A stretch of DNA of 64,000 bases from Bacteroidota bacterium (GTDB lineage Bacteria > Bacteroidota > Bacteroidia > Flavobacteriales > Schleiferiaceae). This document shows positions 1 to 64,000 of this stretch, piece after piece (within the stretch, counting starts at the first letter, position 1; every line of letters starts with the position of its first letter). Both the position numbers and the translations under genes were made by a program. The notes under the pieces are model-generated. The model was not told the DNA's origin. It did no database searches and worked only from the letters and a program-made list of their open reading frames with translations. The stretch covers positions 1 through 64,000 of the forward strand of contig PZPB01000003.1 in the NCBI GenBank assembly GCA_003045865.1, written 5' to 3'.

Positions 1-1
1 A

Positions 2-433
2 TTTAGTAATCTAGGACTGTTGAGTGCAGCCGGCACTTGGATACAAAAGGACCAAAATATTGATGACTTTAATCTTTCGAGCTTACTTAGTTTTACAATG
101 GACAATAGCTCCACAAAGTCCCTCTTCCAGAAAATGGCTAAAATGCAAAAAAGTAAGTCTTTAGCTATGCCATCACCTGCGCCTGCGCCTTCTCAACGGG
201 GAGCTTCAACAGAAGCACCAGTATATGAATTACAAGTTATCAATCAACATAAAGAGCCAATATACTTATACCACAATGGAGTTTACCACAGTAAGGTATA
301 TGCTGGTAAAACGGAGAGCTTAAGACTAAATGGTGGCTGTCAAAGTTTTGAGATAGAAACCAGGCAAGGACCTGTTACTGAACGATCTATTTGCTTTACA
401 GAAGAAAAAAAAGTAAATTGGACCCTAAACTAA
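2..433 (+). CDS. C-terminal part of a protein truncated by the window edge; C-terminal beta-rich domain of unknown family
   Basis: Frame stays open to the left edge (FSNLGLLSAAGTWIQKD...), so the TTG at 20 is probably not the real start; ends 14 nt before the Nif11-leader ORF. Confidence 0.5.
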   Translation, partial: FSNLGLLSAAGTWIQKDQNIDDFNLSSLLSFTMDNSSTKSLFQKMAKMQKSKSLAMPSPAPAPSQRGASTEAPVYELQVINQHKEPIYLYHNGVYHSKVYAGKTESLRLNGGCQSFEIETRQGPVTERSICFTEEKKVNWTLN

Positions 434-447
434 ATTGAACTTATAAT

Positions 448-720
448 ATGGCACTTGAATCAGCACAAAAATGGATCAAGCACATTCATAATGATAATGA
501 GCTTGGCCGCAAACTTTTAGCAATCCCACAAGGGGAATGGAACACTTATGAATCTATTGCTAAAGAGCATGGTTTTGAATTCTCAGAAAATGAACTTAAT
601 GAGGCGTGGGATTTAGAATTTGGCAAAGAAGAACTTAACGAGGCAGAACTAGACCAAATTGTTGGCGGGGTCGCGGGTGGCCCGCGTGGAAGATCTGCCG
701 CAATGGGAGTTAGAGGATGA
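448..720 (+). CDS. Nif11-like leader RiPP precursor peptide (90 aa) with double-glycine site (LDQIVGG) and short core
   Basis: Leader ALESAQKWIKHIHNDNELGRKLL...IAKEHGFEFSENEL...LNEAELDQIVGG fits the Nif11/NHLP leader pattern; NHLM transporters, radical SAM and dioxygenase genes adjacent. Confidence 0.85.
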   Translation: MALESAQKWIKHIHNDNELGRKLLAIPQGEWNTYESIAKEHGFEFSENELNEAWDLEFGKEELNEAELDQIVGGVAGGPRGRSAAMGVRG

Positions 721-741
721 CTCTAATTCTTCTACAAGAAT

Positions 742-769
742 AAAAAGCAAGCTTAAGCTTGCTTTTTTT
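742..769. terminator. Bidirectional intrinsic terminator between convergent precursor and biosynthetic operon
   Basis: Perfect palindrome AAAAAGCAAGCTT/AAGCTTGCTTTTT with A and T tracts on either side. Confidence 0.8.
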
Positions 770-1610
770 ATACCTTAAAAACAGTCCAAAAATCTTCTTT
801 GCCCCATTGATCCTCAGAAGCCATTTGCATAAAAGAGGCGGGCGGCAAACTACGCGACCTCATCGCTGGAAACATCAGTCGCTTATGGGCTTGACGCATA
901 AATTGATAGTAGCTCAGATTACCAGAAAAGGGCAAGTAAGAATGATAGCCCTTAGCTTCATCTGCAATAATCATCTGCGTACACAATACTTCTACATCTA
1001 ACCAAGCTGTGCCATAGTGCTTACTTTCTGGAGTTGAAAAGAACCATAGATTACCTTGCCGTATATCATTATAAAAAGCATAAAAGAGTTGACGCTCCCG
1101 ATCAGCAGAACGTAAATATCCTCCTATAAGTAGCGGAATTCGGTACACCCTTAACTTCATACCCTTATGCCAGCTTATCAAAGAATAAAGCCATTTCTCA
1201 AAATCGAGTTTCATCTTCTCGTACAGATCTTCTGGGGCAGCAATTGTATGCTTATCATAAGGCTCATATTCATGTGAAGCATATACTAAGCTTGTGCTTA
1301 TAAAATGAATCTCCAAGTCTACATTTTGGGCCGCCAGCAATAGTATGCTGGCTTCCAAATTCTGGTAAAAGCTAATCTGATCCTCTTTCTTTGGACTGTT
1401 TGAGCGGGCCAATATAAATACCCTACTTACTTGCTCTGAAATTTCTATCTTAAACTCTCTTAAATCACAAGGCAAAAATGTAAAAGCTCGGTTGAGCTTA
1501 TCATTACTCCTCTTTGACACTAAAAGGGTTTTTCTTGGATCCAGTATTCTACAAAGGTTGATCCCTAGATAGGAGTTGCTGCCAATCACCAAATCAATCA
1601 TATCCTGCAT
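768..1610 (-). CDS. NAD-dependent epimerase/reductase (extended SDR family)
   Basis: N-terminal IDLVIGSNSYLGINL nucleotide-binding motif, FISTSLVYAS, YEKMK (YxxxK); overlaps upstream radical SAM ORF by 17 nt. Confidence 0.7.
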   Translation of the reverse strand: MQDMIDLVIGSNSYLGINLCRILDPRKTLLVSKRSNDKLNRAFTFLPCDLREFKIEISEQVSRVFILARSNSPKKEDQISFYQNLEASILLLAAQNVDLEIHFISTSLVYASHEYEPYDKHTIAAPEDLYEKMKLDFEKWLYSLISWHKGMKLRVYRIPLLIGGYLRSADRERQLFYAFYNDIRQGNLWFFSTPESKHYGTAWLDVEVLCTQMIIADEAKGYHSYLPFSGNLSYYQFMRQAHKRLMFPAMRSRSLPPASFMQMASEDQWGKEDFWTVFKV

Positions 1611-2688
1611 CTAGAATTTGATTCTTTAATTCCTGATATAGACCAGCTTGATGCTTAACGCGATATATAAACCCCCAAGATGAATAGTACAAGGCATGAG
1701 CATCATTGAGCCTGGGGTAGAGATTGGCAAAGTCACTTCGAGTATAGTCTTTTTCCTTTAGGTCTAATTGTATTAACTTATAATTGAAATCACGCTTATC
1801 ATCGATGCTACACCCACGTTCTTGGGCTTCATAGGAGTAGACATTATAGAGATCCTCCTGAGCGCCTGGGTCATATATCTTTTGAATACCATAATCTTGT
1901 CTATTCTCAAAAACTGGGGTATTGCCAAAAAGAGAAAACTGATTAAAGATGAAATCTACTCCATTGTTTAAGTGTGTTAGTTTACGTGCAAAATCCATCA
2001 ATACCTTATCCTCATCTTTAGGTGCTGTTGGGAAATTATAGATCATACTCAAAATAAGGCGAATACCTCTATTGCTAAATTTAAAAATTAAAGTTACGAT
2101 ATGCTTTAGTTCTGATCGCTGTGAAACCTTGACCATATCCATGGCCGTATCTTCCTGAATAGTTTCCAAGCCGAATAAAGCTTCCCTGCAGCCTGCCGAA
2201 TACAAATCCTCAATCAAATCTTCCTTAAAGTTGGCATCCGCTATTAGGCGCATATTCCATAAGAAACCTGCTTTTCTAAATTCTTGATGATTAACTAGGG
2301 TTTTTAAATCCTTTGGGCGTAGAGCTTCATCCATGAACGAGAAATACTTGAGACCATGGCGGTCCCTCAAATACAATAAGTGCGCAATGCTTCTATCCAT
2401 AGCATCTTGCTCCTCAAAGCTTTTTACAGACATATGCTTCCTAATTTGAACACAAAAGCTGCATTTAGAATAATAGCATTGGTTATTGATCAAGGGATAG
2501 TTGTAATGCAGTTTTTCTGGATGCAAATCAAGGTCTTGCCAATAGTCATCTAAAGACTGCCAGTATAGTGGATTTTTGGGTTTAGCCAGCTGAGGAACGT
2601 AAGTGGTCTTATGAATCACATATTCTCCTCCTTTTGGCAGGACCACGTTCTTAAGATTCGATGCTGCCCCCCCCTGAAAGTACGCCAT
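1594..2688 (-). CDS. Radical SAM protein, RiPP-maturation B12-type family, catalytic part
   Basis: NNQCYYSKCSFCVQ cluster motif, FMDEALRP, CREALFGLETIQEDT; located in NHLM operon. Confidence 0.8.
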   Translation of the reverse strand: MAYFQGGAASNLKNVVLPKGGEYVIHKTTYVPQLAKPKNPLYWQSLDDYWQDLDLHPEKLHYNYPLINNQCYYSKCSFCVQIRKHMSVKSFEEQDAMDRSIAHLLYLRDRHGLKYFSFMDEALRPKDLKTLVNHQEFRKAGFLWNMRLIADANFKEDLIEDLYSAGCREALFGLETIQEDTAMDMVKVSQRSELKHIVTLIFKFSNRGIRLILSMIYNFPTAPKDEDKVLMDFARKLTHLNNGVDFIFNQFSLFGNTPVFENRQDYGIQKIYDPGAQEDLYNVYSYEAQERGCSIDDKRDFNYKLIQLDLKEKDYTRSDFANLYPRLNDAHALYYSSWGFIYRVKHQAGLYQELKNQILDAGYD

Positions 2689-2697
2689 TAAACTAAG

Positions 2698-3333
2698 TTA
2701 AGTATCGGCCTTAGCCTCATCATAATAGCTGATGGCATCTATATACTTAAAGAGATCCCCATTGGCCTTTATAGCCTCTAATCGATTGAGTAGGGAGAAG
2801 TTCTCAAAATGATGCCTGCCTATGCATAGCAAAGCCTTAGGATTCTTTTTCTTTAAGCGATATCCCAATAAAATGGCCAAAAAGAGAGAAGTTTCACTCT
2901 CACATCCCAGGCTGATCAGATAATTTTCACGGAACATCTTATCAGTAAGAAGTTGATCAAAATAGCGCACTAAAAGGTGGTCCTCTTTGAGACGGATAGC
3001 CAAGGCATTCAAATCCCCAATACTTAATATATCAGGATTAAGTACTATTCCACTAAGGGCCAGTGTTACCTCATCTATAGCCTCAGATTTTTGTTCTATG
3101 GTCTTGATAAACTTGGTGTATGAAGACATGGCTGAGTCTGCCTTATTTAGTAGGTCATAGGCCAAATCTTCTTCCCCCATTTGCACAAGTACATATTTCC
3201 AAAAATGAGGATTGAGATCTCTTTGCTGATAATGATAAGCTTTCTCTATCAATTGCTGTGCTTCGCGACCTTGGAATGGCCTAACAGCCATTGAAAATGC
3301 TTTGGGAAGCTCTAAATGCAATACACCCTTCAT
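2698..3333 (-). CDS. B12-binding-domain-like protein; probable N-terminal half of the split radical SAM enzyme
   Basis: NYLISLGCESETSLFLAILLGYRLKKKNPKALLCIGRHHFEN...IDAISYYDE resembles the Rossmann-like N-terminal domain of B12-radical SAM proteins; same frame as the downstream ORF. Confidence 0.55.
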   Translation of the reverse strand: MKGVLHLELPKAFSMAVRPFQGREAQQLIEKAYHYQQRDLNPHFWKYVLVQMGEEDLAYDLLNKADSAMSSYTKFIKTIEQKSEAIDEVTLALSGIVLNPDILSIGDLNALAIRLKEDHLLVRYFDQLLTDKMFRENYLISLGCESETSLFLAILLGYRLKKKNPKALLCIGRHHFENFSLLNRLEAIKANGDLFKYIDAISYYDEAKADT

Positions 3334-3336
3334 AAT

Positions 3337-5484
3337 CTATACTAGTTGACGTTTAGCCAATTTATAAAATGCTCCTTGTTTGTTCATCAATTCTTCATAA
3401 CTCCCCTCTTCAAGCTTGCGTCCATCCTCCAGGTAGATGATTTTATCACACTGCATAATAGTAGAAAGCCTATGTGCAATCATTACTCTGCTAATGGACA
3501 ATCCGTCTAGTGTTTTCATTACTTGCCTTTGGGCGATATTATCAAGAGCACTGGTAGACTCATCTAAGAGTAAGATCTGAGGATTAGCAATTAAAGCACG
3601 TGCTATTAAAATCCGCTGCTCCTGTCCTCCAGATAAACTTCCACTACCACTAATCATGGTATGCATTTTCATAGGCATAGCCTCGATGTCCTTATTTACC
3701 GAGGCCATTTCAGCTGCCTGCCAAGCATCATCAATACCTAAATTGGCGGAGCCTACTATATTCTCATAAATGCTTCCTTCAAACAATCGGTCATTTTGCA
3801 AGACTACTCCCAACTGCTGTCGGAAAGCTTTCAAGTTCAATGTGTCTAAATCTAGATCGTCATAAAAAACAGCTCCTTTCTTCAACTCGTAAAAGCCTAG
3901 TAATACTTTTAGAAGGGTAGACTTCCCCGATCCACTAGGTCCTACAATGGCTACACTAGAGCCCTTATCAATAGTAAAACTCACATCTTTGAGTATTTCC
4001 TGCTCTTGATTAGGGTAGGTAAATGATACATGCTGCACTTCTATTTTCCCTTTCAACCCCGTGCTTTTCCCATCTTTACTTAGCTCTGTTGGACTTTGTA
4101 GGGCTTTCTTCAAAAATTCATAGCGCGGTAAGGCTTTCTTTGCCTTAAGGCCGATAAAGCCCAAGGTGGCCAAAGAAATTAGTAAATTAAATGTAGCCGC
4201 ATTAAAGCCCAAAAAGCTACCAAGTGCTAAGTTCCCATCAGTCAAATAATACCAACTGAATAGCATGATTTGCCCAATCCAAGGAATAGCTTCACTAAAA
4301 AATCTAAACCTACTCTCACGTAAAAATAAGAAATAGTCTTTGTTTCTCAGTTGCGCAAAGTAATGACTCCAGAATGAAATTACCTTCCACTCTGCTGCAG
4401 CTTGTTTGATTTTAATGATACCATTAAAAAACTGTATGACCATTGAACCAAGAAAGAGGGCTCTAGAGCGTTGTTTCCGGTCTTCTTGCAAAAGCTTGTG
4501 AAGAACCCAAAGCGATAAACCCAAATAAAGGATGGATAAAACAATTACCATCATCGTCATGGAGGCGTTAAAGCTCAACATAACGATTAAGTTGAAAAGG
4601 CTAAAAAGCATAAGGTGTAAAGCTGAGAATAAGACCGAACTGATAAAATAGATAAAGGATTCAAAATCAATGATGTTATAACTGAGTGAGCCTGAACTCT
4701 CTTCATCAAAAAAGTGGAGTGGTAATTTTAGCACTCTATCTAAAAGTGCGGACTGTAAATAAAATTCGTTCAAATCCTCAAAGCTATAGGAGATGATTTT
4801 CAAACTGTAATTAAATAATACCCTTACTATCACTAAGCATAGCAGTAAAAGAGAAACCTGTTGCAGAAAGAATCGCTCCGCCGATGGCAAGACCCAATTA
4901 AACAGAGCACTAATACCATAAGGGAAGACGGACGCTATACCTGAAACCAAAAGGCTCATCAATAGTATTCCTATCACCTTGCTTCTATTGTGCTTAATGA
5001 TAAAGGCCAATAAGTAGCGCTTGCTGATCTTTCGATCCGCCAAGAGCGGCAACACCTGAAAGGCTTTCATATTAGCTTGAGCAAAGGCATCTGTGGAATA
5101 GCGCACTTCTTCTCCCTTCTCATTGAGCAGTACTATACTATTGCCCTTCTTAGACTGCAACAAATAGGCCTGTGAATCCTTATCAACCAGTAATAGCTCT
5201 CCTGGCATACGTCTGTACCAGTCTCCCTTGAGCTTAACCTCCCTATGAGCAATATTATAGCTGAGCTCAAATTCCTTTAAATTCTCAGCGATACTTCCCT
5301 TTAATAACGGCTGCTGTGCTCTAACTCTATCTAGGTACAAACGCCTAGCAATGACTTTATATAGGTCTTCCCAAGGGTGGCGTTCTGAAGAGAAACCCGC
5401 CTCCTCTTCCCGCACTACCGCTCCGAGCGCCTGGGTGCTTCTCCTTTTGAATATCTCTTCCTTTGTCCTTTCTGTTTTAGCCAT
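3337..5484 (-). CDS. NHLM bacteriocin system ABC transporter, permease/ATP-binding protein (second transporter, no C39 domain)
   Basis: ABC membrane domain plus Walker A GPSGSGKST, LSGGQEQR signature, Walker B ILLLDEST; about 150-aa non-peptidase N-terminal domain. Confidence 0.85.
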   Translation of the reverse strand: MAKTERTKEEIFKRRSTQALGAVVREEEAGFSSERHPWEDLYKVIARRLYLDRVRAQQPLLKGSIAENLKEFELSYNIAHREVKLKGDWYRRMPGELLLVDKDSQAYLLQSKKGNSIVLLNEKGEEVRYSTDAFAQANMKAFQVLPLLADRKISKRYLLAFIIKHNRSKVIGILLMSLLVSGIASVFPYGISALFNWVLPSAERFFLQQVSLLLLCLVIVRVLFNYSLKIISYSFEDLNEFYLQSALLDRVLKLPLHFFDEESSGSLSYNIIDFESFIYFISSVLFSALHLMLFSLFNLIVMLSFNASMTMMVIVLSILYLGLSLWVLHKLLQEDRKQRSRALFLGSMVIQFFNGIIKIKQAAAEWKVISFWSHYFAQLRNKDYFLFLRESRFRFFSEAIPWIGQIMLFSWYYLTDGNLALGSFLGFNAATFNLLISLATLGFIGLKAKKALPRYEFLKKALQSPTELSKDGKSTGLKGKIEVQHVSFTYPNQEQEILKDVSFTIDKGSSVAIVGPSGSGKSTLLKVLLGFYELKKGAVFYDDLDLDTLNLKAFRQQLGVVLQNDRLFEGSIYENIVGSANLGIDDAWQAAEMASVNKDIEAMPMKMHTMISGSGSLSGGQEQRILIARALIANPQILLLDESTSALDNIAQRQVMKTLDGLSISRVMIAHRLSTIMQCDKIIYLEDGRKLEEGSYEELMNKQGAFYKLAKRQLV

Positions 5485-7618
5485 CAGAAGAAATTAGATT
5501 AGTATATAACGACCCTTTAGCCATCAGCTCTTGATGACTGCCAACCTCTATGATCTCTCCTTTGTCTAAGACATAGATGCGGTCCACGTCCCTTATTGTG
5601 CTGAGGCGATGCGCTATGAGTATTGTCGTACATTTTAAGTCCTGAACTTTTTCACTAACCACTTGCTCCGTGATAGGGTCTAAAGCGCTTGTAGCCTCAT
5701 CCATAATGAGCAGATGCGGCTGAAGTAATAAAGCTCTGGCAATTTCTAATCGTTGCTTTTGCCCTCCGCTGAGGTTTCTACCGTCTTCCTTTAGCACAAA
5801 GTCAAAACCGTTTTCTAAGGACATGATATGGTCATAAATATCGGCTACTTGACAAGCCCTAGCTAATTCTTCATCACTTACGGAGTCATCCCAAAAACTA
5901 AGAATGTCCCTAATTCTGCCCTCAAACATAAAAGGATATTGATCTACTACGGCAATAGACCTATTATAAGAGTTCTTATCCAGTGCATTCAATGGCTTGC
6001 CATTGATAAAAACATCTCCCCCCTCTGCCTCATAAAGACCGGCAATAATTCTCGCCAAGCTTGACTTTCCAGAACCTGAGCCTCCAACAAAAGCTACCCT
6101 TTCACCAGGGGCAATGGCCAGATTGAGGTCCTTGAAGAATAAATCAGCATTCTTACTAAACCTAAAATTCAAGCCCTCGATCTTTACTTCAAGCCCTTCA
6201 TCTTCTTCTGTGGATAAGCCTTCTCCAGAAGTATCGGGCTGCTCAGAATCTAACACCTCATTTACCTTAGTGAGACTACCTGAAAGATCATTAGACGTAT
6301 TGACCGTATCGACCAAGCGCTCCAAAGGTTGAAAGAAGAACTGTATGAATACCGTAAAGGCAATTAGGCTACCTAGCTCTAAATCACCATTCATCACCAT
6401 TATACCTCCCCAGAACAGGATCAAGGTATAATTTAACAGATACAATAAGTCTGGCATTACATCGATAATACTTTGCAGTACCTTATGATTCTGTTTTATA
6501 TTGATAACTCTAGCTTTTATTCCAGTCCATTTCTGAAAAAGATCATCTTCCTTTCCATTCGCCTTTAAGCTTTGCACCCCTTGAATACCTTTGATTGTAG
6601 TAGAGATCAATTTACCTTCATCCACACTTAATATCTGACTAAGTTCTGCCTTCTTTCGTGAAAGAAGTTGCAAGACCACCATATTGATAATGGCTGAGAA
6701 TAGTACCATTAGGGCTAAAGAGCTATTTAAAAAGAAAAGGATGAGCAAGAAGAAGAACAAGCTAATCATATTCACCCCTACAAATATGAGATCCTGAATC
6801 AGGAACTTGCTAATTTTACGGATATGACCCATACGTGCTGCTAATTCATCAGCACTTCTATTCAAGAAAAACCGGGCGTGTAAACCCATCAGTTTTTGAA
6901 TATACTGAAAGGACAATAATGTATGAGCACGCACGTAGAGCCGGCTCAGAATACTGGCTTGTAAGGCTTGAATAATAATCTTAATCAGTAGGGTTGCCAT
7001 CATCACCAAGACTAAGGGCACTAGCCAAGATTGGAAATTATTGACAACAATCTGATCTACAAATATTTTGGAGTAGAGTGGGAGAATGGCGATAGGAACC
7101 ATGGCTATTAAACCAAGACCTAAAATTAACCATTGAGAAGCCCCTGTTTTTTGATACAAAAAAAAAATAGATCGATAGGGCGAAAAAGGCTTGCCTTGCT
7201 TCTCAAAGTTTTCTGATATACTAAAACTTAAAACAACTCCCGTATAAGATTCATCAAACTCATCTCGCCCTACCTTTCGGCGACCTAAGGCTGGATCATT
7301 TAAAAAGAAGAATTTGTCATTAGACCCCTCTAAAACTAAAAAGTGATTGAAGTTCCAAAAAATTATGACTGGCCTATCAAGAGATTCTAATTCCTTAATC
7401 CCACAACGCTCTGCCTTATAATTAAGGCCATATTCCTTAGCCGCCTTAATTATAGAACTAGCCTTTGAGCCATCTCTAGAAACACCGCATGCCTTCCTGA
7501 GATCTTCTAGCCGTTCATGCCTGCCGTAATAACCCAATATCATCCCAAGAGAGGCAGCACCACATTCCGTGACCTCCATCTGCAAAAACGCTGGTGTTTT
7601 GAACCTCCTATTCCGCAT
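5477..7618 (-). CDS. NHLM bacteriocin system ABC transporter, C39 peptidase/permease/ATP-binding protein
   Basis: C39 motif QMEVTECGAASLGMILGYYGR, FNHFLVLEG...FLNDPALGRRKV; Walker A GGSGSGKSS, LSGGQKQR; probable start MRNRRFKTPAF at 7618 (longer ORF to 7657). Confidence 0.9.
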   Translation of the reverse strand: MRNRRFKTPAFLQMEVTECGAASLGMILGYYGRHERLEDLRKACGVSRDGSKASSIIKAAKEYGLNYKAERCGIKELESLDRPVIIFWNFNHFLVLEGSNDKFFFLNDPALGRRKVGRDEFDESYTGVVLSFSISENFEKQGKPFSPYRSIFFLYQKTGASQWLILGLGLIAMVPIAILPLYSKIFVDQIVVNNFQSWLVPLVLVMMATLLIKIIIQALQASILSRLYVRAHTLLSFQYIQKLMGLHARFFLNRSADELAARMGHIRKISKFLIQDLIFVGVNMISLFFFLLILFFLNSSLALMVLFSAIINMVVLQLLSRKKAELSQILSVDEGKLISTTIKGIQGVQSLKANGKEDDLFQKWTGIKARVINIKQNHKVLQSIIDVMPDLLYLLNYTLILFWGGIMVMNGDLELGSLIAFTVFIQFFFQPLERLVDTVNTSNDLSGSLTKVNEVLDSEQPDTSGEGLSTEEDEGLEVKIEGLNFRFSKNADLFFKDLNLAIAPGERVAFVGGSGSGKSSLARIIAGLYEAEGGDVFINGKPLNALDKNSYNRSIAVVDQYPFMFEGRIRDILSFWDDSVSDEELARACQVADIYDHIMSLENGFDFVLKEDGRNLSGGQKQRLEIARALLLQPHLLIMDEATSALDPITEQVVSEKVQDLKCTTILIAHRLSTIRDVDRIYVLDKGEIIEVGSHQELMAKGSLYTNLISSDG

Positions 7619-8795
7619 TGATGAAAGGGAATAAAAGATTAATAGGCGCTTTTTCATCTATGAGCACACGAGCCTCAGCTAGTGAACCCGCCAATATCTT
7701 GGCATTGGGACCTGTGCCTGCTGACCATTTTAAGCCCGAAAAGTTTGTGCTGTCTTGCAAAAGATTGACTGAAAAATAGGCGGGCAAGTTGCTTGAACTA
7801 AGTTCTTCTACCAGTTCATCATTTCTCAGGATCCGGTAAAGACCTTCCCTAGTAGCAGGATACTTTGATACCTTATCTACCTCACCAATAATATAACCGT
7901 ACTCTTCTTTAGAAAACGTACTAGTACTGATATAGACCTTCATTCCGCTCTGGAGCTTTTTGGTAAGCTTTGCGTCTACAAAGAATTTGGCCTCTAATAG
8001 GCCTTGCTGATCATCATAGTTCTCTACTGTCATTAAGTTTGTTGCCGGATCAAAAATGTCGCCATCATCTAGTGATACTTCTACGATCATTCCATTGTAT
8101 GGGCTTTCTATCTGACTCTTAAAACGCAATTCACTGCGCTTCTGGTTGAGGGTGTTTTGTAGCGCCTCCATCTCTTTCTTAGCCTCTAGAAAATCGTTGA
8201 GCTCAAAATTCTTGGCCTCTACATAGGCAAGGTTTAGCTTTTGATAGCGATAATCCAATGAGGATTGATAAGAAGCTAAGCGTGTACGATCAAAATTAGT
8301 GCTGGCCTTTCCAATCTGCGTTTTAATGAGTTTTAGGCTATCCTTGATAGAGCTGATACTAGCTTTTAGATTTGCCTCCCTTTGCCTTTTTAGTTGAGGA
8401 TCTACCAACTTGCCAAAACGATTTAGTCTTTTCTCATACATGCGATAATCGGCTTCTAGCTTACGTACCTCAAATTGAAGATCTATTTGCTCGGCTGTTG
8501 CTAAAAGTTGCCCCTTGTGAATGGTATCTCCTAGATTTACCGCCAGAGTATCAATAGTTCCGCCGAATGGAATCTTTACCTGCCTTAAGCCCTTCTCTTG
8601 AATTAAGATTCCCGAGCCATCTACAAAAATGGGTAAAGAGCCTCTAAATCCCCATAGCAGAAAGAATACTAGCATTAATGAAAGACCAATGAATACTGCA
8701 ATATGCCTGGGCCTAACCACCTTTAAGCTTTGGCTAATATCCTCTGGCGAGCTGATTTTTTTTAGGGCCTTTTGGCGAAAACTAACATCCCCCAT
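7608..8795 (-). CDS. HlyD-family/NHLM secretion adaptor protein
   Basis: One TM segment then biotinyl-lipoyl-like VNLGDTIHKGQLLA, coiled coil, SPYNGMIVEVSLDDGDIFDP; start at MGDVSFRQ. Confidence 0.85.
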   Translation of the reverse strand: MGDVSFRQKALKKISSPEDISQSLKVVRPRHIAVFIGLSLMLVFFLLWGFRGSLPIFVDGSGILIQEKGLRQVKIPFGGTIDTLAVNLGDTIHKGQLLATAEQIDLQFEVRKLEADYRMYEKRLNRFGKLVDPQLKRQREANLKASISSIKDSLKLIKTQIGKASTNFDRTRLASYQSSLDYRYQKLNLAYVEAKNFELNDFLEAKKEMEALQNTLNQKRSELRFKSQIESPYNGMIVEVSLDDGDIFDPATNLMTVENYDDQQGLLEAKFFVDAKLTKKLQSGMKVYISTSTFSKEEYGYIIGEVDKVSKYPATREGLYRILRNDELVEELSSSNLPAYFSVNLLQDSTNFSGLKWSAGTGPNAKILAGSLAEARVLIDEKAPINLLFPFINAE

Positions 8796-8805
8796 CTTAT
8801 TTAGT

Positions 8806-9543
8806 TTACTTAAGTTTAAATTTATCGTGCAAGAAGTAATCTTGAGCCATTTTCCTTTGATAACCACAACGTTTGGGGTTAAAAAATAAAAACAGGGCCT
8901 TTCTAGAACTACTCGAAGTATTCACCGCCGACCCATGCGGGCAATAGCCATCAAAGAAAAGTGCATCTCCAGCAGCTAATTCAATAGGCTCAAAATTTAA
9001 ACTATCAACAATCTCTTTTTCCAGTACGCCGCCTTCAGGCCCAAGCCCACCTTGCTTGTGGATTCCTGCAGCTACTTGCATACAGCCATTCTCTATAGTA
9101 TGCTCATCTACCGCTAAACACATAGTAACCAACTTATCAATAGGTACACTTGGAGCGTATCTCTCATTGACCCACTGGATCACTGGGCTCTGCATATCCT
9201 GATGAGGATCATAGGCACCACCCCCAGGCTCTTTAAAATGGAAATCTTCAATGAATAGATGGGCTGGTTCTTTAAGTAAGCTCTCTAAATGCACTTGTAG
9301 CTTTTGGCTTTCTAAGAAACTCTTCATAAAGCCTATCCTTTCTGCAAAATCAAGCGCTTGAAAAAGCAGCTTCCCCTCTTTGCCGGCAGACATTTCAGGC
9401 ACACAATAGTCTGGGTACAGTTTACAGTATTGTAACATACTAGCCCTTAGCTGTGACATCTCTCCCCTTGTGTAAAATTGACGCACTACCACAAAGCCCT
9501 TTTCTTGATAGGACGCCTGCAGTGCTGCTAAGTTTTCTAACAT
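8806..9543 (-). CDS. Phytanoyl-CoA dioxygenase (PhyH) family Fe(II)/2-oxoglutarate oxygenase
   Basis: HQD metal motif (DPHQDMQSP), distal His YCPHGSAVNTSSSSRKALFLFF. Confidence 0.85.
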   Translation of the reverse strand: MLENLAALQASYQEKGFVVVRQFYTRGEMSQLRASMLQYCKLYPDYCVPEMSAGKEGKLLFQALDFAERIGFMKSFLESQKLQVHLESLLKEPAHLFIEDFHFKEPGGGAYDPHQDMQSPVIQWVNERYAPSVPIDKLVTMCLAVDEHTIENGCMQVAAGIHKQGGLGPEGGVLEKEIVDSLNFEPIELAAGDALFFDGYCPHGSAVNTSSSSRKALFLFFNPKRCGYQRKMAQDYFLHDKFKLK

Positions 9544-10124
9544 ATAGTTTAGTTGAAGTCTAAAAATAAGAAAAAGATTAGACTAGCAGAGGTATGGGAG
9601 GAGTGGTTTTTGGCTTCTTTTTTAGAAAAGTTTAAAACGTAGGAAAAAGTCATGATTTAGTCATCATTTTCTAAAGAAGTGTGCTTCTAAAGGTCCAGCA
9701 AACCGAAATTAGGCCTTCATCCTTTTCCATTAATATTAACACAGACAATTCCCAACAGCTAAAGCACATCTTAAAATTTTTGGGGATTTTTACGACAAGG
9801 TATCTTAAGGTATTGCCCTTAGTCTTTTAATGGGCTAAATATCGTCTATCCGAAAGATGCTATAGCATTGCTTTATAACTCATTTCGCCCTGATAAAGAT
9901 TTATTTTTTTATTCGGTAATGGGAGAAAAATGTCTAAAAATAGCTGGGTTTGATTTCAAGCTGAATGAGGGCAATACAGAGCCCAAGCTAGCTGTCAGGC
10001 TTTGTCATTTTAAAGATCGCGCCCGAAAAGTCAGCTAGGAATGTTAATTCAACACAAAGTTAGTGCTTGATAGGCTGTACCCATGTGCGACTTATTAGCA
10101 ATTGACTAACCACTTACAAACCAA

Positions 10125-10160
10125 AAAACCCTTGCTAATCTATTGACTAACAAGGGTTTT
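10125..10160 (-). terminator. Terminator-like hairpin downstream of tRNA-Leu
   Basis: AAAACCCTTG ... CAAGGGTTTT inverted repeat, T-rich on minus strand. Confidence 0.65.
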
Positions 10161-10173
10161 GATTTTGTGATTG

Positions 10174-10258
10174 TGCCCCAGGCGGGACTTGAACCCGCAC
10201 GACCGCAATGGTCACGGGATTTTAAGTCCCGCGTGTCTACCAATTCCACCACCAGGGC
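10174..10258 (-). tRNA. tRNA-Leu (anticodon UAA)
   Basis: GCCCTGGTGGTGGAATTGGTAGACACGCGGGACTTAAAATCCCGTG...GGTTCAAGTCCCGCCTGGGGCA; long variable arm; CCA not encoded. Confidence 0.95.
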
Positions 10259-10268
10259 GAACCTAAAT

Positions 10269-10294
10269 AAAAACCCCTCGTAAGAGGGGTTTTT
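10269..10294 (-). terminator. Perfect hairpin between two tRNA genes
   Basis: AAAAACCCCTC-GTAA-GAGGGGTTTTT. Confidence 0.7.
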
Positions 10295-10295
10295 G

Positions 10296-10368
<73 letters not shown>

Positions 10369-10462
10369 ATTTTGCTAATTTCTCAATTAGGCTTCTTAAA
10401 AGAACTTCCCTCCTTGCGTTTGGGACGGCAAATATAATATGATTTTCAAAAACCACACAACA

Positions 10463-13063
10463 TTATAGACCAATTTTTTTCTTTATTTCATTTAACTTCA
10501 TCAAGGCCTCTACTGGAGTAAGAGTATTGATATCTAAATTTTGAATATCCACTCTAATATCTTCTAAAATCGGATCATCTAACTTAAAGAAGCTCAGCTG
10601 CATATCATCTTTAGCCTGCTTAACAGCTTGCCCAGCGTCCTTTCCCTTCGCCCGACTACTTTCTAATTCGGCCAATATTTTTTCGGCACGGTTTAAAACC
10701 AAATTAGGCATGCCCGCCATCTTTGCTACATGAATTCCGAAACTATGCGCACTACCACCTTGCCTTAATTTGCGCATAAAGATGATTTTATCGCCTACCT
10801 CCTTCACACTCACATTATAATTATGAATGCGCTCAAACAGATTTGCCATTTCATTTAACTCGTGGTAATGGGTAGCGAATAACGTTTTAGCGCGACTGGG
10901 ATGTTCATGCAAAAATTCCGCGATACTCCAAGCGATGCTAATACCATCGTAAGTACTTGTACCGCGTCCTATTTCATCGAGAACCACTAAACTCCTTTCG
11001 GAAAGGTTATTCAAAATACTGGCCGTCTCATTCATTTCTACCATAAAGGTAGATTCACCCTGAGAAATATTATCAGAAGCCCCCACGCGCACAAATATCT
11101 TATCGACCAAACCTAATTCGGCAGCCTGCGCTGGCACAAAAGAACCCATCTGCGCAAGCAAACAGATTAAAGCACTTTGCCTAAGTAATGCCGACTTACC
11201 CGACATGTTCGGGCCGGTAATCATTAGTAGTTGCTGTTCTTCCCGATTTAGCTCTAGGCTATTGGATATATACTCGGCTCCGCTAGGCAGACTTTGCTCA
11301 ATAACGGGATGACGACCATCCGTAATGGACAAGCTGGTTCCATGATTTATACCGGGCAAATGGTAGTTCCGCTTCTTGGCCAATTCTGCGAAAGCGGAAA
11401 GACAGTCGATTTGAGCCAGCAAGCGGGCATTGGCCTGAATTTGCGCTAATGACTTTCGACATTCATTTAAAAGATCCTCGTATAATCCTTGTTCCAGACT
11501 AACAATTTTTTCTTCCGCTCCTAGAATTTTTGCCTCATACTCTTTTAGCTCAGGGGTAATGTAACGCTCTGCATTAACCAGGGTTTGTTTGCGTATCCAC
11601 TCTTGCGGAACTTTATCTTTCTGACTGTTACGAACCTCTAAATAGTAGCCAAAAACATTGTTAAAGGCAATTTTAAGATTGGTAATACCTGTGGCCTGAC
11701 TTTCTCTATTCTGAATCCCTAAAAGCTTATCTTTTCCATGATAAACCAATTCGCGTAATTCGTCCAGATCGGCCGAAAAGCCTTGACGCATTACTTCTCC
11801 TTTATTGAAATTATTGGAAGGCTCTTCCTTTAGTCGATCGGTTATCGTAGCAATAAAATCCAAGCCTGTCCACAACTTATCGCAAAACTCTTTTAGATCG
11901 CCATCTACAGCAGTGCCTAAGTTCTTAATTTCATTTGAAAGCATAATGCCTTCTTTCAATTGGAGCAGTTCCTTGGGCAAAATCTTACCGGTGCTAAGCT
12001 TTACCGCCAAGCGCTCTAAGTCATTGATTTCGGCCAAATGATCGCGTGTGCTTTCTAAAAGATCGATATTTTTATAATAAGTATCCACTACTACCTGCCG
12101 TTTTTCAATCTGCGTTAAGTCCAGCAAAGGCATCGCCATCCATCGCTGCAACAATCGCGAACCCATGGGAGAAGCGGTGAAATTTATAACATCATATAGT
12201 GATTTACCATTGGGCGCATTAGAGTCGAAAATCTCTAAATTTCGCACGGTAAAACGATCCATCCACACATAATCACGGTGATCAATTCTACTTAAAGAAC
12301 TAATATGTTGCAAGCGATTGTGCTGGGTTTCCTTCATATAGTGAAAAACCGCCCCGCAGGCAATTATCGCCTCACGCAGATCTTCAATCCCATAGCCTTT
12401 AAGAGAGCTAACTTGAAAATGACTTAATAAATTCTGCTGGGCGAAATCCTCTTGAAAAACCCAATCATCGAGCGAATACGAATAATGCTTACCCTGATAC
12501 AATTCATTGTAAACATCACGCTTGGTGCGTGAGTAAATGATTTCCGCCGGTCTTAAGCTTTGAATCAGTTTATCGATATATTCATGACTTCCCTGGGCCA
12601 CCATAAGTTCGCCCGTAGAAATATCGCAAAAAGCAATTCCCTGCATGCCTCCGGTAATATGGATGGCACAAAGAAAATTATTACTCCCACTTTGTAAAAC
12701 CTGATCGTTGGTGGTTAAGCCTGGAGTAACCAATTCTGTTACGCCGCGTTTCACTATATTTTTGGTTTGTTTAGGATCTTCTAACTGGTCGCAGATAGCC
12801 ACGCGGAGTCCCGCTCTCACAAGTTTCGGCAGATAAGTATCTAAGGAATGATGCGGAAAACCCGCCAGTTCGGTTTTAGCCGCTGCGCCATTGGCTCGTT
12901 TGGTTAAAACAATTCCCAAAATTTTGCTTGCGCGGATGGCGTCCTCACCGAATGTTTCGTAAAAATCGCCCACCCGAAATAAAAGCAAAGCATCGGGATG
13001 CTTGGTTTTTATCTCGTTATACTGCCGCATTAAAGGCGTCTCTTGCTTACTTTTCGTAGTCAA
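10463..13063 (-). CDS. mutS: DNA mismatch repair protein MutS
   Basis: TPLMRQYNEIKTKHPDALLLFRVGDFYETFGEDA; Walker A TGPNMSGKS; FATHYHEL. Confidence 0.98.
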   Translation of the reverse strand: MTTKSKQETPLMRQYNEIKTKHPDALLLFRVGDFYETFGEDAIRASKILGIVLTKRANGAAAKTELAGFPHHSLDTYLPKLVRAGLRVAICDQLEDPKQTKNIVKRGVTELVTPGLTTNDQVLQSGSNNFLCAIHITGGMQGIAFCDISTGELMVAQGSHEYIDKLIQSLRPAEIIYSRTKRDVYNELYQGKHYSYSLDDWVFQEDFAQQNLLSHFQVSSLKGYGIEDLREAIIACGAVFHYMKETQHNRLQHISSLSRIDHRDYVWMDRFTVRNLEIFDSNAPNGKSLYDVINFTASPMGSRLLQRWMAMPLLDLTQIEKRQVVVDTYYKNIDLLESTRDHLAEINDLERLAVKLSTGKILPKELLQLKEGIMLSNEIKNLGTAVDGDLKEFCDKLWTGLDFIATITDRLKEEPSNNFNKGEVMRQGFSADLDELRELVYHGKDKLLGIQNRESQATGITNLKIAFNNVFGYYLEVRNSQKDKVPQEWIRKQTLVNAERYITPELKEYEAKILGAEEKIVSLEQGLYEDLLNECRKSLAQIQANARLLAQIDCLSAFAELAKKRNYHLPGINHGTSLSITDGRHPVIEQSLPSGAEYISNSLELNREEQQLLMITGPNMSGKSALLRQSALICLLAQMGSFVPAQAAELGLVDKIFVRVGASDNISQGESTFMVEMNETASILNNLSERSLVVLDEIGRGTSTYDGISIAWSIAEFLHEHPSRAKTLFATHYHELNEMANLFERIHNYNVSVKEVGDKIIFMRKLRQGGSAHSFGIHVAKMAGMPNLVLNRAEKILAELESSRAKGKDAGQAVKQAKDDMQLSFFKLDDPILEDIRVDIQNLDINTLTPVEALMKLNEIKKKIGL

Positions 13064-13102
13064 TTAAAGTACTTTTGATCTTTGGCTAAAATACTATAAG
13101 CT

Positions 13103-13627
13103 ATGAGAAAGTTACGCATGAGCGAGCTAAATAGAATGACTGCGGAAGAATTTAAAGAAAGTAAGAAACATCCTTTCTGCATTGCCTTAGATGATATTCG
13201 CAGTATTTTAAACGTTGGATCCGTTTTCCGCAGTGCTGATGCCTTCCGTTGCGAGAAAATCTACCTTGGCGGACTTAGTCCCGAACCCGTAAAAGAAATG
13301 CGTAAAACCGCCCTAGGCGCGACCGATTCGGTGGCATGGGAAGCGATGCCCCATGGCCTATCTGGCTTGGCGGCACTCAAGGCAAATGGCTATCAAATAT
13401 GGGCCGTAGAGCAAACTACTAATTCTATCATGCTTAATGATTGGCGGCCCAATTTAGAAATGAAGCAAATTTTCGTTTTTGGTAACGAGGTAAGTGGCGT
13501 AAGCGATGAAGTGCTGAGTTTTTGCGATGGCGCTATTGAAATCCCGCAATTTGGCACTAAGCATTCCTTAAATATTTCTGTTAGTGCTGGCATTGTTCTT
13601 TGGGATTATATCCGCAAGACCTTATAA
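13103..13627 (+). CDS. TrmH/SpoU family RNA 2'-O-methyltransferase
   Basis: ALDDIRSILNVGSVFRSADAF; FGNEVSGVSDEVL; IPQFGTKHSLNISVSAGIVLWDY (SPOUT motifs). Confidence 0.93.
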   Translation: MRKLRMSELNRMTAEEFKESKKHPFCIALDDIRSILNVGSVFRSADAFRCEKIYLGGLSPEPVKEMRKTALGATDSVAWEAMPHGLSGLAALKANGYQIWAVEQTTNSIMLNDWRPNLEMKQIFVFGNEVSGVSDEVLSFCDGAIEIPQFGTKHSLNISVSAGIVLWDYIRKTL

Positions 13628-13779
13628 CATGAGTTCGACTATCCATTAAAACTCAAACCGACTTAGCTCGAAGACGCCCAAAAACAGTCTTTCGAATTAG
13701 CGATATCTAGCGCTTATCCTTTGGAAATACCCCGCCCTTAGTTCCTCGTCTATTTTAAGTTCATTTAGGATTAAACTAA

Positions 13780-13806
13780 AAAAGGCTCCCAAATTGGGAG
13801 CCTTTT
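13780..13806 (-). terminator. Intrinsic terminator downstream of OmpA-like gene
   Basis: AAAAGGCTCCCAA-A-TTGGGAGCCTTTT. Confidence 0.75.
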
Positions 13807-13825
13807 AAAATGTTTAGAACTTATC

Positions 13826-15247
13826 TTATTTTACAGATACGTCAACTCTACGGTTGATGTTGTTGTGCCCTTGAGCTAATTGCTCAGACTCACCACTAGA
13901 TTTAGTTTCGATACGAGAAGCATCAATTCCAAATACTTGCGTTAATTCTTTTGCTACTGCATCAGCACGGCGCTGACCTAAAGTCTTGTTGTACTCTTCT
14001 GCACCCGTTGCATCACTGTGACCAGTTAATACAATTTTCACATCAGGATTAGATTTTAATGCATTAGCAACTGCGGCTAATCTTAAGTAGTTAGCATCTG
14101 TAACAGAAACGCTGTTAAAGTTAAAGAATACTGAAGGCATGTAAGCCCCTACACCGCCACCACCACCATTGGCAGCACTAGCAACAGAAATACCTTTGAA
14201 GTTCACCAAAGCACCTTTAGGAGTATTAGGCTCAACATCCATGTGATCACCTACACCATCACCGTCAGAATCGATAGTACGACCTTCAGAATCAACGTTA
14301 GCACCTTTAGCCGTGAATGGATCAGCATCCATGTAATCAGGAATTCCATCACCATCGCTATCCATTGGAGCTCCGTTGGCAGCAACATTAATACCAGCTG
14401 GTGTAGCGTTATCAACATCGAATAGGTTACTTACACCGTCACCATCATCGTCATTGGTAAGTTTACCGTAGTTATCTTTAATTTCTTTCAGGTCAGCAAA
14501 AAGATTTTCGTAAGGACTGTAATAAACGATGTTCTTTTTCTCCTTGTCGCCAAAGTTATAAGTAGCACCTACACCGAAGTAACCGAAGAAATCAGAATTC
14601 ACCCCTCTCAGAAGACCATCTGCTCCATCAATAAGAGTAAAGGTATTGCGGTAAAGAATATCTAAATCCCAAGTTTCATTCAACTGGCGTTTGTACCATA
14701 ATTTTAATGGAAGCATAGTGGTGAAAGCTCTCCCAGCAGCCAACTTATCTCCACCAACTGAACTAACTTGAGTACCTGCTTCATCAAAGCCAGTTGCGGC
14801 TAGATAAGTCGCACCAAGACCTAGCGTAAATATCATGGCATGTTTTCTTTGGTATTGTCTACCATACAAAAACATATTGGTTAAATTAAATGCTAAACTG
14901 ATGTCACCGTCTAAATAATCACCTTCGTAGTAATAATTTAAAGCAGTACCAGAAGTTTGGTGAAAACCACCTGTTCCGGAAACCCCAATCATAGGTGAGA
15001 ACCATTTGGTTAAGTGTCCACGTACTCCGATTTCAAAACCACCAACACCACTTGGTGTTAGATCTGTTTTGTCACCGAAAAAATAGCTAGCCGCATCTCC
15101 TAAAGAGGCAGTAGCTCCAACATTTAAGCCTAATGACCAAGTACGAAAGTTACTTTGATGTGCTTCTGTAAGGACCACCTCTTCATTCTGAGCGGTTGCA
15201 GCGAGACTAAAAAGAGCAAGTCCGAAAAGTAAATTTATTCTTTTCAT
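13826..15247 (-). CDS. OmpA-family outer membrane protein with thrombospondin type 3 calcium-binding repeats
   Basis: Signal peptide, beta-barrel, DSDGDGIPDYMDADPFTAKG repeats, C-terminal LTGHSDATGAEEYNKTLGQRRADAV. Confidence 0.93.
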   Translation of the reverse strand: MKRINLLFGLALFSLAATAQNEEVVLTEAHQSNFRTWSLGLNVGATASLGDAASYFFGDKTDLTPSGVGGFEIGVRGHLTKWFSPMIGVSGTGGFHQTSGTALNYYYEGDYLDGDISLAFNLTNMFLYGRQYQRKHAMIFTLGLGATYLAATGFDEAGTQVSSVGGDKLAAGRAFTTMLPLKLWYKRQLNETWDLDILYRNTFTLIDGADGLLRGVNSDFFGYFGVGATYNFGDKEKKNIVYYSPYENLFADLKEIKDNYGKLTNDDDGDGVSNLFDVDNATPAGINVAANGAPMDSDGDGIPDYMDADPFTAKGANVDSEGRTIDSDGDGVGDHMDVEPNTPKGALVNFKGISVASAANGGGGGVGAYMPSVFFNFNSVSVTDANYLRLAAVANALKSNPDVKIVLTGHSDATGAEEYNKTLGQRRADAVAKELTQVFGIDASRIETKSSGESEQLAQGHNNINRRVDVSVK

Positions 15248-15365
15248 AATTATAAGTGGGTTATATTTTGCATCTATAAATGCTTCACAAAGGTACTAAA
15301 AGTGACCGAAACGCAATTTTTTTGCGTTAATTCTAATTTTGAAAAGCTAATATTTTTTTTACCGG

Positions 15366-15995
15366 CTATAAGGATTTCTTCAAAACTTCGTCAACCACCC
15401 GTTCTACATCACTTTCGGAGTGTAAAAAATCAAAATCATCCGCATTTAGATCGATGATTTTTGAGCTCCAGTTTTGTTTAATGAAGCTAGCATAACTTTT
15501 ATTTAAGCTCAATAAATAATCATGACTCATATTTTCTTCATAAGACCGACCTCTTTTGTCAATATTAGTCAATAATGATTTGAGTGGACGATGAAGAAAA
15601 ATTAACAAATCAGGTTGTCGAACCTTACTAAAGGCCATATGCCAAAATTTACGGTAAAGCTGAAATTCTGCCTCTGGAAGATTGTTCTGGGCAAAAATCA
15701 AGCTCTTAAAAGGCGCGTAATCAGCCACTAAATTGGGTAAAAACAAATCTTGCGTAGTTGGCAAATTACTGAGTTGATGATAACGATCTGCCAAAAAGGA
15801 CATTTCCACCGAAAAGGCAAATCGCTCCTTATCCTCGTAAAAACGACCTAAAAAAGGGTTTTCTTCAAATTCTTCTAAAACCAAACGCGCATTAAGCTTT
15901 TCCGATAGAAGCTTGGCTAAGGTAGTTTTTCCCGACCCGATATTTCCTTCTATGGCAATGTATTTCCCTTCAATCAAGCTTGCGCGCTTTAACAT
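15366..15995 (-). CDS. Deoxynucleoside kinase family protein (copy 1)
   Basis: IAIEGNIGSGKTTLAKLL P-loop; EEFEENPFL; RGRSYEENM. Confidence 0.88.
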   Translation of the reverse strand: MLKRASLIEGKYIAIEGNIGSGKTTLAKLLSEKLNARLVLEEFEENPFLGRFYEDKERFAFSVEMSFLADRYHQLSNLPTTQDLFLPNLVADYAPFKSLIFAQNNLPEAEFQLYRKFWHMAFSKVRQPDLLIFLHRPLKSLLTNIDKRGRSYEENMSHDYLLSLNKSYASFIKQNWSSKIIDLNADDFDFLHSESDVERVVDEVLKKSL

Positions 15996-16485
15996 TATCT
16001 GTACAGTTTTCTAATAGATAGCTTGTAGATTTTAGCAGAACTGGATGAATAAAATCTGGGTCTACCTCCGCTATAGCTTGCAAAGTAAAGGCACGTAAAT
16101 GTAATCTAGGGTGCGGTAGTACAAGTTTATCAGAATTTAAAACCATATCACCCACAAACAGAATGTCAATATCTAAAGTCCGGTCAAAATAGGATCCCTC
16201 AACCTTAGGCTTTACTCTTTCCCTACCAAACTGAAGCTCTGCCGCTAGCAGTTTTTCTAATAGTAATTGCGGATTTAATACTGTTTCTACTTTCCAAACT
16301 TGATTGAGAAATAGATTTTCACTCTCCATACCCCAAGGTTCGCTTTGATATAAACTAGATTTGCTCAGAATAGTAAAAGAGCCCAACAAAAATTCTTCAG
16401 CTTTTTCGAAAGTCCTTCGCACATCTCCTAAATTTCCGCCAAGCAGCAAATGTGCTTCTCTTTTTATTTCTCGCAAACTGAACAA
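15970..16485 (-). CDS. folK: 2-amino-4-hydroxy-6-hydroxymethyldihydropteridine diphosphokinase
   Basis: HLLLGGNLGDVRRTFEKA; RTLDIDILFVGDMVL; LVLPHPRLHLRAFTL; start uncertain (no ATG near domain start, TTG at 16485 or 16476 possible). Confidence 0.88.
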   Translation of the reverse strand: MFSLREIKREAHLLLGGNLGDVRRTFEKAEEFLLGSFTILSKSSLYQSEPWGMESENLFLNQVWKVETVLNPQLLLEKLLAAELQFGRERVKPKVEGSYFDRTLDIDILFVGDMVLNSDKLVLPHPRLHLRAFTLQAIAEVDPDFIHPVLLKSTSYLLENCTDNVKARKLD

Positions 16486-16528
16486 ATACTTAATATTGCT
16501 GTATAAACGCAAAACTAAATATATTCCA

Positions 16529-18292
16529 ATGAAATCCTTCCTTAAAATGTTACTCGCTTCCATTATTGGTGGCGCCATACTGCTCTTTTTGATATTCCTG
16601 CTATTTGCCTCTATCGCTTCTATTAGTAGTCCCGAATTAGAAATTAAAGACAAAAGCATTCTTCATATTGATATGAATGCCACTTTTGTAGATCGGGCCC
16701 AAGACAATCCCTTCGCGCAATTCGACCCGCTTTCAGGCAGTCCAGAAAGAGCCAATGGTCTTACCAGTATAATTAGTGCTTTAAAGGCAGCCCAAGATGA
16801 TCCGAAAATTATCGGTATCTATCTCGATGGTGGCGTGCCCTTAGCAGGAAATGCAACGCTTAAAGAAATTCGCAATGCCCTCATTGATTTCAAATCATCT
16901 GGAAAGTTCATCTACGGTTACAGTGAAATACTGACGCAAAAAGGATTGTATTTAAGCTCCGTTGCCGACAGCTTTTTCTTAAATCCTGAAGGTATTTTAG
17001 AATTCTCAGGACTAAGCGCCTCTGTTACTTATTACCGCAAAGCACTAGAGAAATTAGGCGTAAAACCCGTTGTTCTTAGAGCCACTGGTAACAAATTTAA
17101 AAGTGCCGTAGAACCCTACCTTCTCGATGAAATGTCTAGTTCGAACCGCATGCAATTAAGCGAACTGCTAAATTCTTTTTGGGGAACTTACCTTAGTGAT
17201 TTAGCTGAATCCAAATCCATCAGCATCGCCCAGCTGAACCTTACGGCAGATAGCTTACTAACTAACGTTCATGCAGCGGCAGAACTAGGTTTAATTGATG
17301 GCTTAGCATACTATGATCAAATTCAAGATCTTCTTAGCCAATCTAGCGAAAGCGAAAAATTTAGCGCGATTAACTTCATTAGCCCCGCTAAATATGCCAA
17401 ACAACTGGATCTAAATGGCAACAGCGAATATAGCGACCAAAGAGTGGCTGTTATTATTGCCCAAGGCGAAATTCGTGGGGGCGAAGGCAGCGAGTATGTT
17501 ATTGGATCTGATCGTATTGCTGCTGCGGTGCGTCAAGCGCGTTTAAACGACAAAGTAAAAGCCATTGTTTTAAGAGTAAACAGTCCTGGGGGTAGCGCCC
17601 TTGCCTCGGAAGTAATTTGGCGTGAAGTAGACCTTGCCCGCGCCGAAAAACCGGTAATAGCCTCGATGGGAGACGTAGCCGCTAGTGGTGGATACTATAT
17701 CGCTTGCTTTGCCGATACCATTTTGGCGCAGCCCAACACCGTAACAGGTAGCATCGGCGCCTTTGGCTTATTTTTTACCGCGCAAGACCTTATGAATGAG
17801 AAACTGGGAATTAATATCGAAACAGTAAAAACGAATACTCATTCCGATATCGGTACCATCGATCGTGATTTAAGTCCTTCGGAACGTAGAATCTTGATTC
17901 GCCAGGTTGACAATATTTACGGAACCTTTAAAAGTAGAGTTGCGGCCGGTCGTGGTTTAGACCTTGCTTTTGTAGATAGCATTGGGCAAGGAAGAGTTTA
18001 TTCTGGCCTAAGAGCGAAAGAATTAGGATTGGTAGATCTTATTGGTGGATTAAGTGACGCCATTAATATTGCCGCCGAAAAAGCAGGTTTAGAAGAAGGA
18101 TATTCCGTTGTAACCTATCCCGAATTAGAAGATCCATTACAAGCATTTATTAAAAAATTCTCGGACCAAATGGGCGGTGCAAGCATCAAAGCCGAATTGG
18201 GAGAATTTGGGCAGTACCTCGAACTATTAGAGCAAGCACAAAGCCGCAAAGGCATGCAAATGCGCATGGAATATGACTTTGTAATTGACTAA
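16529..18292 (+). CDS. sppA: Signal peptide peptidase SppA, 67K type
   Basis: MKSFLKMLLASIIGG TM; VLRVNSPGGSALASEVI; VASMGDVAASGGYYIA; start at 16529 rather than ORF start. Confidence 0.93.
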   Translation: MKSFLKMLLASIIGGAILLFLIFLLFASIASISSPELEIKDKSILHIDMNATFVDRAQDNPFAQFDPLSGSPERANGLTSIISALKAAQDDPKIIGIYLDGGVPLAGNATLKEIRNALIDFKSSGKFIYGYSEILTQKGLYLSSVADSFFLNPEGILEFSGLSASVTYYRKALEKLGVKPVVLRATGNKFKSAVEPYLLDEMSSSNRMQLSELLNSFWGTYLSDLAESKSISIAQLNLTADSLLTNVHAAAELGLIDGLAYYDQIQDLLSQSSESEKFSAINFISPAKYAKQLDLNGNSEYSDQRVAVIIAQGEIRGGEGSEYVIGSDRIAAAVRQARLNDKVKAIVLRVNSPGGSALASEVIWREVDLARAEKPVIASMGDVAASGGYYIACFADTILAQPNTVTGSIGAFGLFFTAQDLMNEKLGINIETVKTNTHSDIGTIDRDLSPSERRILIRQVDNIYGTFKSRVAAGRGLDLAFVDSIGQGRVYSGLRAKELGLVDLIGGLSDAINIAAEKAGLEEGYSVVTYPELEDPLQAFIKKFSDQMGGASIKAELGEFGQYLELLEQAQSRKGMQMRMEYDFVID

Positions 18293-18986
18293 GTTGAAGG
18301 AAACGCAAACCCTTAAACATAAAGAAGCCGGAATCATGTATTTGATTCTGGCGGCTTTATTTATTGCGGCCTTAATAACCTGTAACTTAATCGCTAATAA
18401 GTTTGTAAGCATTAACCTCGGCTTTAAAACCTTTATCGTTTCGGCCGGCGTAATTCCCTACCCACTTACTTTTTTAATCACCGACATTCTTTCCGAAGTT
18501 TACGGTCGAAAAAACACCAACCGCGTGGTTTTCGCTGGCTTATTTGCTTCACTTTTGGTTCTATTAATTCTCTATTTAGGGCATATTTTCCCCGCTATTA
18601 GCAACAGCCCCGTTAGCGATGAGCAGTTTGATCAAGTTTTCCAAAGTTCTAGCCGAGTAATTCTGGCTTCCATGCTGGCTTATCTGGTAGCGCAATTTAT
18701 TGATGTGCGTATTTTTCACGCCATCAAGAAGAAAACCAATGGCAAATATTTATGGCTGCGCAACAATGCTTCTACCATTTTTTCGCAGCTAGTAGATACC
18801 ATTTTAGTAACTACAGTATTATTTATTGGCGTAGAAAGTTTCGCTTTTATTGGAGGCTTGGTTAAAGATGGTTGGCTATTCAAAGCGCTTTTCGCTGCTG
18901 CAGATACGCTCTTAATCTACCCTTTGATTTACCTCATTCGTCGCTACTTCAATTTACAAAAAAGTGAAGAAATCGATCTCTGGTAA
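18285..18986 (+). CDS. Queuosine precursor transporter (YhhQ/VUT family)
   Basis: Multi-TM; ITCNLIANKFVSI, PYPLTFLITDILSEVYGRKN; LWLRNNASTIFSQLVDTI. Confidence 0.88.
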   Translation: MTKLKETQTLKHKEAGIMYLILAALFIAALITCNLIANKFVSINLGFKTFIVSAGVIPYPLTFLITDILSEVYGRKNTNRVVFAGLFASLLVLLILYLGHIFPAISNSPVSDEQFDQVFQSSSRVILASMLAYLVAQFIDVRIFHAIKKKTNGKYLWLRNNASTIFSQLVDTILVTTVLFIGVESFAFIGGLVKDGWLFKALFAAADTLLIYPLIYLIRRYFNLQKSEEIDLW

Positions 18987-19929
18987 AAAATGGCTCTTCC
19001 GCATCCTAAAGATAGCACTAGTATTAGTTGCTAGTTATCTTTTGTGGCTAAAGCTAGATAAGTCTCAAATAAGAGATTTCGAATTAAGTCTCGATCTTAA
19101 CCGTAGCCTCTTAAGTCTTTTCCTTTTTAGCCTACTCTGGTTTTTGAACATCACTTTTGATGCTATCGCCTGGCAAAAAATTCAAGCATTGATAAGCCAC
19201 ATTAGTATTAAAAAAGCCATTTGGCAAAATATTAAATGCTATGGTTTAGCCTTTATCACGCCTCTAAACAGCGGCGAAATTCTCGGTCGTTACATTGTGC
19301 AAGAAGATCAGGTTCATCGCTCTAAAGCACTTTTCCTTACTTTTTGGACCCATGGCCCTAAGCTTTTTGGCAAAACTATAATTAGCTTATTAATTGCCTG
19401 CCTTTGGTTAATTAATGCTGGTCAAATTGCCTATACTTTACTAACGCTTTTGGCTACCCTTTTTAGCTTAGTTATCTATTTCAGTCTCGAAAAAATTATA
19501 AGTTCCCTCCATCAGCGCAAGCTTTTTAAGTATCCCTTGGCCAATTATCTAATTAAAGGTGAGCCTGGCTTTAAACTAAAAGGCTTGCTGCTTGCAATCC
19601 ACTCTTTTCGCTTCCTTATTTTCTCAGCGCAATTACTAATCTCCTTGTACTTTCTGCAACCCGAGAGTATTAATTTGGAAATCCTTTACGCTATTCCTCT
19701 TTATTATTTTCTATCGGCAGTAACCCCAACTTTTGCAGGATTGGACTTCTTAATTAAGGGAGCGCTTTCTTTTTACTTCTTTAGTTTCTTTAGTGATCAG
19801 TCCTTAGTATTTGTAATCGGCAGTACTTTAGTCTGGTTCTTTAATATGGCCATTCCTTCCTTAATTGGATTGGCCAGTTTAAACCGCGGTGAATTAGCAC
19901 GCATCAAGCGAAAGCGAAAGAAACCCTAA
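18964..19929 (+). CDS. Flippase-like/LPG synthase TM domain (UPF0104) membrane protein
   Basis: Multi-TM with TPLNSGEILGRYIV motif region and C-terminal hydrophobic repeats. Confidence 0.6.
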   Translation: MKKSISGKKWLFRILKIALVLVASYLLWLKLDKSQIRDFELSLDLNRSLLSLFLFSLLWFLNITFDAIAWQKIQALISHISIKKAIWQNIKCYGLAFITPLNSGEILGRYIVQEDQVHRSKALFLTFWTHGPKLFGKTIISLLIACLWLINAGQIAYTLLTLLATLFSLVIYFSLEKIISSLHQRKLFKYPLANYLIKGEPGFKLKGLLLAIHSFRFLIFSAQLLISLYFLQPESINLEILYAIPLYYFLSAVTPTFAGLDFLIKGALSFYFFSFFSDQSLVFVIGSTLVWFFNMAIPSLIGLASLNRGELARIKRKRKKP

Positions 19930-20710
19930 AACCAGTGTGAGCGCGGACGTTAAAAACTAAATCCCCTTGAAAAATTAGGTATTGACCCCGCACCCCTTTC
20001 AGCACCGCTTCTGCCTTCGCTTCTTTATCCAGATTAAGAGTACTAATTTTTGTAGGCCACTCTTCCACGGGGTAATTAAACTGATAAACTTCATCTTCGC
20101 CTGCTGCAAAAAATTCTAGCATTTCAGCCGAAAGGCTTTCTTTCACCTTGAGCTTTTCCTTTACTAAATCTATCGTAGGAATTTCATTTTTCAGCATCTT
20201 CCGCCAAGGTGTTTTATCGCCCATTAAGCCTTTCAGCGCCACTTCCATTTCACCTGCTTGAAAACGATTTTCGGTACGCGCCAAAACTATCGCTTCCGAT
20301 GCCCCTTGGTCTATCCAGCGATTTTGCATTTGCTGGGCGCGGGTTACGCCCACTTTTAAGTCGCCACCATTGGCCAAATACACGATATGCTCTTGCAGCT
20401 GATACGATTTCTCAAAAGCTAAATCGCGATCTTCAATATCCAAGTGTGCTTGGCTTAACTCTGGCCTAATAATGCTTTCACCCGCCTGCGGAGAGGTAAA
20501 AAAACAGTTCTTACAAAAGCCCATTCGGAACAAGTCGGCAAACTTATTTCCACAATTAGAACAGTATTTCTCATTAAGGAATTCTATTGTAATTTGGCGA
20601 CCAATTAGTTGATTAAGCCTGATAAAATCATCATCTGCCTTGAGGATATATTGTACCTTTTCATCATCTTGCCACGCGGGCATTTTGCTCAGATTAAGTT
20701 CGAATCTCAT
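19904..20710 (-). CDS. DUF2797-family protein with zinc ribbon
   Basis: YCSNCGNKFADLFRMGFCKNCF; YLANGGDLKVGVTRAQQMQNRWIDQGA. Confidence 0.85.
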   Translation of the reverse strand: MRFELNLSKMPAWQDDEKVQYILKADDDFIRLNQLIGRQITIEFLNEKYCSNCGNKFADLFRMGFCKNCFFTSPQAGESIIRPELSQAHLDIEDRDLAFEKSYQLQEHIVYLANGGDLKVGVTRAQQMQNRWIDQGASEAIVLARTENRFQAGEMEVALKGLMGDKTPWRKMLKNEIPTIDLVKEKLKVKESLSAEMLEFFAAGEDEVYQFNYPVEEWPTKISTLNLDKEAKAEAVLKGVRGQYLIFQGDLVFNVRAHTGFRVSFAFA

Positions 20711-20745
20711 ATTCTAAAATTTGTATCGCTAAATTAGTTGTTCCT

Positions 20746-22260
20746 ATGAAGCTTGCACTAGTAAATTCATTTTTAAGTTGGCGTATGAAAAAGCGCTTTC
20801 ACCAGCTGGAACTTTTCATGAAGTATCCCCATGAAGTGCAGAGCGAGCTATTAATAGAATTAATAAGCATTGCTTCAAACACCGAGTTCGGAAAAAAATA
20901 CAAGTTCGACGATATATCCTCTATTGACATCTTTAAAGAAAGAGTTCCCCTCCATTTTTACGAAGACATTGAAGCGGATGTAAATCGTCTCCGCCAAGGG
21001 GAACAAAATATTTTTTGGCCAGGAGAAGTGAAATGGTTTGCCAAATCTAGCGGCACCACCAACAGTAAAAGCAAATTTATACCCGTTAGCGAGGAAGCTA
21101 TAGAAGATTGCCACTTTAAGGGAGGCAAAGATTTATTGAGCATTTATTGCAATTTAAATCCCGAAACTATGGTTTTCGATGGCATGAATCTACGAATGGG
21201 TGGCAGCACTTTTCTTGATAACCAGGAATTACAAAGCTACTATGGTGACGTCTCTGGAATTATAATCGAAAACCTCCCCTTTTGGGTAGAAATGCGCAGC
21301 ACGCCTAATAATAAAATTAGTTTAATGACGGAGTGGGAGTCGAAAATTGTCGCTATGGCAACCACCTCCCTGCGCGAAGACGTTACCAGTCTCGCAGGTG
21401 TTCCGTCGTGGATGCTAGTTTTATTACAGCGCGTTTTAGAATTAAGTGGCAAAAAAAACATCGCCGAAGTATGGCCTAATTTAGAGCTCTACATGCACGG
21501 TGGGGTAAACTTTGAACCCTATCGCGAGCAGTACCGCGAAATTATTGGCAAAGACATTAACTATCTAGAAACCTATAATGCCTCGGAAGGCTTCTTTGGC
21601 ATCCAAGATCAAAAAGATAGTGGCGAAATGCTTTTAATGCTCGATTATGGCATCTACTTCGAGTTTATTCCGATGGATGCCTACGAAGGGACCCAGTCTA
21701 AAACGATTGGCTTAAGCGAAGTGGTGATTGGCCCCAGCTACGCCGTGGTTATCACTTCCAATGCGGGCCTATGGCGTTACATTATTGGCGATACTATTCG
21801 CTTCACCAACACCTCGCCTTATCGTTTTAAAATTACCGGACGCACCAAGCACTTTATTAATGTTTTTGGGGAAGAACTCATTATTGAAAATGCCGAAAAA
21901 GCCCTCAGACAAAGCTGTGAAAAACATAATTGCCAAGTTTTAGATTTTACCGTAGCCCCCATTTTTATGGAAGGTAAAAATAAAGGAGCGCACCAATGGC
22001 TCATTGAGTGGAGTAAAGCACCCCTTAATAAAGCCGACTTCGCTGCCGATTTAGACAAAGCGATCTGCAATATTAATAGCGACTACGAAGCCAAACGTTA
22101 CAAAGGCTTGGCCCTAACCGGTCTCGAGCTTATTGAAGCGCGCCCACAATTATTCTACGATTGGCTGAGTACCCAAGGAAAATTAGGAGGCCAAAATAAG
22201 GTTCCGCGCCTTAGTAACAGCCGTGAGCATATGGATGAACTCTTAAAATTAAACCACTAA
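20746..22260 (+). CDS. GH3 auxin-responsive promoter family protein (acyl-adenylate-forming)
   Basis: FAKSSGTTNSKSKFIPVS; YNASEGFFGIQD; GLWRYIIGDTIRFT; HFINVFGEELI. Confidence 0.9.
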   Translation: MKLALVNSFLSWRMKKRFHQLELFMKYPHEVQSELLIELISIASNTEFGKKYKFDDISSIDIFKERVPLHFYEDIEADVNRLRQGEQNIFWPGEVKWFAKSSGTTNSKSKFIPVSEEAIEDCHFKGGKDLLSIYCNLNPETMVFDGMNLRMGGSTFLDNQELQSYYGDVSGIIIENLPFWVEMRSTPNNKISLMTEWESKIVAMATTSLREDVTSLAGVPSWMLVLLQRVLELSGKKNIAEVWPNLELYMHGGVNFEPYREQYREIIGKDINYLETYNASEGFFGIQDQKDSGEMLLMLDYGIYFEFIPMDAYEGTQSKTIGLSEVVIGPSYAVVITSNAGLWRYIIGDTIRFTNTSPYRFKITGRTKHFINVFGEELIIENAEKALRQSCEKHNCQVLDFTVAPIFMEGKNKGAHQWLIEWSKAPLNKADFAADLDKAICNINSDYEAKRYKGLALTGLELIEARPQLFYDWLSTQGKLGGQNKVPRLSNSREHMDELLKLNH

Positions 22261-23060
22261 TGCGGATTACACTCCTGCTTTTTCTATTCCTAAACTCAGC
22301 CCTATTTGGGCAGGCTTTGCAATTAAATTTAGTTAGCAGCGAGGTCATTCCCGCTGCCGATGATTTAAAAGTTGACCCCTTCGGAAACATCTACTATTTA
22401 AAAGGCAATGAGATTATTAAACACCCCATAAAAGGCCAGCAAAACTATAGCTACAGCGATCCACGCTTAGGCCCAATAAGTTTTTTCACCTTAATTAACC
22501 CCCTGCAGCCGCTTCTTTATTATACCGATTTTAATACGATCCAAATTCTCGATAATCGCCTGAATTTTAGTCGCAGCATAAACCTCCTCGATGCCGGCTT
22601 TATCGACCCCAGTTTGGTAAGCTATACCAGTCAAAGTCAAATTCTCATCTACGATCAGGTAAGCGATCGCCTCAGCATTTATGACCCTGAAGCGGAAAAA
22701 CTCCTAAACTTTAGCCCAACCATTAACCAAATTAGCAGCAGCTCCAGTCGCCCTTCCCTTTTATTAAGCAGCTTCAATCACCAAATCCTCCATCTTCCTC
22801 AAAGTGGGTTTTTACTTTTCGATGCTTTGGCCGCCTTCCAAAAAAACATTTCCTACACCGAAGCATTAATTGACGCCGATTTCAATAATGATTTACTTAT
22901 CTGCCTCAGCGAATGTGGAATATTAAGCCTCATCTCGGTGAAAACCGGCCAAAGACAAAACCTAATCTGCCCGCAAACGGAAATCAAACGTATCATTTTA
23001 CACAACCGCTCCCTTTATTTATGGAAAGCCGGCATGCTCTACCTTTATAAGCTCGAATAG
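22260..23060 (+). CDS. Secreted/periplasmic hypothetical protein, probably beta-propeller-like
   Basis: N-terminal signal peptide; repeated beta-strand motifs; overlaps GH3 stop. Confidence 0.5.
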   Translation: MRITLLLFLFLNSALFGQALQLNLVSSEVIPAADDLKVDPFGNIYYLKGNEIIKHPIKGQQNYSYSDPRLGPISFFTLINPLQPLLYYTDFNTIQILDNRLNFSRSINLLDAGFIDPSLVSYTSQSQILIYDQVSDRLSIYDPEAEKLLNFSPTINQISSSSSRPSLLLSSFNHQILHLPQSGFLLFDALAAFQKNISYTEALIDADFNNDLLICLSECGILSLISVKTGQRQNLICPQTEIKRIILHNRSLYLWKAGMLYLYKLE

Positions 23061-23124
23061 CGGCTTACAATAGCCGATAATTTAGCCGAAAAACTTAGCT
23101 TTGTGAGCTTATTAAAAAACGACT

Positions 23125-23739
23125 ATGCACATTGCAATTTCAGGTAACATCGGCTCGGGGAAAACTACCTTAACACGCTTACTAGCAAAGCACTACAAGT
23201 GGACACCCCACTTCGAAGATGTAGAAGACAATCCCTATCTCGACGATTTTTACCGCGAAATGCAGCGCTGGTCTTTCAACTTGCAAATCTTCTTCCTAAA
23301 CAGTCGTTTTCGTCAGGTTAAGGAAATCCGCGAAATTGGAAAAAGCATCATTCAAGACCGTACTATTTACGAAGATGCCCATATTTTTGCCCCCAACTTA
23401 CACGCCATGGGCCTTATGCCTAGCCGTGACTTTGAAAACTACCTTTCACTTTTCGAACTAATGGATTCCTTTGTGGAAGCCCCCGATTTATTGATCTACC
23501 TGCGTGCCTCCATCCCCACTTTGGTGGACCAAATTCAGAAGCGCGGCCGCGATTATGAAAACAATATTCGCATCGATTACCTCAGCCGCCTCAACGAACG
23601 TTACGAAGCGTGGATTTCTGGTTACGACAAAGGCAACTTGCTAATTATCAACGTTGACGAGAATAAATTCGCCAACAACCCGGAAGATTTAGGCAAAATC
23701 ATCAATAATATCGACGCCGAACTTAACGGCTTATTTTAA
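23125..23739 (+). CDS. Deoxynucleoside kinase family protein (copy 2)
   Basis: HIAISGNIGSGKTTLTRLL; FEDVEDNPYLDDFY; IQDRTIYEDA; RGRDYENNIRIDYL. Confidence 0.9.
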   Translation: MHIAISGNIGSGKTTLTRLLAKHYKWTPHFEDVEDNPYLDDFYREMQRWSFNLQIFFLNSRFRQVKEIREIGKSIIQDRTIYEDAHIFAPNLHAMGLMPSRDFENYLSLFELMDSFVEAPDLLIYLRASIPTLVDQIQKRGRDYENNIRIDYLSRLNERYEAWISGYDKGNLLIINVDENKFANNPEDLGKIINNIDAELNGLF

Positions 23740-23756
23740 TAATCTGATTTTTTTTA

Positions 23757-23935
23757 TTTGGGCGGCAACCGGGCTTTTTGCTCCAAGTCCTCGCCCTAAC
23801 ACTCCCAGCTGCATATTCTGCCGCTAGGCTTCCTTTGGTCGCCTGCCACAGAATTGCGCCGGGGTATTAAGGCTGCGGGCTTTTCACTACAATCCCTGCC
23901 GCAGGCTTTGCGGGTTCCAGGTCAGTCTCTTTCCA
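23757..23935. repeat. GC-rich intergenic repeat-like element with two diverged copies of CGGGCTTTTnnCTnCAA
   Basis: CGGGCTTTTTGCTCCAAGTCCTCGCC and CGGGCTTTTCACTACAATCCCTGCC in a non-coding, GC-rich block within AT-rich surroundings. Confidence 0.45.
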
Positions 23936-24155
23936 CTCAAATCACCTTACTTTTTATGGAAAATCTGAGACAATAATTCATAATCATGCTCATGCTTCAA
24001 AATCAAGGACTTTGGGTAGACCGCATCTACCGCAGTGAAAAAATACAAGCCTAATTTACCTTTACTAAGCTCTGCAGAACCATGGGCTTGGATCAAAAAA
24101 AAAGAGGCCATCTAAAGTAGACGACCTCTTAATACTAAATTGATTATGACTAATC

Positions 24156-26675
24156 TTAGTTCATACTAAGACTCGCTAAAATTTTCTTTTCGTTTACGAT
24201 ATTAATCCCTAGTGTAGAAGGAATTGCGTTCCCATCAAGGATAATAAAAGCTTCACCTTCAAAAAGACCGTTTTCACCTAAACTCAATTGCTCGGCTCTA
24301 ACTTCAACGCTTTTAAATTGTGACTTTAACAAAGTGCTAGTTTGTTTGCTACTTAGCTGCATGCGTAGGTTAACTACATTATCTTCTGAGGCGAAGTCAT
24401 AGCTAAAAGCTTCTGCTGAAATAGTCCCGGTCATTTCACTATTGGGGCTGCTAAACTTTACTTGAGCCGCATTCGTACCTTCATAGGCGTAAACCTCTCC
24501 AGCGCTTATTTTAACCACTTCGTCCATATAAGCGTGATCACTTACATCACCCACGTGAATATGAGGAGCGATAACCAAAGAAACGATAGACATTAATTTA
24601 ATTAAGATGTTCATCGAAGGGCCCGATGTATCTTTAAATGGATCACCCACAGTATCACCCGTTACCGAAGCTTTGTGCGCCTCAGAACCTTTGTACTCCA
24701 TCTTACCGTCAATCATAACGCCTTGCTCAAAAGACTTTTTAGCATTATCCCAAGCACCACCTGCGTTGTTTTGGAAAATACCCATCAACACACCACTAAC
24801 GGTTACACCCGCTAATAAACCGCCTAACATTTCCGCTGAAGAAGTTTCTTCAAATACTCCTAGAAATCCAAAACCAACTAATAATGGCGTTATTAAGGCG
24901 ATAGCGCCAGGAAGCATCATTTCACGGATAGAAGCTTTGGTAGAAATCTCTACACACTTTTCGTATTCAGGCTTAGCCTTGTATTCCATAATACCGGGAA
25001 TCTCTTTAAACTGACGACGTACTTCGTGTACCATCGCCATTGCTGCGCGACCTACCGCCGAAATAGCTAAAGAAGAGAAGATAAATGGAATCATACCTCC
25101 TACAAATAGCATGGCTAAAACAGGAGCTTTATAAATATCAATTGAATCAATACCAGCAATACCAACGAAAGCGGCAAAAAGAGCCAACGCGGTTAAAGCC
25201 GCAGAAGCAATGGCAAAACCCTTACCAGTTGCAGCGGTAGTGTTACCAACAGCATCTAAATTATCGGTGCGTCCACGTACTTCCTCAGGTAATCCACTCA
25301 TTTCGGCAATACCACCTGCATTATCTGCAATTGGTCCGAAAGCGTCAATCGCTAATTGCATAGCAGTAGTAGCCATCATACCCGCAGCAGCAATAGCCAC
25401 CCCGTATAAACCAGCAAAAGAGTAAGAGAAAATAATACCAGCCGCTAAGATTAAAATTGGAATAACCGTAGACTGCATACCCATCGCTAAACCACCAATA
25501 ATGTTAGTGGCGTGTCCCGTAGAACTTTGCTGAACAATAGAATTTACTGGCTTTTTGCCCATGGAAGTATAAAACTCCGTTACTAAGCTCATTAAAGCAC
25601 CAACAATAGATCCTACTAAAATGGCAAAGAATACATCTAAAGGACTGAACTCGTACCCTCTTAAAATCATGGATTCCGGTAACATCCACATAGAAAGCGG
25701 ATAGGAAGCGATAACCACAAAAATAATAGAGGACCAGTTACCCATGTTTAGGGCTTTCTGAACCGAGCTGTTTTCGTTGCTAATGCGCACGAAAGCCATA
25801 GAAATAATGGAGAAGATAAGACCTAAGCCAGCAATTACCATTGGTAATAATATAGGGGCCATTCCACCAAAATTGTCAGCGCTGTCAATTTCTTGACCTA
25901 AAACCATGGTCGCTAAAATTGTGGCTACATAAGAACCAAAAAGATCGGCGCCCATGCCGGCTACATCACCCACATTATCACCAACGTTATCGGCGATAGT
26001 AGCGGGGTTACGAATATCATCTTCGGGAATTCCCGCTTCTACTTTACCTACTAAATCTGCACCTACGTCGGCTGCTTTGGTATAAATACCACCACCCACA
26101 CGGGCAAAAAGAGCGATAGACTCAGCACCAAGAGAGAAACCAGCTAATACTTCGATAGCCGTTTTCATTTCCGGGCCATTAATGGCAGCACCTTCTGGAA
26201 CAAAGTAGTTGTAGAAAACTATAAATAAAGATCCTAAACCTAAAACGGCTAATCCCGCTACACCAAGGCCCATTACAGAACCACCCGTAAAAGAAACTTT
26301 TAAGGCTTGTACTAAACTAGTACGGGCCGCCTCCGTAGTACGAACGTTAGATTTAGTAGCGATGCGCATTCCGATATATCCAGCTAAAGCAGAAAGTATA
26401 GCACCAATGATAAAGGCAATTGCGATAATAGGGCTTGAGTGCTCTACCAGGGTTCCTGAGTATCCTAACAAAATAGCCGCAATTACTACGAAGTAGCTCA
26501 TTACTTTCCATTCGGCCTTTAAAAAAGACATTGCTCCGTCAGCAATATATCCTGCTAACTCAGCCATATTTTTATCACCTGCTGCTTGTTTAGTTACCCA
26601 AGCCGATTTCACTAGCATTACAAGAATTCCTACCAAACCTAGGGCGGGAACCAAATACATTAACCAGTCGTTCAT
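24156..26675 (-). CDS. hppA: Membrane-bound (sodium/proton-translocating) pyrophosphatase with about 120-aa C-terminal extension
   Basis: GADLVGKVEAGIPEDDIRNPATIADNVGDNVGDVAGMGADLFGSY; GNTTAATGKGFAIASAALTAL; GDTVGDPFKDTSGPSMNILIKLMS. Confidence 0.96.
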   Translation of the reverse strand: MNDWLMYLVPALGLVGILVMLVKSAWVTKQAAGDKNMAELAGYIADGAMSFLKAEWKVMSYFVVIAAILLGYSGTLVEHSSPIIAIAFIIGAILSALAGYIGMRIATKSNVRTTEAARTSLVQALKVSFTGGSVMGLGVAGLAVLGLGSLFIVFYNYFVPEGAAINGPEMKTAIEVLAGFSLGAESIALFARVGGGIYTKAADVGADLVGKVEAGIPEDDIRNPATIADNVGDNVGDVAGMGADLFGSYVATILATMVLGQEIDSADNFGGMAPILLPMVIAGLGLIFSIISMAFVRISNENSSVQKALNMGNWSSIIFVVIASYPLSMWMLPESMILRGYEFSPLDVFFAILVGSIVGALMSLVTEFYTSMGKKPVNSIVQQSSTGHATNIIGGLAMGMQSTVIPILILAAGIIFSYSFAGLYGVAIAAAGMMATTAMQLAIDAFGPIADNAGGIAEMSGLPEEVRGRTDNLDAVGNTTAATGKGFAIASAALTALALFAAFVGIAGIDSIDIYKAPVLAMLFVGGMIPFIFSSLAISAVGRAAMAMVHEVRRQFKEIPGIMEYKAKPEYEKCVEISTKASIREMMLPGAIALITPLLVGFGFLGVFEETSSAEMLGGLLAGVTVSGVLMGIFQNNAGGAWDNAKKSFEQGVMIDGKMEYKGSEAHKASVTGDTVGDPFKDTSGPSMNILIKLMSIVSLVIAPHIHVGDVSDHAYMDEVVKISAGEVYAYEGTNAAQVKFSSPNSEMTGTISAEAFSYDFASEDNVVNLRMQLSSKQTSTLLKSQFKSVEVRAEQLSLGENGLFEGEAFIILDGNAIPSTLGINIVNEKKILASLSMN

Positions 26676-26803
26676 AGTTGTTTGTTGATTGAAGATTTAA
26701 TTTTTAACAAGGGGCGCAAAAGTAAATTAATTTAGCTTTTAGCCAAATGTCTAATTTGAAGTAAATTAGACTGACTCAAAAAAACTAAGTTCCATCCCCC
26801 TTT

Positions 26804-27784
26804 TTATTTGTACATCACCTTCTTTACTGCGGTAATAACTCTTGCCGCATTTGGTAAAAACTCATTTACCAATGTTGGGGCATAAGCCATAGGCGTATCG
26901 GCGGTGTTAATTCTAATAATTGGAGCATCTAAATAATCAAAAGCGTGCTCTTGGCAATGCGTAATAATCTCGGTTGAAATATTACCCAAAGGCCATGCTT
27001 CTTCAACGATTACCATGCGATTAGTTTTCTTAAGCGATTTCAATACTGCCTCATAATCGATAGGACGAACAGTACGTAGGTCAATTATTTCACAGCTGAT
27101 ACCTTCCTTAGCCAATTCATCGGCTGCTTTATCGGCTTCTTTAATAATCTTACCAAAAGATACAATGGTAACATCATCACCAGCGCGACGGATATCCGCC
27201 ACTCCTAATGGAATAAGGTATTCTTCTTCCGGCACTTCCATTTTATCGCCATACATCTGCTCACTCTCCATAAAAATTACGGGGTCGTTATCGCGAATAG
27301 CACTTTTTAATAGCCCTTTCGCATCGTATGGATTAGAAGGAACTACCACTTTTAAACCCGGAGTATTGGCAAACCAACTTTCAAAGGCCTGACTATGCGT
27401 GGCACCAAGCTGTCCGGCAGAAGCGGTTGGCCCTCTAAAAACAATGGGTATATTAAGCTGCCCGCCGCTCATTTGGTACATTTTGGCCGCGTTATTAATA
27501 ATTTGATCAATAGCAACCATCGAAAAGTTAAAGGTCATAAACTCGATAATCGGTCTTAAACCATTCATCGCAGACCCCACGCCGATTCCAGAAAATCCTA
27601 ATTCTGCAATGGGAGTATCGATAACTCTTTTGGGGCCAAATTCATCAAGCATGCCTTTCGAAGCTTTGTAAGCGCCATTGTACTCGGCCACTTCCTCACC
27701 CATCAAATAAATGTTCTCGTCGCGACGCATTTCTTCACTCATCGCTTCAGCAATTGCCTCTCTAAACTGGATAATTCTACTCAT
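26804..27784 (-). CDS. pdhB: Pyruvate dehydrogenase E1 component beta subunit
   Basis: FREAIAEAMSEEMRRDENIYLMGEEVAEYNGAYKASKGMLDEFGPKRVIDTPIAE. Confidence 0.95.
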   Translation of the reverse strand: MSRIIQFREAIAEAMSEEMRRDENIYLMGEEVAEYNGAYKASKGMLDEFGPKRVIDTPIAELGFSGIGVGSAMNGLRPIIEFMTFNFSMVAIDQIINNAAKMYQMSGGQLNIPIVFRGPTASAGQLGATHSQAFESWFANTPGLKVVVPSNPYDAKGLLKSAIRDNDPVIFMESEQMYGDKMEVPEEEYLIPLGVADIRRAGDDVTIVSFGKIIKEADKAADELAKEGISCEIIDLRTVRPIDYEAVLKSLKKTNRMVIVEEAWPLGNISTEIITHCQEHAFDYLDAPIIRINTADTPMAYAPTLVNEFLPNAARVITAVKKVMYK

Positions 27785-27958
27785 TGATCATTCTTTTGAG
27801 GCGCCAAAAATACTAATTAGCAGCTAAAGACCTCATTTTTTAGTTAAGCTAAATCAGATTAATAATTTAGTATGCATGCATAAGGTTTTGTCCGCGGGTT
27901 TTTTATGGTTATTTTCGCGCTTTATACACATCACTTCTCAAAGAATATATTATAAATT

Positions 27959-28705
27959 ATGAAGGTATTAGTTTGCATTAGTCATGTGCCCGATACTACT
28001 TCTAAAATCAACTTCACTGCCGACAATAGTGCATTTGATAAGAATGGGGTACAGTTCGTAATTAACCCATACGACGAATTTGGTTTAACCAGAGCGGTAT
28101 GGTTTAAAGAAAAGCAAGGCGCCCAAATTACGGTGCTAAATGTAGGAAGAGCAGAAACTGAGCCTACCCTAAGAAAGGCCTTAGCCATTGGTGCAGATGC
28201 TGCCATTAGAGTTGACGCGGATCCAAGCGACTCCTTTTATGTAGCCCAACAAATTGCCGCAGTTGCTAAAGAAGGAGCTTACGATTTAATTATTGCTGGA
28301 AGAGAGTCAATCGATTACAACGGCGGACAAGTACCAGGAATGGTAGCTAGTATTTTAAATTTTCCTTTTGTTAATGCTTGCGTTGGCATGGAAGTTAGCG
28401 ACAATGAAGCTTCTTTAATTCGTGAAATTGACGGAGGAAAAGAAAAAGTAAAAGCAAGTTTACCTTTAGTGATAGGTGGCCAAAAAGGATTGGTAGAAGA
28501 AAAAGATCTTCGCATTCCTAATATGCGGGGTATTATGCAAGCGCGTAGCAAGTCGCTAGATGTTCGCGCTCCGCAAGAGATTGCCGCTAAAACGAGCACC
28601 GGTTCCTTTACTAAACCTGCACCTAAAAGTGCTGTGAAAATGATCGATGCCGATAATGTAGCAGAGTTAGTGCGTTTACTGCACGAGGAAGCAAAAGTGA
28701 TTTAA
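27959..28705 (+). CDS. etfB: Electron transfer flavoprotein beta subunit
   Basis: MKVLVCISHVPDTTSKI; INPYDEFGLTRAV; AGRESIDYNGGQVPGMVA. Confidence 0.95.
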   Translation: MKVLVCISHVPDTTSKINFTADNSAFDKNGVQFVINPYDEFGLTRAVWFKEKQGAQITVLNVGRAETEPTLRKALAIGADAAIRVDADPSDSFYVAQQIAAVAKEGAYDLIIAGRESIDYNGGQVPGMVASILNFPFVNACVGMEVSDNEASLIREIDGGKEKVKASLPLVIGGQKGLVEEKDLRIPNMRGIMQARSKSLDVRAPQEIAAKTSTGSFTKPAPKSAVKMIDADNVAELVRLLHEEAKVI

Positions 28706-28721
28706 TTAAAAAAGAAGAAAC

Positions 28722-29690
28722 ATGTCAGTATTAGTATATCTCGAAAATTGGGAAGGTCAATTTAAGAAAAACACTTGGGAAGCTGCTCTTTATGCTTCTA
28801 AAACTGCCACTATGCAAGGCACTGAAGCTATTGGTGTTGTAATCGGCGATATTAATGAATCTGCTGAAGAGGCAGGCAAATACGGTTTATCTAAAGTTTT
28901 ACATGTAAATGATGCTGCGCTTGCAAGCTTCGACGCCAACCGTTATGCCCAAGCTTTCGCACATTTGGCCCAAGAAAATAATGCCTCAACTATTATTATT
29001 AGTGGCACCTTTAATGGTAAAGCCTTAGCGCCTGCTTTAAGTATCAAGCACAATGCTGCCCTTCTTAGCAATGTAGTTGATTTACCCACCAATGTAAATC
29101 CACTAACCGTTAAGCGCGGTGTGTTTTCAGGCAAAGGGTTCAACGATTTAAGTAGCACAGAAACCAATAATATCGTCCTTTTCGTTCCTAACTCAATTCC
29201 TTTGGAAGAAGGCAGTGGTGCGGCAAGTGTTGAAAGTGCTTCTTTTGCTTCCGCAGATGAAAAAACTGTAGTAGTGGAATCTATAGACCGTGTAAAAGGA
29301 AAAATTCCTTTGCCAGAAGCAGAAAGAGTAGTTAGCGGTGGTCGCGGCCTGAAAGGTCCCGAAAACTGGACTATGGTAGAAGAACTAGCCGAAGTTTTAG
29401 AAGCAGGAACCGCCTGTAGCAAACCTGTTTCAGATATGGATTGGCGTCCCCATAGCGAACACGTTGGGCAAACTGGCATCGCCATTAAGCCGAACTTATA
29501 TATTGCGATTGGTATTTCCGGTGCTATTCAGCATTTGGCGGGTGTAAGTGCATCCCGCACTATTGTAGCGATTAACTCCGATGCGGAAGCGCCTTTCTTT
29601 AAAGCCGCAGACTATGGCATTGTGGGAGACGCTTTTCAAGTAGTTCCAAAATTAACTGAAGAGTTAAAGAAATTTAAGGCCGCCAATTAA
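28722..29690 (+). CDS. etfA: Electron transfer flavoprotein alpha subunit
   Basis: VVSGGRGLKGPENWTMVEELAEVL; VGQTGIAIKPNLYIAIGISGAIQHLAGVSASRTIVAINSDAEAPFF. Confidence 0.96.
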   Translation: MSVLVYLENWEGQFKKNTWEAALYASKTATMQGTEAIGVVIGDINESAEEAGKYGLSKVLHVNDAALASFDANRYAQAFAHLAQENNASTIIISGTFNGKALAPALSIKHNAALLSNVVDLPTNVNPLTVKRGVFSGKGFNDLSSTETNNIVLFVPNSIPLEEGSGAASVESASFASADEKTVVVESIDRVKGKIPLPEAERVVSGGRGLKGPENWTMVEELAEVLEAGTACSKPVSDMDWRPHSEHVGQTGIAIKPNLYIAIGISGAIQHLAGVSASRTIVAINSDAEAPFFKAADYGIVGDAFQVVPKLTEELKKFKAAN

Positions 29691-30304
29691 TGGAGCATAT
29701 TAGGCTCTTTGTTAAGGGATTATCATACAGTCAAACCCAATCTGGGGCTTATGCCCTTGTTTTAGGAGAAGAAGGTGGTGAACGCAGGTTACCTATTATA
29801 ATCGGTGGTTTTGAAGCACAAAGTATTGCCATTGCCATTGATAAAGATATGAACCCACCTCGGCCCTTAACGCACGACCTTTTTAAGAATTTCTCTGATG
29901 CCTTTAAAATTCAATTAAAGCAAGTTGTGATACACAAATTAGAAGATGGAGTATTTTACTCCATCTTAATTTGTGAGTTAAATGGCATAGAGCAAGTTTT
30001 AGATGCGCGTACTTCTGACGCGGTTGCTTTAGCCATTCGCTTTAATGCGCCCATATTTACCTATGCAGAGATTTTAGATAATGCGGGGGTGATTTTAAAC
30101 GAAAAATCAACGGGATCGAAATCTAGCCGACTGCATACTAAGCTAGAAGATGACCTGCGCTCGAAAGATGTTAGTGACCCTAGCGCCTTGGAAACCCTCA
30201 GTCTAAAAGACTTAAATAAAAGTTTAGAAGAAGCTGTGCTTAATGAAGATTATGAGCGCGCGGTAAGAATACGAGATGAAATTGATCGCCGCGAAGCGAA
30301 ATAA
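29690..30304 (+). CDS. Bifunctional nuclease family (DUF151) protein with UvrB/UvrC motif
   Basis: LVLGEEGGERRLPIIIGGFEAQSIAIA; DARTSDAVALAIRF; C-terminal LEEAVLNEDYERAVRIRDEIDRRE. Confidence 0.9.
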   Translation: MEHIRLFVKGLSYSQTQSGAYALVLGEEGGERRLPIIIGGFEAQSIAIAIDKDMNPPRPLTHDLFKNFSDAFKIQLKQVVIHKLEDGVFYSILICELNGIEQVLDARTSDAVALAIRFNAPIFTYAEILDNAGVILNEKSTGSKSSRLHTKLEDDLRSKDVSDPSALETLSLKDLNKSLEEAVLNEDYERAVRIRDEIDRREAK

Positions 30305-30354
30305 TTAAGCCTCTCGGTATTCGCTAGTCCTTATTTTCTATTTTCGCCCATACT

Positions 30355-32064
30355 ATGATGCGTATCAAAATTCTTCTTTTATTGCTTCTCAGCTTGGTAC
30401 TCGGAAGTACTATTCGGTCTCAATCTATGGAAGGAGATTGGCAGTTTCAAGCTATTTTAAATAGTGACGGTGATTCTCTGTTTAAGATCTCAGCGACCGA
30501 TATTTTAAGCTTTTCAGCAGATAGCTTCGATTACCAATTAGCCGCTAAGAACCTCCAGGCTTCGGGCAAATTTAGGCAGATTAGTGATAGCTTATTTTTT
30601 ACTTATCGCGCGCCAAACGACACCCAAAGAACTTACACTTTTCAATTACAAGGTGATAGTTTATTAAGCTTAGAGGAAAGCGGAATTAGCTACCTCTTTA
30701 AGCGTCCGAAAGTAAAAACCGGTATTGGCGCTAGCTTACCTTTAAATTATGATTTCAGTGGAAAGTCCTTTGACCTTGCCTCTATGGGGCGCGGGCTTTT
30801 AGGCCTTAGCGTTTTATTGGCCCTTACCTTTTTTATGTCGGCCAAACGCAAATCTATTGATTGGGCTTTAGTGTTTAAAGGCTTGGTCATTCAATTTATT
30901 TTCGCCCTAGCCATTCTTAAAGTTTCTTTTATCCGCAATGGTTTCGATTGGCTCAGTGAGCGCTTTGTTACGCTTCTGGGTTTTACCGAGGTGGGCGCGC
31001 AATTCCTATTTGGCGAACTCATTAATGAGTCTAGTTCCTTAGGTTACATCTTCGCATTCAAGGTGTTACCAACCGTAATTTTCTTTTCCGCTTTAACGAG
31101 CTTATTATTTTATTACGGTATCATGCAAAAGGTTGTTTACGCTTTTGCTTGGGTAATGAAGCGTACTATGAATCTTAGCGGCGCTGAAAGTTTAGCGGCG
31201 GCAGGAAATATATTTTTAGGTCAAACTGAATCGCCTTTGCTGATTAAGCCTTATCTTAATAAAATGACACGTAGTGAGCTGCTTTGCATTATGAGTGGCG
31301 GCATGGCAACAATAGCGGGAGGGGTACTAGCTGCTTATATTGGTTTTTTAGGTGGAGATGACATTGTACAAAGAACCTTTTTCGCCAAACATCTACTTGC
31401 CGCCTCAGTAATGAGTGCTCCAGCAGCTGTGGTCGCAGCCAAGATTTTAATGCCGGAAACCAAAGAGGTAAATAAAGACATGCGCATTGGCAGTCATAAT
31501 ATTGGCGATAATGCTCTCGAAGCCATTACCAATGGTACTACCGATGGTTTAAAGTTAGCCGTAAACGTGGGCGCGATGTTATTGGTGTTTATCGCAATCG
31601 TAGCGATGATCAACTCTTTTCTAAGCGATTTTATTGGTGATATCACCGGTCTAAATATTTGGGTACAAGAATTCACCAACGGTCAGTATACTGGCTTCTC
31701 GATGGAGTTTATTTTAGGTTACACGCTAGCCCCCATTACTTGGCTTATGGGAGTTGCCAATGAAGATATTTTTTTGGTAGGACAACTACTAGGTGAGAAA
31801 ACCATTCTTAATGAATTTGTAGCTTACGTATCCTTAGGCGATCTAATGGCCGAAGGTAAATTCAGCTCAGAAAAGTCCATCATTATCGCCACCTATATTC
31901 TTTGCGGCTTCTCAAACTTTGCGAGTATAGGCATACAAATAGGCGGTATAGGCTCTTTGGCTCCATCTCGTCGAGGCGATTTATCACGCCTAGGCTTCCG
32001 CGCATTAATCGGCGGAACCATGGCATCGTTATTTACAGCGGTAATTGTAGGAATGCTTATTTAA
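30355..32064 (+). CDS. Concentrative nucleoside transporter (NupC/CNT) with signal peptide and N-terminal lipocalin-like domain
   Basis: GAESLAAAGNIFLGQTESPLLIKPYL; CGFSNFASIGIQIGGIGSLAPSRR; N-terminal MEGDWQFQAILNSDGDSLFK. Confidence 0.9.
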   Translation: MMRIKILLLLLLSLVLGSTIRSQSMEGDWQFQAILNSDGDSLFKISATDILSFSADSFDYQLAAKNLQASGKFRQISDSLFFTYRAPNDTQRTYTFQLQGDSLLSLEESGISYLFKRPKVKTGIGASLPLNYDFSGKSFDLASMGRGLLGLSVLLALTFFMSAKRKSIDWALVFKGLVIQFIFALAILKVSFIRNGFDWLSERFVTLLGFTEVGAQFLFGELINESSSLGYIFAFKVLPTVIFFSALTSLLFYYGIMQKVVYAFAWVMKRTMNLSGAESLAAAGNIFLGQTESPLLIKPYLNKMTRSELLCIMSGGMATIAGGVLAAYIGFLGGDDIVQRTFFAKHLLAASVMSAPAAVVAAKILMPETKEVNKDMRIGSHNIGDNALEAITNGTTDGLKLAVNVGAMLLVFIAIVAMINSFLSDFIGDITGLNIWVQEFTNGQYTGFSMEFILGYTLAPITWLMGVANEDIFLVGQLLGEKTILNEFVAYVSLGDLMAEGKFSSEKSIIIATYILCGFSNFASIGIQIGGIGSLAPSRRGDLSRLGFRALIGGTMASLFTAVIVGMLI

Positions 32065-32100
32065 CAGAATTTAGACCTTAACTTTTAGCCACCGGTTTTC

Positions 32101-32152
32101 AAAAAAAAACTAGCTCTTTTGTTGTAGCGGGCTACAGCCAAATAAGCTAGTT
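32101..32152 (-). terminator. Long imperfect hairpin terminator of glycogen synthase gene
   Basis: AACTAGCT...TGTAGC-gg-GCTACA...AGCTAGTT; followed on minus strand by T tract. Confidence 0.65.
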
Positions 32153-32211
32153 GCAAGTTTCCAATATTCACAGAGGGTTTGAAGCCTAATTTTACCTCGA
32201 ATTCACCTTAT

Positions 32212-34014
32212 TTAAGGCTTAGCCAAGGCAATATCATAGGCCTTTTCATAATGGCTCCGTAATAACTTCCAGTCAAATCTCTCCGAGAAATCTTCCGCCT
32301 TACTACGTTGTATTATTCTATAGCGTCTATTGTGTTTCACAAAGTGCCACAAATAGGTCGTTAGGTCATTAATCTCTTGTTCTCTGCTGCGTGCTTCGCG
32401 CTTTAAAACAAAGATTCCGTGATCTTCATCCGCGTCCTTCATACCATTTACATAACGTCCAAAACCCGATAAGTTTGAAGTTACGGTAGGTACACCACGG
32501 GCAATACACTCTAGTGGCGTATAACCCCAAGGCTCGTAATAACTAGGGAAAATTCCCAAATTACAACCACGCACAAAGTCGCCATAATCTATCCCGAATA
32601 ATGGATTGGTACTTTTTATAAACTGAGGATGATAGACTACCTTCACTTTATCTAGTGGGCTATTAAACATTTGATTCTTACGCATGAAGCCTAAGATCTC
32701 ATCGCCACCATCATCTTCTAAATTATGAGTAACAATTATCGGCCATTTATCGTTTTTCCAAGACTGAATAGTTCTTCTAAAACGTAGCTTCCAGTAATCA
32801 TCTACCATATCGTTTAAGGGAGGTAAACGATGCTCCTTATCCGAACTTAAGGCTGCTTTGAAAAGACGCTCGCCAATTTGTTTTTCAATGGACTCTACAT
32901 TGTTTTGAATTTCACGCATTACTCCGCGCGATTGCAATACTTCGGGATTAATAGACCATACATTTCTTTGTGTAACCACAAACATTACCACGGTAGTAGA
33001 CATCCCGGCTTTAACCATTTTCTGATTTAAGCGACGTAAAGCTTCGAGTGTAATATCATAACCCTTATTACTAAACTCGTATCTACCCGAAGTAAAGAAA
33101 TATAAGGTATCGTCTAAGTCAAAGCTATAACTATGAAAGAAATGACCCATGGTAAACTCATGCAGCTTTTCTTTAAATTTTTGGTGTAAGTTCTGCACCT
33201 CGTGCATGGCAACAAAGCGCTTAATATTTAAACCATTGGGAGTTATTTCGTCTGGTTTCTTCGCTAGTAAATGCTCGCATTCTAAGGCGGTTACTTCACT
33301 TACTGTGGTAAAGCCATCGGCCATTTTAGCTGACAGTCGCTCAATTTGTACGATTGGTAAAATCCCAAAGTGCCGCGACTCTTTCTCCCAGTCATAACTT
33401 GGCAAATCTTGGTAAAAATCGGGCTTAGCCATAGCTAAATACCGGCCCAGCATGGTTGCATGAGTGGTGAAAACCGTTTTACACGCTATACCTTCTTTTT
33501 TTATTTTCAAGATGGGCAGAGAAGCCATCCATTCGTGAAAGTTAACTAGTAATTGTTGCTCTCCCATTTCTTCACTGAGGTAGCGTAAAAACTTAAAATT
33601 GACTTCCGCCCATAGAATCATTCGTCCAAGAAGCTCATTGTTCTCATCCTTCTCAATGCTAAATTCTGAATCTAAGCGATCGCGATAACTATCTAAACTA
33701 TTGAAGCCGAAATCTGGCTTAATCAAGACTACTTTAGGCCTTCCTGTTACCAACCAACGACCGTAAACCACTTCACAACCTTCGTTTGCCAGGCGACTTA
33801 CCGCTCTACCCACTGGCGTAGATACGTCAGAAATCAGATCAATCTCCGCTGTAATATTCGGACTTTCCAAAGGACCTAAAAGGCAATAGTTATCACCCCA
33901 CCTTTCTATCATAGCAGGCACTTTAGAACGTATCACCGTATAAATACCGCCAATCTGATTACAAACCTCCCAAGAACATTCTAAAAGCAGTTCTGGCCTT
34001 GACTGATTGATCAT
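32212..34014 (-). CDS. Glycogen synthase, GT3 (eukaryotic-type) family
   Basis: LLLECSWEVCNQIGGIYTVIRSK; FTTHATMLGRYLA; GIFPSYYEPWGYTPLECIARGVPTVTSNLSGFG; start MINQSRP at 34014. Confidence 0.9.
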   Translation of the reverse strand: MINQSRPELLLECSWEVCNQIGGIYTVIRSKVPAMIERWGDNYCLLGPLESPNITAEIDLISDVSTPVGRAVSRLANEGCEVVYGRWLVTGRPKVVLIKPDFGFNSLDSYRDRLDSEFSIEKDENNELLGRMILWAEVNFKFLRYLSEEMGEQQLLVNFHEWMASLPILKIKKEGIACKTVFTTHATMLGRYLAMAKPDFYQDLPSYDWEKESRHFGILPIVQIERLSAKMADGFTTVSEVTALECEHLLAKKPDEITPNGLNIKRFVAMHEVQNLHQKFKEKLHEFTMGHFFHSYSFDLDDTLYFFTSGRYEFSNKGYDITLEALRRLNQKMVKAGMSTTVVMFVVTQRNVWSINPEVLQSRGVMREIQNNVESIEKQIGERLFKAALSSDKEHRLPPLNDMVDDYWKLRFRRTIQSWKNDKWPIIVTHNLEDDGGDEILGFMRKNQMFNSPLDKVKVVYHPQFIKSTNPLFGIDYGDFVRGCNLGIFPSYYEPWGYTPLECIARGVPTVTSNLSGFGRYVNGMKDADEDHGIFVLKREARSREQEINDLTTYLWHFVKHNRRYRIIQRSKAEDFSERFDWKLLRSHYEKAYDIALAKP

Positions 34015-34149
34015 AAAATATTTTTCCGTAAATATGGCGCAAATTCGTGTAAAAGCAAAAGTCAAAATGCATTTCTTCCATTTTAGCTTTTCATCCTTTT
34101 AAAGCCAGGTTTTCTAGAATATCGAATATCTTTGAACGAATTTTCTATT

Positions 34150-35055
34150 ATGCAGCAATATCATCAACTAATGCAGCACATCCTCCACCAAGGAGTGCTA
34201 AAAAGTAATCGCACGGGCATCGGAACTCTTTCGATATTTGGCTATCAAATGCGCTATAATTTGGAGGAAGGTTTCCCTTTGGTAACTACCAAAAAAGTGC
34301 ACTTAAAGTCCATCGTTCACGAGCTAATTTGGTTTCTTAACGGCGATACCAATATTCGTTATTTAGTAGAAAATGGGGTTAACATTTGGAACGAATGGCC
34401 CTTTCAGAGTTATCTGAAAAAACAAGGAAAAGAAGACGAGCTACCCAAGTATTCTGCGGCTTGGACAGAAGAACTAAAAAACTTTAAGAGTCGCATAATA
34501 GAAGATTCTGATTTTGCTAAAGAATGGGGAAAACTGGGGCCTGTTTACGGCAGACAATGGCGTAATTTCGAAGGGGTTGACCAAATTACACAGTTAATTG
34601 ACGACATCAAAAAGTCACCCGATAGCAGACGTTTATTAGTAAGCGCATGGAACCCTAAAGATATTCCCGTTATGGCAAAGTCTGGATTACCCCCCTGCCA
34701 TACCCTTTTCCAATTTTATGTAGCCGATGGTAAATTAAGCTGCCAGCTTTACCAACGCAGTGCAGATGTGTTTCTTGGCGTACCTTTTAACATCGCTTCA
34801 TACGCTCTGCTTACGATGATGATTGCCCAAGTTTGTAATTTAGGCTTAGGCGATTTTGTACATACTTTGGGTGATGCGCATATTTATGAAAATCATTTAG
34901 AGCAAGTAAAAGAGCAGTTAAGTAGAGAATTCAGACCGCTTCCGCAGATGAAAATAAATCCAGAAGTAAAGGATCTATTTGCTTTTAAATATGAAGATTT
35001 CGAATTGTTAAACTACAATCCTCATCCTGCTATAAAAGGCCAAGTAGCTGTTTAA
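34150..35055 (+). CDS. thyA: Thymidylate synthase
   Basis: [51 protein letters not shown]. Confidence 0.97.
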
Positions 35056-35075
35056 ATACTTTGAGATAACATTTT

Positions 35076-35570
35076 ATGAACGTAACCCTTATCGCCGCCA
35101 TGGCGGAAAACAGAGTAATCGGAAAAGACAATCAACTAATTTGGCATTTCCCAGAAGACTTAAAGCACTTCAAGCATTTAACTTCCGGTCACCATGTTAT
35201 TATGGGTAGAAAGACCTTTGAAAGCGTTGGCAGACCTCTTCCCAATAGAACCAATATCATAATTACCCGCCAGACTGACTATAAGGCAGAAGGCTGTTTA
35301 ATTGCACATAGCATTGAAGAGGCTCTAGCGATGGTGAAGGATGATGAGCAACCTTTTATAGTAGGCGGGGCGGAGATATACAAACAAGCATTGGCTTTCG
35401 CAGATGGAATAGAACTCACCATTATTCACGGGAAATATGAAGGCGACAGTTACTTCCCTGAATTTGACCTTAGCATTTGGAAGCTAGCCCGGGGCGAAAA
35501 AAAAGAGGCGGATGCTAGACACATCCACCCCTATGAGTTTTTGACTTATAAAAAAATTGTCTCTAACTAA
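35076..35570 (+). CDS. folA: Dihydrofolate reductase
   Basis: MNVTLIAAMAENRVIGKDNQLIWHFPEDLKHFKHLTSGHHVIMGRKTFES. Confidence 0.96.
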   Translation: MNVTLIAAMAENRVIGKDNQLIWHFPEDLKHFKHLTSGHHVIMGRKTFESVGRPLPNRTNIIITRQTDYKAEGCLIAHSIEEALAMVKDDEQPFIVGGAEIYKQALAFADGIELTIIHGKYEGDSYFPEFDLSIWKLARGEKKEADARHIHPYEFLTYKKIVSN

Positions 35571-36816
35571 CGGCTTTAAGAGCTCTTAAAGACATTTTAT
35601 CCATACGAGTGCTCGCGTAGTCTTTGTCTACCACTAGTTTATAGCCTTCTTCTGCTTCGCCTGGCAATTCGAACATGGCATCGGTTAAAATCGCTTCGAT
35701 AATGGAGCGAAGACCACGCGCACCAAGTTTGAATTCCATTGCTTTTTCAACGACATAATCTATCGCTTCTTCGCGGAAATCGAGTTCTACCTTATCCATA
35801 CCCAATAAAGCAACATATTGCTTTACAATAGCATTTTTAGGTTCGGTTAAGATGAGCTTTAACACTTCCGGCGTAAGCGGATCTAAATGCGTTAGCACAG
35901 GAATACGGCCGATTAGTTCGGGAATTAATCCAAAACTTTTTAAATCTTGGGGCGCCACGTAACTTAGCATATTGGTAGTATCTAAAGAATCGCGATCTTT
36001 AGAACCATGGAAACCAACGGCGCGGGTATTAAGTCTGCGAGCAATATTGCGTTGAATACCATCAAACGCACCACCGGCAATAAACAAAATATTGCGCGTA
36101 TCTACTTCAATAAACTTTTGATCAGGATGCTTTCTTCCTCCTTGTGGTGGGACATTAACCTTGGTACCTTCCAGAAGTTTCAGCATGGCTTGCTGAACAC
36201 CTTCACCACTTACATCGCGAGTAATAGAAGGGTTATCGCCTTTACGCGCAATTTTATCAATCTCATCTATAAAAATGATACCGCGCTCGGCTGCTTTTTG
36301 ATCATAGTTTGCGGCCTGAAGAAGACGCGTTAAAATACTTTCCACGTCTTCCCCTACATAACCAGCTTCAGTTAGTACTGTAGCATCTACAATAGTGAAA
36401 GGCACGTTAAGCATACGAGCAATCGTTTGGGCTAGTAAAGTTTTACCTGTACCAGTTTCTCCCACCATCATGATGTTAGACTTATCTATTTCTACCTCAT
36501 CATTTTTAAGCTCGCCCTTATCCTTACTCAACCTTTTGTAATGGTTGTATACGGCAACTGCTAATACCCTTTTGGCAGAATCTTGACCAATGACATATTG
36601 ATCTAAAAACTGTTTTATTTCCTTCGGCTTGATGAGTCGCATTGAGCGAGAAAGCTCTTTGCGCTCTTGTGTATCCAGCTCTTCTACCACAATACCATAA
36701 GCCTGACGAATACAATGGTCACAAATATGACCATCTATACCCGCAATAAGAACATTGGTATCTTTTTTTTCTCGTCCACAAAACGAACAAGATAAATTTT
36801 CTTTGTTACTGCCCAT
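35563..36816 (-). CDS. clpX: ATP-dependent Clp protease ATP-binding subunit ClpX
   Basis: [17 protein letters not shown] zinc-binding domain; [28 protein letters not shown]. Confidence 0.97.
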
Positions 36817-36842
36817 ATTATAAAATTCAGTACAAAAATAGT

Positions 36843-36874
36843 GAATCCGTTCTAGAGCGTTCTAGAACGGATTC
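36843..36874. promoter_or_regulatory. 14-bp perfect inverted repeat between clpP and clpX
   Basis: GAATCCGTTCTAGA-GCGT-TCTAGAACGGATTC. Confidence 0.7.
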
Positions 36875-36902
36875 TAATTAATCGATTAAAGTCTAAACGA
36901 GT

Positions 36903-37622
36903 TTAATTCTTCTTACGTTTGGTATCCAAAACCTCGTCAATCATGCCGTAGGCTTTCGCCTCATCAGCGTTCATCCAGTAATCGCGATCCGAGTCGTCGG
37001 AAACTTTTTTGAAGTCTTGACGAGAATGATTGGCAATGATATTATACAATTCTTCTTTCATTTTCAGCACCTCGCGTACGGCAATTTCCATATCGCTAGC
37101 CTGACCTTGTGCACCGCTCATCGGCTGGTGAATCATCACACGGCTATGCTTTAATGCCGATCTTTTACCATCTGCACCAGCGCATAAAAGTACTGCCCCC
37201 ATGGAAGCTGCCATACCTGTGCAAATAGTAGCAACATCTGGATTAACCAATTGCATGGTGTCGTATATACCCAAACCAGCATACACCGAGCCACCCGGGC
37301 TATTAAGGTAAATCTGAATGTCTTTGGTAGAGTCGGATGATTCTAAGAACAATAACTGCGCTTGCACAATATTGGCTACTTGATCATTAATCCCTGTTCC
37401 TAAAAAGATGATTCTATCCATCATTAAACGGGAGAAAACATCCATTTGTGCCACGTTCATTTGACGTTCTTCAATGATGTAAGGGGTAAGCGAAGATTGA
37501 AGGTAATCGCCAACATGCATTGAGTTTAGTCCGCGATCCTTCACGGCATATTTCATAAATTCTTTTCCGAAATCCATATTTGTTTTTTTTGAAGAGTAAT
37601 AATAACAAAAAAGGCCCGACAA
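36903..37622 (-). CDS. clpP: ATP-dependent Clp protease proteolytic subunit ClpP
   Basis: IQIYLNSPGGSVYAGLGIYDTMQ; GMAASMGAVLLCAG; RVMIHQPMSGAQGQASD; start may be downstream at MDFGKEF. Confidence 0.96.
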   Translation of the reverse strand: MSGLFCYYYSSKKTNMDFGKEFMKYAVKDRGLNSMHVGDYLQSSLTPYIIEERQMNVAQMDVFSRLMMDRIIFLGTGINDQVANIVQAQLLFLESSDSTKDIQIYLNSPGGSVYAGLGIYDTMQLVNPDVATICTGMAASMGAVLLCAGADGKRSALKHSRVMIHQPMSGAQGQASDMEIAVREVLKMKEELYNIIANHSRQDFKKVSDDSDRDYWMNADEAKAYGMIDEVLDTKRKKN

Positions 37623-37632
37623 TGATCGGGCC
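37608..37632 (-). terminator. Intrinsic terminator of tig upstream of clpP
   Basis: Minus strand GGCCCGATCATTGTCGGGCCTTTTTT. Confidence 0.75.
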
Positions 37633-37660
37633 AGTTGAAAATTATGACAGTTGTGCAGTT

Positions 37661-39001
37661 TTACTTCGCGTAAAGCTCTTTTACAAACTCATCGTATGTC
37701 AATTCTTTCTCCTCTATCTTGAAGCTAGATTTGAAGTACTCCAATAATTTGCGTTCAAAAAGCTGATCGCCAATACGTTCTGCTTCCTCTCTGTTACCTA
37801 ATACATTATGAGCAATTTGATCTAAATCAACCCCTTCTGGCATTTGACCATATTGTGCCATTTGTTGCAATACCAATTGCTTCGTAAACTCAACCAATTC
37901 TTGATGGTTCACTTCAATTTTATTTTCAGAAATAATGCGGTTTTGCATAATCTGCCAACGCATATCTTCCTTCATATTGGGGAATTGCTCCTCAACTTCT
38001 TCTTCCGTTAAGGGCTTTTCGCCCGAAGTGCGCATCCATTTCTTTAAGAAAGTTTCTGGTAAATCGAATTTGGTTTTTTCCAAAAGATTTTCCTTAACAT
38101 CCATCAAGAATTTGCGGTCTGAATCGCCCACAAAAACTTTCTCTGCGTCTTCTTTGATACGCGCTTTAAACTCCTCTTCACTTTTCACAACGCCTTCGCC
38201 AAAAATTTTGTCAAAAAGCTCTTGATTAAGTTCAGCGGGAACAATTTTACTTAGCTCGGTTAAGGTAAAAGAGAATTTATAGCTCGATTCAGCTAATACT
38301 TCTTCGTCAACTTTAAGGACACCTGCTAAGCGGAAATCGTCTTTAAAAGATTCCTTGGTAAACTCTGCGGTATCGCCCACTGCCTTACCGGTAAGCTCTT
38401 TTTGGGTCGTATCAGCGAAAGCATCAAGGGCTAAAGTGGTGCTTACTGTAATACCGCCTTCTTTTGCACTGCTGTCGTCGGCAAGCTCCACAAAGTCACC
38501 TTTAAGAATAGCATCAACCTCGATGGTTTGCGGATACGACATAGTGCCAAAACGTCTTGCATAATCGGTAATATATCTGTTAACCATAGCCTCATCAGCC
38601 ACTACCTTTAAGAAAGGTATCTTGGTGCGTGCAGAAATATTCAATTCAAAACTAGGCGAAAGACCTAATTCGTAGTTAAAATCAAAATCACCTTGAGAAT
38701 CCCAGTCAATGTCATCTTGTTCAACTGGAAGCGGACTCCCCAAAATATTCAGCTCTTCTTTTTTGATGTGATCAAAAACCGACTGCTGTAAAATTTTATT
38801 TACTTCTTCGATCAGGATAGCCTTACCAAATTGCTTTTTCACTAAACCCGCAGGTACCTTGCCGGGGCGAAAACCAGGGATATTTGCTTTTTTGCGATAG
38901 TCTGACAAAGTCTTATCCACTACTTCGCGGTAATCTTCTTCTTTGATGCTAACCGTTAAGATTGCATTTAAATCGTCTGTTTTCTTGGTAGTTACGTTCA
39001 T
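37661..39001 (-). CDS. tig: Trigger factor
   Basis: VDKTLSDYRKKANIPGFRPGKVPAGLVKKQFGKAIL; position upstream of clpP/clpX. Confidence 0.94.
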   Translation of the reverse strand: MNVTTKKTDDLNAILTVSIKEEDYREVVDKTLSDYRKKANIPGFRPGKVPAGLVKKQFGKAILIEEVNKILQQSVFDHIKKEELNILGSPLPVEQDDIDWDSQGDFDFNYELGLSPSFELNISARTKIPFLKVVADEAMVNRYITDYARRFGTMSYPQTIEVDAILKGDFVELADDSSAKEGGITVSTTLALDAFADTTQKELTGKAVGDTAEFTKESFKDDFRLAGVLKVDEEVLAESSYKFSFTLTELSKIVPAELNQELFDKIFGEGVVKSEEEFKARIKEDAEKVFVGDSDRKFLMDVKENLLEKTKFDLPETFLKKWMRTSGEKPLTEEEVEEQFPNMKEDMRWQIMQNRIISENKIEVNHQELVEFTKQLVLQQMAQYGQMPEGVDLDQIAHNVLGNREEAERIGDQLFERKLLEYFKSSFKIEEKELTYDEFVKELYAK

Positions 39002-39198
39002 AAAAACCCGCTTTCTAATATCGTTTTTAAAAGGTTGGCAAAAGTACTAATAAAATGCTGTGATGCGACTAAATATGAATTAATTAGAAAAATAGCCCGC
39101 AGTTTCAACGAAATTGATCTGAAGAATTCGAATGATGGAGATATTATTCTATTTTTACATCATTGAAACCAACGCAAAATCAAGCAATTCCCTAAGAA

Positions 39199-40341
39199 AT
39201 GAGAATAATCGACAAACTTCTTATCGGCTCTATAATGCTAACCGGGGGGCTATCCGCCCAGGATAAGCTATCTGGAAACTTTGCAATTGGATTAGGAATG
39301 CCAATGGTTGAACTAGACCAGAGTAATTACGTCGGATACAAAACTAACTTGGCGGTAAACGCAGGAATAGGTTACCAGTTTGACGCTTCCTCTCGCTTGC
39401 GCGCTGATGCTCTTGCCGGACAGTTTAACGGAAACAATGAAAACTTCTTTTATCAAACACAAATGTTTGAAGGTAGTATTTCCTACGAATACAATATTGT
39501 ACACGTATTTGATCCGAAATCGAGTTTCAAACTGAATGGAAGAGCAGGACTAGGCGCAGGACTGATGAATTCCAACTTATATGATATTGTTACTCGCCAA
39601 AGAGCAGCCGAAATACCAAACCCAACGACAGATGGCCGCACATACTCGCTAAACACTTTTATCCTTTTAGGGCTCAATGCTGGTATTCCCCTAACCAACA
39701 AACTTGATCTTAATGTTGGCTATGCGCACAGAGTGCTCTTATTCCAACCTTGGTTAGATGCCTTCAACTCCAAATCTTTTGATATGTATGGCTTTGTTAC
39801 GGCAGGTTTAACTTACTATTTAAAATCGGACCGCGATAAGAGCAAAATCGAAGTTGACCCTAAAAAATATGCTGCCCTAAAACTAAGTGCTGACAGCGCT
39901 GAAATAGTTAATAAAAGCCTAACACGCCAAGCGGAAAAAGTAGCTTCCTTAGAAATGAGCAACCAAGAGAAAGACGTGCAAATTGATATGCTCAACCAAA
40001 AAATTGATAGTTTAAATACCATGCCGCGCGTTGCCGCCGCAGTTGCCCCGGTAGGAAACGCAACTGGCAATACCAATACTTCTTTAACCACAAAGAAAGC
40101 AAGTACCGACCTAGGGACTGAAATGTATCGCATAGTAATCGTTTCTTCATTTTCTGAAGCGGAAGCACAAAAATTCATCAATCGCAGCAAATTGAATAAG
40201 GATGATATGCAAATTGCTTACATCGCAAAACTCGATACGTACCGCGTTATTTATAAGTCAGCCAACTCTCTAGACGAGGCAAAAACTTACCGTGCCGAAG
40301 CACGAAAATATTATTCTAACGCTTGGATTGTCAAATTTTAA
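39199..40341 (+). CDS. Outer-membrane beta-barrel protein with C-terminal SPOR-like domain
   Basis: Signal peptide; barrel strands; coiled coil; YRIVIVSSFSEAEAQKFINRSKLN...YRVIYKSANSLDEAKTYRAEARKYYSNAWIVKF. Confidence 0.75.
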   Translation: MRIIDKLLIGSIMLTGGLSAQDKLSGNFAIGLGMPMVELDQSNYVGYKTNLAVNAGIGYQFDASSRLRADALAGQFNGNNENFFYQTQMFEGSISYEYNIVHVFDPKSSFKLNGRAGLGAGLMNSNLYDIVTRQRAAEIPNPTTDGRTYSLNTFILLGLNAGIPLTNKLDLNVGYAHRVLLFQPWLDAFNSKSFDMYGFVTAGLTYYLKSDRDKSKIEVDPKKYAALKLSADSAEIVNKSLTRQAEKVASLEMSNQEKDVQIDMLNQKIDSLNTMPRVAAAVAPVGNATGNTNTSLTTKKASTDLGTEMYRIVIVSSFSEAEAQKFINRSKLNKDDMQIAYIAKLDTYRVIYKSANSLDEAKTYRAEARKYYSNAWIVKF

Positions 40342-40351
40342 AGGTAAAATG

Positions 40352-40377
40352 AAAGCCGCTTTATAGCGGCTTTTTTT
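40352..40377 (+). terminator. Intrinsic terminator
   Basis: AAAGCCGCTTTATAGCGGCTTTTTTT. Confidence 0.8.
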
Positions 40378-40396
40378 ATTTCATACCTTTGCTTCA

Positions 40397-40825
40397 ATGC
40401 AATCCATAAAAGCAATCTTCAGCAGCATCTTAATCCCCATAATTTTATGGGCGGGTATGGGTTTTTCTCTAAATCGGCATTACTGCTTGGGCATGCTAGT
40501 AGACGAAGCTTGGTACTACGTTAGCGACCAATGCAAACCCAACCATAATGATCAAGAGGTCGGCTGCACTGAAAGTATAGACGAATTTGGCTCTTGCTGC
40601 TCTGATCAATGGCTCTCTATTGGTGGTCTTTCAATAAACTCATCTTCACAGGATCAGGAAGAATCGAAAAAGATTAATTTTAAACAAATTAGTCATGCAC
40701 TTTCAAACACCACCAAGCCCTTTCTAAATCTTAACGAAGCCAGGCAGGCTAAAAATTGGAGGCATGAACACCTACCAAAACTCTCCCAAAATATTATCAT
40801 TGCATACCAACGTTTCTTAATTTAG
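40397..40825 (+). CDS. Small secreted/membrane Cys-rich protein of the HYC_CC_PP type
   Basis: TM segment; LNRHYCLGMLVDEAW...FGSCCSDQW pattern; adjacent to HMA protein and TonB receptor. Confidence 0.6.
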   Translation: MQSIKAIFSSILIPIILWAGMGFSLNRHYCLGMLVDEAWYYVSDQCKPNHNDQEVGCTESIDEFGSCCSDQWLSIGGLSINSSSQDQEESKKINFKQISHALSNTTKPFLNLNEARQAKNWRHEHLPKLSQNIIIAYQRFLI

Positions 40826-40877
40826 AGAGGTATCTTTTCACAGTGCAAATCTATTTTAATTAAACAACGATATTATA

Positions 40878-41237
40878 ATGAAAAATTTTCTAGCCAGTCT
40901 TATTCTCCTTCTCTCTTTTAGCACCTTACAAGCTCAATCAAAGCAAGTTAACCTATCCGATAGTGTTCTTGTAGTAAACGGAGTTTGCGGAATGTGCCAA
41001 CAAGTTATTGAAAAGGCCGCTGCTCTACCAGGTGTTGAGCAAGCGCAATGGAATAAAGAGACCAAAATTCTAAAATTCAAATACAACGCAGAACAAGTGT
41101 CCTTTGAAAGCATCTATAAAGCAGTAGCCGCCTCCGGATATGACACTGAGTTTCTTGCGGCTCCTGAAGAAGCCTACCAAAGCCTCCACGGATGCTGTAA
41201 ATACCGCGATCCCGCCGTATTGAAAGATCACCAATAA
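40878..41237 (+). CDS. Secreted heavy-metal-associated (HMA) domain protein
   Basis: Signal peptide; VVNGVCGMCQQVIEKAAALPGVEQAQWN (CxxC HMA motif); C-terminal HGCCKYRD. Confidence 0.85.
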   Translation: MKNFLASLILLLSFSTLQAQSKQVNLSDSVLVVNGVCGMCQQVIEKAAALPGVEQAQWNKETKILKFKYNAEQVSFESIYKAVAASGYDTEFLAAPEEAYQSLHGCCKYRDPAVLKDHQ

Positions 41238-43465
41238 TGAGGAATTCCTTAATTATTATTTGCCTCTTGCTAAGTTTCACAGCAGCTCGAGGCCAGATAA
41301 GTGGCACTATATATTTCCTTGAAGAAGGCGAGAAAATTGCAGCCACTGGAGCCAACGTATATTGGGAAGGAACCGAAAAAGGAGTAAGTGCCGATGTGAA
41401 TGGCTTCTACACCCTAGAAAGAGTCCCCGGAAAGAATACTTTAGTAGCCAGTTTTATTGGATTCGAAACCCAAAAGAAAGTGGTTATTTCCCGCATTGGT
41501 ACTATCAATTTTACCCTGAAAAGTGATGCTGCGCTTCTTGCGGAAGCAGAAGTAAAAGGCCGGGCAAAAGCCACACAAATTGACTTGAAAGCGGCGGGCT
41601 TGAGTTACCGCATCGACGAAACTGAATTGCGTAAAGCAGCCTGCTGCAACCTCAGCGAAAGCTTCGAAACCAATGCCTCAGTTGATGTTGCTTTTAGTGA
41701 TGCCATTTCGGGTACCAAGCAAATTGAGATGCTAGGTCTTGCCGGGAAATATGCTTTGATTCAAAGAGAAAACATTCCCTTTGTTAGAGGCTTAAATGGC
41801 ATTAACGGTCTTAGCTACATACCAGGGCCATTTATAGAAAGCATACAATTAACCAAGGGTTTAAGCTCGGTAATTAATGGCTATGAATCTATTACTGGCC
41901 AAATTAATACTGAGTACTATAAACCAGAAACGGCCCCGCGCTTTTTGCTAAATGTTTTTGGTAATCAAGGAGGACGTAGCGAAATAAACCTTTTAGGGTC
42001 TTATACTACTGGCGAGCACATTCAGCACGCCACCATGCTACACTTCAGCGCCATACCTTTTAGTCAGGATAGGAATGAGGATGGATTTGCGGACATTACC
42101 AATGGCTCGCAGGCAAACCTGCTTCAGCGCATGCATTTTCGTAGCCATAATGGCTGGGAAGGTCAAGTGGGCGTTAATCTAGTGCAGGATAAAAAACAAG
42201 GTGGTCAAATTAACTATTTAGAGCGAAGCGGCGCAGAGCAAGATCTTTTTTGGGGATTTGAATCGACCGATGAAAGAGCCGAACTTTTCGGAAAACTTGG
42301 TTATGCCTTTCAAGATGAAGTTTACCGCAGCGTAGGCTTTGTTTATAGCGCAAGCTATCAAAATCGCAATTCCCAATTCGGTCGACGAGGCACTCAGGCA
42401 GAGCTCGGTAATTTTTACCTGAACGCTATTTTTCAAGATATAATTGGCACTAGCGCCCATAAATATCATACGGGTGTATCACTTTTAGTAGATGATTATT
42501 CCGAAGCTTTAGACAGTCTTGGTACTGCACTTTACAGCCATCAGAGGCAAGAAATTGTTCCGGGGGCCTTTGCTGAATATAGCTACGAACCAAATGATGA
42601 CTTTACCTTAATTGCGGGAATGCGGATGGATTACAACTCCTATTTTGAAAAGGCCTATTTCACTCCGCGCCTAAATTTAAGGTACGCGGCAGGTAGACTT
42701 ACTACTTTCCGCATAGGCGGAGGAAGAGGTCAACGTACGGCCAATAAATTAGCGGAAAATAATTCTGTTTTAGCCTCATCTAGGCAACTGAGTTTTGTCA
42801 ATCAAGAGTTTAGACCGGAAGTGGCCTGGAACGCAGGCTTCAGTTTCGATCAGTTTATTCCCTTGGGTAAAAAGCAATTACGCTATACCGCCGATGTTTT
42901 TTACACTTGGTTTGAGACGAAATTAGTAACGGACCTCGATTACAATCCCAATGCAGCCTACATACTTTATCAGCGAGGCAGTCGCTCTATTAGTTTCATG
43001 AATCAACTAGATTATGAGCTAATCAAAGGTTTAAATTTACGCTTGGCCTATAAATACCTTCGTTCGGAAGAACAATTTTTGGAAGGCTTAAACCTCGCTT
43101 ATCAAATTCCGGAGCACCGGGCATTTTTAAACGCATCTTACGAAAGTGTGAAAAAATGGAAATTTGACATGAGTGTTAACTGGTTTGGCGCCAAAAGGTT
43201 ACCCAACAGCAGCGACAGTCCGGCAGAGTTTCAACAAAGAGACTTCTCGCCTTCTTACCTTACGGTAGATGGGCAAGTAAATAAAGAGTGGAAAAACTTT
43301 GAATTTTTTACGGGTGTAAATAACCTTTTCAATTTCCGTCAGAGCAATCCCATTGTAAATTCGACCCAAGCCTTTAGTCCCTACTTCGACAGTAACTTTG
43401 TTTGGGGGCCCATTTTTGGAAGAAATATTTATGTTGGGATGTACTATAAAATTCCTAAAAAATAA
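41237..43465 (+). CDS. TonB-dependent receptor with carboxypeptidase-like regulatory domain
   Basis: GANVYWEGTEKGVSADVNGFYTLERVPGKNTLVASFIGFETQ; plug LAGKYALIQRENIPFVRGLNG; barrel C-terminus GRNIYVGMYYKI. Confidence 0.9.
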   Translation: MRNSLIIICLLLSFTAARGQISGTIYFLEEGEKIAATGANVYWEGTEKGVSADVNGFYTLERVPGKNTLVASFIGFETQKKVVISRIGTINFTLKSDAALLAEAEVKGRAKATQIDLKAAGLSYRIDETELRKAACCNLSESFETNASVDVAFSDAISGTKQIEMLGLAGKYALIQRENIPFVRGLNGINGLSYIPGPFIESIQLTKGLSSVINGYESITGQINTEYYKPETAPRFLLNVFGNQGGRSEINLLGSYTTGEHIQHATMLHFSAIPFSQDRNEDGFADITNGSQANLLQRMHFRSHNGWEGQVGVNLVQDKKQGGQINYLERSGAEQDLFWGFESTDERAELFGKLGYAFQDEVYRSVGFVYSASYQNRNSQFGRRGTQAELGNFYLNAIFQDIIGTSAHKYHTGVSLLVDDYSEALDSLGTALYSHQRQEIVPGAFAEYSYEPNDDFTLIAGMRMDYNSYFEKAYFTPRLNLRYAAGRLTTFRIGGGRGQRTANKLAENNSVLASSRQLSFVNQEFRPEVAWNAGFSFDQFIPLGKKQLRYTADVFYTWFETKLVTDLDYNPNAAYILYQRGSRSISFMNQLDYELIKGLNLRLAYKYLRSEEQFLEGLNLAYQIPEHRAFLNASYESVKKWKFDMSVNWFGAKRLPNSSDSPAEFQQRDFSPSYLTVDGQVNKEWKNFEFFTGVNNLFNFRQSNPIVNSTQAFSPYFDSNFVWGPIFGRNIYVGMYYKIPKK

Positions 43466-43510
43466 GCCGCATTCGATGCTAATTAAAGTTTCAGAATTAC
43501 AATAAACCAA

Positions 43511-43543
43511 AAACGGCTGCCTTTTAAAGCAGCCGTTTTTTTT
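43511..43543. terminator. Bidirectional intrinsic terminator between convergent genes
   Basis: AAACGGCTGC-CTTTTAAA-GCAGCCGTTTTTTTT. Confidence 0.8.
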
Positions 43544-43548
43544 ATGAT

Positions 43549-44586
43549 TTAGTTTTCCTCTTCGTAATAAACTTTGTAGAATTTACGGCCATCATCATCT
43601 TGACCTTTCTCAATCCACTCGCGCTTACCATGAATATAAATGTGGAAGTTTTTATCAAGTTTTAGGATGCTTTTAAAAACCGACTGTTTCTTTTTCAAGG
43701 CTTCGTGACTTACCTCAAACTCCTCTTCAAAGTTTAGCGACTTTGGTTCCCTTTGCGCTACGTACTCTCTAAACCTATCTGCAACAGCGGGGTCTTCGAA
43801 AACCTTTTCGGTATAATCATCCGGCGCAAGCCTTTCATTTTCCTCAAAATATCCTTTCGAGCGCTCTAAATATTCGCTTGCACCGTATTTATCTAATACT
43901 TCACTGCCTTGTAAATCTTGATCCACAAAACTTTTGGTAAGCCCAATAAGCTCTGTAGTTTTCGAAAATTCGGAGGATCTAATTTCCAATTTCAGAAAGC
44001 TATCAAACCAAAATTTCGCTTCTTCGCCGCGATTAATATTGTCGACCGACAATACTTGAAAGCCGTCTTCGCGATCGTTATTAAAGATCAGCGCAGCCTT
44101 ATCCACTTTAGATGGACTAATGCCTTTGTAGCTGAAAAGCTCAATAATATCGCCTTGGCTTTCGGTAAATAAGAAGGGCCGCTTTTTCTCAGACTTAAAG
44201 ATAGCAATGGCCGGCGCCTCTTGTCCAAAGGCCCGTGCGTTTTCGAGATACATAACCAGTAGCTCTCCGCTTTTAACCTTAGGATGATCCGACACATCGT
44301 AAAGTAACTTGGCCAATTGCGCTGACTTTGCCACAAAGCTAGTTGGGCTATCAAAAACATCGCAAAGTACAGAGTAAACGCTATTCAGTTTTAGATCAGT
44401 AGGATGCGTAAAGCGATAAAATTCTGGATGAAGAAAGGCCGACGCTAGGTAGTCTTGTACAATTTTCAAGGTGGGCAAATCGAGACCACTTTCCGACTTG
44501 CTCAAAACCAAACCCTCTTCCTTGAGCTTATTTCCAACTTGGTGTACCACCAAGCTACTGAGTGAATTATCTATCTTTTCGAACAT
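43549..44586 (-). CDS. Nucleoid-associated protein (NdpA/YejK-like)
   Basis: MFEKIDNSLSSLVVHQVGNKLKEEGLVLS; KAALIFNNDREDGFQVLSVDN. Confidence 0.75.
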   Translation of the reverse strand: MFEKIDNSLSSLVVHQVGNKLKEEGLVLSKSESGLDLPTLKIVQDYLASAFLHPEFYRFTHPTDLKLNSVYSVLCDVFDSPTSFVAKSAQLAKLLYDVSDHPKVKSGELLVMYLENARAFGQEAPAIAIFKSEKKRPFLFTESQGDIIELFSYKGISPSKVDKAALIFNNDREDGFQVLSVDNINRGEEAKFWFDSFLKLEIRSSEFSKTTELIGLTKSFVDQDLQGSEVLDKYGASEYLERSKGYFEENERLAPDDYTEKVFEDPAVADRFREYVAQREPKSLNFEEEFEVSHEALKKKQSVFKSILKLDKNFHIYIHGKREWIEKGQDDDGRKFYKVYYEEEN

Positions 44587-44736
44587 GGCTAACTTATATG
44601 CGACAAAGATAGTTTTTGAGGCTTTCGCAGCAGCGAATAATGGGGCTTGAACAATTGTAAACCTAAAAAAGCTTAAGAAAAATGAGGGGCTTTCTGCATT
44701 AAGTAGAAAGTCCCTCTCTGAACATAAACCAAAAAA

Positions 44737-45099
44737 CTACAACTTTCTTGACAAGCTACTCCAGCCACCGCCGTTCATACACTCTATACCTGCTTGTTTG
44801 GAGATAGCGGTTGCTTGACCACTTCTCATCCCAGAGGCACAACAGAAAATAATTGGCTTTTCGTAGGCCTTTAACTCTTTTAATTTAGCGTTCAGCCCAG
44901 GCAAAGGCATGTTCTTAGCGCCCTTTATATGACCACTGCGAAACTCTTCTTTGCTGCGAACATCTACAATTATGGCGCCCTTAGCGTTCCATTCTTTAAT
45001 TTTATCGCTTTTCGAATTTAAAAAGGAGAAAAATCCCATATACTTTAATTTTCCGCAAATTTGCTCTATTTGCTTGTCTTGGGTAGTGACGAGTATCAC
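44737..45099 (-). CDS. Rhodanese-like domain protein
   Basis: GAIIVDVRSKEEFRSGHIKGAKNMPL; IIFCCASGMRSGQA. Confidence 0.9.
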   Translation of the reverse strand: MILVTTQDKQIEQICGKLKYMGFFSFLNSKSDKIKEWNAKGAIIVDVRSKEEFRSGHIKGAKNMPLPGLNAKLKELKAYEKPIIFCCASGMRSGQATAISKQAGIECMNGGGWSSLSRKL

Positions 45100-45108
45100 C
45101 TTTAAGCT

Positions 45109-45627
45109 TTAGTCATCGAAACTATTATCCACCGCGGCTTCCATTATCTTCACCTCAGCATTAACCGGATCATAAACACCCCGATGCATTAACTTTTCGG
45201 TATACAGGTGGAGGATTACAGCCTCGTTTAAGCCCTTACTTCTGAAACGATGAAAGCCAAGATCATCATCTAGAAAACCCATTTCACCCTCAGTGAAACT
45301 TTGGCTATATTTAGGCTCAAGGGCAGCTAGACTTAAATCGAAGTTCTCCAATACTACTTTTCCCCGCAAAACCTTAAACCAAGCCACCGAATTGTTGAAA
45401 TTATGAATATCACCTTCCTGCTTTGGTTGCCAACAGCTTAATACGGCTTCAATTAAATTGCTATCAAATAATCGAACCCGCTGGTAATGTTGGTCGGAAA
45501 ACTGACAATATTTATTTAATTCTTCTGATGAAAAATCAATTGCCTTTAATAGTTCGCTATAACCTCCATAACCTGGACCAAGACTCAAATTATATTTTAG
45601 CTGAGCCAAATCTTTTATCGTTTCCAT
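45109..45627 (-). CDS. Cysteine dioxygenase-like cupin protein
   Basis: YQRVRLFDSNLIEAVLSCWQPKQEGDIHNFNNSVAWFKVLRGKVVLENF. Confidence 0.7.
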   Translation of the reverse strand: METIKDLAQLKYNLSLGPGYGGYSELLKAIDFSSEELNKYCQFSDQHYQRVRLFDSNLIEAVLSCWQPKQEGDIHNFNNSVAWFKVLRGKVVLENFDLSLAALEPKYSQSFTEGEMGFLDDDLGFHRFRSKGLNEAVILHLYTEKLMHRGVYDPVNAEVKIMEAAVDNSFDD

Positions 45628-45704
45628 GGCCTTAATTTTAATACAAGGTCATAAAAATCTGTTTGAAAAAGTATGACAAAAGTCATAAGATGAAAGCTTT
45701 AGAC

Positions 45705-46364
45705 CTAGCCTAGATTTACGGTAATTTTATTCCTACTGAGTTGCACTTTGCCAATTTTTTCCAACTGTTTAAGCAAGCGAGAAATCACTTCACGAGAGGA
45801 ATGTAATTCTTCCGCTAAGCTTTTGTGGGTGACTTCAATTTCGTTCGTTCCTTTAGCTATACTTTTATCTTTCAACAAGTTGAGTAAGCGTTCATCCAAT
45901 TTTTGAAAAGCAATGGCGTCAATTGTGGCCAGAAGATTTTCGTAACGTTCGTTGTAGGTTTCTAAGGTAAACTGACGCCATTCGTCAAATTCGAGCATCC
46001 ATTGTGGCAAAGATTTTCTGGGAAGCCCCAGGTACTCGGTACCCTCTTCTGCAATAGCTTTAACCTCGCTAGGTTTATCAACCATGCAGCAATTTAAGGT
46101 CATGGCGCAAGTTTGACCAGGATAGAGATAGTATAAAAAGATTTCGCCCCCTTCATCATCGGCACGGCTAATTTTTATAGCGCCATTTGTAACTAATGGG
46201 ATCCACTTCGGGTATTCCCCAAAATCAACAATAGTCTCTTCCTTTTCATGCTTAAACCAGCGCGCCTCCTTGGCCATTTTGGCTATTAGGTCCTGATTAT
46301 GAAAAACCGGAAAGTTTTGCTTTAGGATAGAAACTACGTCTAGGTTTTCTTCTTTTGTGTCCAT
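45705..46364 (-). CDS. Crp/Fnr family transcriptional regulator
   Basis: Cyclic-nucleotide-binding-like N-terminus; EVTHKSLAEELHSSREVISRLLKQLEKIGKVQLSRNKI HTH. Confidence 0.92.
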   Translation of the reverse strand: MDTKEENLDVVSILKQNFPVFHNQDLIAKMAKEARWFKHEKEETIVDFGEYPKWIPLVTNGAIKISRADDEGGEIFLYYLYPGQTCAMTLNCCMVDKPSEVKAIAEEGTEYLGLPRKSLPQWMLEFDEWRQFTLETYNERYENLLATIDAIAFQKLDERLLNLLKDKSIAKGTNEIEVTHKSLAEELHSSREVISRLLKQLEKIGKVQLSRNKITVNLG

Positions 46365-46713
46365 ATTTTGTATTCTCGCTGGAAGTCGTGTATTAGGTGT
46401 TTTCTAAGGGTGTAAATTTACAACCAGAAATGGCATCGAATAAAAAATGATTGAAAAATACGGAACGGCAACGCTCCAACTAGCACGATTGCAACATCGG
46501 GAGAAACTGGCTCAAAGTTTAATATCAAAATACGTTTAGACTTTTTAAAAAAATATCTGGAAACATTTAAAATTAGCTCAACCATTAGCCTAGAATCTAG
46601 CTTAAATGAAATACTTCCTGTCGTTCCCTAATTAGGCTGTTATTTAAACCAACCATTTTGTTGAATTTGCGTTATAAATTAGTAATTAAAGCTCCAAAAA
46701 ATAAAGATAAAAT

Positions 46714-49700
46714 ATGAGTGCCATTCGTCTCTGCCGCCTTAACCTAGCACTTTTTGCATTAATTGCCTTTTTTAGTCAAACCTATAGCCTTAGCGCCTGT
46801 AATACCCCAACAAATTTGCGGGCTATTTCTTATGGACCAAACAGCATTACGATTACTTGGTCGGGCACCAGCACCACTTCTTTTCAGTTGCGATATATTA
46901 CCCAAGGTGGTAATATAAATTTCGCCCCAGTTAGCACCATAAATAGCAACCCTTACACCATTACCGGACTTAATAGCAATACAACTTACGCCATCCAAGT
47001 GCGAGAAGTTTGTACGTCTGGATCTAATCCTTGGCCTCCTTTTGAATTAGCTACTACTTCTTGTGCAGTGCAAACTGCTCCCTTTACAGCTAACTTTGAT
47101 GGCGGCGCTTGGGTTGTTGGTAACTTTAACACCCAAGGCTCTATAAACAGCTGCTGGCAAAGAACGGCCGGTGGAGCAGGTACAATATGGAAACCAGGGC
47201 CGCCAGCTTTCATAAACGTTCAAACAGGCCCAAGCGCTACTATTTCGGGAGCGGGAAAGTACATGATGATAAATCGTGTTGGCTTCACTAATCTTTACCC
47301 AGACAGCGCCATTTTCGAATCACCTTTAGTAGACTTAGGTCCGCTTACAACTCCCCAATTGAAGTTCTGGTACCATATGTTTGGCGGTAGTATTGATCAA
47401 TTAAAGGTTTATGTATCCAACGACTTTGGACAGACTTACTCATTAGTTCAAACGCTTTCCGGCCAGCAGCAACTCAATGGCACAGATAGTTGGCTAGAGA
47501 GCCCCATTAATCTAAGCGCCTATACCAATGATACTGTGCGAGTTAGATTCACTTATTACCAAGGAGCTTTTGGCTTTCAAAACGCTGTTAGCATCGATGA
47601 CTTTACTATCGCTGAAGCCCCAAGCTGTGCTAGGCCAACCCAATTTTCCAGTACTTACACTACTAGCACTAAAGCCTTTTTTAGTTGGACGACCGGTGGC
47701 GCCAATAACTGGCAAATAAGCTATGGCTCACCTGGCTTTAGTGCGAATTCAGGGACGATTGTAAATCTTAATTCAAATCCTTCTAGCATTTCGGGATTAA
47801 GCCCAAATACTACTTATGAAGCCTATATCAGAGACAGTTGTGGAGCAAGTGATTTATCTCTTTGGACTGGACCTGTTAGTTTTAAAACCAAGTGCAATCC
47901 CGTTAACACGCCTTATACCGAAAACTTCGACGGGTCTAGTTTTACGCCCGGAGCAGGCTTTAATAGTATTGGATCCATTAATGCCTGTTGGTCTCGCAGC
48001 CCCTTAACACCCTTTGCCTGGGCCACCGGCCCGCCTCAGTTTACGCCTACCACCACTGGTCCGCAAGGTGATCATACTACTGGCAGCAGCAATTATCTGT
48101 TTACTGAAACTGTTGGCTTTGCCAGTAATAACCCCAGCGCAGAGTTGGAGTCTCCTCTAATTAGCCTAGTAGGTTTGACTAATCCTCAGCTTACGTTTTA
48201 CTTACACTCTTTCGGCATTGGTATTGACAATCTTAAAACCTACATAAATAACGGCAGTGGATGGATTTTAAAAGACACCCAAACAGGACAACAGCAAAAT
48301 AGCAAAACCGCTAGTTGGAAGGAAATTATTATAAGCTTATCATCTAATGTAAATGACACCATTAGCATTCGCTTTGTTGGAACTAAAAGTGGTAACTCTA
48401 CTTTAGCAGACATTGCAATAGATGATATAAATATAGATGAAGCAGCTTCATGTCCCCGTCCTCAAAACTTAGTCTTACTGGGCGTTACAAGCACTAGCGC
48501 CAACTTACAGTGGTTAAGCGGTGGCGCCAATAATTGGAATATTAGCTACGGAAGCCCTGGCTTTAATGTGAATAGTGGAACTCTAGTAAATAGTAGTACT
48601 AATCCTGGAACAATTACCGGATTAAGTCCCAATACTAATTATGATGCTTATGTGCGCGATAGCTGTGCTTTGGGAGATGTTTCCATTTGGACTGGCCCAA
48701 TAAGTTTCCGCACGGCTTGTAATGCAGTTACCGCTCCATACTTCGAAAATTTTGACGGAACGGCGTGGATTCCCTCCAATTTCACCAGCCCAGGAAGTAT
48801 TGATGCCTGTTGGAATAGAAGTGAAACCAGCGGCTATTTTGCAGCACCCAACCAGGGAGCAAGCCCTATTGCAAACACTGGCCCTTCAGGCGATAATACT
48901 TCGGGATCGGGCAAGTACATTTTTAGTCAAAGACAAGGTTTTGGGGCTACAAATCTTTTTACCGATATTATAAGCCCACAAATTGATTTATCGAATTTAA
49001 CTGCCCCTGAGCTGCGTTTTTGGTATCATATGTTCGGCAATGAAATTGATAAGTTAGAAGTAGCTGTGTCAACCGGCGGAGCCTACACAACTTTAAGTAC
49101 CATCACAGGCCAGCAACAAACTTCAGCAACTGCAGCTTGGCTAGAAAGGGTGGTTAATCTTAATAGTTACCTAAATGATACTATCAGTGTACGCTTCCGA
49201 TTTTTCCGAACAAATGCCAATGCTTTTTTTGGAGAAAGTGCGATAGACGATGTTCGTATAGACAATTCCCCGACCTGCCCCAGTCCAACTAATTTAAATG
49301 TAAATATTACCACCACGAACTCCATTAACGTTAGCTGGACTAGTGGCGGTGCAACAAATTGGCAAATTCGCTATCGCCCTTTTGGCAGTACTAGTCCTTT
49401 CACAATAACAAGTGCCCTTAGTAATCCTTTTACTATTAACGGCTTGAATCCCAATACGAATTACGAAATTTTTGTTCAAGATTCATGTGCCGCCGGTGAT
49501 GTTAGCTTTTGGACAGGCCCAGTATTTGGGCAAACCGCCTGTGGAGTGAGTACATTGCCTTTTTCAGAAAATTTTGACAATAATACTTGGGTAGAAGGGT
49601 TCGGAGGAATAAACTTCGGCGATCAAATAAACGCTTGCTGGAGTAGACCTAGTAATACCATTAACAATCGCTGGGGGCCTCGCACAAACAACCCATCCTT

Positions 49701-51336
49701 TAATAATGGACCTAGCGCCGATGCTAGTGGTAGCGGAAAATTTATCAACTTCGAATCTGCCAGTGCGTCTGCTACCAACGGAACGATTTCCAGTCCTCAA
49801 ATAGCGATCATTAATGCGAGTAACCCATACCTCTACTTTAAATATCACATGTATGGAAACGGCATCAACAATTTACAAGTAAGATTAAACACTCAAAATA
49901 ACGGGAATAACCTAACGGTTAAAACTATTAGTGGCCAGCAACAAACCAGTAAAACTAGTGCCTGGCTAGAAGATTCCGTTGATTTAAGCCCTTATATTGG
50001 TGATACGATAGTTGTGATATTCCGTGCCCAAGCCTTAAACCTCAGAGGCGACATTGCAGTAGATGAAATGCGCATCGAAAACCTCGGTCCAAGCTGTGGA
50101 GCGCCAATAAATTTAAATCTCACAAATGCCACCTACAACAGTATAGACTTTAGTTGGCAAAGCACAAATACTGGTTCCATTACAAATTTAAGATGGTATC
50201 CAGCAGCAGCAGGACCCGCAGCAGCTACCGTAGTTCCTAATGTTACTAGTCCTTACAGTATAAACGGTTTAACGGCTAGTACCAATTACGTTATTGAGCT
50301 AATTGACAGCTGTTTCGCCTTAGCTAGCAACAGCCTTATTGATACCCTATCTACATTAGTGTGCGATACAGTAACAGCCGACTTTACCTTTAATGGAAGG
50401 TTTTTAAGACGTAGTTTCCAATCGACATCTAGCAATGCAGATTCTCTCTTTTGGCAATTTGGTAATTTAGACAGTAGCTTTGTTCAGAATCCAAATTATA
50501 ATTTCCCGGGCACTGGTGTTTATACGATCACCTTAATTGCCTTCAACGATTGTGGCAATTCGGATACCATTGTAAGGACCATAACGGTTTGCGATACCCT
50601 ACGGGCGAATTTCACCAATAGCTTTAGCAACGATTCTACCCGCTTTTTTGCTCACCCTGGAAATAATGCCACGGGCTATAGCTGGGATTTAGATGATGGT
50701 TTTACCGCAACTGGTGATAGCGTAGCCGTTAAATATGGTGATGCCAATAGCAAAGTTGTGACGCTAACTAGTTGGAATGCTTGTGGAGATACAGTGAGAA
50801 ACACACGAAATGTTCCTGGCTGTTTACCACCTAAAGCCGATTGGACTTACACTGTTCTAAGCCCCATCAACGCAGGGCTAAGAATACAATTTGATGGAAG
50901 CTTAAGTACTGGCGGTAGTAATTATACTTGGGATTTTGGCGACGGAAACACGGGCACGGGAATTAATCCCATCCATATATATACCACCCCAAGCCTTATT
51001 TACAAAGTAAAGCTAACCGTTACTAATAACTGTGGCGGTCAAGATATTAAGGAATTTCGTCTGAATCAAATTGGTTTGGAAGAGTATGAGGCACATGCTA
51101 GTATTCAGATATATCCCAACCCGGCAGATGATTATTTAAACATTGATCATGACAGCCCTAATCTAGTGCTTAAAGAGCTTAAGATTTTTGATGCGCAAGG
51201 AAAACTAGTACTGCTTCAAAAATTTGAGTCCGAGAAAGACCATACTATTGAAATTGATAAACTTAGCACGGGTATCTATCAAATAATACTAGAAAGCAAT
51301 TATGGCTATCTAATGAAAAAGCTGCTGGTCAAGTAA
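46714..51336 (+). CDS. Large modular secreted protein: tandem FN3 plus MAM-like modules, PKD-like domains and T9SS type A sorting domain
   Basis: Repeated FN3 units (PTNL...ITW/NWQISYGSPGF...GLSPNTTYEAYIRDSCG), MAM-like repeats (SPLVDL..LTTPQLKFWYHMFG), PKD (YTWDFGDGNTGTG), C-terminal IYPNPADDYLNIDH...LSTGIYQIILES. Confidence 0.92.
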   Translation: MSAIRLCRLNLALFALIAFFSQTYSLSACNTPTNLRAISYGPNSITITWSGTSTTSFQLRYITQGGNINFAPVSTINSNPYTITGLNSNTTYAIQVREVCTSGSNPWPPFELATTSCAVQTAPFTANFDGGAWVVGNFNTQGSINSCWQRTAGGAGTIWKPGPPAFINVQTGPSATISGAGKYMMINRVGFTNLYPDSAIFESPLVDLGPLTTPQLKFWYHMFGGSIDQLKVYVSNDFGQTYSLVQTLSGQQQLNGTDSWLESPINLSAYTNDTVRVRFTYYQGAFGFQNAVSIDDFTIAEAPSCARPTQFSSTYTTSTKAFFSWTTGGANNWQISYGSPGFSANSGTIVNLNSNPSSISGLSPNTTYEAYIRDSCGASDLSLWTGPVSFKTKCNPVNTPYTENFDGSSFTPGAGFNSIGSINACWSRSPLTPFAWATGPPQFTPTTTGPQGDHTTGSSNYLFTETVGFASNNPSAELESPLISLVGLTNPQLTFYLHSFGIGIDNLKTYINNGSGWILKDTQTGQQQNSKTASWKEIIISLSSNVNDTISIRFVGTKSGNSTLADIAIDDINIDEAASCPRPQNLVLLGVTSTSANLQWLSGGANNWNISYGSPGFNVNSGTLVNSSTNPGTITGLSPNTNYDAYVRDSCALGDVSIWTGPISFRTACNAVTAPYFENFDGTAWIPSNFTSPGSIDACWNRSETSGYFAAPNQGASPIANTGPSGDNTSGSGKYIFSQRQGFGATNLFTDIISPQIDLSNLTAPELRFWYHMFGNEIDKLEVAVSTGGAYTTLSTITGQQQTSATAAWLERVVNLNSYLNDTISVRFRFFRTNANAFFGESAIDDVRIDNSPTCPSPTNLNVNITTTNSINVSWTSGGATNWQIRYRPFGSTSPFTITSALSNPFTINGLNPNTNYEIFVQDSCAAGDVSFWTGPVFGQTACGVSTLPFSENFDNNTWVEGFGGINFGDQINACWSRPSNTINNRWGPRTNNPSFNNGPSADASGSGKFINFESASASATNGTISSPQIAIINASNPYLYFKYHMYGNGINNLQVRLNTQNNGNNLTVKTISGQQQTSKTSAWLEDSVDLSPYIGDTIVVIFRAQALNLRGDIAVDEMRIENLGPSCGAPINLNLTNATYNSIDFSWQSTNTGSITNLRWYPAAAGPAAATVVPNVTSPYSINGLTASTNYVIELIDSCFALASNSLIDTLSTLVCDTVTADFTFNGRFLRRSFQSTSSNADSLFWQFGNLDSSFVQNPNYNFPGTGVYTITLIAFNDCGNSDTIVRTITVCDTLRANFTNSFSNDSTRFFAHPGNNATGYSWDLDDGFTATGDSVAVKYGDANSKVVTLTSWNACGDTVRNTRNVPGCLPPKADWTYTVLSPINAGLRIQFDGSLSTGGSNYTWDFGDGNTGTGINPIHIYTTPSLIYKVKLTVTNNCGGQDIKEFRLNQIGLEEYEAHASIQIYPNPADDYLNIDHDSPNLVLKELKIFDAQGKLVLLQKFESEKDHTIEIDKLSTGIYQIILESNYGYLMKKLLVK

Positions 51337-51392
51337 ATTAGAAAAGAACAAGCTGCAGCTTGAGCCTCACTATTTACCAACGGAAATTATTA

Positions 51393-51436
51393 AGCTCAAA
51401 GCACCTAATACGAGGTTGCTTTGAGCTATTTTTTTT
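51393..51436 (+). terminator. Intrinsic terminator
   Basis: AGCTCAAAGCA ... TGCTTTGAGCT followed by T tract. Confidence 0.75.
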
Positions 51437-51531
51437 AAGTTCTTTCAGTTTTTTATTAGAACTTTACATTGGCTTGTGAGTGATCTTAATTAGCAAAGCA
51501 CCACCGCTTAAAACCCTAACTATCCATTAAA

Positions 51532-52296
51532 ATGATCAATAAAAAGAACCCTAAAATCGACTTAGAGAAATACCGGGTACACTTTTTCCTAATTGGCCTG
51601 GCATTATCTCTTTTAGCCGTTATTTACGTCTTTAACATCCGCTTCTACGATGAGGAGCTTGAGCCGCCCAAAACCATTATTATAGATGGTGATGAAATTG
51701 TAATTCCGATTACCAAACGTGAACCGCCTAAAACTAGCAGTGCTCCTATTAAGGATTTACCCAGTCAACTAGACATAATAGATGACAATGTTCAAGTTGC
51801 CGAGGAGCTTGACATGAGCACCACTGAAACTGATGAAAATGAATTTATAAGCGATAAAGATATCCGCTATGTAGAGGGCGACGGCCCTATTGAAATTATT
51901 GGTGAAGAGGCCGAAGTATTAGAAGAACTTGAAGACCCGATTCCCTTTGCCTTGGTAGAGTCAGTGCCTGTTTTCCCCGGCTGTGAAAATCTAAAAAATA
52001 ACGAAGCGCGAAAAGATTGTTTTCAAAAAAAGCTTTTGGAATTTGTGGGTGCAAATTTTATTTATTCTGAAACGGCAAGGCAGTTAAAAATTCAAGGAAG
52101 GGTGATTGTACAATTTGTAATTGAAAAAAACGGCCGAATAAGCAATGCCCAGGTACTTAGAGGAGTGGATCCTTGGCTAGACGATGAAGCTATTCGGGTA
52201 ATTAAAGCCTTGCCCTATATAAAACCAGCAAGTCAAAGAGGCAAAGACGTAAGAATGAGTTTCGTGGTCCCTATCACTTTGAAATTAGCGGAATAA
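51532..52296 (+). CDS. TonB family energy transducer protein
   Basis: Single TM, proline-containing spacer, C-terminal IQGRVIVQFVIEKNGRISNAQVLRGVDPWLDDEAIRVIKALP. Confidence 0.93.
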   Translation: MINKKNPKIDLEKYRVHFFLIGLALSLLAVIYVFNIRFYDEELEPPKTIIIDGDEIVIPITKREPPKTSSAPIKDLPSQLDIIDDNVQVAEELDMSTTETDENEFISDKDIRYVEGDGPIEIIGEEAEVLEELEDPIPFALVESVPVFPGCENLKNNEARKDCFQKKLLEFVGANFIYSETARQLKIQGRVIVQFVIEKNGRISNAQVLRGVDPWLDDEAIRVIKALPYIKPASQRGKDVRMSFVVPITLKLAE

Positions 52297-52305
52297 CAAT
52301 GATTC

Positions 52306-52341
52306 AAAAAAAAAGGCTGCCAATTAAAGACAGCCTTTTTT
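52306..52341. terminator. Intrinsic terminator between tonB-like gene and tRNA-Leu
   Basis: AAAAGGCTG ... CAGCCTTTTTT. Confidence 0.7.
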
Positions 52342-52344
52342 GCT

Positions 52345-52429
52345 TGGTACAGGCGGAGAGACTCGAACTCTCACACCTCGCGGCACTAGATCCTAAGTCT
52401 AGCGTGTCTACCAATTCCACCACGCCTGC
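52345..52429 (-). tRNA. tRNA-Leu (anticodon UAG), CCA encoded
   Basis: GCAGGCGTGGTGGAATTGGTAGACACGCTAGACTTAGGATCTAGTGCCGCGAGGTGTGAGAGTTCGAGTCTCTCCGCCTGTACCA. Confidence 0.95.
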
Positions 52430-52575
52430 ATCAGGGCGGCAAATATACATCTTTTACTAAATCGTATACAAGATTTTTACATTTATTTACTTCTAATAAT
52501 TGGAGGGGATTTCTAATTACTTAAAAGTCTCTAAAGCACTACTAATTCCTTAGTTTTGCCACTCATAATTTAAGC

Positions 52576-53478
52576 ATGAAATCATTCGATTTAAACGATC
52601 TTCCTGGCAAAGAAGCACATGGCCATCTGCTGGCCGCGGTAGGTCCGCGACCCATAGCATTTGCCAGCACTATGGATCATGAAGGTAATCCCAACTTAAG
52701 TCCCTTCAGCTACTTTAATGTATTTAGCACCAAACCACCCGTGCTAATTTTCTCTCCCGCAAGAAGAGTTAGAGATAATACCACCAAAGACACTTTGCAT
52801 AATGCGGATGCCAATCGTGAAGTAGTTATTAATGTAGTAAACTATAACATCGTTCAACAGATGTCCCTAGCATCTACCGAATATGAAACTGGAGTTAATG
52901 AATTCGTTAAAGCAGGACTTACCCCCATCGAATCGGACCAAGTAGCTCCTTTTCGGGTAAAAGAATCGCCGGTACAATTTGAATGCAAGGTGATGGATAT
53001 TATTGCCCTTGGCAATGAAGGAGGCGCTGGTAATCTTATTATGTGTGAAGTAGTAAGAATGCATGTAGACGAGGACATGTTTAACGAACAAGGCATTACC
53101 GATAGTACCAAATTAGACTTAGTGGCCCGCATGGGTGGCGATTGGTATTGCCGCGCCACGGGAGATGCTCTTTTTGAAGTGGCGAAACCCATTCTTACCA
53201 AAGGTATTGGAGTAGATCAAATCCCGCCAAGGATACGAACCAGCATGTTTTTAGATGGCAATGACCTTGGGAAACTAGGAAATATTGAAAGATTACCCAA
53301 TCAACAAGAATTGGAAGAATTTGCTGAAAATTATAGAATCAAGGAAATCTTCGAAAGCTCGAGTGATGGCATGGAAGCACGTGAAGCCCTGCATCAGTAT
53401 GCCAAAGAGCTCCTAGACAAGAATAAAGTAATTAAAGCTTGGAAAGCTTTATTGTGTGATAAATTAAATAGAATATAA
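52576..53478 (+). CDS. Flavin reductase-like domain protein
   Basis: GHLLAAVGPRPIAFASTMDHEGNPNLSPFSYFNVFSTKPPVLIFSPARR. Confidence 0.88.
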   Translation: MKSFDLNDLPGKEAHGHLLAAVGPRPIAFASTMDHEGNPNLSPFSYFNVFSTKPPVLIFSPARRVRDNTTKDTLHNADANREVVINVVNYNIVQQMSLASTEYETGVNEFVKAGLTPIESDQVAPFRVKESPVQFECKVMDIIALGNEGGAGNLIMCEVVRMHVDEDMFNEQGITDSTKLDLVARMGGDWYCRATGDALFEVAKPILTKGIGVDQIPPRIRTSMFLDGNDLGKLGNIERLPNQQELEEFAENYRIKEIFESSSDGMEAREALHQYAKELLDKNKVIKAWKALLCDKLNRI

Positions 53479-53479
53479 G

Positions 53480-53875
53480 ATGGAAGTATCCGGAATCGTA
53501 AAGCGGATTGGAGGCACTCAAGAAGTGAGCGCAAAATTTAGAAAGAGAGAAATTGTTGTTACTACAGAAGAACAGTATCCACAACATATCAGTATTGAAT
53601 TCATTCAAGATAAAACGAGTTTACTGGATGGTTTTCGCGAAGGCGAAAAAGTAAATATTGGTATTAACCTCCGCGGAAGAGAGTGGACTTCGCCTCAGGG
53701 TGAAGTGAAGTATTTCAACACTATTAATGGTTGGAAAATAGACAAATTGAACGGAGCGCCAGCCCCCTCTAATCCTGCAGATAATATGGGAAGCGCGCCA
53801 ACCAGCAACAGCTTTGGAAACGCACCAACTATGGCGCCCTTAAACGATGACGCCGAAGACGATTTACCATTTTAA
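53480..53875 (+). CDS. DUF3127-family protein
   Basis: MEVSGIVKRIGGTQEVSAKFRKREIVVTTEEQYPQHISIEF...DDAEDDLPF. Confidence 0.8.
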   Translation: MEVSGIVKRIGGTQEVSAKFRKREIVVTTEEQYPQHISIEFIQDKTSLLDGFREGEKVNIGINLRGREWTSPQGEVKYFNTINGWKIDKLNGAPAPSNPADNMGSAPTSNSFGNAPTMAPLNDDAEDDLPF

Positions 53876-53888
53876 GTGAATTAGTAGA

Positions 53889-55274
53889 ATGGCCAAAGGG
53901 TTTGCAAAAAGTTTTGAAGGGGCTTTTCGGTATTTATTACCAAGCCCGCTAACCATTGCGATCTTTTTAAGCCTTTTTACTTTCTTATTGGTTTGGCTTC
54001 TAGGCCCTGATAGCCTTAGCCAAAATTTTACAAAATCCATTGACTATTGGATAGAGGGGCTCTGGCAAGCCCCTCTTCTTGTTTTCATGGTGCAAATGAT
54101 GTTGGTCTTAGTATTAGGTCACACCTTAGCGCTTGCGCCCTTTGTTGAAAAATTAATTACTCGTCTTTTAAGCTTTGCAAACAGTGCCGCCACTATAAGT
54201 GCCATGGTCTGCTTTTTTAGCCTTTTAGTCTCTTTCTTCAATTGGGGATTAGGCCTTGTTTTTGGCGCCATTTTCGCCCATCAAGCGGCTTTGAAACTAA
54301 AAAGTTTAAACCTAAAATTTAATTATGGACTTTTAGGAGCGGCAGGCTATTCGGGACTTATGGTTTGGCATGGTGGCCTGAGCGGCAGTGCTCCGCTTAA
54401 AGTGGCCGAAGAAAATCATTTACAGAAACTTATGCAGGGTATTGACTTAGGGGCTTATACCCATCAACTACCCCAAAGCATTAGCCTTTCTGAAACGCTA
54501 TTTAGCGGCATGAATATCTTTAGCACCCTAGTACTCCTGCTAATTTTACCGAGCTTAATTTTTATCCTCGCAAAAGTAAATAAAGGTTCTATCAGCAATG
54601 TTCCGATTGAATTTGCTAATTCTGCAGAACCGAAAGCAAAAGCCCTGCGAGGAGCCGAAAAACTAGACCACTCGAAATACCTAGGAATTTCCATTGGCTT
54701 AGCTATTTTGGCAATAAACCTAAAAATCATTTTCTCTGCCGAGGATTTGTCTTTTATGACGCTTAACTTCATAAATCTTAGCCTATTGGCCCTTGGCTTT
54801 ATCCTGCACGGTAGCCTCTACTCATTTTTAAAAGCACTAGACCAAGCCATTGGCGGCGCAGCAGGAATTCTTATCCAGTTTCCTTTATACTTTGGGATTA
54901 TGGGATTAATGAGCAGTAGCGGCTTAATCTCTCAGCTCAGTGAGTTCTTCAGCAGCATTGCTAGTCCGATAAGCTTCCCCATTCTTAGCTTTTTTAGCGC
55001 CGGTCTGGTGAATATTTTTATCCCCAGCGGTGGCGGGCAGTGGGCCATTCAAGGAACGGTATTAATAGAAACAGCTCTTCGCCTAGACGTACCTTTAGGA
55101 AAGGCCGTAATGGCCCTTGCTTATGGCGATCAGTTAACCAATATGCTCCAACCCTTTTGGGCCTTACCTTTATTAGCAATAACCGGATTAAAGGCAAGGG
55201 AAATTATCCCTTATACTCTTATTATAATGCTAATGGGAATTCTTATTTTTACCACAAGCCTATTCCTTTTTTAA
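53889..55274 (+). CDS. Short-chain fatty acid transporter (AtoE family)
   Basis: Multi-TM; NIFIPSGGGQWAIQGTVLIETALRLDVPLGKAVMALAYGDQLTNMLQPFWALPLL. Confidence 0.92.
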   Translation: MAKGFAKSFEGAFRYLLPSPLTIAIFLSLFTFLLVWLLGPDSLSQNFTKSIDYWIEGLWQAPLLVFMVQMMLVLVLGHTLALAPFVEKLITRLLSFANSAATISAMVCFFSLLVSFFNWGLGLVFGAIFAHQAALKLKSLNLKFNYGLLGAAGYSGLMVWHGGLSGSAPLKVAEENHLQKLMQGIDLGAYTHQLPQSISLSETLFSGMNIFSTLVLLLILPSLIFILAKVNKGSISNVPIEFANSAEPKAKALRGAEKLDHSKYLGISIGLAILAINLKIIFSAEDLSFMTLNFINLSLLALGFILHGSLYSFLKALDQAIGGAAGILIQFPLYFGIMGLMSSSGLISQLSEFFSSIASPISFPILSFFSAGLVNIFIPSGGGQWAIQGTVLIETALRLDVPLGKAVMALAYGDQLTNMLQPFWALPLLAITGLKAREIIPYTLIIMLMGILIFTTSLFLF

Positions 55275-55984
55275 TGCCTATTCACGAATTAGATAAAGAT
55301 TTCTTCTGGTTTCCAGATTCCGACCAGTGGGACAAAGAAGATAGTATTATTGCTGTGGGTGGCGACTTAGATTATCGAAGATTACAACAGGCCTATCAAA
55401 GAGGAATCTTTCCTTGGAATGACCCCGATAGTGAATTACTTTGGTGGCACCCACTCGAAAGAATGGTCTTGAGGCCTCGCGAGGTAAATATCACTAAAAG
55501 TTCCCGCAACCTATTAAACCAAAAGAAGTTTGACATTCGATTTAATACCGCTTTCGAAGAGGTTTTATTGAACTGCCAAAGGATTAGACGCAAAAACCAA
55601 CAAGGCACTTGGATTACAGATGAACACGTTGAAGCGTTCCTGAAATTATATCAACTAGGTGAAGCGGTTAGTGTAGAGGCATGGCGCGACAGTAAATTAG
55701 TAGGAGGCCTATATGGTATAGTGGTAGGCTCTTGCTTTATGGGCGAATCTATGTTTTCTAAAGAAAGTAATGCTGGAAAAATGGCCTTTATAACACTCTG
55801 CCAAAGACTTGAACATTGGGGATTTCGTTTAATCGATTGCCAAGTATATAACAAATATCTAGCTAGCTTGGGGGCTTACCCTATGCCACGTATGCGTTTT
55901 ATTCAAGAATTAGAAATTGCCCGGCATGAGAACCTTGACTTGGATGAAGTGTTTACTAACCCAAAGGCTTCGAATGAAAACTAA
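55274..55984 (+). CDS. aat: Leucyl/phenylalanyl-tRNA-protein transferase
   Basis: FWFPDSDQWDKEDSIIAVGGDLDYRRLQQAYQRGIFPWND; GVYG-like LYGIVVGSCFMGESMFS; start MPIHELDK at 55274. Confidence 0.94.
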   Translation: MPIHELDKDFFWFPDSDQWDKEDSIIAVGGDLDYRRLQQAYQRGIFPWNDPDSELLWWHPLERMVLRPREVNITKSSRNLLNQKKFDIRFNTAFEEVLLNCQRIRRKNQQGTWITDEHVEAFLKLYQLGEAVSVEAWRDSKLVGGLYGIVVGSCFMGESMFSKESNAGKMAFITLCQRLEHWGFRLIDCQVYNKYLASLGAYPMPRMRFIQELEIARHENLDLDEVFTNPKASNEN

Positions 55985-56567
55985 ATGGTTAGCTCTAATC
56001 TGTTTGTTATTTATTGGCATCTACGCCAGTGCCCAAAGCCCCAGCGAACTTTTAAACTTTAATAAGCAAAGGCTAGACTACAACCAAAAGGGCATGTTAA
56101 TTTTAGGCTCTTGGGCCATTGGAAATATGGCCTTGTCTACTTTTCGGTTGCAGGCCAATAATCCCGAAACGCAAGCTTATCACCAAATGAATCTTGCCTG
56201 GAATGCTGTTAACCTGGCTATTGCGGGCTTCGGTTATTATAGTGCTGCCAATGCTTCCGCAGATTTGTCTTTAACCGAAAGCCTACTAGAACAAAATAAG
56301 ATTTCCAAAATTTTGCTTTTTAATGCTGCTTTAGATTTAGGCTATATGGTGGGTGGCGTATATTTAATGGAACGGTCGAAAAATAGTGAGCAAAGTGACC
56401 GGCTAAAGGGATTTGGCCAAGCGGTGATTGTTAATGGTGGCTTTCTATTAATATTTGATAGCATTATGTACTATATGCACGCTAATCACGAAAGCAGTGT
56501 CTTAATTCCTTTGCTTGAAAACATTCAGATTAGTACCAACAGTGTGGGTTTACGCTGGCAATTTTAA
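55974..56567 (+). CDS. Membrane hypothetical protein with signal peptide
   Basis: MKTKWLALICLLFIGIYASAQ signal; several hydrophobic segments. Confidence 0.55.
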   Translation: MKTKWLALICLLFIGIYASAQSPSELLNFNKQRLDYNQKGMLILGSWAIGNMALSTFRLQANNPETQAYHQMNLAWNAVNLAIAGFGYYSAANASADLSLTESLLEQNKISKILLFNAALDLGYMVGGVYLMERSKNSEQSDRLKGFGQAVIVNGGFLLIFDSIMYYMHANHESSVLIPLLENIQISTNSVGLRWQF

Positions 56568-56568
56568 G

Positions 56569-57642
56569 CTAAACCTTACGGACATCCAGAGCATCGCGTA
56601 AAGCATTACCGATAAGCATAAAAGAAAGAACCAAAAGCATAATGGCTAAACCGGGGATAATAGCTAAATGTGCCTTTCCCATTATCAAATACGAATAATG
56701 ATCTTTTATCATTGTTCCCCAAGTAGGTGTTGGCGGCTTGGCACCGATTCCTAAAAAGCTTAGCCCGCTTTCTATTAAAATAGCCGAAGCAAAGTTGGCC
56801 GCTGAAATAACAATTAGAGGGGCCATAATATTGGGTAATATATGCTTAATAATTATGTATAGATCACTAAAGCCAAGCACTTTAGCGGCTTGAATATATT
56901 CCTTCTCCTTAATACTTAACACCTGTCCACGCACCACTCTAGCTACTTCCACCCACATAGTAAAACCAATGGCAATAAAAACCTGCCAAAAACCCTTTCC
57001 CAAAGCCAAAGTAATAGCGATAACCATTAATAATCCTGGAATCGACCAAATTACATTTATCAGCCACATAATTAGCTTATCTGGCCAAGAGCCATAATAA
57101 GCTGCAAAGGCTCCTAGAGGAATTCCGATTAAAAGCGAAATGAAAACGGCTAGAAAGCCAACCATTAATGAAATTCTCGCGCCCACCACTAAACGGCTTA
57201 ACATGTCTCTCCCAAAACGATCGCTGCCAAACCAAAAGGTTCGTTCGGTCAAATATTCTTTTGATTTTATCCCTTCAGGCGAATAATACTCGGTCAAATC
57301 TAAGCTCTTTTCAGGACCGTCGACCAGGGGAAAAGGGCGATAGAAAAAAGTAGATTTTTCTTTTCTGTAGTTACTAATCGGTATTAGTTCACCTGACTTT
57401 TCCTTACCAAAAAACCACTTATCCCAGGAAGATTGTTTGCTTTGTATTTTTACAGGAAGGTATAGAAATTGTGCTTTAAACCCTGGATCTTGATTGGCAA
57501 TGCTAAGGTTCATAGCATTGGCATTATTAGTTTTATCAGGTATTATCAGGTAGGCAAATACGGCCAAAAAAGAAGCTATCAGAATAATAGATATTCCGAT
57601 AGCTCCTAATGGGTCATTAATTATTTTCTTTAGTGTTTTCAA
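56569..57642 (-). CDS. ABC transporter permease (DppC/OppC family)
   Basis: FWFGSDRFGRDMLSRLVVGARISLMVG; SGLSFLGIGAKPPTPTWGTMI; NALRDALDVR. Confidence 0.93.
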   Translation of the reverse strand: MKTLKKIINDPLGAIGISIILIASFLAVFAYLIIPDKTNNANAMNLSIANQDPGFKAQFLYLPVKIQSKQSSWDKWFFGKEKSGELIPISNYRKEKSTFFYRPFPLVDGPEKSLDLTEYYSPEGIKSKEYLTERTFWFGSDRFGRDMLSRLVVGARISLMVGFLAVFISLLIGIPLGAFAAYYGSWPDKLIMWLINVIWSIPGLLMVIAITLALGKGFWQVFIAIGFTMWVEVARVVRGQVLSIKEKEYIQAAKVLGFSDLYIIIKHILPNIMAPLIVISAANFASAILIESGLSFLGIGAKPPTPTWGTMIKDHYSYLIMGKAHLAIIPGLAIMLLVLSFMLIGNALRDALDVRKV

Positions 57643-59759
57643 GAACCGTACACAGCGGTTAAGTCATTTAAAACTTGCACTGCTTCATACAAATACAAAT
57701 CTTTACGTAAGCCCTTGTGCCAATTTTCGTTTTTCACTTTAGATTCGTCATTGGCTTCGACCGCCTCAATATCAGCTTTATTTGTACCGATAGTTAACAG
57801 TTGATAGCTTTCACGCATGCCTTTGTACTTCTTCGCTTCATCGCGATATTCCTCCTGCTCTTTTCTAAAGTTTTCTAAATTTAAACTCACCTCCGATTTC
57901 TCGCGCTCATCTTTAATCCAGCGGGCATACTTTTCAATTAGTGCAAAGTTTGCTGTTGTGTCTACTCTTAATTTACTTCTATGTACCAAGTTTGGATATT
58001 GACTTACACCAGGTCCCCACAATTCGTATTCCGCCTTTTCAATTTCATCATAAGGCAAAGCGTAATTCTGCTCTTTCTCTCCGGAAGGGATATACATGTA
58101 ATTATCTGGTAAAACGATATCCGGAGTTACGCCCTTAAGCTGCGGGGTACCACCATTAATACGGTAGTACTTTTGTATGGTCAACTTTAATGCCCCCAAG
58201 GGTTTCAAGTTATTATAGGTCATGCTTACTGCGCGATCCATATCAACCACATTTTGCACCGTACCCTTTCCAAAAGTAGACTGGCTACCGATAATCAAGC
58301 CTCTTTTATAATCTTGAATTGCGGCGGCAAAAATCTCAGAAGCCGATGCACTAAATTGGTTTACCATTACCACTAAAGGGCCATCGTAAATTACACCTCG
58401 GTCTTTATCACTTAATACTTGGGGTCTGCGCCCAGATGCCTTCACCTGAACCACCGGACCTTGATCAATAAAAAGGCCCACAATATCTATCACGCTCTGT
58501 AGGCTTCCTCCGCCATTATTACGAAGATCGAGAATCACACCGTTTACATTTTCCGCTTTCAGTTTTTCCAATTCTTTGGCTACGTCTTCGGCACAGTCGT
58601 GATTTGAATCGCCGTAAAAGTTTACATAGAATTTCGGTAAACGGATGTAACCCACTTTATTTTCACCTTCACCAATTACAGACGATTTAGCAAAAGTTGA
58701 CTCTAATTCTACAATGTCGCGAATAATGGGGATTTCCATTTTGGTACCATCCATTTTACGCACGGTTAATTTCACTTCGGTTCCCTTCGGACCACGAATA
58801 TGCGTAACCGCCTTACGTACACCTAAACCTACTAGATCTACAATTTCACCGTCTTCTTGCTCTACTTTTAAAATTTTATCGCCTACCTCTAGATCCCCTT
58901 GTTTCCAGCAAGGACTGCCCACTATTACTTTAGAGATAGTTACGTAATCGCCTTTCTGCGAAAGCTGTGCTCCGATACCCTGAAGTTGACCCGTCATATT
59001 AATTTCAAAATCTTCTTTTTTCTCAGGTGGAAAATATTGGGTGTGTGGATCATAAACCAAGGTTATGGCATTTAGGTAAGCCGATAACCAATCCATACGC
59101 TCCATATCATCGAGGCTTTTAAACCAATCTTCGTGCAGTTCCAGTTCCTTTTCTCGGGCCTTAAGCTCCATCTCGGCAAGACTTAAAGTATCTGCTTTGC
59201 TAGTACCTGTGCTATCGTTACTATCATCTAGCATTTCATCAATGCGATTTAATACCCGGTATTTAAAATATTTACGCCAGCGATCTTTTAACTCCTCTGT
59301 ATCATCGGCAAAGTCAAGTTTTTCGTCGTCCGTTTCGAAATTTTCTTTTAGATTCAGATCGAAAGGTTTGGCTAAGATTTCTTTATAAAACCCCTTAACT
59401 TCTTTGTAACGTGTTTGATACAACTGATAAGAGCTTTCAAAAAAGCCTAGTTGCGCTACTCTAATTTGATCGTCAATATCCATACGATGACTTTCCATCG
59501 ACTTAACATCCTCTGCCAATAAAAATCTTTTATTGTAGTCTAAGCTTTCTAAAAAATTAGCAAAGACCTTTTGGGAAAACTCATCATTTAAATCTTGAGG
59601 GGAAAAATGATTTGAATTTAAGACTTGGTAAATGAGATTCAGAATTACTTTATCCTTTTTTTCTTCTTGTCCAATTGGATTGTAAAACCCTAAACCTAAA
59701 CCAACTACCAATAACAAGAATAGGTATCTATACTTGTTCACCATCTTAATATATTGCAT
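57639..59759 (-). CDS. Carboxy-terminal processing protease (Prc/tail-specific, S41)
   Basis: PDZ (QGIGAQLSQKGDYVTISKVIVGSPCWK); VNGVILDLRNNGGGSLQSVIDIVGLF; VMVNQFSASASEIFAAAIQDYKRGLIIGSQSTFGKG. Confidence 0.95.
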   Translation of the reverse strand: MQYIKMVNKYRYLFLLLVVGLGLGFYNPIGQEEKKDKVILNLIYQVLNSNHFSPQDLNDEFSQKVFANFLESLDYNKRFLLAEDVKSMESHRMDIDDQIRVAQLGFFESSYQLYQTRYKEVKGFYKEILAKPFDLNLKENFETDDEKLDFADDTEELKDRWRKYFKYRVLNRIDEMLDDSNDSTGTSKADTLSLAEMELKAREKELELHEDWFKSLDDMERMDWLSAYLNAITLVYDPHTQYFPPEKKEDFEINMTGQLQGIGAQLSQKGDYVTISKVIVGSPCWKQGDLEVGDKILKVEQEDGEIVDLVGLGVRKAVTHIRGPKGTEVKLTVRKMDGTKMEIPIIRDIVELESTFAKSSVIGEGENKVGYIRLPKFYVNFYGDSNHDCAEDVAKELEKLKAENVNGVILDLRNNGGGSLQSVIDIVGLFIDQGPVVQVKASGRRPQVLSDKDRGVIYDGPLVVMVNQFSASASEIFAAAIQDYKRGLIIGSQSTFGKGTVQNVVDMDRAVSMTYNNLKPLGALKLTIQKYYRINGGTPQLKGVTPDIVLPDNYMYIPSGEKEQNYALPYDEIEKAEYELWGPGVSQYPNLVHRSKLRVDTTANFALIEKYARWIKDEREKSEVSLNLENFRKEQEEYRDEAKKYKGMRESYQLLTIGTNKADIEAVEANDESKVKNENWHKGLRKDLYLYEAVQVLNDLTAVYGS

Positions 59760-59921
59760 ATAAAACCTTCTACTTAAAAGTTTGTTAAAAAGAGCTTTAG
59801 AGTAATTCCTCTCCGCGGAGGTAACATTACTTTTGCCCCGATTTATAAAAAGAACCAGAAAGGTAAAAGTAAGTTCTTTTTCAGGATCACTTAATCCACA
59901 AAGCGCTAATTCTTAGTTAAA

Positions 59922-62297
59922 ATGCGATTCTTACTAAACCTACTGTTCTTAGGACTAAGCTTTCAAGCTTTTTCCCAAAACCTACTCCATACTTATAGCG
60001 GTTATGTTCGAGATGCCAAAACCGGTGAAGAGCTGATTGGTGTAAATGTAGTTATTCCCAGTTTAGGGGAAGGCGCCAGCACCAACCTTTATGGCTACTA
60101 TTCATTGAGCCTAAAACCAGGTATTTATGAAGTATCGATTCAGTATATTGGTTATCAGACCAAAACCATGAAAATAGATCTTAATAAAGATCTTAAAATG
60201 AATATCGAATTAAGCGAAAATACGACCGAGCTAGATGAAGTGATCGTTACAGCCGAGAAACTAGACCAGAATGTAAGTAGTGTAGAAATGAGTGTCGCCC
60301 AGCTCGATATTAAGGATGTAAAAAAAATGCCCGCTCTTTTAGGAGAGGTTGACATTATTCGCAGCTTAACGCTGTTACCAGGCATTAGCACTATTGGTGA
60401 AGCTTCTAATGGTTTTAATGTAAGAGGGGGCAATACAGATCAAAACCTAATTTTATTAGACGAAGCCCCTGTTTACAACTCATCTCACCTTTTTGGCTTC
60501 TTTTCCATTTTCAATGCTGATGCGGTAAAAGACGTAAAACTTTATAAGGGCGGAATACCCTCCCGCTATGGCGGCCGCCTTAGTTCTGTGGTAGATGTAC
60601 GACAGAAAGACGGAAACAATAAAGAGTTTAGTGGAACTGGTGGAATTGGTCTATTATCAAGCCGATTACTTTTGGAAGGACCGATACAAAAAGATAAATC
60701 GGCCTTTATGATAGCCGCTCGTCGCTCTTATGCCGATTTATTTTTAGCCCTAAGTTCCGACCCTACTATTAATCAAAATACGCTGTATTTCTACGACTTA
60801 AATGCAAAGCTGAATTACATTCTTAGCGATAAAGACCGCCTATACTTAAGCGGATACTTTGGTCGTGACGTCTTTGAACTTGATGATCTTTTTGGCTTTG
60901 ATTGGGGAAATGCAACGGCTTCTTTACGCTGGAATCACTTGTTTAGTGATAAACTTTTTTCGAATTTCACTTTAGTTTTTAGCGACTATACTTATTCTTT
61001 AGGTACTCCGGAAGACGACGAATTTAACTTCCGCCTTAAATCTACTATCCAAGACTATCATTTCAAAAATCAATATAACTACTACATCAGTAGTAAAAAC
61101 GAAATTGAATTTGGAATAGAAGGAATCTATTATCGTATGAAGCCTGGCGAAATTACGGGTAGTTTTGAATTACAACTTCAAGACGAATTTGCATTAGAGC
61201 CTTCCGTTTATTTTAGTCAAGAGCTAGAACTAGGTACACGTTGGACCGTTCAGTATGGCCTTCGCTATTCCTCTTTTTATAATTTAGGAGCGCAAAAAGT
61301 GCGAAACTATGCGAAACCCGACCTTCCCCAACTAAATGAATTGATTGACTCGGAAGAATATTCTTCCGGACAGATTATAGAGGCCTATAATGGATTGGAA
61401 GGGTTGGAGCCAAGACTATCTGCCAACTACCGCATAAGTGATGAACAAAGTATTAAAGCTAGTTATAATCGTACCCGTCAATATATTCATCTAATAAGTA
61501 ACACTTCTACTCCTACCCCAGTTGATTTATATAGACCCGCTGGACGTTACATTCAACCGGCCACGGTAAATCAAGTGGCCGCTGGGTACTTTCAAAATTT
61601 TGCTGAGAACCGCTATGAAGTATCGATTGAAGGTTACTATAAAGATTTTAAGAATATTGTAGACTACCGCAATGGAGCAAATCTCATTTTCAATGAAACA
61701 ATTGAAACAGAAATATTACCTGGTATTGGTCGCTCCTTTGGTTTAGAATTTTATCTGCGCAAGCGCAAAGGACGATTAAGCGGTTGGTTAAGTTATACTC
61801 TTTCTAAAACGGAGTTGAGAGTAGAAAATGATGACCCTCTATTGGCTATAAATGCCGGTGACTGGTATCCTGCCAATTACGATAAGCGCCATGACATATC
61901 CTTAGTCCTAAACTATCAACTAACCAAAAAATGGGATCTTGGAATGAACTTCACCTATCAATCTGGTCGTCCAATTACGCCTCCCGAAGGCCGTTTTAAT
62001 TTCGAGGATTATAGTGTTCCTGTTTACCGAAGCCGCAACAGCCTCAGAATTCCCGATTATCATCGTTTAGACCTATCTGCGAATTACACGCCTGAAAAAG
62101 ATCCCAACAAGAAATTTTACAGTTCGTGGTCTCTTGGTTTTTACAATGTTTACGCACGTAGAAACGCTTATTCAATATTCTTTCAACAAACACCACAAGC
62201 TCAAGGGGCAACTACTTCAAGCTTTGATACCCAAGCTGTACAACTCGCCATTTTCGGTACTATCATCCCATCTGTAACCTGGAATTTTAACTTTTAA
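59922..62297 (+). CDS. TonB-dependent receptor with carboxypeptidase-like regulatory domain
   Basis: YSGYVRDAKTGEELIGVNVVIP; plug NGFNVRGGNTDQNLILLDEAPVYNSSHLFGFFSIFNADAVKDVKLYKGGIPSRYGGRLSSVVDV. Confidence 0.95.
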   Translation: MRFLLNLLFLGLSFQAFSQNLLHTYSGYVRDAKTGEELIGVNVVIPSLGEGASTNLYGYYSLSLKPGIYEVSIQYIGYQTKTMKIDLNKDLKMNIELSENTTELDEVIVTAEKLDQNVSSVEMSVAQLDIKDVKKMPALLGEVDIIRSLTLLPGISTIGEASNGFNVRGGNTDQNLILLDEAPVYNSSHLFGFFSIFNADAVKDVKLYKGGIPSRYGGRLSSVVDVRQKDGNNKEFSGTGGIGLLSSRLLLEGPIQKDKSAFMIAARRSYADLFLALSSDPTINQNTLYFYDLNAKLNYILSDKDRLYLSGYFGRDVFELDDLFGFDWGNATASLRWNHLFSDKLFSNFTLVFSDYTYSLGTPEDDEFNFRLKSTIQDYHFKNQYNYYISSKNEIEFGIEGIYYRMKPGEITGSFELQLQDEFALEPSVYFSQELELGTRWTVQYGLRYSSFYNLGAQKVRNYAKPDLPQLNELIDSEEYSSGQIIEAYNGLEGLEPRLSANYRISDEQSIKASYNRTRQYIHLISNTSTPTPVDLYRPAGRYIQPATVNQVAAGYFQNFAENRYEVSIEGYYKDFKNIVDYRNGANLIFNETIETEILPGIGRSFGLEFYLRKRKGRLSGWLSYTLSKTELRVENDDPLLAINAGDWYPANYDKRHDISLVLNYQLTKKWDLGMNFTYQSGRPITPPEGRFNFEDYSVPVYRSRNSLRIPDYHRLDLSANYTPEKDPNKKFYSSWSLGFYNVYARRNAYSIFFQQTPQAQGATTSSFDTQAVQLAIFGTIIPSVTWNFNF

Positions 62298-62299
62298 GT

Positions 62300-63181
62300 A
62301 TGAAAACATTTTATAAGTTAGGCTTTATAGCTTTAATTTTAAGCTTCGCCGCTTGCACAGATGTGGTTGAATTAGAAGTTCCTCAAACTGCACCTGAAAT
62401 CGTTATTACTGGTCAATTATCAAATACCGATAGCTGCTATGTGCGGATTAGCACTACCGCGCCATACTTTTCAGATGAAGAGACTACTAAGATTAGCGGT
62501 GCGCGCGTAAGCATTTGGCAAGGAAGCACTGAAGTGGCCTTACTAACCGAGAGCAGTTTAACAGCTGGCTATTACAGCAGTGATTTCAAGGGAAGCATTG
62601 GCAATCTTTATCATATCGAAGTTTTGGTTGAGGGTAACTTTCCGGAAAAAACCTTGGGTACTTGGGTGTCCGTTTTTGACACATTGCGTGATTGCCCAGT
62701 GGTGGATAGTATTAGACAGGCCACCTTAAGTCGTTCTACCACTCCACAGGCCTTTGAAGAAGGTGAATATGCGCTTATGTATTTTGGAGATATTCCTAAT
62801 GTGAGGAATTACTATCGTTTGAAGAGAACCTTAAATGATTCGGTATTTGCAAAAGAAATTATTGTTTTTGATGATGAAGGTGTGGATGGAATTTACTTTG
62901 GCTCAGGAATCTTTCCTCCAATTTCTATTTACGGCCCTTTTGAGGAAGACGAAATGGAAATAGAATTAGACACTTTAGTAGTTCGTCTTGAAAGTATTTC
63001 AAGAGATTTTGGTGATTTTCTGGATTTGGTTAACAGCCAAACACAGGTAGGTTCACCATTTGACGCTCCTCCTGCATTGGTAGTAGGTAATATTCACCGT
63101 AAAGGAGATGCTGAAGATTATGCCTTTGGATACTTCAACGTTGTTGGCAGTAATACTAATGGATTAAGGTATAAGCCCTAG
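62300..63181 (+). CDS. DUF4249-family lipoprotein
   Basis: Lipobox LSFAACTDVVELEVPQTAPEIVITGQLSNTD; adjacent to TonB receptor. Confidence 0.85.
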   Translation: MKTFYKLGFIALILSFAACTDVVELEVPQTAPEIVITGQLSNTDSCYVRISTTAPYFSDEETTKISGARVSIWQGSTEVALLTESSLTAGYYSSDFKGSIGNLYHIEVLVEGNFPEKTLGTWVSVFDTLRDCPVVDSIRQATLSRSTTPQAFEEGEYALMYFGDIPNVRNYYRLKRTLNDSVFAKEIIVFDDEGVDGIYFGSGIFPPISIYGPFEEDEMEIELDTLVVRLESISRDFGDFLDLVNSQTQVGSPFDAPPALVVGNIHRKGDAEDYAFGYFNVVGSNTNGLRYKP

Positions 63182-63214
63182 TGCTAAAATTGTAGCTTTG
63201 ATGAAAATTAAACC

Positions 63215-64000
63215 TTGAAAGAAAATAATATCAGTCACTGGGCCATTAACTGGCTACTAGATCAGGGCTTAAGCGAAGCAAGTGCCGAAGCTTTAACTAT
63301 GGCTATAGATGTTGTAATCGTTGTTGCCATAAGTCTTTTGGCAGATTTTATAGCTCGGAAAATCATTCTTAGAATCGTAACCCGCTATGTAAAACACTCT
63401 AAAAATAATTACGATGATGTTTTACTGGAAAAGCGAGTCTTTAAATCGCTCGCTCATCTGCTGCCTGCAATAGTTATTTATTACAGTCTTCCTTGGCTCT
63501 TCGACGATTTAAGCACTACCGTTCTATTGCTACAAAAACTAGTGGTAGTGTACGGCTTAATTGTAGTAATAGGCGTGGTTCACAAATTCCTTAAGGCTTT
63601 GGAACACATGGCTCTTAGCAGTAAAAGCTTTGAAGGAAAACCCATTAGTAGTTATATTCAGGTAATACTAATAGTGGTATACATCGCTGGCGGAGTGTTT
63701 ATCATTTCTACCGTAATGGATAAAAGTGCGGTGGCTATATTAACCACCTTTGGTGCTGCCACTGCCGTAATACTTTTGATTTTCCGAGACACGCTTTTAG
63801 GTCTTGTTGCTAGTATTCAAATTGCCGGCAATGACATGGTTCGCATCGGTGACTGGGTTAGCATGCCCAAATACGGTGCAGATGGGGATGTTTTAGAAAT
63901 TAATCTCACCACCGTTAAAGTTCGCAACTGGGATAAAACTATTTCAACTGTGCCCACTTATGCCTTTATCAGCGATAGTTTTGTAAACTGGCGCGGCATG
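63215..64000 (+). CDS. Mechanosensitive ion channel (MscS family), truncated at window edge
   Basis: Open frame from TTG 63215: LKENNISHWAINWLLDQG...LTTFGAATAVILLIFRDTLLGLVASIQIAGNDMVRIGDWVSMPKYGADGDVLEINLTTVKVRNWDKTISTVPTY. Confidence 0.88.
   Translation, partial: MKENNISHWAINWLLDQGLSEASAEALTMAIDVVIVVAISLLADFIARKIILRIVTRYVKHSKNNYDDVLLEKRVFKSLAHLLPAIVIYYSLPWLFDDLSTTVLLLQKLVVVYGLIVVIGVVHKFLKALEHMALSSKSFEGKPISSYIQVILIVVYIAGGVFIISTVMDKSAVAILTTFGAATAVILLIFRDTLLGLVASIQIAGNDMVRIGDWVSMPKYGADGDVLEINLTTVKVRNWDKTISTVPTYAFISDSFVNWRGM

Follow-up and report, generated by a model that had tools for sequence, protein, structure and literature searches.

What does a lone TAA codon signify when it parts two open reading frames (ORFs) that would otherwise read as one radical SAM (rSAM) enzyme: a boundary between two genes, an enzyme made as two chains or a gene that has been broken? 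The question arises near one end of a contig from a member of the Schleiferiaceae (Bacteroidota), where a 211-aa ORF and a 364-aa ORF lie in the same frame on the minus strand. The stretch of DNA analysed here (the window; positions 1 to 64,000 of contig PZPB01000003.1) is the start of a 78,437-bp contig in a draft genome of 3.05 Mb (169 contigs, 89.9% complete), and the genome-wide statistics given below refer to 333 kb of contigs sampled from the same genome. The features of the locus are listed in Table 1.

Table 1 Features of the interrupted radical SAM gene and its surroundings (window coordinates).
Feature	Position	Strand	Supporting match or alignment
Nif11-leader RiPP precursor, 90 aa; leader end ...LDQIVGG, core VAGGPRGRSAAMGVRG	448..720	+	TIGR03798, 48 bits (cut-off 32.3)
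NAD-dependent epimerase-like (SDR) gene; overlaps the rSAM 3′ end; rSAM partner in Microcoleus too	768..1610	-	
Interrupted gene, 3′ part (364-aa ORF): Rossmann last helix and predicted beta-hairpin, followed by the radical SAM core (CX4CX2C) and a C-terminal part	1594..2688	-	
Eight consecutive G, 14-21 nt beyond the A of the second ATG	2667..2674	-	Frame kept on either side
9 nt between TAA and next ATG, codons LSL	2689..2697	-	In register with fused homologues
In-frame TAA	2698..2700	-	Aligned after the last Rossmann strand, at the start of the last helix, about OxsB residue 245
Interrupted gene, 5′ part (211-aa ORF): N-terminal Rossmann domain of the cobalamin-binding type	2698..3333	-	26% orthologue match; hhalign 96.2%
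NHLM-type export ABC subunit 2	3337..5484	-	
NHLM-type export ABC subunit 1 with C39 leader peptidase	5477..7657	-	
NHLM HlyD secretion protein	7608..8867	-	TIGR03794, 246 bits (cut-off 156)
PhyH-type Fe(II)/2OG oxygenase	8806..9543	-	
tRNA-Leu and tRNA-Gly, island edge	10173..10368	-	

On the minus strand the junction reads GCC GAT ACT TAA CTT AGT TTA ATG GCG TAC TTT CAG GGG GGG GCA (ADT*LSLMAYFQGGA), which confirms base by base the in-frame TAA, and the same-frame radical SAM ORF 9 nt further on, that an earlier sequence-only reading of the locus had described. The 211-aa ORF ends with the TAA itself (2700-2698), the 364-aa ORF begins at the ATG at 2688, and the TAA is the sole lesion across 1.74 kb, both pieces being otherwise open. 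Because the remaining two frames are likewise closed by stops near the junction, no single frameshift can join the two ORFs; they are joinable solely by a changed stop codon or by its in-frame loss. The earlier claim that only a substitution, and not an indel, would fuse them thus holds as far as frameshifts are concerned, but an in-frame deletion of the stop would join the ORFs as well. A frameshift as the cause of the split was rejected on two grounds: stops close every frame at the junction, and homologues align in register on either side of the nearby G8 run. This run is the only G or C run of at least eight in the 333 kb sampled, where about two are expected from base composition alone. 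Given that the frame is correct on both sides of it in the alignment, the run is not what caused the split; the second ORF could be liable to slippage there, possibly as an on/off switch of the rSAM frame.

Adjacency in the same frame is ordinary in this genome. The 333 kb sampled contain 17 pairs of coding-like ORFs (at least 100 aa each) that are parted by one in-frame stop, the present pair included, and among the 44 adjoining ORF pairs that lie 0-30 nt apart, 17 share a frame. The case for one gene therefore rests on homology, and the element that chance does not account for is that both pieces correspond to parts of a single protein in relatives. The search for homologues covered three sets of genomes, drawn from the phylum (396), the order (398) and the class (395). 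No close relative of either ORF was found among 149 related genomes, and more distant homologues (about 18-33% identical) are encoded in 64 other Bacteroidota genomes, all 64 of them uninterrupted, with open frames of 545-801 aa. The orthologue is an uninterrupted 567-aa ORF on plasmid CP146623.1 of Microcoleus vaginatus PCC 9802 (L032:8290-9993). It aligns end to end with the readthrough protein at 30% identity, from the 211-aa part across the three codons between the ORFs and on through the 364-aa part; taken separately, the 211-aa protein matches its residues 3-208 (26%, E = 2e-13) and the 364-aa protein matches it at 32% over 89% of the length of the latter. The Microcoleus rSAM gene is followed, with a four-base overlap at its stop, by a homologue (31%) of the window's epimerase-like gene, and in the plasmid collection the rSAM and epimerase-like proteins each have their sole long match on CP146623.1. 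The two genes form orthologous pairs in the window and in Microcoleus, where the enzyme is a single chain.

Profile comparisons point the same way. A profile made from fused homologues only, without this protein and its orthologue, aligns with the readthrough protein in register and without a break across the stop (97 bits, E = 4.6e-32). When the 211-aa part, as a two-sequence profile, was compared with the N-terminal region of fused homologues by hhalign, the probability was 96.2% (score 51.1), against no more than 11.5 (0.9%) for any of 97 column-shuffled decoys. The fused orthologue, this profile-profile match and the unbroken alignment bear out the proposal that the 211-aa part resembles the N-terminal domain that precedes the radical SAM domain; a homology test of that identity, named beforehand as the one able to overturn it, came out in its favour. 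Comparison of fused with split forms, also proposed in advance, gave fused genes throughout, and no shared split form was found among the 64 Bacteroidota homologues or in the Microcoleus orthologue. Scans of genome contigs and viral contigs returned no relatives, an absence that means little given the poor short peptide patterns used, and a PDB sequence search with the single proteins returned chance hits only. Two unrelated neighbouring genes are ruled out by the fused orthologue. As judged from these alignments, the gene was almost certainly single in its ancestry and, if the consensus is right, is now interrupted.

The multiple alignment also locates the cut in the protein. The stop codon falls at a hydrophobic helix position directly after the strand/loop DAISYYDEAKADT, the LSL codons between stop and ATG carry the helix on in register, and LKNVVLPKGGEYVIHK matches the predicted hairpin that leads to the radical SAM core. 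A PDB search with the multiple alignment as query found OxsB (residues 163-495) and TsrM, and the position of the stop corresponds to about OxsB residue 245 in the family-profile alignment. The cobalamin domain of class 1 enzymes is described as a five-stranded Rossmann fold whose strand 5 is followed by a beta-hairpin (PMC13331322), so the first piece would keep strands 1-5 and the second would gain the last helix together with the hairpin. The TAA is accordingly mapped by alignment to a site inside the Rossmann domain, not at a domain border. Single-sequence AlphaFold models had a mean pLDDT of 38 for the readthrough protein and 42 for the 211-aa part.

How far the enzyme can be called cobalamin-type depends on the feature considered. 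Its N-terminal Rossmann domain is homologous to the cobalamin-binding domain (hhalign 96.2%; the family profile reaches OxsB), and the three-cysteine iron-sulphur motif is present as CYYSKCSFC, with the CX4CX2C spacing of the homologues and OxsB. Class 1 enzymes have both domains in one chain, an arrangement that the TAA at 2700-2698 disrupts here. The fused (readthrough) protein has no match to the Pfam B12-binding family, and the GG(G) that follows Rossmann strand 4 in relatives is aligned with GRHHFEN here and GKHNYEN in Microcoleus. The label 'B12-type' given by the sequence-only reading is thus upheld as regards Rossmann-domain homology but not by a Pfam match or by the GG(G) motif, and we use it to denote homology only: the enzyme is, by homology, of the cobalamin type. 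In place of GG(G), the window and Microcoleus proteins share the motif IG(R/K)HxxENFSL (minus strand, 2791-2823; residues 171-181 of the fused frame), where cofactor binding may differ. In OxsB, Asn186 is the position under the cobalt (PMC13331322); it aligns, tentatively, with Glu145 (E145) here and with Asp in Microcoleus.

The interrupted gene is part of a RiPP cluster with an operon-like order: PhyH oxygenase, HlyD, ABC subunit 1 with the C39 peptidase, ABC subunit 2, the rSAM gene and the epimerase-like SDR gene, with the precursor on the opposite strand. The precursor is of the Nif11 type with a GG leader and the HlyD protein exceeds the NHLM cut-off, as in Nif11-leader/NHLP systems; the NHLM ABC1 and ABC2 models are full-length best matches yet score under their cut-offs (787 versus 853 and 572 versus 709 bits, respectively). 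None of the adjacent enzyme and export genes is truncated. The listed start of ABC subunit 1 overlaps the HlyD gene by 50 nt and has a poor upstream context, and an in-frame ATG at about 7618 is the likelier start. A 143-aa ORF (2-433) with no family match, cut by the contig start, ends 14 nt before the Nif11 precursor and is probably co-transcribed with it. The mutS-tRNA-Gly-tRNA-Leu context is kept in five congeners, and the island genes are absent there in all five; the codon usage of the island genes falls in the lowest 1-14% of this genome. Together, the empty tRNA-flanked site and the atypical codon usage suggest that the island (window 1-10170) was recently acquired at the tRNA, and it is likely to continue past the contig end.

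Precursor cores offer a hint about the substrate. Just before the Microcoleus rSAM gene lies a 57-aa ORF (L032:7917-8090) with a double-glycine leader that is not of the Nif11 type and the core KGGRGGRGTTLPVAIVVVPLK. The Microcoleus fused rSAM and SDR genes together occupy L032:8290-10850, and the core start there, KGGRGGRG..., resembles VAGGPRGRS... in the window. Both cores begin with Gly/Arg-rich stretches, which suggests that the rSAM-SDR pair probably acts on, and modifies, such cores. An rSAM enzyme, an SDR and a peptide with a Gly/Arg-rich core would constitute a candidate rare RiPP class.

The evidence does not separate the four origins of the split that had been offered at the outset (a two-polypeptide enzyme, readthrough, a nonsense mutation or a base-call error). 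We rank first, with about an even chance of being right, a nonsense mutation that arose recently while the rest of the cluster stayed intact, on the strength of the single lesion, the inter-ORF codons that are still homologous, the site within a domain and the lack of a split relative. On this reading, a gene ancestrally in one piece, which encoded the divergent cobalamin-type radical SAM enzyme of the RiPP cluster, would have been broken by one in-frame TAA that arose recently in this population; the ribosome would then yield a 211-aa fragment without the last helix and hairpin of its domain, re-initiation at the ATG 9 nt downstream may yield the radical SAM part, and the full enzyme would be lost or much reduced, with the export genes and the precursor gene intact. 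The chief counter-evidence is that very ATG: only 7-8% of random codon positions are followed by one so closely (within four codons), and the A/T-rich, start-like context upstream of this ATG ranks at the 47th percentile among real starts and at the 94th among internal ATGs. For the same reason we retain, as less likely, a genuine two-polypeptide enzyme, in which the stop is fixed, termination-reinitiation occurs at ATG 2688 and the chains assemble, the last helix and hairpin being supplied in trans. Both pieces are open with key residues intact (CX4CX2C), and the cut falls between a strand and a helix, a kind of site at which splitting is sometimes tolerated in proteins; but it lies within the domain and not at its border, the three codons from stop to ATG still align with homologues as they would in a young lesion, and neither the 64 homologues nor the orthologue is split. 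Since the searches yielded a single true orthologue, they could have overlooked a lineage in which the split form is stable; a targeted literature search found no report of a split cobalamin-type rSAM enzyme. The more specific proposal of a natural two-chain enzyme with its Rossmann domain divided between chains made by termination-reinitiation, working with the epimerase-like SDR on a Gly/Arg-rich core in a rare RiPP class, is doubtful.

A consensus or assembly error at one base of 2698-2700, with the gene intact in the organism, is unlikely. It keeps its weight because the draft genome is fragmented (169 contigs) and about 90% complete; the gene is also otherwise undamaged, the cluster is intact and the run of eight G is nearby. 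Set against this, only a substitution fits, consensus substitutions are rare and the frame is kept on both sides of the G run. Moreover, no Pfam domain extends across the stop in any of the other 16 same-frame pairs (one of which has no Pfam match at all), so the assembly is not full of such errors. Those pairs likewise give no sign of TAA reassignment, which counts against the least likely explanation, that stop-codon readthrough (or a reassigned TAA) yields the full-length enzyme at a low level. The frame is indeed continuous across the stop, but TAA is the least leaky of the stops in bacteria and no recoding RNA structure was found around it, the predicted folding being no better than that of shuffles (z = 0.46); we consider readthrough very improbable.

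Each outcome would have its own interest. If the split works, it would show a cobalamin-type radical SAM enzyme naturally divided within its cofactor domain, which would help to understand and engineer proteins of a type that is hard to express. If the stop is a nonsense mutation, the locus documents the shutdown of a RiPP pathway whose export genes are still intact. In both cases, a rare rSAM and SDR pair is common to a bacteroidete island and a cyanobacterial plasmid, near precursors with similar Gly/Arg-rich cores.

Among known systems, the Microcoleus cluster is the most direct comparison: it too has an rSAM gene followed by the epimerase-like gene, together with HlyD, a C39-ABC exporter and a double-glycine-leader peptide, and its rSAM protein shares the motifs IG(R/K)HxxENFSL and CY(Y/W)xKC(S/T)FCVQIxKH with that of the window. 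It differs in that its rSAM gene is uninterrupted, its leader is not of the Nif11 type and no ABC2 or PhyH gene is seen adjoining. RiPP maturation radical SAM C-methyltransferases (TIGR03975, rSAM_ocin_1) are alike in their RiPP cluster, their N-terminal Rossmann domain followed by radical SAM and a partial profile match; however, the window gene is interrupted and falls far under the cut-off of 281.85 (the 364-aa ORF scores 42 bits and the readthrough protein 40.8). The profile of the PhpK family of P-methyltransferases (TIGR04479) spans the Rossmann domain into the rSAM core of the readthrough protein, at 38.8 bits (34.3 for the 364-aa ORF) against a cut-off of 600, but no phosphonate pathway is seen. 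For the class 1 enzymes of known structure, OxsB and TsrM, the family profile aligns with OxsB 163-495 through the Rossmann domain, the hairpin and the rSAM core. The lower cobalt face would here carry, on a tentative alignment, the acidic E145 rather than N/R/W; and whereas OxsB and TsrM are single chains, the window gene is cut before the last Rossmann helix.
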